Origin: a virus
Reading direction: 5' to 3' (one strand)
Virus record (IMG/VR): IMGVR_UViG_3300046517_000064
Location: 1-26,286 of that record
Length of the DNA stretch: 26,286 nucleotides
The notes beneath the pieces are model-generated. The model worked only from the letters and a program-made list of their open reading frames with translations, had not been told where the DNA came from and did no database searches. Positions 1 to 26,286 of the stretch are shown piece by piece (positions within the stretch are counted from its first letter, which is position 1; every line of letters begins with the position of its first letter). Made by a program: the position numbers and the translations under genes.

Positions 1-768
1 TGCTCCCGGCAGCACGAACTGGTCACTATCTGTCGTAATTGTCAGTGATTTAGTCCCCGCCGACTGGGTAAGATTGAGGGGGGCGGTTACCTTAACATCG
101 TCTGGCCGCTGAACGGGCTGATCGAAGATCCTGGTGGGGAGGATATTCTGGGAGTCGTTCGTTGGAGGGAATACACTTGTAGGAAGTGGGCGGAATATAC
201 GACCAGGCAGAATCGTCTGGTCACTATCCCCCGAACCTCCTGAAGTCGCACTAATCGTCTTGGTCCCGGCAGACTGGGTTATAGTAATGTTGCTTCCAGC
301 TACAAGGTCATCTGGCCTGATCGGTCTCCTTGCAAAGTCCTGTCCAGGGAGGATAATCTGAGCGTCGTCCCCTGGTGTGCTAGTCGAAGCCGCACTAATC
401 GTCTTGCTGCCCGCCGACTGCACGATGGTAACATTGGTTCCTGCAATCAGATCATCCGGTCTCTGTGGATGTGGCAGCATCGCCCGGTGAGCCACCATCA
501 ATGCAGCGTCGTCAGGCGGAGCAGGGACTACAGGCGGTAGCGGCCTGTAGACCCTTCCCGCGATAAGCAGACTAGAGTCATCTGGCGACGGTACTACGGC
601 GGCGATCTGAGTGAACCCCGCCAACTCGGTAAGCGTAATACCAGTCCCCGCGAGAAGCTTCTTCGCCAGCGGGTTCCGCGGTGCAAAGACCTGCGAGGCA
701 ATAGCAAGGCTCGCATCTCCATGCAGCAGAACAACGCCGTGAAAAGGCCTTCCGTAGGGAAGGTGCAT
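1..768 (-). CDS. Tail-fibre-like protein with degenerate repeats (partial, runs off left edge)
   Basis: An uninterrupted minus-strand frame of 256 codons starts at the ATG at 768 and stays open to base 1, so the C-terminus is outside the window. The ATG overlaps the stop of the upstream gene (TAATG), as at other junctions in this operon. The product holds four degenerate copies of a beta-strand-like unit at about residues 34-58, 103-128, 151-176 and 221-246, for example RPDDLIAGTNVTIVQSAG. Between them is a shorter motif of the type DxxILPGRIFRPLP. Units of the style 'AGxNITIxQSAGxKTIS' are typical of trimeric phage fibre or baseplate proteins. Its place at the promoter-distal end of the tail genes fits a fibre or adhesin. 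The fibre assignment is inference from repeats and context; no receptor-binding domain is visible. Confidence 0.7.
   Translation of the reverse strand, partial: MHLPYGRPFHGVVLLHGDASLAIASQVFAPRNPLAKKLLAGTGITLTELAGFTQIAAVVPSPDDSSLLIAGRVYRPLPPVVPAPPDDAALMVAHRAMLPHPQRPDDLIAGTNVTIVQSAGSKTISAASTSTPGDDAQIILPGQDFARRPIRPDDLVAGSNITITQSAGTKTISATSGGSGDSDQTILPGRIFRPLPTSVFPPTNDSQNILPTRIFDQPVQRPDDVKVTAPLNLTQSAGTKSLTITTDSDQFVLPGA
31..669 (-). repeat. Four degenerate fibre repeats (about 75-78 nt each)
   Basis: Copies lie at 595-669, 385-462, 241-318 and 31-108. The 385-462 and 241-318 copies are the closest pair: both read RPDDL, then A-G-S/T-N-V/I-T-I, then QSAG-S/T-KTISA. The 31-108 copy keeps RPDD and TQSAGTK, and the 595-669 copy keeps only the LLAGTGITLT core. 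Copies two and three are 144 nt apart. Confidence 0.75.
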
Positions 769-1124
769 TACGCGATCCGGTTCACGTAGCCAGTGATGTT
801 GATCGCGCTGGCTGTGCCTGAGAACGCCTTAACCAGCAAGGTGTTATTCAGGACCTGCCCCGTTGCGATGGGGATCGGCGGGCTGTTCGCCGGGATGCTA
901 ACCGCCTTCACCATGTGGTCACCAGGGTCCGTGACGCCGCCCCACTCAACTGTCAGAGTGGCTGCGGAGCCTGTGACGTTGGCTGCCCACAGATACAGTT
1001 CATCGAACGAGGTAGTCCCCGCTACTGCTGTGTGAATCGCAGTGCCCGGCGTGGCCGTGGCAGCAACAGGAATGTTCCTGCCGTTGGTCGAGCCGGTTAG
1101 TACCAGACGTGAGTACGTCGCCAT
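768..1124 (-). CDS. Small beta-rich putative tail protein
   Basis: The 118-residue product has an ATG that overlaps the stop of the upstream gene by one base, and its own stop overlaps the start of the next gene. It is rich in Ala, Thr, Val and Ser, with no charged clusters, signal peptide or membrane segment, which suggests a beta-sandwich. Residues such as LTVEWGGVTDPGD and the ending ITGYVNRIA resemble a small protein I recall from other phage tail regions, where it has no assigned function. Its position between two proteins that share the fibre-associated ILPGRxF motif makes a fibre or tail accessory role likely. That role is inferred from context. Confidence 0.6.
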   Translation of the reverse strand: MATYSRLVLTGSTNGRNIPVAATATPGTAIHTAVAGTTSFDELYLWAANVTGSAATLTVEWGGVTDPGDHMVKAVSIPANSPPIPIATGQVLNNTLLVKAFSGTASAINITGYVNRIA

Positions 1125-1423
1125 TAGTAATCTCCAAAGATTCGCGTCTTTAGGATATCCTCTGCGCCCGCCACAGTGACGCTAGGCTGTGGGGTAGGAT
1201 ATGCTGCAAAAACTCGACCTTGCAGAATGTTGTTCGTCTCTGCAATTGGAAGGGTTGCTAAGTTGACTGGAGGCTGAGCAAAGGTTCTCGACCCTAAGAC
1301 AGCAGTCATCGCGGAGGGGTCTTGGAAGCTTACCCACTCCCAGAATAGATAGAGCCACCGATCAAACACCTCGTGGGGGTCTTTCTCTTTCGGAAGCGCT
1401 GGGGGTGGGTTAGGCTTATTCAC
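1124..1423 (-). CDS. Tail-fibre-associated small protein with DILxGRxF repeats
   Basis: This 99-residue gene starts at GTG 1423-1421, chosen because a GGAGG lies 7 nt upstream. The start overlaps the upstream stop as GTGA. The N-terminus is Pro/Lys-rich and followed by an aromatic helix-like segment (FDRWLYLFWEWV), a composition seen near the N-termini of podophage fibre proteins. The C-terminal half carries three copies of a short motif, at SAMTAVLGSRTF, NNILQGRVF and EDILKTRIF. The same motif recurs in the fibre-like gene two genes downstream. Function is unknown; a fibre attachment or adaptor peptide is the most natural guess. Confidence 0.6.
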   Translation of the reverse strand: MNKPNPPPALPKEKDPHEVFDRWLYLFWEWVSFQDPSAMTAVLGSRTFAQPPVNLATLPIAETNNILQGRVFAAYPTPQPSVTVAGAEDILKTRIFGDY

Positions 1424-3585
1424 TCACCAACCTCCGGCCGGTTCGAGCGAGGCAACGCCGCACCTACTTCATACATCGCAGGTGGCAGCACGCGAGGCAG
1501 TTGCTCACCAATATACGAACGTAAGAAGTGCTGCTTTGGCGCTCCTGTTTCTTTTTGCTTAAGTGCATCGGCCACGGCTTTCATTTCTGCAGCCTTACTC
1601 ATAGCAATTTGGCCAACTTTACGCGGGAAGTATATTTGCCCAGCGAATTGTTTAGCGGCAGATTTGAACTCCCCACCCATAAGGTTATCCATAATACCAA
1701 GAACTGTCGTGCCCGGTGCATGCGGAATACCTTGCCCAACCCGCTCAGCACGTTCAATCGCTTTGAGCAATAAAGTCAGATCACTATGTATCTTCATCCC
1801 AGTAGACTTTCCTTCGGGGCTCCAAATATCCTTGTAAATTGCCTGCAGATATTCTGGAGATGGAAGCGCCTTAGCAGCATCTGCATACGAAAATCCCGCA
1901 GGACGGGTTTTACCCGCAGCCTTCCCCACCTGCACAGCGTTATCAATCACGGCTCGGGCGAGATCATGGTGAAAGCCTGGATTTACCGCTTGCATCAACT
2001 TGGTCATATTCGAGATTTCTGAAGGTGTAATCGAGCCACTCTTCATCCCACCAAGTAGTTCTTTCCCAATTGCTTCCTGCCCTACAAAGCCCTCATTCGT
2101 AAGAGCCTTATTAAGCATCCCTTTCGATTCCATAAGCTTGATAAGTGGGACTTCTTTGAGCCGTTCTCGAAGAGAAAGTAACTCCTCTGTTCCCTTACGA
2201 GCTTCGAGTAATTGCTGCGCTTTCGCATTCCCGCCCTCAGCCGCAGCTCCAAGATCCTTTCTAAGCGCTCCCCAAATAGAACGAGACAGTCTACCCTGCT
2301 CGGCTCGAGAAAGATTCTTATAAAAGTCCTCCCCAAAACGCCCATAACCTTCTTCCCCAAACTCTTGCATTTCTTTTTGAACAAGTCGAGCATTACCAGT
2401 AGCGACTCCATTCGTCGTGCTTGGGGCAGCCATCATCTTGCGCAAACCTTCAGCGGTACGCAGAGCATCCGGTGTACCCATCGAGGCATAGTATTGTGCT
2501 TCTCGGTCGAGCAAGGCATTTCGATTCGCTAGCGGAATGTCATTAACCGCTGCATCTGGACGGTTAAGGAAGCCAAATTTTTCGGTTGAGTTTTTCTGTA
2601 GCGAGTCTTCAATATCTTTCACACTCGCCTGCCCTGCTTTCACAGCCGCTTCTGAAAAGTCCTTACTTTCAAACCCGCCTGCTTGTCCGAGCTTACCACT
2701 TAAGCGCTTGAACATCGAAAGCGCGGCTGTGTCCTTTGCTTTTTGGTCTAGCGCGGCAAGTTCCTGCCCATACGCATTCCGATAAGCAAAACCAAGAATC
2801 ATCTTAGCCCACGGGTCTTGCGTCTCTTCTGCAAGGTTGAGCGGGAAGCCAGTCTTTTCCATCAGGTCACGGCCTTCAGCCGCAACGTCGGTCGTGCCGA
2901 GTTTTTTAGCTCGGCGGCTGAGATAAGCTTCGGCAGCTGCGTTAAGCGGTGCACCTGCCATCTTCACTGGATTAACCGAGCCCGCACCACCCATTGCTTG
3001 AGAAACCGAGCCTAAAGCCGCTGATGAGGCAACTTCCCCCGGATGAATTGATGCCTCTCCAGGTAGCATAATACCCATAAGTTGCTTGAGCATATTACCA
3101 CCGCCTGCGTACAGACCTGCTTTTAAGATACTCGCCCCAACCGGCCCTCCAGCCGCGAGCATTCCAGCCATTTCAGGGGAATCCCCGGCAAGATCTGCAA
3201 TGTCCCCGACGCCAAGTCCTTTCTCTTCAATACTTTTCCACGCACCGTTCTTTTTGAAGAGAATCTCACCACCGGGAGTCGTCATTACGTTCTCGGGCCC
3301 CATACGTTTCTTATAGAAGTCTAAACGCTCTTGCGGAGTCGTCTTAAACGAAGCCATAAAACGATCCATAAAGGGAGCACCAGCATCTTCACGAAACTTT
3401 TCATACTCAGCCGGGCGTTCGGGCTCTTGGTAAACAACCCCTCGACCACCCCCCGGCGCTTCGAGCATCTTTTCATACGGAGCCCGAGCCGTTTTCTTTT
3501 CACTTTCTAATTGCCCGAGATATTGCTTAATCTCATCCTCGGAGTAATATTGCTTCGCAGTTTCAAGCTGCTCGGGAGTAGGCAT
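1420..3585 (-). CDS. Large putative internal virion / DNA-ejection protein
   Basis: The 721-residue product is predicted to be mostly helical and rich in Ala, Lys, Glu and Leu. It starts at ATG 3585, overlapping the TAA of the upstream gene by one base. A glycine/alanine-rich, weakly hydrophobic stretch lies at about residues 130-210, with several glycine clusters that could be membrane-active. The remainder consists of long charged helices. I recognise no enzymatic motif, and no lysozyme or transglycosylase signature is evident. Large helical proteins encoded after the nozzle gene in podoviruses are often ejected with the DNA, so internal virion or pilot protein is a contextual inference. 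It could also be another structural protein. Confidence 0.55.
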   Translation of the reverse strand: MPTPEQLETAKQYYSEDEIKQYLGQLESEKKTARAPYEKMLEAPGGGRGVVYQEPERPAEYEKFREDAGAPFMDRFMASFKTTPQERLDFYKKRMGPENVMTTPGGEILFKKNGAWKSIEEKGLGVGDIADLAGDSPEMAGMLAAGGPVGASILKAGLYAGGGNMLKQLMGIMLPGEASIHPGEVASSAALGSVSQAMGGAGSVNPVKMAGAPLNAAAEAYLSRRAKKLGTTDVAAEGRDLMEKTGFPLNLAEETQDPWAKMILGFAYRNAYGQELAALDQKAKDTAALSMFKRLSGKLGQAGGFESKDFSEAAVKAGQASVKDIEDSLQKNSTEKFGFLNRPDAAVNDIPLANRNALLDREAQYYASMGTPDALRTAEGLRKMMAAPSTTNGVATGNARLVQKEMQEFGEEGYGRFGEDFYKNLSRAEQGRLSRSIWGALRKDLGAAAEGGNAKAQQLLEARKGTEELLSLRERLKEVPLIKLMESKGMLNKALTNEGFVGQEAIGKELLGGMKSGSITPSEISNMTKLMQAVNPGFHHDLARAVIDNAVQVGKAAGKTRPAGFSYADAAKALPSPEYLQAIYKDIWSPEGKSTGMKIHSDLTLLLKAIERAERVGQGIPHAPGTTVLGIMDNLMGGEFKSAAKQFAGQIYFPRKVGQIAMSKAAEMKAVADALKQKETGAPKQHFLRSYIGEQLPRVLPPAMYEVGAALPRSNRPEVGE
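1431..1435 (-). promoter_or_regulatory. Ribosome binding site GGAGG for the GTG start at 1423
   Basis: GGAGG on the minus strand, 7 nt before GTG. It lies inside the end of the upstream gene and decides the non-ATG start. Confidence 0.7.
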
Positions 3586-4532
3586 TATTGCTGGTCCTGA
3601 AGAAGCTGATCAAGTGGTGGGCGACCTTGCCCGGTAATTCGCGAGCCCATTCTGGCGAGACCTTCTAGATCAGGAAGCTCATTCGAGATCGTACCAGGCA
3701 CTGGAATACTAGTAGCAGCCTCTACTTCCCTACGATTGTAAGAGTTTGATGCGCTCTTAGACCTACGTTGAAGGGCACGGTTCATAAGGGCCGTTCTAAC
3801 ATTAAGCATCTTTACGATTTCTTCGGGTCGAAGTGCAGGATTAATTGCACCCTTCTCCCACAAAGGTACTTCTGTCTGCGTGACCGAGCCACCCATAATC
3901 TTGTGACGTTCGGGAAGATTTGATAGTTTTTCTTGCATCTTCCACCACTCAGCTTGTGGCCCGAGACCTGTTGATTCAGGACCGTAGCGGCCTATCATGT
4001 TTTGCAACTCTCCAAGCACTGGCAAGGGCGCACCAGCGTAGTTGGACTTGAAGCTCTTTGCGAGAGCAACAAGTGCGTGATAATCGTCTGCAATGCCAGA
4101 CAAGTTCTCACGTTCTTTTGACGGCAGAGCCTTCGGCGCACGGAAGTTTCCAGTCGGGGCATTACCAGCACCTGGCGCTCCACCAGTACCAACAGGCACC
4201 ATCTTATTGTTCTTGGCATCATATGCCCATTGGTTACCTTGAGAATCTTCCTTCAGTTGGAAGTTTCCTTGATTCATTTGCTGTTCAAGTCGCATCATCA
4301 TCAACTTTAACTGTTGATTAGTTGTGTCCTCTGTCGAGCGATGATGACGCGCCGCTTCCTCCATCGCAGCCTCGAGCCTACGTTGGTTCTGCATACGCTG
4401 AGCTTCCTGCGCCATCAGCGCCCGATTACGGTATTGCTCGTTAAAGTCGTTCCTACGTTCGCTCTCCGCGAGTCGAGCCATAGGAATTGCTTGATTCAGG
4501 CCGTGTAGATAAGTCTCGTAGTAACCGGGCAT
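3585..4532 (-). CDS. Putative internal virion protein with coiled coil
   Basis: The product has 315 residues. The N-terminal third (about residues 20-95) is a Gln/Arg/Glu/Met-rich likely coiled coil, followed by a Gly/Ala/Pro linker at about 112-135. The C-terminal domain (about 140-280) has spaced aromatic and basic residues, including WWKMQEKL and the segment GGSVTQTEVPLWEKGAINPALRPEE cut here at QTEV / PLWEKG. I recall a similar C-terminal arrangement in phage virion-associated proteins without assigned function. It starts at ATG 4532, two bases after the upstream stop, and its stop overlaps the next ATG. Its neighbours are other nozzle-distal proteins, so a minor virion or ejection component is likely but not shown. 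Confidence 0.55.
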   Translation of the reverse strand: MPGYYETYLHGLNQAIPMARLAESERRNDFNEQYRNRALMAQEAQRMQNQRRLEAAMEEAARHHRSTEDTTNQQLKLMMMRLEQQMNQGNFQLKEDSQGNQWAYDAKNNKMVPVGTGGAPGAGNAPTGNFRAPKALPSKERENLSGIADDYHALVALAKSFKSNYAGAPLPVLGELQNMIGRYGPESTGLGPQAEWWKMQEKLSNLPERHKIMGGSVTQTEVPLWEKGAINPALRPEEIVKMLNVRTALMNRALQRRSKSASNSYNRREVEAATSIPVPGTISNELPDLEGLARMGSRITGQGRPPLDQLLQDQQ

Positions 4533-4534
4533 GA

Positions 4535-5329
4535 TTAACTCGGAACGAATTCGTAGTCAGGGTTATTAGCGAGATACTGGTCTGTCTCCGCGCGAGGGTC
4601 GAGTGCTGATTGCAGTCGAGGAGTCATTCCGCCATAACCAGAAGCTGTTGGAGGTATTGTCGGAGAAGGACGGCCCGAGCCGGCCATCATACGCTGAATA
4701 ACAGGAATCAGATCACGCGCAGCATATTCTCCCTGCGTTCCAGGATCAGGCCCAACGCCGCCATTCATAGTAACTCGTGAGGCATTACTCGCGCCAAGCA
4801 GTTGCTGGATCAATTGATTAAGATACTGCATAGCGTTTCCTTGCCCAAACTTCAGTGCATCTGTCAGAGATTGGCCCGAAAGTGTCATCTTCTTCGCGGC
4901 AGCGGTTCGAGCAAGGGCTTGCTCGCCCTGGTCTTGCAAAAATTGAAAGGATTTATCCCCCGCAATCGCAGCATTAGGATCAGTGAGAAGTTGGTTGAGC
5001 CTAGCTTGCTGAGGCGCAGGCAAGTTCGGGCCACTAAATCCGCCTGAGCGCGAAGGCATCGGGGGCGTGCCTCGCGAGACTGGAGTTGAGAACGGGCCCG
5101 AACCACTGCCAATGTTGCCCATATCAAGAGGAGTAAAATTGTTATCATAGGAACTCGGTGCAGAGCCCCCGCTAGGATTATATGCCATTCCTTGTGAGTT
5201 ATAGTACGCCCGAGCATTTACTGGCTGCTGTTGCTCAGCCGGGCTCGCTTGCGTAAAATCATCGTTTGTGAAGAGTCGGCTCGGATATTGCTGCGAGCTG
5301 TCGTCTACAAAAGTACCGTCGTCTGACAT
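4535..5329 (-). CDS. Low-complexity putative minor virion protein, paralogue of its upstream neighbour
   Basis: The 264-residue product is rich in Gly, Pro, Ser, Asn and Gln. An AGGGA lies 5 nt before the ATG at 5329. Residues 34-47 read QQPVNARAYYNSQG, almost the same as residues 81-94 of the protein encoded just upstream at 5339-5953, and the following Tyr/Gly/Ser-rich stretch is also similar. A more helical segment spans about 105-190, and a second disordered Pro/Gly tail ends the protein. No enzymatic motif, signal peptide or membrane segment is visible. A flexible minor virion or ejection-associated protein is a guess from context. Confidence 0.55.
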   Translation of the reverse strand: MSDDGTFVDDSSQQYPSRLFTNDDFTQASPAEQQQPVNARAYYNSQGMAYNPSGGSAPSSYDNNFTPLDMGNIGSGSGPFSTPVSRGTPPMPSRSGGFSGPNLPAPQQARLNQLLTDPNAAIAGDKSFQFLQDQGEQALARTAAAKKMTLSGQSLTDALKFGQGNAMQYLNQLIQQLLGASNASRVTMNGGVGPDPGTQGEYAARDLIPVIQRMMAGSGRPSPTIPPTASGYGGMTPRLQSALDPRAETDQYLANNPDYEFVPS

Positions 5330-5338
5330 GGTTGTCCC

Positions 5339-5953
5339 TTAAAAGTGGTCCAACTGCATTTGTGCGAAGAATTGTTGAAAAGGTTGAGCAAACGACTTCA
5401 TAGATTTCAAAAAAGGGTCCTCGCCCATACCGCCATAGGAAGCACCCCATACACTTTTCGTATCACCAGCTGCTCCGACCCCACCATAACCAGGGCTACT
5501 ATACACGGAACTTGGTGGAGTGTAAGGTTGATCTGTCGGCGCGGCACCAAAACTCTGCCGTTGGCCACCTTTAAATGGCTGTTCTTCATCCTTCGATGAA
5601 GTTCCTAAATCAGGAGTCCAATCTGTTGTGTAATCTTCATACGCTGTTCCAGCCCCACCAGCATAACTTTGTCCTTGCGAAGCATAATAAGCCTTTGCAT
5701 TAACTGGCTGCTGTTCGGGCTGGCTTTGGGGCTGGAGCTTCGAAACTTCGCTTTGATCCCCCGAATCTTCATCCGAGAAATCAAGCGTCGGTGGCCCCGC
5801 CGGTTTAGTCGCGCCTCCCTCTGGCTGCTTTGGTGGCTCTGGCGCAAGAAAAGAAACCGTCTGATTGCTATATGGCCCAGAGGAAGGATCATACGCATAA
5901 GTCTCGTACTGTCCAGTTTTCGGGTTAATATCAGCGCCGTAGATAACTGACAC
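5339..5953 (-). CDS. Low-complexity putative minor virion protein with shared QQPVNA motif
   Basis: The 204-residue product starts at GTG 5953, directly abutting the stop of the nozzle gene, with GGAG 6 nt upstream. It is rich in Pro, Gln, Ser, Gly and Tyr and is probably largely disordered. The N-terminus (IYGADINPKTGQYETYAYD) resembles a short beta segment. Residues 81-94 carry QQPVNAKAYYASQG, which recurs in the next gene downstream. A short helical C-terminus (about 175-204, FAQPFQQFFAQMQ) ends the protein. Function is unknown; the pair may have arisen by partial duplication. Confidence 0.55.
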   Translation of the reverse strand: MSVIYGADINPKTGQYETYAYDPSSGPYSNQTVSFLAPEPPKQPEGGATKPAGPPTLDFSDEDSGDQSEVSKLQPQSQPEQQPVNAKAYYASQGQSYAGGAGTAYEDYTTDWTPDLGTSSKDEEQPFKGGQRQSFGAAPTDQPYTPPSSVYSSPGYGGVGAAGDTKSVWGASYGGMGEDPFLKSMKSFAQPFQQFFAQMQLDHF

Positions 5954-8491
5954 TTATTTCTCCATACTCTGGTCAATTTCAAGAGCTTCAATTCGATGCC
6001 GTGTATTAGCTGTGTAACGCCATTCCCAAGCGCGGCGACGATAATTTCCCCAGCGCTGGGCTCTGGGAGTCACATCCGAGATATCAAACCTGCGATACGT
6101 CGCATAAGTTTGATAATCATTATCTGTGTAACGAAGCAGGCCATATTGTGTGCTTGAAGGTAGATCGCATAAAGGAGTTACCTCCATACAAAACTTACGG
6201 TCATTCGTATCAAGATCTTGATTACTTGTACGAATCTTGAAGTTAATCGGCGTTGTGTTATCTTGGAAGATTGTATCGAGCAGCGAATAGATATTACCGC
6301 CACTCACAGCTTGAAATACTTGCTGTCCCCCAAAGTTACAAGACGCGCTCACAGCGAAGTAACTCTCCGTCCAATACGCAGCGACAGGAGATCCAGTAGC
6401 CGGGCTCACAGTCGCAGCAGCTACTGGATATTGAAAAGTATTAGCATCAACGACAGTAACGTTTACTTGCGTCAAATTATAGCCTGATTGAGTAGCTCCC
6501 GATATCGTAATCGGGTCACCGTCTGAGAAACCATGACTCGCACTCGTCGCAGTCGCGAGCCCTCCAGTTTGCGTAAGCGCACTAATTGCCTTGGTCGCAC
6601 TCGCAGCCGTCGTTTGTGTCCAAACATACCACAGTTTCTGTGTCATGTCATAGATTAAGGAGGCTCCAGTCGTACCAAGCCCGAGGATATAGAAGTTATG
6701 CCCCGAGAAGCTTCCAACACAAGAATAAACGATAGCTAAATCGTCTGCGTCAAGGATGCGATCAATATCTGGAGTACTAATCTGGACATAAGATTGCCCC
6801 TCTAACATCGCAATAAATCGGCCCTTTTGGAAGCTAGAACCTTGCCCCTTACGCTGAGCCATAAACAGCAGGGTTGATTCGATCTGCGCGACGCTGTTTG
6901 CATGAGCGCAGCCAATAAGGATCACACCATTCTGCACAGGCTGCAGTGGCGAAGCTGGCGGTGGGACTGCGGCATCCCAAAACATCTGCGTAGTCCACTG
7001 CCCAAAAGCGACGACATAATTATTATACTTACCTAAACACACGCCAGCATCTGGCTCGAACTCCGCAGTAATAAAGTTTGCACTATTCCACGAAGAACAA
7101 TCTTCATTATCACTACCAAAGATAGTTCCGGCTGCGTTCATAACATAGAACGAACCGTCAAGATATACACAACCACGAACTGTTGTAGTTGGGTAGTCAG
7201 TATCAGATACTGCAGTAACTATATTCGTCGCAGGTACTAATTTGTATCCTGAGGTATCAGTACGCACCATAATTTGCGTACCGTCTAAGTTCTTTGCGAA
7301 GTCTACCATTGTGCCTGAAGAGATCGAGCCAATGGACGCCGAGCCCGCGACTGCTGAAGATGGATAGTTATCTACACCAGTTTCAGAATAGACTACAACT
7401 CTACGCTTATGCACAAAGCCCCAAGGACAGACATTAACTGAATTCCAGAAGCTGGAAGTAAAACCGGAATGCGATACTGTCGTCCAAGTAATTGCATCTA
7501 CACTGGAATACACTTGGTCAACACCAGAACCACTAGTTGTGCCTCCGCATAAGTAGATCGTTCCACCTGCGGGAATAAGAACTGGAAACTTTACAGCTGT
7601 AAACGCCGGAGCAGCAGCTATCTGAGTCCAAGTAATTCCATCAGTAGATGACCAGACATCTTTTTGATCTGTACCTGTAATCGTGCCACAGGCAACAAGC
7701 ATCTGGCCCATGTAAACAGCGGCGGCAAACTTTGATCGGGCCGTTGAGCCATAAGCAGGCGTAGCTGTAACGAGCGTCCAAGTGATTCCATCTGTGGAGT
7801 TCCAGACATTATTATTCCCTGCATAACAGCCGCTAAGCAACCACATCTTACTCGCGTAGACGAGTACTCTTGGGGACGGTTGGGCAGAAAAAGCAGCCGC
7901 AGCAGTAATACGAGTCCAGGTTGTACCATCAAATGACTTCCACACTTCTTTCGAGCCAGTGCCCGTGCCCCCAACGCTCGGCCCGATGAAGTAAAGAGCG
8001 CCAGCGTAGCCTACTAATGTCCCCTGATCTCGTTGGCTGGCGTCAATCGAGGAGAATATGTTAGAGGCCCCGAGCGTCCAAGCTGTATCTGTAATTGCTG
8101 CCTTGTAATAAACACTAGTACCCCCAACTCCCCAAATGAATCCGCCAAAGCTAGTAATCCCTGCAATAAAGAATACCCCAACAACGCCAGTTGTAGTCCA
8201 AGCTCCACTAGCATTAGGAATTGCGCTTAAAGATAGCGCACCATTTTGCGCGACGTAGAGAGTTTCCGAGCCATCTGAGCCAATATAGTTTGTAATTCCT
8301 TGCCCCGAGCCCGAGCCTACAGTTGCAGCTAGGTTAAGCCCCCCACGCTTAAATGTACGGATGCTTTCGCCAGTTTTCTCGAGAAACCCGTTCGTGACGA
8401 GGGCATCCTTCGTAAGCGTGCCATCCCGCGATTGCAGGCTCGCGCCTAGCATCAAGCGATTATCTGGTCGTTTATCTGCGCGCGCTGGCAT
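5954..8491 (-). CDS. P22 gp10-like tail nozzle/hub protein with kelch-like blades
   Basis: This 845-residue protein combines three visible parts. Residues about 180-345 hold four kelch-like blades spaced 46-49 residues apart, each marked by VW-S-DG-TWT (three exact DGxTWT, the fourth DAITWT). Residues about 440-545 carry the pattern of the P22 gp10 / phage stabilisation family: YLDGSFYVM, then DCSSWNSANFITAEFEPDAG, then VAFGQWTTQMFWD, followed by a segment leading to SVAQIESTLLFMAQ. Residues about 640-710 (GGLATATSASHGFSDGDPI onward) look like a small beta domain common in tail proteins. It follows the gp4-like adaptor gene, as gp10 follows gp4 in P22-like phages. It most likely forms the tail nozzle that closes the portal channel. 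The start overlaps the upstream stop as TAATG. Confidence 0.75.
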   Translation of the reverse strand: MPARADKRPDNRLMLGASLQSRDGTLTKDALVTNGFLEKTGESIRTFKRGGLNLAATVGSGSGQGITNYIGSDGSETLYVAQNGALSLSAIPNASGAWTTTGVVGVFFIAGITSFGGFIWGVGGTSVYYKAAITDTAWTLGASNIFSSIDASQRDQGTLVGYAGALYFIGPSVGGTGTGSKEVWKSFDGTTWTRITAAAAFSAQPSPRVLVYASKMWLLSGCYAGNNNVWNSTDGITWTLVTATPAYGSTARSKFAAAVYMGQMLVACGTITGTDQKDVWSSTDGITWTQIAAAPAFTAVKFPVLIPAGGTIYLCGGTTSGSGVDQVYSSVDAITWTTVSHSGFTSSFWNSVNVCPWGFVHKRRVVVYSETGVDNYPSSAVAGSASIGSISSGTMVDFAKNLDGTQIMVRTDTSGYKLVPATNIVTAVSDTDYPTTTVRGCVYLDGSFYVMNAAGTIFGSDNEDCSSWNSANFITAEFEPDAGVCLGKYNNYVVAFGQWTTQMFWDAAVPPPASPLQPVQNGVILIGCAHANSVAQIESTLLFMAQRKGQGSSFQKGRFIAMLEGQSYVQISTPDIDRILDADDLAIVYSCVGSFSGHNFYILGLGTTGASLIYDMTQKLWYVWTQTTAASATKAISALTQTGGLATATSASHGFSDGDPITISGATQSGYNLTQVNVTVVDANTFQYPVAAATVSPATGSPVAAYWTESYFAVSASCNFGGQQVFQAVSGGNIYSLLDTIFQDNTTPINFKIRTSNQDLDTNDRKFCMEVTPLCDLPSSTQYGLLRYTDNDYQTYATYRRFDISDVTPRAQRWGNYRRRAWEWRYTANTRHRIEALEIDQSMEK

Positions 8492-9510
8492 TAGGGTCTA
8501 GTAAAGGGTGAACCAATATCCATCGAGTCGCGGCCCGGCTCGAAGCATAAACTTACATCATCAGGGTTGAGGTTGACGCCTTCAGTTACCGCGATAGTCC
8601 AATGATCTTTCATATCCGCAGTCCAGCCAACACCGAATTTAGGTGCGAGCCTACGCGCGAGTTCCCATTCTAATGCTGCAAAGTATTCTTGCGGAAACGC
8701 CACATCATTAGCTGTGGTTGTATAATCCTCAGCGGGATAGATAACCACCAAGCGTAAGAGCTTATAAAGGTTCGCCGCAGCGAAGTTTAACGTAATCGCT
8801 GTATTGAGTCTCTGAGGCTCGATCAAAATCGCGGTACAGTCACCTTGTGCTTGTTTCTGCGTGAGATTCTCAAACTGGCCTACGTCTGTATAAATCTCAA
8901 GTGGAATATCAATCGGTTGTGCGATATTAGACCAATCACGTAAGCTTGCAGCTTCAATCTCGACAAAACGCTGCGCTTTGGCGGTGTAGGTAAAGACTTG
9001 GGCAGTGCTCCCAGCCGCGCCGAGAGTGTTTGAGGGTAACGTTAGAGAAGTTGCACTTCCAACTGTAAGAGTTGTCCAGCCAAGCGTGCCATCTGAAAGA
9101 AGAATTCCGCACTGATCCCCGCTTGTCATTCCAGCAGTCGAAGTTACCGAGATTGTAGTTGCGTTAGCTGCTTTCGATGCCGTAAGTTGCGTAGCGACGA
9201 AAGAAGCAGTTGCGCTGCTACCTACTAATACGGCTGCTCGGTCATCAGTCGAGGCCGGGCCGATAAGGTAACGAGTCTGGTTGAGCACGAACGGCATCGC
9301 TATGCGCTGGCGGGTCCAGATCTTTAGGCCGGGGAACTTATCAGACTTTCCTTGCCATTGCTTGGCTAAAAGATTAAGGGTACGTAAGGCCACAGTTACA
9401 TCGTTCGGGTCAGGAGTCTGACCGTTCGCGATGACTTTAATGTCTTCGAGGGCGGAAGTGATGATGTCAGCTGCGGTGACGGAGTAGGTCCAGACGGCGG
9501 AGGTGGTCAT
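8491..9510 (-). CDS. P22 gp4-like head-to-tail adaptor / tail accessory protein
   Basis: The 339-residue product opens with a helical region typical of gp4-like adaptors: a 'DIITSALEDIKVIANGQTPD' segment followed by ALRTLNLLAKQWQ (to about residue 55). A beta-rich portion (about 95-180, including TTISVTSTAGMTSGDQCGIL) appears inserted. The C-terminal half returns to the adaptor fold, with IDIPLEIYTDVGQFENL and a helical FPQEYFAALEWELARRLAP. In P22, gp4 binds the portal ring and receives gp10. The gene order here, adaptor immediately before the gp10-like nozzle, supports the same role. It starts at ATG 9510 directly after the upstream TAA. Confidence rests on motif pattern and synteny. Confidence 0.7.
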   Translation of the reverse strand: MTTSAVWTYSVTAADIITSALEDIKVIANGQTPDPNDVTVALRTLNLLAKQWQGKSDKFPGLKIWTRQRIAMPFVLNQTRYLIGPASTDDRAAVLVGSSATASFVATQLTASKAANATTISVTSTAGMTSGDQCGILLSDGTLGWTTLTVGSATSLTLPSNTLGAAGSTAQVFTYTAKAQRFVEIEAASLRDWSNIAQPIDIPLEIYTDVGQFENLTQKQAQGDCTAILIEPQRLNTAITLNFAAANLYKLLRLVVIYPAEDYTTTANDVAFPQEYFAALEWELARRLAPKFGVGWTADMKDHWTIAVTEGVNLNPDDVSLCFEPGRDSMDIGSPFTRP

Positions 9511-10353
9511 TTATGGCAGGTTCCATTTAGGCTTAGCTACAGGGAACTCACGAAGTATTTGTGCGTCTTTCGGGTCAAAGAGGACATGAGTTGTCATATT
9601 TACAGGCCCACCCGGACCGCCTCCTCCAACTCCAACGTCTTTGAGACTAACCCCATGAAAACCCTTAGATTGCAGCAATTCACGGGTTAGGGCGTTAAGT
9701 CGCTCCATTTTATCTGTCATTGTGTTTGGAGCGAACATCATAAACAACTCAGGCATACTAATACCTGCCTCTTTCTCAGCTTCCTTAAGAGAGCCAGTCT
9801 TTTTAGACGCGGCCAAAACATCTCTTGGCTGAGCCATATTGCGAAGTGAGAGTAAAGCTTCAATAACTCTAGACTCTGGTGTCCAGCCCTTCCAAGTGCT
9901 GTAATCCTCCGCAAAACCTTTAGCTCCTGGCCGTAAATCTTGAACAAAAAAACTGTTAGGTTTGAATTGTTCAAACTTTGGTTCGCTAGTTCCATGAAAG
10001 GCTTTTACTTGCCGAACAATGCCACGCTCTCCACGATTAGCTGCTAATACGCCCGGTGAGCCCCCAGATGGCCCCATCAACATTAAGGCTTTTGCGATAC
10101 GAAAAGCGTTTTGATCCTCCGTCCCATTCGCCTGTGGCACGAACTCGTCTTGGAACGCCTGTGCAAGGTTCCGTCCGTACTTGCCAGTCGTGATCGGGAA
10201 CTCCGCGAAGTTACGCTCTTGCCACGGCGCGATCTCCCCCTCGTGCACCGGGTCCAGCTCAGGATTCTGCGGCGGCGTGACGTAGGCGGTGCCCTTCGTA
10301 GGAAACATCTGCGAGATCTTCGACGCGAGCCGAGCCGCAAAGTCGTCAGCCAC
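9511..10353 (-). CDS. ADP-ribosyltransferase-like protein in the structural operon
   Basis: I place the start at GTG 10353, because GGAGG lies 5 nt upstream and the start overlaps the preceding stop by 8 nt. A longer frame reaches an upstream GTG at 10386 but lacks a ribosome site. The 280-residue product has at residues 119-125 FHGTSEP, then FEQFKPNSFF, and near the C-terminus GFHGVSL (231-237) and HVLFDP (256-261). This arrangement (HGT, a hydrophobic FF strand, a 'GYDGV'-type motif, a final VxF-P strand) matches ART-like domains found in phage polyvalent proteins. The catalytic glutamate is not obvious, so activity is uncertain. If active it may be injected with DNA to modify host proteins. 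It could instead be an inactive structural relative. Confidence 0.55.
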   Translation of the reverse strand: MADDFAARLASKISQMFPTKGTAYVTPPQNPELDPVHEGEIAPWQERNFAEFPITTGKYGRNLAQAFQDEFVPQANGTEDQNAFRIAKALMLMGPSGGSPGVLAANRGERGIVRQVKAFHGTSEPKFEQFKPNSFFVQDLRPGAKGFAEDYSTWKGWTPESRVIEALLSLRNMAQPRDVLAASKKTGSLKEAEKEAGISMPELFMMFAPNTMTDKMERLNALTRELLQSKGFHGVSLKDVGVGGGGPGGPVNMTTHVLFDPKDAQILREFPVAKPKWNLP

Positions 10354-10783
10354 GGACGCCTCCAACCAGAGGATTATACGGTCCACCCGCAGGGTTGGGG
10401 TTCATTGCGGGTTGGGAGTTTACTCCCGGCATTTGCATTGGTTGCTTCTTCATCATTAGCAACAACTTGATTAACTTCTCAGCCGGGCCTTCCAATGGCA
10501 TCCCAGTATGAGTTGAGATATCAAGGGATTGAGCAAGCCTCGGCGCGAACTGTTGACTCGCTTGTTGAAGTTGTTGAAGCTGCATCTTCTCAAGCCGCTG
10601 CCGCTCGTTCATCAAAGCTTCTTGTTGGGTAGGAGCGGAGCTACGACGCATTTCACTATCAATACGCCCAAAGTTGCGCGGGTCCAAATCTTGCTGGTGA
10701 GCTTCATCTTGGAGGCTAGGTGAGTCAAGCCTCTGCGTTGATAGCTTCGCGTGTTGAAGAAATTGCTCAAACGGGCTAGGCAT
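10346..10783 (-). CDS. Gln/Met-rich hypothetical phage protein
   Basis: The 145-residue product has no family I recognise. The central part (about residues 55-85) is a Gln/Leu/Arg/Glu-rich likely helix or coiled coil, with runs such as QLQQLQQASQQ. A Lys/Leu/Met-rich helix follows at about 103-115, and the C-terminus is Pro/Gly/Asn-rich and probably disordered. The ATG at 10783 overlaps the stop of the SDR gene by 8 nt, and the stop overlaps the ART-like gene. It marks the return from the modification cassette to tail genes, so a minor virion role is as likely as a link to the cassette. Confidence 0.5.
   Translation of the reverse strand: MPSPFEQFLQHAKLSTQRLDSPSLQDEAHQQDLDPRNFGRIDSEMRRSSAPTQQEALMNERQRLEKMQLQQLQQASQQFAPRLAQSLDISTHTGMPLEGPAEKLIKLLLMMKKQPMQMPGVNSQPAMNPNPAGGPYNPLVGGVRG
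10359..10363 (-). promoter_or_regulatory. Ribosome binding site GGAGG for the GTG start at 10353
   Basis: GGAGG on the minus strand, 5 nt from GTG 10353-10351, inside the end of the upstream gene. It favours this start over the GTG at 10386. Confidence 0.65.
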
Positions 10784-11288
10784 TTTTCAACTCTGTAGTA
10801 TATGCAATATTATCCGTGCCCCAAAGAGTTACATCTTCGATGCGCTCACGACCGACTTTGATTAACATTTCACATAAAGCCTCAATATTATCTCCAGTCA
10901 CACGGCCAGCGCGTACAATCCCAATGTTGGGCATTGTACGAAGGATGGTTTCGGCGGCGAGTTTCTGCCGCTGATAGGCGGCTCCGAGCCATTCGATTGA
11001 CATACTGGAGATATAGACGCTAAAGCCTCCTCGTGCTGCCATAATACGCGCAACGTTGACCGGGCCATCAACATTAATACGAAAGGCAAATTCGTTACCC
11101 TCGCATGGCTTTGTACCGTTAATACCTCCACAGATATAAACGATATCGCAAAGAGGAATAGTTTTTACGTGCAGTAAGTCAAGCAGAGGAAGGTTACCAT
11201 CACTGCTGCTCGTGCGAATAGCGTCAGGAAGCTTCTTACTAAGTACTTTTCCAATGCGACCAGTCGCCCCGATAATTAATTCTCTCAT
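10776..11288 (-). CDS. SDR-family NAD(P)-dependent reductase/epimerase (short)
   Basis: I start this gene at ATG 11288, which overlaps the stop of the FkbM gene as ATGA and has GGAG 7 nt upstream. The frame is open further upstream, but those 25 codons lie inside FkbM coding sequence. The 170-residue product has an N-terminal Rossmann signature GATGRIG at residues 7-13, a CGG turn near 53, serines at 94-95 (VYISSMS) and the catalytic pair YQRQK (Y105, K109). These are the hallmarks of short-chain dehydrogenases acting on nucleotide sugars. It is shorter than usual extended SDRs (about 280-330), so the substrate-binding C-terminal lobe is reduced. Its likely role is making or modifying a sugar nucleotide for the adjacent glycosyltransferases. 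Confidence 0.75.
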   Translation of the reverse strand: MRELIIGATGRIGKVLSKKLPDAIRTSSSDGNLPLLDLLHVKTIPLCDIVYICGGINGTKPCEGNEFAFRINVDGPVNVARIMAARGGFSVYISSMSIEWLGAAYQRQKLAAETILRTMPNIGIVRAGRVTGDNIEALCEMLIKVGRERIEDVTLWGTDNIAYTTELKNA

Positions 11289-11962
11289 GGCTTGGCTCCG
11301 ATAAACAGGGCCCCGTGGGAGTAATGGGTTGGCATGTCGGTTAAACACTCTACCGAGCCCCATTTACTACGCTGAGCCCACATTTCTCGCTTCCCTAGAA
11401 AATGCTCGAAGATTCGTGCTGCATTCAACGCTGTACCAACCTCGACTAGAAATTCGCATTTAATCTTTGACGTCACTGTAAGTAATATATCAGCTTCACT
11501 ACCTTCACAATCTATCTTAGCAAAGTCGGCCCATGAGAAGATTGCCCGACAATCAATCGTACGCACGATAATACTCTCACGCGGGCCATAACTTGTACGT
11601 GCACCAGTTAAATGGCTTGCGGTCTGGTTATCAAGTACTCTAATAAACTCTGCATAGCCATCCTTAGTCGAGACAGCCATTTCGATAGGCGCAATCGAGC
11701 CAAAAAGATCGTGGGCAGAAATATTATTTTCGAGACGTGCAAAGTGTACAGGATCTGGCTCATATGCTACAACGTCCCAACCTTGCTTAGCCATTAGCAG
11801 AGCATGTACACCAACATTGGCTCCGATATCGAGGACCTTTTTGTAACGGTTCTTATGTGTTTCGTAAAAGTCAAATATGTCTTGTTCCCGATCTTCAAAG
11901 AGGTCTAGGGTGTTTACTTTACCCATCTGGACTGATGGAATCGACAGCCCGCGCATGTTCAC
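11285..11962 (-). CDS. FkbM family SAM-dependent methyltransferase
   Basis: The 225-residue product carries SAM motif I VLDIGANVGVH at about 43-53, an acidic motif II residue in VVAYEPD (about 64-70) and the family signature FAKIDCEGSEADIL at about 147-160. FkbM-type enzymes O-methylate hydroxyls on sugars or polyketides, so methylation of a sugar residue is the likely chemistry here. It starts at GTG 11962, overlapping the stop of the fusion gene as GTGA and preceded by AAAGGTGG. An ATG two codons later is an alternative. It sits between a methyltransferase-GT9 fusion and an SDR, all four coupled, which places it in the glycan modification cassette. No membrane or secretion signal is present. 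Confidence 0.85.
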   Translation of the reverse strand: MNMRGLSIPSVQMGKVNTLDLFEDREQDIFDFYETHKNRYKKVLDIGANVGVHALLMAKQGWDVVAYEPDPVHFARLENNISAHDLFGSIAPIEMAVSTKDGYAEFIRVLDNQTASHLTGARTSYGPRESIIVRTIDCRAIFSWADFAKIDCEGSEADILLTVTSKIKCEFLVEVGTALNAARIFEHFLGKREMWAQRSKWGSVECLTDMPTHYSHGALFIGAKP

Positions 11963-13581
11963 TTGGATACCACCTTTAAAGGAATGTGTGGTTTAGCCTT
12001 GAGCCCGAGCGCCCGTTCGATAGCTAACTGGACCGCCTGTGGAGGAATGTCATACTGACAATCGGCTGTCCCTGGAATCTCTTTCGATTCGTGGCAGAAC
12101 TCCCAAGTATAATGCAAGCGATGGCATGGGTAGCAAGGAGTCTTAGTGCTAAAAAGAGCAAAAGTGTTAACCCAATCCCGAGTGAGGTTATTATGGCTGG
12201 AGTGGGAAAGGAACACAATCTTAGGCATCTTCTCGACGCATACAGCGCTTAGTACACCAGTCTCGGGCCCGATGACGAGATCGCTGATCTGCGCGAGTGC
12301 GAGGGTATCTCGGATACTTACCTTACCCGAAGCCTTCACAACGCAAGGGACCTTATCCCAATCAAGATAAGCTCCGGGGACGCCTGTACCAGGTTTAGTG
12401 TTCTCAATTAATTGACACTTCTCGTCACCTACAGTCACGACTTTGCAGCCCGGAATCGTAAGCATTAACCATGCAAGGACTTGGTCAATGTGGGGATAAA
12501 TCTTATGTACGGATGAGCCAGCAAGTGCCCACAAAATTACCGGATCACCCTTGAGCTTCGCTTTGAAGTCAACGGCCCGGCCACGCTCTTCGAGCGTCGG
12601 GTGGAACTTCACCAATGGATGCGTATAAGGTACCTCAGCTACATCGTGCGCAAACTCAATATAATTAACGTCGAGATACTTCTTACGCACACTATAAGGC
12701 CGACCATGCCAGACATCGTTATTTGGCACCGGGAGCCATGCACCCTCAACAGTCTCGCTCAGGTTAACCCACTTATCGTATTTCTTCTCTTCATGGGCCC
12801 AAAACTTACCTAGGAAGTGATTAGGGACTTGATCAGTATCTTGAAGATATACTGAGTCGATATTAGGGTCGCTCTTAAGTACTTCATAAGCACGCTCGGT
12901 ACTGTAAAGAGTGATACGATAGCCCTCAGCCTTGAGTGCCGCAAGCACACTCGAAGTCTGTAACGCATCGCCCCAAGCACCATAACGCACGACTGCGCAG
13001 GTCTTGCCTCCGGGTGTTGGGTTGAGGTAGCTGTTCTTGCAGCCCGAGCCTTGCTTTAGCTTTGTGTAAACTTGGAAAAATGAATATTCATCATCTTCAG
13101 TTCGGGGCTCGTTACGAATAAGGTCCCATGAGCCAACATCACGCATGGCTGAGGTAATATCCCCCGGAAGAAAATCATGCTTGTGGTCTGGGTTTCCGCC
13201 AGGTTTGCCAAGGTTAGGATAAAAGTCCTTGTGAGGCAGGTAAAGGACTAGTCTACCTCCAACCTTCAGCACGCGCCAGCACTCGCGTAGAACTTTCTTA
13301 TAATCTACGATATGTTCGAGTAAGTGAGAACTGAATACGAAATCGAGGCTTTCACTAGCGAACATATCCATGTTACTAGCCTCTGCTACAACATCAGGCC
13401 GAGCTTGGTTCTGCTTTGTGAATAAGTCAGTATCTTTCTTATTGTCCACGCCGATGAAGTGAGGGAACGCACGACCGGGGCCCGAGCCAAGATCAATACC
13501 TCTCCCCCGCGTATACGGCACTAACTCCCATACAATCTTCGTCCACTCAGGCGTGTATGGTTGGCCAGCTTTCCAAGTCAT
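11959..13581 (-). CDS. Fusion of class I methyltransferase and GT9 heptosyltransferase-like glycosyltransferase
   Basis: The 540-residue protein has two domains. Residues 1-175 are a SAM methyltransferase: motif I IDLGSGPG at 29-36, an acidic residue in VDNKKD, SLDFVFSSHLLEH at about 78-90, and LKVGGRLVLYLPHKDF at about 105-120. From about residue 190 a GT9-type glycosyltransferase begins with VVRYGAWGDALQTS, resembling the start of ADP-heptose:LPS heptosyltransferases. Its donor-site region carries SDLVIGPETGVLSAV at 433-447, and a Cys-rich PCYPCHRLHY follows near 482. The ATG at 13581 overlaps the GT2 stop as ATGA and has AGGA 7 nt upstream. The fusion would let one protein add and methylate a sugar. 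Donor and acceptor are unknown. Confidence 0.8.
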   Translation of the reverse strand: MTWKAGQPYTPEWTKIVWELVPYTRGRGIDLGSGPGRAFPHFIGVDNKKDTDLFTKQNQARPDVVAEASNMDMFASESLDFVFSSHLLEHIVDYKKVLRECWRVLKVGGRLVLYLPHKDFYPNLGKPGGNPDHKHDFLPGDITSAMRDVGSWDLIRNEPRTEDDEYSFFQVYTKLKQGSGCKNSYLNPTPGGKTCAVVRYGAWGDALQTSSVLAALKAEGYRITLYSTERAYEVLKSDPNIDSVYLQDTDQVPNHFLGKFWAHEEKKYDKWVNLSETVEGAWLPVPNNDVWHGRPYSVRKKYLDVNYIEFAHDVAEVPYTHPLVKFHPTLEERGRAVDFKAKLKGDPVILWALAGSSVHKIYPHIDQVLAWLMLTIPGCKVVTVGDEKCQLIENTKPGTGVPGAYLDWDKVPCVVKASGKVSIRDTLALAQISDLVIGPETGVLSAVCVEKMPKIVFLSHSSHNNLTRDWVNTFALFSTKTPCYPCHRLHYTWEFCHESKEIPGTADCQYDIPPQAVQLAIERALGLKAKPHIPLKVVSK

Positions 13582-14465
13582 GCGGCTATCCTATAAGGTT
13601 CAAGTTTTTTGTAGGTCATTTGCTTCCGCAGCTCAAACATAGCAATTAGCTTATACATCATTTCTTCATACAGGATTTGTAAATCTTCTTGGCTCCCAAG
13701 ACCTTTTTTAGAGAACCAAGTCATTAATTCTTGCTGGGCGTAAGCAAGTTGATATTGAGCAGCTTCGACTACAGGGAGCTTGTCGTCTCCAGCTAGGTTT
13801 CGGATGACTCCGTTAAGGCCAGTATTACCAGAATCAGCGGTTTGAGTGTAAGTGTAGACAGGAGTCTTGCTGAAGTAGATACCTCCGAGGACGACGGCAA
13901 TTGGGGGTAGCCAAACGTCCGAGCCGATTAACTCAGGGATTGGCGTAGCATTATGCCAAAAGTCTGTACGCCAATCCGAGCAGCCGGAGGAGCCTGCGCG
14001 CTCGACCACGACTTGCTTCATCGTGAGCCAGCCTTCCGTGTCGTGCGTAGTCGAGCCTACGATGGAGCCATTCTCCTCGTACTGCATCTTTCCTGTTACC
14101 ATCGCAGCGCCCGTGCGCTCGAACACTTCCATCTGCGTCTCGACTCGATTTGGCATTGACCAGTCGTCGGCAGATTGAGGAAAAGCTACCTCACCCTCAA
14201 CCCGATCCATTAGAAACTTCATATGGCGATTACAACCAATAAAGCCCCGATACTCTGTATCCGGGCAGTCAAAGACGCGCAACTTATGCGGTCCTTTGTA
14301 TTCAGAGGCGATCTTATGAATAATCGCCCGAGTGCCATCGGCAGAACCCTGATCGCCCACGAGTATCTCGAGGTTGCCATACGTCTGCGCGAGACAACTA
14401 CGCAAGGCGCGAGCAACATGCTTGACCTTATCGCGAGCGAACAGGATTATGCTGGCTTTCTTCAC
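13578..14465 (-). CDS. Family 2 (GT-A) glycosyltransferase
   Basis: I start at GTG 14465, which forms a GTGA overlap with the upstream stop and has AGGA 5 nt before it. A GTG at 14492 is a weaker alternative nested 31 nt into the previous gene. The 295-residue product begins with a beta strand (ASIILFARDK), then a helix ending in SCLAQTYGNLEILVGDQGSA across two pieces, the classic GT2 nucleotide-binding start. The metal-binding DxD-like motif is SADDW near residue 98. The C-terminal 80 residues are helical. There is no membrane segment, so it acts in the cytoplasm. It is the first gene of the coupled modification cassette. Donor sugar and acceptor cannot be determined. Confidence 0.85.
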   Translation of the reverse strand: MKKASIILFARDKVKHVARALRSCLAQTYGNLEILVGDQGSADGTRAIIHKIASEYKGPHKLRVFDCPDTEYRGFIGCNRHMKFLMDRVEGEVAFPQSADDWSMPNRVETQMEVFERTGAAMVTGKMQYEENGSIVGSTTHDTEGWLTMKQVVVERAGSSGCSDWRTDFWHNATPIPELIGSDVWLPPIAVVLGGIYFSKTPVYTYTQTADSGNTGLNGVIRNLAGDDKLPVVEAAQYQLAYAQQELMTWFSKKGLGSQEDLQILYEEMMYKLIAMFELRKQMTYKKLEPYRIAA

Positions 14466-14800
14466 ACTTTTCCTAACTTCGTGTAGCCGCACTCGACAGG
14501 GTTGCTGCTCTCTGACCCTCGTGGTGCCCGGTAGGTACTCTGAGTCGAGTTCCGACCTGCGGGTTTGGCTTCAGTGCTAATGACGCGCTTTGCACCGTCA
14601 GCTTGTCCGTTAGTCCCTTCGTTAATCTTCGGAGCCATCGGAACACTCTTACCGCGAGGCTTCGCCTCCATCTGATTTGGGGGCTCGGCATTCACGGGCG
14701 ACTTCTTCAGTGGGACATTCTTCACGCCGGACCCGCGCTCGAACTGTTTATTATCCGCGTGCTCGGTCGTCTTACCAGTGCTTGGCTTAGTTCCCGCCAT
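14462..14800 (-). CDS. Basic, disordered hypothetical phage protein
   Basis: The 112-residue protein is rich in Lys, Ser, Asn, Pro, Gly and Thr, with almost no hydrophobic core, so it is probably unstructured. GGAGG lies 8 nt before the ATG at 14800, inside the end of the upstream gene (14-nt overlap). There are no Cys pairs apart from a single Cys near the end, and no recognised domain. It is the last small head-region gene before the glycosyltransferase cassette. It may be a minor head protein; nothing in the sequence tests that. Confidence 0.55.
   Translation of the reverse strand: MAGTKPSTGKTTEHADNKQFERGSGVKNVPLKKSPVNAEPPNQMEAKPRGKSVPMAPKINEGTNGQADGAKRVISTEAKPAGRNSTQSTYRAPRGSESSNPVECGYTKLGKV
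14471..14474 (-). promoter_or_regulatory. Ribosome binding site AGGA for the GTG start at 14465
   Basis: AGGA on the minus strand, 5 nt from GTG 14465-14463. It supports the shorter start that overlaps the previous stop by 4 nt. Confidence 0.5.
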
Positions 14801-14981
14801 AACTTTTACCTCCAGGAAACGCCTTCGCGCGCACGGACTTCTTGTTATTAGACAAGATGCCCGAGCCTTTGTCGGCTTGGTTAAACTCCTTCGCTACGTT
14901 CATCGGGGGGCACGAGTCATAGCCTGCGTTATGTGAACACGCAGCCATAAATCGAGCTTGCTTAGATGACTTGGATGGCAT
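14787..14981 (-). CDS. Small conserved phage protein of the 'KSKxQxRxMAA...VAKEFxxADK' type
   Basis: I choose ATG 14981, giving 64 residues that begin MPSKSSKQARFMAACSH. A TTG at 15005 would add eight residues, but relatives begin at MPSK. The product contains NVAKEFNQADKGSGIL at about 27-42. I recall this small family from head-gene regions of proteobacterial podophages; its function is unassigned. Neither candidate start has a strong ribosome site. The coding end overlaps the next ATG by 14 nt and supplies its GGAGG. Confidence 0.65.
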   Translation of the reverse strand: MPSKSSKQARFMAACSHNAGYDSCPPMNVAKEFNQADKGSGILSNNKKSVRAKAFPGGKSYGGN

Positions 14982-15013
14982 ATAGCCGGGGGTTTGGTTA
15001 ACCAATTACCCGA

Positions 15014-15250
15014 CTAAAACCGATCATGGAAGTTATTTCTTGGTAGAAACCCTCCAATCTCGTCGTTACCATACTCATCATTCATGTCCTCTTGGTACTG
15101 GAGTGCCTTGTTGTCTAAGAGGCCCGCGCCCTTTAGCTGGTCGTTCTTGTAGACACGACGCTTGGGAACTTCTGAGTCGGGGATACTTTCATATCCTTTC
15201 TCCGGGGCATTCCCGTGCCCTCGATTCATCGCGTCAGTCTTGTCTTTCAT
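15014..15250 (-). CDS. Small charged hypothetical protein
   Basis: The 78-residue product is rich in Asp, Asn, Lys and Gly, with no membrane segment. AAGGAG lies 5 nt before the ATG at 15250, a good ribosome site directly after the hairpin at 15271-15288. I recognise no domain. The segment NKALQYQEDMNDEYGND is acidic and may be helical. Its location between the decoration candidate and the small VAKEF protein suggests a head-associated role, from context only. Confidence 0.6.
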   Translation of the reverse strand: MKDKTDAMNRGHGNAPEKGYESIPDSEVPKRRVYKNDQLKGAGLLDNKALQYQEDMNDEYGNDEIGGFLPRNNFHDRF

Positions 15251-15270
15251 CTAATCTCCTTAATCAGGTC

Positions 15271-15288
15271 GGGGGGCTTTCACCCCCC
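15271..15288 (-). other. G6/C6 hairpin in the gap after the decoration gene
   Basis: On the minus strand GGGGGG-TGAAAG-CCCCCC forms a 6-bp all-GC stem whose loop can close as a U-G pair on GAAA. No T-run follows; the sequence continues GACCTGATTAAGGAG into the next ribosome site. It is the only sizeable gap in the structural operon. It may be an attenuator, processing site or mRNA 3'-end stabiliser for capsid genes. Confidence 0.5.
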
Positions 15289-15302
15289 TTCCCAAGGTCA
15301 TG

Positions 15303-15689
15303 TTACGGAGTTACGCTGGCACCCGGAAGGATAACCAGCTCGAAACCTACGCCCGAGACTTCTGTGGCATCCGCGCCCTTGAGGACCCAAGCCGCGTCGC
15401 CAGCCGACAACGTCTGAGTCGTCGTGACGTTCGTGCCCGTGCCTGCAAAAGCCGTGTGGGTGCACAGCACAGTCGTGGAAGTAGACGATCCCGAGTTGAT
15501 AAGGAGCGTCTTAGCATCCGCGACCGTGCCTGCGGTCACACACTTGATGTTCACAGATTTCAGCAGCGTGGTGGTGATAGCGACGAATCGCTGCGTTACA
15601 CCAGCCGCGCCTGAGAGCGTTCCCAATGGGGCCTGAACAACTGCCAGATAGATGGCATTGTCATAGGCCGCGTTCTTAGTAAGCGCCAT
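15303..15689 (-). CDS. Putative head decoration protein
   Basis: The 128-residue product is encoded directly after the major capsid gene. It is rich in Ala, Thr, Val, Gly and Leu with few charges, pointing to a beta-sandwich. AAGGAGG lies 6 nt before the ATG at 15689 and overlaps the capsid stop, one of the strongest ribosome sites in the operon, which fits a protein needed in many copies. There is no signal peptide or membrane helix. A small abundant beta protein next to the capsid gene is most often a decoration or cement protein. That role is inferred from position, composition and ribosome site, since I recognise no specific family. Confidence 0.55.
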   Translation of the reverse strand: MALTKNAAYDNAIYLAVVQAPLGTLSGAAGVTQRFVAITTTLLKSVNIKCVTAGTVADAKTLLINSGSSTSTTVLCTHTAFAGTGTNVTTTQTLSAGDAAWVLKGADATEVSGVGFELVILPGASVTP

Positions 15690-15695
15690 GATATG

Positions 15696-15702
15696 CCTCC
15701 TT
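15696..15702 (-). promoter_or_regulatory. Strong ribosome binding site AAGGAGG of the decoration candidate
   Basis: AAGGAGG on the minus strand, 6 nt from the ATG at 15689, and overlapping the TAA of the capsid gene. It implies high expression. Confidence 0.7.
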
Positions 15703-16676
15703 TAAGCCGCCGAATCCCAAACAACAATCCGGGACTCAGTAGCAATCGTTTGAACAAGGCCGAACCCACCGAGATAGTACCATGCGACACCCTTCGACCG
15801 ACCGTAATCAGTCGGAATCTTGGCACGCATCTCCTCGGGGACCGCGACACCTTCTGCGACAGTATCCTCTCCCATGAAGAAGATCCAATCGCTCAGTGCG
15901 TTGGTCCACGCGACACCAGTAAGACCACCATCCGAAGAAATTCCCTTCGGAATGTTCGTCTGCTCGACGAAGCGGGTATTCTCGTACCGCCCGATTTCTC
16001 CGTTGAAGATCAGTTGGATTCCAGGCACCGTGTATTGGTGGATGGTTTCCAGCGTGTTCTTCAGTGACCGGAGCGTGGATGGCCAAGCAATACCAATATA
16101 ATCATCGTTGGTGTACGCAGGGATATTACGCTCCTTCATCAAGTCCACAAGGGTCTTGAGGTGAGGAGTTCCGAACGCGATGTTATTAGTCGTGGTAGCC
16201 GTGCCCGTGGTCGTCAGGGTCAGTGAAGAGCTGTTAGTGCCACTGACAGGGACAACCCGGAGCTTGGCATTATTAAACTGTACCCACGAGGCCCGGTCAA
16301 ACGTCTTGACCGCATCGTTTCGGAGGGCCTGCATCACGGGCTTGCGCACCTCGAATTTCGAGAGGGCTTCAAGCTTGCCACTATAAGGCACGCTATTACC
16401 GTACTCGTTGATGGTGAGCGTTGCTTGCGTGATAGTGAATTGCGTCTCGGGCATCGTGTTCGTTTCGACCAGCGTACCGCCACCAGTCGCTACGTTCGAC
16501 ACAACGTCCCAAGTGAAGGTTTGGCCCTTACCCTTCCCTTGTTGGCTTGCATCTTTCACATCTGCGAACTGCCGGAACCGAGACATCGGTTGTAGTGCTT
16601 CCCGAAGCTCATCTGACAGGTTCTGCGAATAGAAGAAGCCTCCGAGGCTATTGACAGCCCAAAGCTGTCCAGCCAT
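15702..16676 (-). CDS. Major capsid protein, N4-gp56-like family
   Basis: The 324-residue product has the features of N4-gp56-type capsid proteins (HK97 fold). The N-terminal helix includes YSQNLSDELREALQPMSRF. A strand region GQTFTWDVVSNVATGGGTLVE (in pieces: QTFTWDVVSN, ATGGGTLVE) is followed by TITQATLTINEYGNSVPYSG. A segment AWPSTLRSLKNT precedes GEIGRYENTRFVEQTNIPKG, which is characteristic. The C-terminus ends with IPTDYGRSKGVAWYYLGGFG and a final strand. It starts at ATG 16676, three bases after the scaffold stop. It would form the icosahedral shell. The placement after scaffold and before decoration candidate is canonical. Confidence 0.85.
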   Translation of the reverse strand: MAGQLWAVNSLGGFFYSQNLSDELREALQPMSRFRQFADVKDASQQGKGKGQTFTWDVVSNVATGGGTLVETNTMPETQFTITQATLTINEYGNSVPYSGKLEALSKFEVRKPVMQALRNDAVKTFDRASWVQFNNAKLRVVPVSGTNSSSLTLTTTGTATTTNNIAFGTPHLKTLVDLMKERNIPAYTNDDYIGIAWPSTLRSLKNTLETIHQYTVPGIQLIFNGEIGRYENTRFVEQTNIPKGISSDGGLTGVAWTNALSDWIFFMGEDTVAEGVAVPEEMRAKIPTDYGRSKGVAWYYLGGFGLVQTIATESRIVVWDSAA

Positions 16677-16678
16677 GA

Positions 16679-17788
16679 TTAGCTATCCTTTTGTGCAGGG
16701 GTTAAGCGAGTCTTGCCGCGCGCTGCGGCCATTCCCGCGATGATTTCGCTCGAGGTTTTTGCCTTCGTCGCAGTCTGTTCAGACAGACGACCCGCGGCGG
16801 TCTTGGGGACCGGAGCAATCTTAGCCTTGACTTCATTCCGTCCCGCTGCGGTGGCAGTAGGGGCAACTGAAGTTTGGGCTTTCGGAAGGTTAAACGTCTT
16901 GCGCATACTCTCACCAATGTCCTTGTAGACTTCGGAGTAAGGCCGAGCGTCACCTAGACCACCCTTGTCTCTCGACGCCCGATAACGGTTCTCTTCCATG
17001 AAGAAGAATCGTTTCAGGTGGTCGTTAGCTAGGAGGTCCGAGTACTCAGTCTTGACGAAATCCAAGGCTTTTTGGAACTGCAACTCATCTCTCGCGGCAG
17101 TACGAGCTTGCTGCGCCGTGAGTTGTGCTATCTTTTGGTCATCAAGGCCACGGGTGCGAAGAGTCGCGATAGCTTTCGCGGCTGCGTCCCCTTCCCCGAA
17201 TTGAAGAGCCTTTGCGAGATCTTCATTTGAAGGCTCGCCTGTTGGAGTCGCACTTAGCTTCTCGCCTTCTTTAGGCGCAGTCGCCATTCGGCGCTCGGCT
17301 TCTTGCATCAGCTCCGTCGCTACGTTTAGGCGGAAATCGGCAGCCGTCTCTTTCTGGAAAGTACGGAAGCCGGCGTCGATGATCTTCGCGCCCGGAACTT
17401 TCATCTTCTGCCCATCAACCGTAATCTCGTAGTCTTTCTTCGGGTCAATGGCTTCTTCACCGAGCTTGAGAGTCTCGGCTGGAGCCGCAGGGGTAGCCGG
17501 CTCTGACTCCGGCGTGGTAGGTAGGGAGGTAGACGCGGTCTCGGCGGGCTCCCCTGCGGGTTCGGTGACTGCCTCAGCTGGCGCAGAATCTTTTGGCTGC
17601 GTAATCGTGCCCTCATCGTCGATGGTGGCGACGTTGGAGTCAACCTTTTCCTCTTCAACGTGCTGCAGCGCTACCTTTGCAGCAATCTCAGCCAGAGATT
17701 GATTGCGCGGATTTAGCTTCGGGTCAGCCTTGTTGAATTCTTCATCAGGCGACTTCGAAGTCTCGGGGGCTTTCTCAAGTTCAGCCAT
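16679..17788 (-). CDS. Putative capsid scaffolding protein
   Basis: I start at ATG 17788, which has GAGAAGG 9 nt upstream; the ATG at 17797 sits directly on that ribosome site. The 369-residue product is highly charged and low in aromatic residues. The first ~110 residues are Glu/Pro/Ala/Thr-rich and probably disordered, followed by a short KDYEITVDGQKMKVPG strand segment and a helical middle (about 150-285). The end is basic (Lys/Arg/Ala/Thr). Helical, acidic-to-basic proteins directly before the capsid gene are scaffolds in most podoviruses. No protease motif is visible, so the scaffold would probably leave intact. The start overlaps the preceding gene by 8 nt. Confidence 0.7.
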   Translation of the reverse strand: MAELEKAPETSKSPDEEFNKADPKLNPRNQSLAEIAAKVALQHVEEEKVDSNVATIDDEGTITQPKDSAPAEAVTEPAGEPAETASTSLPTTPESEPATPAAPAETLKLGEEAIDPKKDYEITVDGQKMKVPGAKIIDAGFRTFQKETAADFRLNVATELMQEAERRMATAPKEGEKLSATPTGEPSNEDLAKALQFGEGDAAAKAIATLRTRGLDDQKIAQLTAQQARTAARDELQFQKALDFVKTEYSDLLANDHLKRFFFMEENRYRASRDKGGLGDARPYSEVYKDIGESMRKTFNLPKAQTSVAPTATAAGRNEVKAKIAPVPKTAAGRLSEQTATKAKTSSEIIAGMAAARGKTRLTPAQKDS

Positions 17789-18110
17789 TATCAGCATCCT
17801 TCTCTTCTAATGCTCCGGCGGCAGATTTGCCGCTGATAAGCAATTCACGCAGGAGGGCGAGGAAGAAATTCGACCTCCAGATTTTATTCTGCAGTTCTTG
17901 AATCTTGCGCCGACGCCACGGGTAGATAGTAGAGAGGGCTTGCTGCGCAAGCACAATTTCTTGCTGCGCGGCTCCGACCATAAACTTACCAAGGTCGCTA
18001 TGCACGAACTCTTTTGCTTGCTCGCCAAGGTCAGCTTCAACCGCGAGAAGTCGAGTCGTCGGGTCGAGGGTAGCAAGAAGAGCTTGAAGTTCTTGGTCAG
18101 GCGTGTCCAT
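17781..18110 (-). CDS. Helical hypothetical protein of the head region
   Basis: The 109-residue product is predicted to be almost all helix. It has an acidic N-terminus (about 1-35), a central segment AAQQEIVLAQQALSTIYPW, and a basic turn (RRRKIQELQNKIW) before a hydrophobic stretch SNFFLALLRELLISG. The hydrophobic stretch is amphipathic rather than a clear membrane span. It starts at ATG 18110, overlapping the membrane-protein gene by 14 nt. I recognise no family. Small helical proteins between portal and scaffold occur in many podoviruses without known role. Confidence 0.55.
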   Translation of the reverse strand: MDTPDQELQALLATLDPTTRLLAVEADLGEQAKEFVHSDLGKFMVGAAQQEIVLAQQALSTIYPWRRRKIQELQNKIWRSNFFLALLRELLISGKSAAGALEEKDADNG

Positions 18111-18402
18111 GTAAGTGCTTTAGTAAGGCCCAGCCAGCTAGAGCAATGATTCCATTTACGATGACTGGAGCGAGAAGGTCAGTACGATTATCTGCGGTCC
18201 AATTCCAGATATCCCAACCTTTGTACCATTCAGTGAAAGGGTTGAGCCCGGCAGAAGTCTCTCGATCACGACGCTCACGCCCGAGCCAATAGAATGACTG
18301 CGCGAGCCAGCCTACTAATGGGCTTGCTGTCGCAAGTGCGATTGGCACGCCAAGCAGTAAGCCAAATAGAACGTGGCCAACAGAGTTTGGTAGCTTAAGC
18401 AT
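18097..18402 (-). CDS. Small membrane protein between portal and scaffold
   Basis: I start at ATG 18402, which overlaps the portal stop as TGATG and has GGAG 5 nt upstream; a TTG three bases earlier is less likely. The 101-residue product has a hydrophobic N-terminal segment (about 8-35, two short spans possible), a charged loop with YWLGRERRDRETSAG and WYKGWDIWNW, and a second hydrophobic helix (about 75-95). I recall phage membrane proteins with a similar 'GRE-RD ... G-D-WN-D---D---P' layout, function unassigned. It may be a holin-like or superinfection-related protein, but its position within head genes is unusual for lysis. Confidence 0.55.
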   Translation of the reverse strand: MLKLPNSVGHVLFGLLLGVPIALATASPLVGWLAQSFYWLGRERRDRETSAGLNPFTEWYKGWDIWNWTADNRTDLLAPVIVNGIIALAGWALLKHLHGHA

Positions 18403-20639
18403 CAATGCTCCACCACCGAGCCATTACCGCCTATTGAGGCAGCTCTCATTTTCGCATTCGCGTTCGCTCGGGCAGTAAAGGCAGCAATACGAGCCTTAGT
18501 GCGAGCTTCAAACTCTTTGAGCATTGCAGCATGGTCTGCGCGGTAGGCGTCGAGGCCGAGCTTCTGGTTAGCTTCCCGCGAACGCAGAGTGTGCTCGAGA
18601 CTTTGATCCCTCTCCTTCATCGCAAACTCACGCAGCATACGCTCAGCTTCCATCGTAAGCTCTTGTTCAAGGCTCTGTGCCTCTTGGTCCATTCCAAGCT
18701 CACGCAAATCCAGTTCCGTGGACTTACGCTGTAGTTGCATCTGCCCGCGCAGAATACGATCTTTACCAGACTGCACGACCTTCTGTGCCATTTGCTCAGC
18801 TTGTGACATCATTGATTTAGCTTGAGCCCAACGAGGGTCAACCTGAGTGAAGAACCGCTTGGAATCTTTAAAGCCGGCAAGCCCGAAAAGTTCCTTGCGG
18901 GTTTCAGGCAGGTTGAGATCAGGCGGGCCCTGCATCGAGACTTGGGTATAAGCACCAAGAGCGTGCATGAAGCGTTGGAACCGCGCTTCGGGGTCCGTGG
19001 CTCCCATACCTACGTTAATCGAGAGGGTGAGTTCTTGCTTAAGCAACTTATCAAGATCTGGCGATTTTTTATATCTTTGCCACACGCCAGCCTTCTTTGC
19101 AGCAATGGCGATGACGACTTCATCTGATTCGTAATACTGCTCGAGCTTCACGAGTTGGCGCAGCGTCGGCTCGACCCATGACTCGACGAAGGTACGAATC
19201 GTATACTCAGTCAGGCTGTTAGCGCCCTGAGCCATCATCTTCATTCCACCGACGGTCTCGTTAAGGCGTCTATTCGTCATGACCGAGCTAGAGTTAAGAC
19301 CACCTCCTTCCAGATCATCGAAGTCTGCGTTCAGCCGATCCTGTTCTTGGAACGAGGACGCAGTTACATCTGTCCAGTTGATTTCGCGCACATCTTTTTC
19401 AACATCGTTGACCATGCTGACACCGCCTGGGACGTTACGAAGCATCCCTTCGACATCCACATTAGAACCTCGGCGCACGAACCAACGCTTATTGAGCACA
19501 AACTTGACATTATCGAGTCTCTGGTTGGCAATTTCATTGGCCTCCTGTTGGAGCTGCTGGCCTAACTGGATAAGGCCTTTGGGCACGGCTTGGTGGGTCT
19601 CAAGGATACAGAAACCTATTGTAATAGGAATGTCGCCAGTGAGAAAGGCTTCCTCAAGTTCCTTCGGCTCGGACAGAAGGTTCGTGTCCTTGAGGGTGTA
19701 GTAAGTGAAGCAGCCATTCTCAGTCTTAATAAAGTTCAAGTGCACCATTACAACGTCAAACTCGTTGACGGTGGAGGTGATAGTGTTTGGGTCCTCTTTA
19801 CGACCGTCTCGCGCCTGCTGAATCGGATCATGTTCGGTAATTCGGGCGCTTAGAAGTACGGCCTTATCAAGCTTCTTCCACTCTTGGCCTTCTCGCCCAT
19901 AGCCTTTCTCCATCCGATCTAGAACATCACGGAGGTACATTGGGAGCTTGACGATGAGGTAAGGAGAAGTGCCCACTACGTCATACCACTTGGCTGCGGG
20001 GTCAAAGAGGATATTCGATACCGGGATTAGCTCGCAGCAAGGTTTGTCGATAATCGGCACATCCTGCTCGAACTCCATAGGGACAGTCGTGCCCATGATC
20101 TGAGCATCCTTCTTGACCATCTTTTTTGCCGTCTTGTAGTCCCAATACTGAAAGGACGCGCAAATACCCACGTTCATAGTGTCTTGGAATGCGCCAAGCA
20201 CGGTGAGAAACCAAGGAATAGACTTGGTGAGCCGGTACTGGAGTAGCTCTTTCGTAATTCCTGAAGAGATGATCTGCTCATCACTCTCTTCATCGACAGG
20301 ATCAATCGAAAGCATGTCCGGGTTACTAAAGAATGCCATCGCAGCAGTCGCTTCGTGCTTACGCGAGATACTACGGGACTTAGGGCGAAAGACTCGAGAA
20401 CGGTATTTGTAGCTGTCACTGTTATACTTCGAGTCGCGCGGGTGCTGAGAATTAAACATTCGCAAGCCATCTTCCCACTGCTTACGATAGTTGTTGTCGA
20501 AGTAAGTCGTCGAGCGCGTGTAGGCATCCTTGGCGAGTTTCATCCATTCCCCGCCCTCTGCAGTCGTGCCGCCTTGTGCACCGCGCTGAGCGGTAAGGTC
20601 CCCCGCCTCCTGCCCCGGAATTTTATTCTCGTTAGCCAT
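18402..20639 (-). CDS. Portal protein, P22 gp1-like
   Basis: The 745-residue product matches a large P22-type portal in length and arrangement. It has an N-terminal helical region with YRKQWEDGLRMFNSQHP, a segment SRVFRPKSRSISRKHEATAA, and an FQDTMNVGICASFQYWDYK region. A conserved HQAVPKGLIQLGQQLQQEAN helix is followed by GGGLNSSSVMTNRRLNE-like tunnel-loop sequence. The C-terminal ~130 residues are a continuous Gln/Glu/Arg/Ala-rich helix, as expected for the long barrel of P22-like portals. It would form the 12-subunit ring through which DNA is packaged and to which the adaptor binds. It follows the terminase genes and precedes the scaffold and capsid genes. The ATG overlaps the upstream 50-residue gene. 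Confidence 0.85.
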   Translation of the reverse strand: MANENKIPGQEAGDLTAQRGAQGGTTAEGGEWMKLAKDAYTRSTTYFDNNYRKQWEDGLRMFNSQHPRDSKYNSDSYKYRSRVFRPKSRSISRKHEATAAMAFFSNPDMLSIDPVDEESDEQIISSGITKELLQYRLTKSIPWFLTVLGAFQDTMNVGICASFQYWDYKTAKKMVKKDAQIMGTTVPMEFEQDVPIIDKPCCELIPVSNILFDPAAKWYDVVGTSPYLIVKLPMYLRDVLDRMEKGYGREGQEWKKLDKAVLLSARITEHDPIQQARDGRKEDPNTITSTVNEFDVVMVHLNFIKTENGCFTYYTLKDTNLLSEPKELEEAFLTGDIPITIGFCILETHQAVPKGLIQLGQQLQQEANEIANQRLDNVKFVLNKRWFVRRGSNVDVEGMLRNVPGGVSMVNDVEKDVREINWTDVTASSFQEQDRLNADFDDLEGGGLNSSSVMTNRRLNETVGGMKMMAQGANSLTEYTIRTFVESWVEPTLRQLVKLEQYYESDEVVIAIAAKKAGVWQRYKKSPDLDKLLKQELTLSINVGMGATDPEARFQRFMHALGAYTQVSMQGPPDLNLPETRKELFGLAGFKDSKRFFTQVDPRWAQAKSMMSQAEQMAQKVVQSGKDRILRGQMQLQRKSTELDLRELGMDQEAQSLEQELTMEAERMLREFAMKERDQSLEHTLRSREANQKLGLDAYRADHAAMLKEFEARTKARIAAFTARANANAKMRAASIGGNGSVVEH

Positions 20640-20784
20640 TGGCAGCGTTGGTTAAGGCTTGCCCGCGTAAAGTAGCCCACGCAGGACGAAAGAGCCAGCA
20701 CTCGCGCGCCCGGCTCCAGAACCACGGGCAATCTTCAAGCTCCTTAAGCGAGACCTGCATCATACCGTCAGGATAGAGTTTCAA
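20632..20784 (-). CDS. Small hypothetical protein (50 residues) between terminase-region genes and portal
   Basis: A minus-strand frame runs from TTG 20784, which overlaps the upstream stop as TTGA and has AAGGTGA about 4 nt before it, to TAA at 20634-20632, overlapping the portal ATG by 8 nt. It fills exactly the gap between two coupled genes. The product includes VSLKELEDCPWFWSRAREC and a Trp/Arg/Ala-rich second half, with an unusually high share of Trp and Cys. An internal ATG pair at about residues 8-9 is an alternative start. No family is recognised. The tight fit at both ends is the main support. Confidence 0.6.
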   Translation of the reverse strand: MKLYPDGMMQVSLKELEDCPWFWSRARECWLFRPAWATLRGQALTNAANG

Positions 20785-21143
20785 TGAATCACCTTCATGT
20801 GCATACCGGGCCGCTTATGCCAGTGCTTCGTATAGCGATCTCCGTCGAACGACTTTACAGTCTCACCTCTGTAATCTCGTCGCGGGAGTCCAGCTCGTTC
20901 GAGAAGCTCACCCGCCGCACGGACCACTTCTCGTTTGAAAGCGGTCGCGGAGGAGTCCAAGGACGCAAGATGTCGAACCATGCCGAGGGTTCCAGAGATA
21001 CCAAAGTGCTTGATAATGAGGGCCCCGCCTTTACACTCGACCCACCATGAGTGATTTGGGTAGGCGGTGACAAGAGATTCGGCTGCTCGTTTAGCATAAG
21101 CATCCTCCATCGGGGTTACACCATTGCAAAAGATGAGGGCCAT
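20781..21143 (-). CDS. Hypothetical protein of the packaging region
   Basis: The 120-residue product starts at ATG 21143 with AGGA about 5 nt upstream and overlaps both neighbours. It has an N-terminal alpha-beta layout (AYAKRAAESLVTAYPNHSWW, then VECKGGALIIKHFG). The C-terminal portion is helical and basic (AAGELLERAGLPRRDYRGE) and ends in a His-rich tail with HWHKRPGMHMK. I recall similar unnamed proteins beside terminase genes in podoviruses. The paired Trp and 'GG-LIIKH' segment suggest a compact fold, but no activity can be assigned. Confidence 0.6.
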   Translation of the reverse strand: MALIFCNGVTPMEDAYAKRAAESLVTAYPNHSWWVECKGGALIIKHFGISGTLGMVRHLASLDSSATAFKREVVRAAGELLERAGLPRRDYRGETVKSFDGDRYTKHWHKRPGMHMKVIH

Positions 21144-21331
21144 TAGCTTCCTGTAGCCGTGCCAGTGTAAGGGCCGCCATTAGGTTCGCTAGCAGCAAAC
21201 TTGCGGCCGTTACTCATTTCGTAAGCTACGTCTTTCTTGAGCCATTCGTCACCCCAAGCTTTACGAACAAGGGCCCCGTAGTCTACTGTACGAGTCGGCG
21301 GAGGAAGTAGGGGAACGCCAGATTTAGGCAT
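21143..21331 (-). CDS. Small hypothetical protein
   Basis: The 62-residue product starts at ATG 21331, which overlaps the upstream stop as TGATG, and its stop overlaps the next ATG. Coupling at both ends is the main evidence that it is real. It has a Pro-rich start (VPLLPPPTRTVDYG), a short amphipathic helix RKAWGDEWLKKDVAYEM and a Gly/Thr-rich tail. No membrane segment or recognised domain is present. Confidence 0.55.
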   Translation of the reverse strand: MPKSGVPLLPPPTRTVDYGALVRKAWGDEWLKKDVAYEMSNGRKFAASEPNGGPYTGTATGS

Positions 21332-21522
21332 CAGTGGAGTACCATCTTAGCGAAGATGGGCATATTCACAAGGGCGAATAGTAACCCAATAGCGCCTGCA
21401 GCAAGCCAGACTTGCCGTTTTAGGCTGTCAACACAAGAGTCTTGATGGTCGAGACGCTTAATTACGTTCTCGATCAAGGTCTCGAGTTTCACAAGACGGC
21501 TTAGAATATCAATCTCGGGCAT
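21331..21522 (-). CDS. Holin-like small protein: coiled coil plus one membrane helix
   Basis: The 63-residue product has an N-terminal heptad-like helix (about residues 5-38: LSRLVKLETLIENVIKRLDH and onward) followed by one hydrophobic span (about 40-60, LAAGAIGLLFALVNMPIFA) and a very short tail. This layout resembles XhlA-type and other phage accessory membrane proteins often linked to lysis. It starts at ATG 21522, overlapping the terL stop by one base. No endolysin gene is visible in the window, so a lysis role is tentative. Other options are membrane anchoring or exclusion. Confidence 0.55.
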   Translation of the reverse strand: MPEIDILSRLVKLETLIENVIKRLDHQDSCVDSLKRQVWLAAGAIGLLFALVNMPIFAKMVLH

Positions 21523-22955
21523 TAGAAGTCTGCAAAATGTTCGGGCTCATAAATCTGTTTACCCCCATGCGCGAGGGCGTGAGCGAAGGTTAAAAGGAAC
21601 GCATCCGCTACATCAGGGGACCGAGGATAACGTTTCTTCAATTCGTCCTTACCTTCAACTTTAAGTTTGCCGGAGCTAGTAACGCTGTACTTGGGCAGGC
21701 TCAATTCAGCAATGAGGGTCTCGTCGGGATACAGTTTGCAATGTTTTTGTTCGAGCCACTTACGCCCACGAAACCACAACTCGTCACGGAGCCGGTTGTA
21801 ATGGTCGTCGGCAGATGCTGACTCCGCCACATTGACCCCAACCACGGGGAGAGCCAACTCCTGCAAACGGTCGAATACTCCTGCACCGATACCGATAAGG
21901 TCGATGAAGATGGAAGCAGGACGCTTTTCAAGTGGGGTATCGAGCCACTCCGCGTATACGCGCCCAGCTGTTTGCATGGTGTCCATGCCGTTCCAAGCCT
22001 TGTGTTTTCCTTCGGTGCCATTATCGCGCCTTTTCATTAAGACTGTCCTATCACCTCCGAATCTTGCAACATCCAGACCCCATTGCCAAGGTCCGTAAAT
22101 CTCAACGTCCCGTGCTGTAGCGGATTCACAAAGCTCGATCGGGATAACAACATCGTCCTCAGCTGTTGGGAACTCACCAAGGACAGAAATGCGGAAGTAG
22201 TTGGAGTCTTTTCCATATTGGAATGCAATCTCCTCGATGGAGTCGGCTGAGACAAGAGGGACAGTTGAAGCATCGACTTGGACAGCACACCACTTCTCGC
22301 GAATAGAGTGATGGGTTTCGAAGAAGAATCCTGAACGGCGTGTGGGGTTAGAAGCTAGGATGACCCAAGCATTTTCACTCGACAGTGCGCCTCGGGCAGA
22401 TTCGAAGATCGCGTCGTCGATACCGCTGGCTTCGTCACCAATAACGAGGGTGTACTTAGAATGTAGACCCTGAAGGGCCTCAGGCTTCTCGGGCCGCGCA
22501 GTACGCGCGACAGCGAAAGATTCTTTCGGTGCTTCGATCATTTCGAAGCAGTCAGACTTCCACACAAACTTCTCACCAAGGGCCGGGATTCGCTCTTTAA
22601 GACGACGGTGCCAAAGGGCTAGTTCGGCCCATAGAACGTCAGACATTTGGGTAGCGGTTGGGGCCGTGCAGCCAATCTTGCATGGGAAGAAGCAAGACTC
22701 GAACCAAAGGATTGACCACGCGAGAAAAGCGGATTTGCCAACGCCCTTACCAGAGCGAATACTGAGCCTGCGCTTCTCGACAATGCCTGCTGAAGCTTTC
22801 CATTGCCACGGCAGAACACCCTCGCGTTTAGCCGAGTCCCACACAGCAGGGACTCCGAGGGCTTCAACTGCAAACAGTGCCGGGCCACCCTCCCGCCAGC
22901 GCATGATCTGGGATTGTGCAGCTGCGAATTGGTCGGAGGAGGGAAGAGCGCTCAC
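21522..22955 (-). CDS. terL: Terminase large subunit (packaging ATPase and nuclease)
   Basis: The 477-residue product shows both domains. The ATPase has a Walker A-type SGKGVGKS at about 68-75, Walker B and catalytic Glu in YTLVIGDEASG (D174, E175), and the coupling motif ILASNPT at about 199-205. The RNase H-like nuclease has GLDVARFGGDRT (D295), SIFIDLIGIGAGV (D352) and a C-terminal SPDVADAF with acidic residues at 448 and 451. It drives DNA into the prohead through the portal and cuts the concatemer. It starts at GTG 22955, overlapping the upstream stop as GTGA. All expected catalytic residues are present. Confidence 0.93.
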   Translation of the reverse strand: MSALPSSDQFAAAQSQIMRWREGGPALFAVEALGVPAVWDSAKREGVLPWQWKASAGIVEKRRLSIRSGKGVGKSAFLAWSILWFESCFFPCKIGCTAPTATQMSDVLWAELALWHRRLKERIPALGEKFVWKSDCFEMIEAPKESFAVARTARPEKPEALQGLHSKYTLVIGDEASGIDDAIFESARGALSSENAWVILASNPTRRSGFFFETHHSIREKWCAVQVDASTVPLVSADSIEEIAFQYGKDSNYFRISVLGEFPTAEDDVVIPIELCESATARDVEIYGPWQWGLDVARFGGDRTVLMKRRDNGTEGKHKAWNGMDTMQTAGRVYAEWLDTPLEKRPASIFIDLIGIGAGVFDRLQELALPVVGVNVAESASADDHYNRLRDELWFRGRKWLEQKHCKLYPDETLIAELSLPKYSVTSSGKLKVEGKDELKKRYPRSPDVADAFLLTFAHALAHGGKQIYEPEHFADF

Positions 22956-23176
22956 CGAAAATACTTCTCTGCGTTCTTTTTAAAGCCTTGCCGATTATCC
23001 TCAACAGTAGGCTCAGAAGTCTTAACCGGAGCAAGAGCCTCGGCCTCAGCACGCTCTACCTTATCAACCCCCATAGAGCGCTCGGGCGCTTCTTCAGCAA
23101 TCGTTTCTTTCTCTGCGTTATCAGGTAGCCCGAGCATCTTTCCAAAACGCTCTTTAAATGAACGAATCTTTGGCAT
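22952..23176 (-). CDS. Small charged hypothetical protein between terS and terL
   Basis: The 74-residue product is highly charged (Glu, Lys, Ala) and predicted to be helical or disordered. It has a basic N-terminus (MPKIRSFKERFGKML), an acidic middle and a basic end (RQGFKKNAEKYFR). It starts at ATG 23176, overlapping the terS stop as TGATG, and ends overlapping the terL start. A role in packaging is suggested only by its position. Confidence 0.6.
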   Translation of the reverse strand: MPKIRSFKERFGKMLGLPDNAEKETIAEEAPERSMGVDKVERAEAEALAPVKTSEPTVEDNRQGFKKNAEKYFR

Positions 23177-23667
23177 CAGGCTGCCTTTATCTCGAGTTCA
23201 ACCGGCCGCTCTAGTTTCCTCGCGGGGGCCGGGGGTTGTAGTGAACTCAGAACGCCGATAAGGTTAGCATTCCCGTTTACTTGAACATTCATCTGAGGCC
23301 GCGCACCGTAACCAAGGGCTTTTGATGAAGTCTTGAGAACTTCAAGCGCGGTATCAATTGCTACGTCACCATCAAGCTTCTTACGCACGATTTCAATCGA
23401 GCGTATTACTAATCCCTTAAACGATTCTTCAATCGCGCCCCGCAGAATGGGGTCAATAATCTTCTCTCTCTTCTCACCAAGCGCAGCTTGGAACGCATCA
23501 GATGAAATAACGATCGAGACCCACGAAGGCGTATACCCAAAGTATGACGCGAGATCATTCTGATCAATCGCCGGGTTCGCGAGAATCAAGTCAATCATCG
23601 CCTCGTGCGAGTACGATGGTTTTTGAATCCCGTTCTTTCTCTCCCCCGTAACCAAGTCCCTGAACAT
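23176..23667 (-). CDS. terS: Putative terminase small subunit (HTH DNA-binding)
   Basis: I start at ATG 23667, which has AGGAGG 4 nt upstream and lies about 38 nt after the predicted promoter start; the longer frame to 23751 would run through the promoter itself. The 163-residue product has a helix-turn-helix at about 35-56 (DQNDLASYFGYTPSWVSIVI), matching the DNA-binding start of phage small terminases. A helical oligomerisation-like middle follows (about 62-125), and the tail (about 126-163) is Pro/basic. It is the first gene of the late operon, next to terL. It would recognise the packaging site, which could lie nearby. A generic HTH regulator is the alternative. Confidence 0.7.
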   Translation of the reverse strand: MFRDLVTGERKNGIQKPSYSHEAMIDLILANPAIDQNDLASYFGYTPSWVSIVISSDAFQAALGEKREKIIDPILRGAIEESFKGLVIRSIEIVRKKLDGDVAIDTALEVLKTSSKALGYGARPQMNVQVNGNANLIGVLSSLQPPAPARKLERPVELEIKAA

Positions 23668-23671
23668 AAAG

Positions 23672-23677
23672 CCTCCT
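23672..23677 (-). promoter_or_regulatory. Ribosome binding site AGGAGG of terS
   Basis: A consensus AGGAGG on the minus strand, 4 nt from ATG 23667. It fixes the start of the first late gene and excludes the longer frame. Confidence 0.8.
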
Positions 23678-23711
23678 GCAAAGAGTAGACGCAGTTTGCC
23701 TACGTGAACCA

Positions 23712-23741
23712 ATACTATCACAGCTTGGGCGAGCGAGTCAA
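23712..23741 (-). promoter_or_regulatory. Late-operon promoter, sigma70-like with extended -10
   Basis: Minus strand: -35 TTGACT at 23741-23736, an 18-nt spacer, then -10 TAGTAT at 23717-23712 preceded directly by TGA (extended -10). Transcription would begin near 23705, giving a leader of about 38 nt to the terS ATG. It is the only clear promoter I see for the whole leftward structural unit. Confidence 0.7.
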
Positions 23742-23787
23742 CCATTATCAACGCGCCCTGCTCCGAAAGATCGCGCGCCCCTAGTTA

Positions 23788-23844
23788 TCTGCCGGGAGAT
23801 TGGTAGTCCAATTAGCCGGGGGATTGAATAAAGCGCACGGCAGA
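23788..23844. repeat. 7-bp inverted repeat
   Basis: TCTGCCG at 23788-23794 pairs with CGGCAGA at 23838-23844, with a 43-nt interval containing TTGGTAG and GGGATTG. The right arm is followed by AAAAA. It looks superficially like a tRNA arm but has no cloverleaf. Confidence 0.4.
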
Positions 23845-23898
23845 AAAAGATGGCGGAGTCCCATTCCTCACCCCCGGTGCCACTTTCGAGGGTGGGTG

Positions 23899-23912
23899 CG
23901 GGCCGAGGCCCG
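23899..23912. repeat. 14-nt GC-rich dyad
   Basis: CGGGCC-GA-GGCCCG, perfect 6-bp arms around a 2-nt centre, in the most G+C-rich part of the divergent region. Confidence 0.5.
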
Positions 23913-23974
23913 ACGGGTCCTCTTGGTGCGCTGCAGCATGGGCGCGGCGCGCACCTTATTGGTGCATCGAAGGC

Positions 23975-24001
23975 GTGACGGAATGTGTCACTGGAGTGAC
24001 A
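23975..24001. promoter_or_regulatory. Candidate operator: overlapping GTGAC/GTCAC dyads
   Basis: TGTCACTGGAGTGACA at 23986-24001 has perfect 7-bp arms around GG. An upstream GTGAC at 23975-23979 forms a second dyad with the same GTCAC (7-nt gap). A further GGTCAC follows at about 24028. Such clustered half-sites usually bind a dimeric regulator. It lies between divergent units; the regulator is not known. Confidence 0.5.
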
Positions 24002-24127
24002 ATTTACGTCCAAAGGTTGACACTATTGGTCACGTTGTCGCTCCGGGGATGCATCTATGCGGGGTCTAGCGCAGGCATGGTCGTTGCATGTATAGGGTGC
24101 CGGTTTGACTAATCGCCGGTAGCCAGA

Positions 24128-24141
24128 CAACCGAACGGTTG
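24128..24141. repeat. 14-nt dyad CAACCG-AA-CGGTTG
   Basis: Perfect 6-bp arms around AA, about 130 nt upstream of the gene at 24270. It could be another regulator site. Confidence 0.45.
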
Positions 24142-24269
24142 CCGCGTATGCGGTCCCTAGTAGGCGGGCGGCGAAGGATTAGGCGTGCCACATCATAGGG
24201 TGGCTCACACAAAAACGGTGACGCATTTCCCGTACCTATACCCATGTAGTACACACGGAGATTACCAAC

Positions 24270-24779
24270 ATGCAAACGATCAAATGGGCAGCTAACCAAC
24301 GCGTTGAAGCCGCGCACGACACCACGGGCGTAATGTTCTGGGTTCGTGAGGCTGGCGACAAGGCGACGCTCGCGGGCGAAATCAAACTCGCTAACGTGCA
24401 TCCCGATATCGTCAGCTATGCGGCGCGCGATGGGCTCAAGAAACGCGTGAATGACGCATGCGCGAGCGCGGAGAACAACGTTCAGCGCTTCGAGACGATC
24501 AAGAAGCTGTGCGACCATTTCAACGGTGGCGCGGCTTCGTGGCGTGTCGAGCGTGAAGGCGTCGTGTCGAAGCGGCTCGACCGCGCGGCGATGTATCAGG
24601 CCATTGCGACAGTGCGCGCCATGGAAGTCAGCGTTGTCGAGCAGAAGCTGCGCGACAAGGCGGATGACTTCCTGCGTTCGTACAACGCGATTGCAGATAT
24701 CGCGGCGGAATACACGCGGCTGACGACGAAGGCAGCGAACGTTGACGAGGACGCGCTATTCGGCGCGCTCGAGTCATGA
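24270..24779 (+). CDS. Hypothetical phage protein, first rightward gene
   Basis: The 169-residue product starts at ATG 24270 with GGAG 9 nt upstream. It is mostly helical: a short beta-like N-terminus (TIKWAANQRVEAAHDTTGVM) is followed by HPDIVSYAARDGLKKRVNDA at about 44-63, then a helix-rich C-terminal half ending in an acidic tail. The middle, with a 'HPD-V-YA--GLK-R--DA' pattern and later DHFNGGAASW, resembles small unnamed phage proteins I recall from proteobacterial podophages. Its bases are clearly richer in G+C, with many GCG and CGC codons, than the structural genes. The stop overlaps the ATG of the next microprotein. Function is unknown; its distance from the structural genes suggests an early or middle role. 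Confidence 0.65.
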   Translation: MQTIKWAANQRVEAAHDTTGVMFWVREAGDKATLAGEIKLANVHPDIVSYAARDGLKKRVNDACASAENNVQRFETIKKLCDHFNGGAASWRVEREGVVSKRLDRAAMYQAIATVRAMEVSVVEQKLRDKADDFLRSYNAIADIAAEYTRLTTKAANVDEDALFGALES

Positions 24780-24847
24780 GCGCCGCCATGTTCGGCCTCG
24801 CTCTATTCATGCTCGCGCTAACCGTCATCATCGTTTTCGGCGACTAG
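24776..24847 (+). CDS. 23-residue membrane microprotein, coupled to the upstream gene
   Basis: ATG 24776 overlaps the upstream stop as ATGA, and the frame ends at TAG 24845-24847, six bases before a terminator. The product is almost one hydrophobic helix (residues about 4-21, MFGLALFMLALTVIIVF) flanked by a short start and GD at the end. There is no separate ribosome site, so expression depends on re-initiation. Known phage and bacterial microproteins of this form modulate membrane enzymes or lysis. No function can be assigned. The exact coupling and clean fit before the terminator argue that it is real. Confidence 0.55.
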   Translation: MSAAMFGLALFMLALTVIIVFGD

Positions 24848-24852
24848 CAAGA

Positions 24853-24884
24853 GGGGTTCGCGCTACCATAGGCGAGCCCCTTTT
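24853..24884 (+). terminator. Rho-independent terminator after the 24270 unit
   Basis: GGGGTTCGC (24853-24861) pairs with GCGAGCCCC (24872-24880), 9 bp with one G-U, followed by TTTTGTCTTT. It ends the short rightward unit of two genes. Confidence 0.8.
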
Positions 24885-24911
24885 GTCTTTAGTGCGACAA
24901 CAACACATACC

Positions 24912-25114
24912 ACAACACACACAACAATACAGCCCTCCCTCATTCCATGACCGATAGGGACCTTGCCATAGACTTACAGTTATACACTGTTTATTTTTTT
25001 TTTAACTTGTATCTCTTGGAATGGGTAAGTCTCTTTGGGTGAGGTAGTATATCTTAGGGGCTAAGTGGTTTAGAGTTAGGGAACGGGAGGGGGGTATGGT
25101 GTTGTGTGTGTTGT
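24912..25114. repeat. Long imperfect inverted repeat flanking an AT-rich centre
   Basis: Left arm 24912-24939 and right arm 25085-25114 are reverse complements over about 28 positions. The core is a 13-bp perfect match, CAACACACACAAC at 24913-24925 and GTTGTGTGTGTTG at 25101-25113, followed on the left by CCCTCCC. The centre holds a 10-T run, a weak hairpin, and two extra 7-bp pairs (CATTCCA/TGGAATG at 24941 and 25017; AGACTTA/TAAGTCT at 24970 and 25026). A near-match to a DnaA box (TTATACACT, last base off) lies at 24980-24988. It may be an origin, a structured RNA or a regulatory block. No gene is visible here. Confidence 0.6.
24976..25003 (+). terminator. Weak hairpin with T10 run (possible second terminator)
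   Basis: ACAGT-TATAC-ACTGT forms a 5-bp stem, followed by TTA and ten T at 24994-25003. The stem is short and AT-rich, so termination strength is doubtful. The T-run could equally be part of an unwinding element. Confidence 0.35.
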
Positions 25115-25142
25115 TGTTGCGTGAGATTGTTGCAAGTTGTTC

Positions 25143-25172
25143 TTGACGGAATAGCAAAGCTTGGGTTATAAT
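25143..25172 (+). promoter_or_regulatory. Strong sigma70-type promoter for the right-hand operon
   Basis: -35 TTGACG at 25143-25148, an 18-nt spacer, and a perfect -10 TATAAT at 25167-25172. The start site would fall at about 25178-25180, on or next to the ATG of the 43-residue ORF. Confidence 0.8.
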
Positions 25173-25177
25173 CGCGC

Positions 25178-25309
25178 ATGGAATTGGATGATGGGTTGGA
25201 AGTCTTTGAAAACATGCCCGGTGACAAGTTCTTGTTGGTCCTGCAAATGATGGGGCTGACAGATGAAGAGATCGTTGAGGTTTTGAAAGAGAGTGGGGGC
25301 TTGCATTGA
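25178..25309 (+). CDS. Small acidic ORF (43 residues), possibly leaderless
   Basis: The frame runs from ATG 25178 to TGA 25307-25309. The promoter -10 element ends only 5 nt before this ATG, so the message would be leaderless or the real start would be the ATG at 25214, giving 31 residues. No ribosome site precedes either. The product is acidic and helical, with residues such as KFLLVLQMMGLTDEEIVEVL. Its stop overlaps the TTG start of the HTH gene (TTGA). It may be a small regulator or only a leader ORF coupled to the HTH gene. No family is recognised. Confidence 0.5.
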   Translation: MELDDGLEVFENMPGDKFLLVLQMMGLTDEEIVEVLKESGGLH

Positions 25310-25620
25310 GCCAATACACGGATAGGATGCGAAAGTTCACGCGGTCATCGGCGCTTACGGAGGCTGATGTTAGGATTATTAAGAGGCGGCTCGGCCACTT
25401 TATGGGGCTTAGCGAGCCTACGCGATTGAAAGAATGGCCTCGCGAGATTGCGCGGGACTTCCATGTTTCAGTCGAAACTATCCGCCGGATTGATCGAGGC
25501 GATACTTGGGCGTGGCTTACGCCTGAGCAACCGACTGACCCTATTGGGGAAGCTGAGTTGAAGCGCCTCGCAGACGAATCGTTTGCGAGGTTGCACGAGA
25601 AACTTAAGGAGGGGAAATGA
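25306..25620 (+). CDS. HTH DNA-binding protein (putative regulator)
   Basis: The 104-residue product starts at TTG 25306, overlapping the upstream stop as TTGA, with a G-rich stretch about 6 nt before it. An ATG at 25327 is an alternative. Residues about 46-64 (REIARDFHVSVETIRRIDRG) form a clear helix-turn-helix, followed by DTWAWL as in many phage HTH proteins. The N-terminus is basic and the C-terminus is charged and helical. It is the first recognisable gene after a strong promoter, so an early regulator is likely. Its target might be the dyads in the divergent region, but this is not shown. It ends in an ATGA overlap with the next gene. Confidence 0.65.
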   Translation: MSQYTDRMRKFTRSSALTEADVRIIKRRLGHFMGLSEPTRLKEWPREIARDFHVSVETIRRIDRGDTWAWLTPEQPTDPIGEAELKRLADESFARLHEKLKEGK

Positions 25621-25880
25621 ACGAAATCATCGGACGACTGCAAGACATTCAGAGACTTGCAAAAGAAGCAGAAGAATACGCAACGAGCCACGCACCAACA
25701 GTAGCTGTTGCTGCAGGGAATATCGCAGCGGTAGCGATCTCTGTCGCTCAACTAGCTGGGCGCTTGGAAGGCTTCGCTAAAGGAAAGCGTGAGAGCCACA
25801 ATTCGTCGCTCGACGAAGCCCTTAACTCGGGCGATGGAGCATCAACTCCATGCGGAAAGGGAAGAAATGACTGTCGTTGA
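25617..25880 (+). CDS. Small Ala-rich hypothetical protein
   Basis: The 87-residue product starts at ATG 25617, overlapping the HTH stop as ATGA with GGAGG about 6 nt upstream. It is helical and Ala-rich: a charged start (IIGRLQDIQRLAKEAEEYA) and then a weakly hydrophobic middle at about 25-50 (VAVAAGNIAAVAISVAQLAG) that is borderline for a membrane helix. The tail is polar, with two cysteines. No family is recognised. Coupling at both ends supports it as real. Confidence 0.6.
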   Translation: MNEIIGRLQDIQRLAKEAEEYATSHAPTVAVAAGNIAAVAISVAQLAGRLEGFAKGKRESHNSSLDEALNSGDGASTPCGKGRNDCR

Positions 25881-26286
25881 TGTGTTCCGCAGCCAAGACG
25901 GGCGCGTGTTCGTCAACGTAAACCGGGATGGAGTTCAACTGGCCCATCTCGTAGCTGGCGAGTCGTTCGTCATTCCTGATGCACGCTCGGAGATGGCAAC
26001 GACAAAGCCGTTTGGCTACTTCGACAAGGACGAAAAGAAACTCTATCCAACGAAGGCCGCAGCCGATCTGATGGGCTGTCTGGAAAGCGACCTTCTACCA
26101 CTCTATGCAGCGCCGCAGGTGCCGGGTTCGAGTCCCAGAGAGGCCAAGGTCTCCTCTGTCACGCAAGGACAAGAGACACGGGCGGCACCGCCTGCGGTTG
26201 CTGCTCCCCTATCTGCCATTGCAACGACAACGGTCGAGCACATCCCCGAATACTTCGACAAGCCAGGAGTCCTTGATGGGCTATCG
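25867..26286 (+). CDS. Hypothetical phage protein (partial, runs off right edge)
   Basis: An open frame starts at ATG 25867 with a purine-rich GGAAAGGGAAGAA before it, overlaps the previous gene by 14 nt and stays open for 140 codons to the last base. The N-terminus is beta-like (VVDVFRSQDGRVFVNV). Near residues 65-100 it has PFGYFDKDEKKLYP and LLPLYAAP; the 'LYxAP' type ending of such a segment recurs in many small proteins of proteobacterial phages. After it comes a Pro/Ala/Thr-rich linker and EHIPEYFDKPG. Function is unknown. It belongs to the operon headed by the promoter at 25143. Confidence 0.65.
   Translation, partial: MTVVDVFRSQDGRVFVNVNRDGVQLAHLVAGESFVIPDARSEMATTKPFGYFDKDEKKLYPTKAAADLMGCLESDLLPLYAAPQVPGSSPREAKVSSVTQGQETRAAPPAVAAPLSAIATTTVEHIPEYFDKPGVLDGLS

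Follow-up and report, generated by a model that had tools for sequence, protein, structure and literature searches.

A fused methyltransferase-glycosyltransferase gene (MT-GT9) almost always stands between the capsid and head-tail adaptor genes in a large phage group of which most members are uncultured. By comparison of their loci it is a conserved core; the four glycan-related genes among which it lies in our starting record are not one conserved cassette. We think it probable that this cassette modifies the phage's own particle, with accessory enzymes around the MT-GT9 core varying the glycan. The starting record is a 26.3-kb virus sequence (IMGVR_UViG_3300046517_000064, positions 1 to 26,286), called the window below.

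Organization of the late operon

The structural genes of the window lie on the minus strand in the order TerL, portal, scaffold (so labelled from its position), capsid, decoration-like, small genes, cassette, head-tail adaptor, Hc3 and distal genes (Table 1). The preliminary description of this DNA had placed four genes between head and tail genes. This holds: all four ORFs (GT2, MT-GT9, FkbM and SDR) are present on the minus strand, and the flanking genes match PHROGs (capsid phrog_1357, adaptor phrog_637, Hc3 phrog_578, TerL phrog_2). The three internal 4-nt overlaps that had been described were likewise found in the DNA, as ATGA between GT2 and the fusion, GTGA between the fusion and FkbM, and ATGA between FkbM and SDR. 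The coupling reaches past the cassette on both sides, with a GTGA overlap between the 112-aa gene and GT2 and 8 nt between SDR and the 145-aa gene. Because comparable short overlaps are present at other spots of this dense operon, the overlaps alone indicate late co-expression and not a single pathway. The cassette proteins carry no membrane segments, as had been noted (maximum 19-residue hydropathy ≤1.5). Promoter-like sites in the cassette region were not above shuffled sequence, and no RNA families were found in the window.

A 291-aa protein of the window (9511-10386) without a family match contains a stretch, FHGTSEPKFEQFKP, that recalls ADP-ribosyltransferase-like phage proteins. In the Hc3-like protein (5954-8491) the matched region is preceded by a long, beta-propeller-like N-terminal stretch in which a 'DGxTW' motif recurs.

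Table 1. Features of the cassette and its surroundings, in window coordinates
Feature	Coordinates	Strand	Basis and remarks
Head-tail adaptor	8491..9510	-	phrog_12985, phrog_637; closes the slot in most relatives
145-aa protein	10346..10783	-	After SDR; counterpart directly after the fusion in L196
SDR-like/RmlD-like protein, 170 aa	10776..11288	-	Weak assignment; inserted with FkbM; GxxGxxG and YxxxK visible
FkbM-family methyltransferase, 225 aa	11285..11962	-	TIGR01444, PF05050; accessory insertion after the fusion
MT-GT9 fusion, 540 aa	11959..13581	-	N-terminal class I methyltransferase, C-terminal GT9; PF08241, PF01075 in homologues, AlphaFold2, Foldseek
GT9 domain, ~residues 193-525	12007..13005	-	D205 and K360 align with WaaF; E440-T-G; Cys cluster 483/486/496/508
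Methyltransferase domain, ~residues 1-180	13042..13581	-	SAM motif D30xGxG; invariant NPDHKHDF 130-137
GT2 glycosyltransferase, 295 aa	13578..14465	-	PF00535; accessory insertion before the fusion; missing at the matching place in L196
112-aa protein	14462..14800	-	Directly before GT2; in L196 and L197 the fusion is immediately preceded by a counterpart of its C-terminal part
Decoration-like protein, 128 aa, 24% Ser/Thr	15303..15689	-	Beta-sandwich model (pLDDT 85), composition; candidate glycan acceptor
Major capsid protein	15702..16676	-	phrog_1357, PF05065; candidate glycan acceptor

Domains and fold of the MT-GT9 fusion

The methyltransferase half of the fusion matches PF08241 (E 3e-13), as do all 64 family members analysed, which places it among the class I SAM methyltransferases. 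Across the alignment of these 64 proteins D30, G32 and G34 of the SAM motif are invariant, and so are NPDHKHDF, D205, K360, E440-T-G and the four cysteines. The GT9 half of the window's own protein lies under Pfam detection (PF01075) and has no PHROG match. Searched alone against PDB sequences with phmmer, it gave no matches, and profiles and folds were therefore used instead. PF01075 was found in 28 of the 64 homologues at E 0.01 or better (best 7e-8), identifying the GT9 domain at the level of the family. An AlphaFold2 model built on the 64 homologues reached a pLDDT of 91.8, and the best PDB folds for its GT9 half in Foldseek were the GT9 protein 3tov, WaaF, WaaC and TibC (E 1e-12 to 1e-8). 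The GT9 domain aligns over its full length to residues 4-343 of E. coli K-12 WaaF, with D205 and K360 in register. Together, the conserved motifs, the confident model and the fold matches support a predicted active GT9. The worry that catalytic residues might be inactive does not hold for the fusion, whose catalytic motifs are intact, and the function first proposed, glycan attachment with methylation, is well supported.

The WaaF and WaaC LPS heptosyltransferases share the GT9 fold with the fusion but are single-domain enzymes that act on the LPS core and have no methyltransferase. The autotransporter heptosyltransferases TibC and AAH resemble it in their GT9-type GT-B fold (Foldseek E 2e-8) and in a four-Cys cluster in the C-lobe, which in TibC is required for protein heptosylation (PMC4358343); they differ in having no fused methyltransferase, in their autotransporter substrate and in sequence, at ~14% identity. 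The cluster is invariant in the fusion family, yet host WaaF proteins bear a similar one. It is therefore not a marker of protein-glycosylating GT9 enzymes, and kinship with TibC through this Cys finger was dropped as a diagnostic.

The genome scan also detected bacterial proteins with the MT domain only. A GT9 gene lies three or fewer genes away in 23 of 32 such loci; GT9 accounts for 40 of 183 near genes versus 11 of 261 far genes (Fisher P 1e-8), and ten of the GT9 neighbours were verified by Pfam. Stand-alone MT relatives adjoin GT9 genes in glycan loci of L101, L107, L110, L112, L115, L116, L121 and others, a gene pair that is apparently undescribed so far. Genes that adjoin each other in bacteria and form a fusion in phages are classically taken as functionally linked, so MT and GT9 are expected to share a pathway. 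The simplest reading is that the MT would methylate the sugar transferred by the GT9.

The fusion is nearly fixed in the capsid-adaptor slot

A scan of viral contigs yielded 205 stretches coding for relatives of the fusion. Locus counts are approximate, since gene calls are simple ORF tilings and IMG/VR holds near-duplicates: in a first set of 98 loci (the window, viral contigs and genome contigs) the capsid gene lies upstream of the fusion in 80, and the adaptor is the next called gene after it in 66 of the 81 loci with a downstream adaptor. A second sample, sharing a few contigs with the first, was drawn by capsid protein to avoid ascertainment through the fusion. The fusion is present in 38 of its 39 loci that reach adaptor or tail genes, or 30 of 31 distinct capsid sequences. 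The sole exception, L207, has neither MT-GT9 nor a recognisable decoration-like protein and carries GIY-YIG/HNH-like (homing-endonuclease-like) ORFs in the slot. Among cultivated bacteria, prophages with the fusion are present in Paraburkholderia rhynchosiae WSM 3937 (L085), Paraburkholderia sp. C35 (L086) and Aromatoleum anaerobium LuFRes1 (L088).

Fusion distances correlate with those of portal, adaptor and capsid (Mantel r 0.78, 0.79 and 0.65) and also with those of scaffold, as strongly as portal, adaptor and scaffold correlate with capsid. Judged by these distances, the history of the fusion runs parallel to that of portal, capsid and adaptor. Such linkage of glycosyltransferase genes to structural genes is what would be expected of a virion-glycosylation system. 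In one phage sub-lineage (L200, L203, L204, L206, L215 and L240) the slot encodes MT and GT9 separately, and small ORFs lie between the two genes. An intron as the reason for the split is unsupported, there being no Rfam match in the three loci examined.

Homologues aligning at 40-46% identity to the fusion were found on five bacterial contigs (L092, L093, L094, L096 and L097) that look like lambda-like prophages. Their gene order is GpA terminase, lambda-family portal, protease-capsid protein, MT-GT9, tail terminator, tail tube and tape-measure; the terminase and portal were confirmed on L093, and L097 is fragmentary. None of these neighbours is related to those in the window, yet MT-GT9 again follows the capsid gene, here directly. 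No other observation points so strongly to a capsid or virion protein as the substrate.

The family is nearly missing from cultured-phage records. PTXU04 (Xuquatrovirus), Escherichia phage Bas95 and Vibrio phage 1.232.O have capsid proteins 47-51% identical to the window's and the same gene order (portal, scaffold, capsid, small genes, adaptor, Hc3), and their slot has no MT-GT9 and no GT2 match. Particles can therefore form without the fusion. The small pre-adaptor protein at L195, L284, L285 and L286 (gp14 in PTXU04, gp13 in Vibrio 1.232.O) has its homologue in many environmental loci in the gene preceding the fusion, and so marks exactly where the fusion was gained or lost. Peptide fingerprinting places PTXU04 gp12, the positional counterpart of the window's decoration-like protein, in the virion (PMC6563267); the two families resemble each other weakly in sequence. 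Foldseek with the decoration-like model gave weak beta-sandwich matches only. We dropped this protein as an exclusive partner of the fusion, as a weakly similar protein stands at the same place in phages without it.

Accessory genes flank the fusion as separate insertions

Of the four identities in the preliminary description, GT2, MT-GT9 and FkbM stand by profiles and fold, and SDR stays weak. GT2 matches PF00535 at E 4e-14 and 53.4 bits (curated cut-off 23.3), and FkbM matches TIGR01444 at 72.8 bits (cut-off 37.7). The SDR protein, which probably starts at ATG 11288 (170 aa) rather than as a longer 195-aa ORF from 11363, matches only RmlD models, at 21.9 bits for PF04321 (cut-off 27) and 21.2 bits for TIGR01214 (cut-off 224), below the RmlD and extended SDR cut-offs. 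The suggested step of making a sugar depends on this short protein, which scores under all the curated cut-offs.

Locus L196 has a capsid 84% identical to the window's. Relative to it, the window contains two clean insertions. One, of ~880 nt and holding GT2, separates the 112-aa gene from the fusion, where L196 has 11 nt; the other, FkbM plus SDR, lies after the fusion and before the 145-aa gene. In this comparison GT2 and FkbM-SDR appear as two separate insertions that flank the fusion and are missing from the closest relatives. GC3 is 0.42 in FkbM and SDR, below the fusion (0.505) and the capsid gene (0.625). A single four-gene pathway, as first envisaged, is not upheld, since only MT-GT9 is conserved, and no other sampled locus has the four-gene order. 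GT2 lies beside the fusion in L009, L015, L062, L082, L222 and L234 and FkbM in L074, an adjacency that is descriptive because the accessory profile seeds were chosen from the slot; a GT2 profile run over all called genes of the sampled loci found GT2 in the slot region only. The window's GT2 and SDR had no close relatives in the viral-contig scans, and phage records gave only partial matches for GT2, distant ones for FkbM and none for SDR. Upstream of the fusion, L036 (2427-6745) carries a larger glycan set of a GT4-like protein, GT2, MT and a 565-aa GT1-sulfotransferase protein, the last hinting at sulfated glycans.

Proposed function and alternatives

The sugar, the protein target, the order of reactions and the benefit to the phage are the parts of the particle-modification reading that we infer. 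During late expression the GT9 half would transfer a sugar, possibly heptose-type, to the capsid or decoration protein, and the methyltransferase half would add a methyl group to this sugar. GT9 membership points to ADP-heptose, which Gram-negative hosts make for LPS, and the donor would most likely be this host ADP-heptose, so that the phage would not have to encode a sugar pathway. GT2, FkbM and the SDR-like protein may lengthen, methylate or alter the glycan, and accessory enzymes differ between phages. Capsid glycosylation has been shown in few phages. Against a virion target stand the LPS role for which GT9 enzymes are best known and the cultured relatives that build particles without the fusion. 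Of the targets first listed (capsid or fibre, host surface, DNA), the virion is nonetheless favoured, since two unrelated types of phage each keep the fusion at a conserved position behind the capsid gene.

The main rival is host-surface modification, to which we give a real but clearly smaller chance. The enzymes would alter a host surface glycan, such as LPS core heptose, late in infection, blocking superinfection or stopping progeny from sticking to debris, and would sit in the late operon for timing only. The GT9 folds are indeed nearest to the LPS heptosyltransferases WaaF and WaaC, comparable LPS enzymes are either soluble or peripheral, and the bacterial MT/GT9 pairs sit in glycan gene neighbourhoods. 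However, this would leave unexplained the capsid-adaptor fixation in 38 of 39 loci and the post-capsid place in unrelated siphophage-type prophages; exclusion genes, moreover, tend to be movable, and lysogens often express them. It is unlikely that the cassette instead modifies a tail fibre, spike or ejected proteins and acts on host range or injection. These are products of the same late operon, and in L050, L056 and L014 the slot contains inserted genes for large fibre-like proteins, but distal tail genes vary between fusion-bearing architectures whereas the capsid neighbour is constant. Modification of phage DNA is very improbable: DNA-modifying phage glycosyltransferases are known (as cited in PMC12619734), but GT9 relatives use lipid-linked or protein acceptors, the annotated nearby genes include no modified-base synthesis gene, and the fusion gene lies in the head module and not among replication genes. 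We give equally little credence to a fusion that has lost its enzymatic role and now serves head-tail assembly. Such a role would fit a gene that is near-universal and always in the head-tail region, but the motifs of both domains are invariant and six loci have MT and GT9 as separate genes, as expected of enzymes.

Modification of the virion by phage enzymes, the reading we prefer, is already known from mycobacteriophages. The phage glycosyltransferases of Che8 and Rita glycosylate capsid and tail-tube subunits (Freeman et al. 2023, as described in PMC12619734 and PMC11256854), and the capsid glycans serve as a shield (PMC12619734, PMC11256854). The likeness to the window lies in phage-encoded glycosyltransferases for the virion; hosts and enzymes differ, and in a close F1 relative the glycosyltransferase genes lie near the 3' end of the genome and not in a capsid-adaptor slot (PMC11256854). 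For the MT-GT9 fusion family we found no description in our literature search, with most subscription journals beyond its reach.

Our analysis gives a likely function to a family that is rare in cultured-phage records and whose GT9 half has no PHROG. More tentatively, it is conceivable that one fused enzyme heptosylates and methylates the capsid almost throughout a large lineage of proteobacterial phages, most of them uncultured, and that accessory glycosyl-, methyl- and sulfotransferases are swapped beside it, making the slot a modular capsid-glycan locus. If so, sugar-coated phage capsids would be common in Gram-negative hosts, given a near-universal enzyme in a widespread environmental lineage, and glycan variation could be read at the site beside the core gene.
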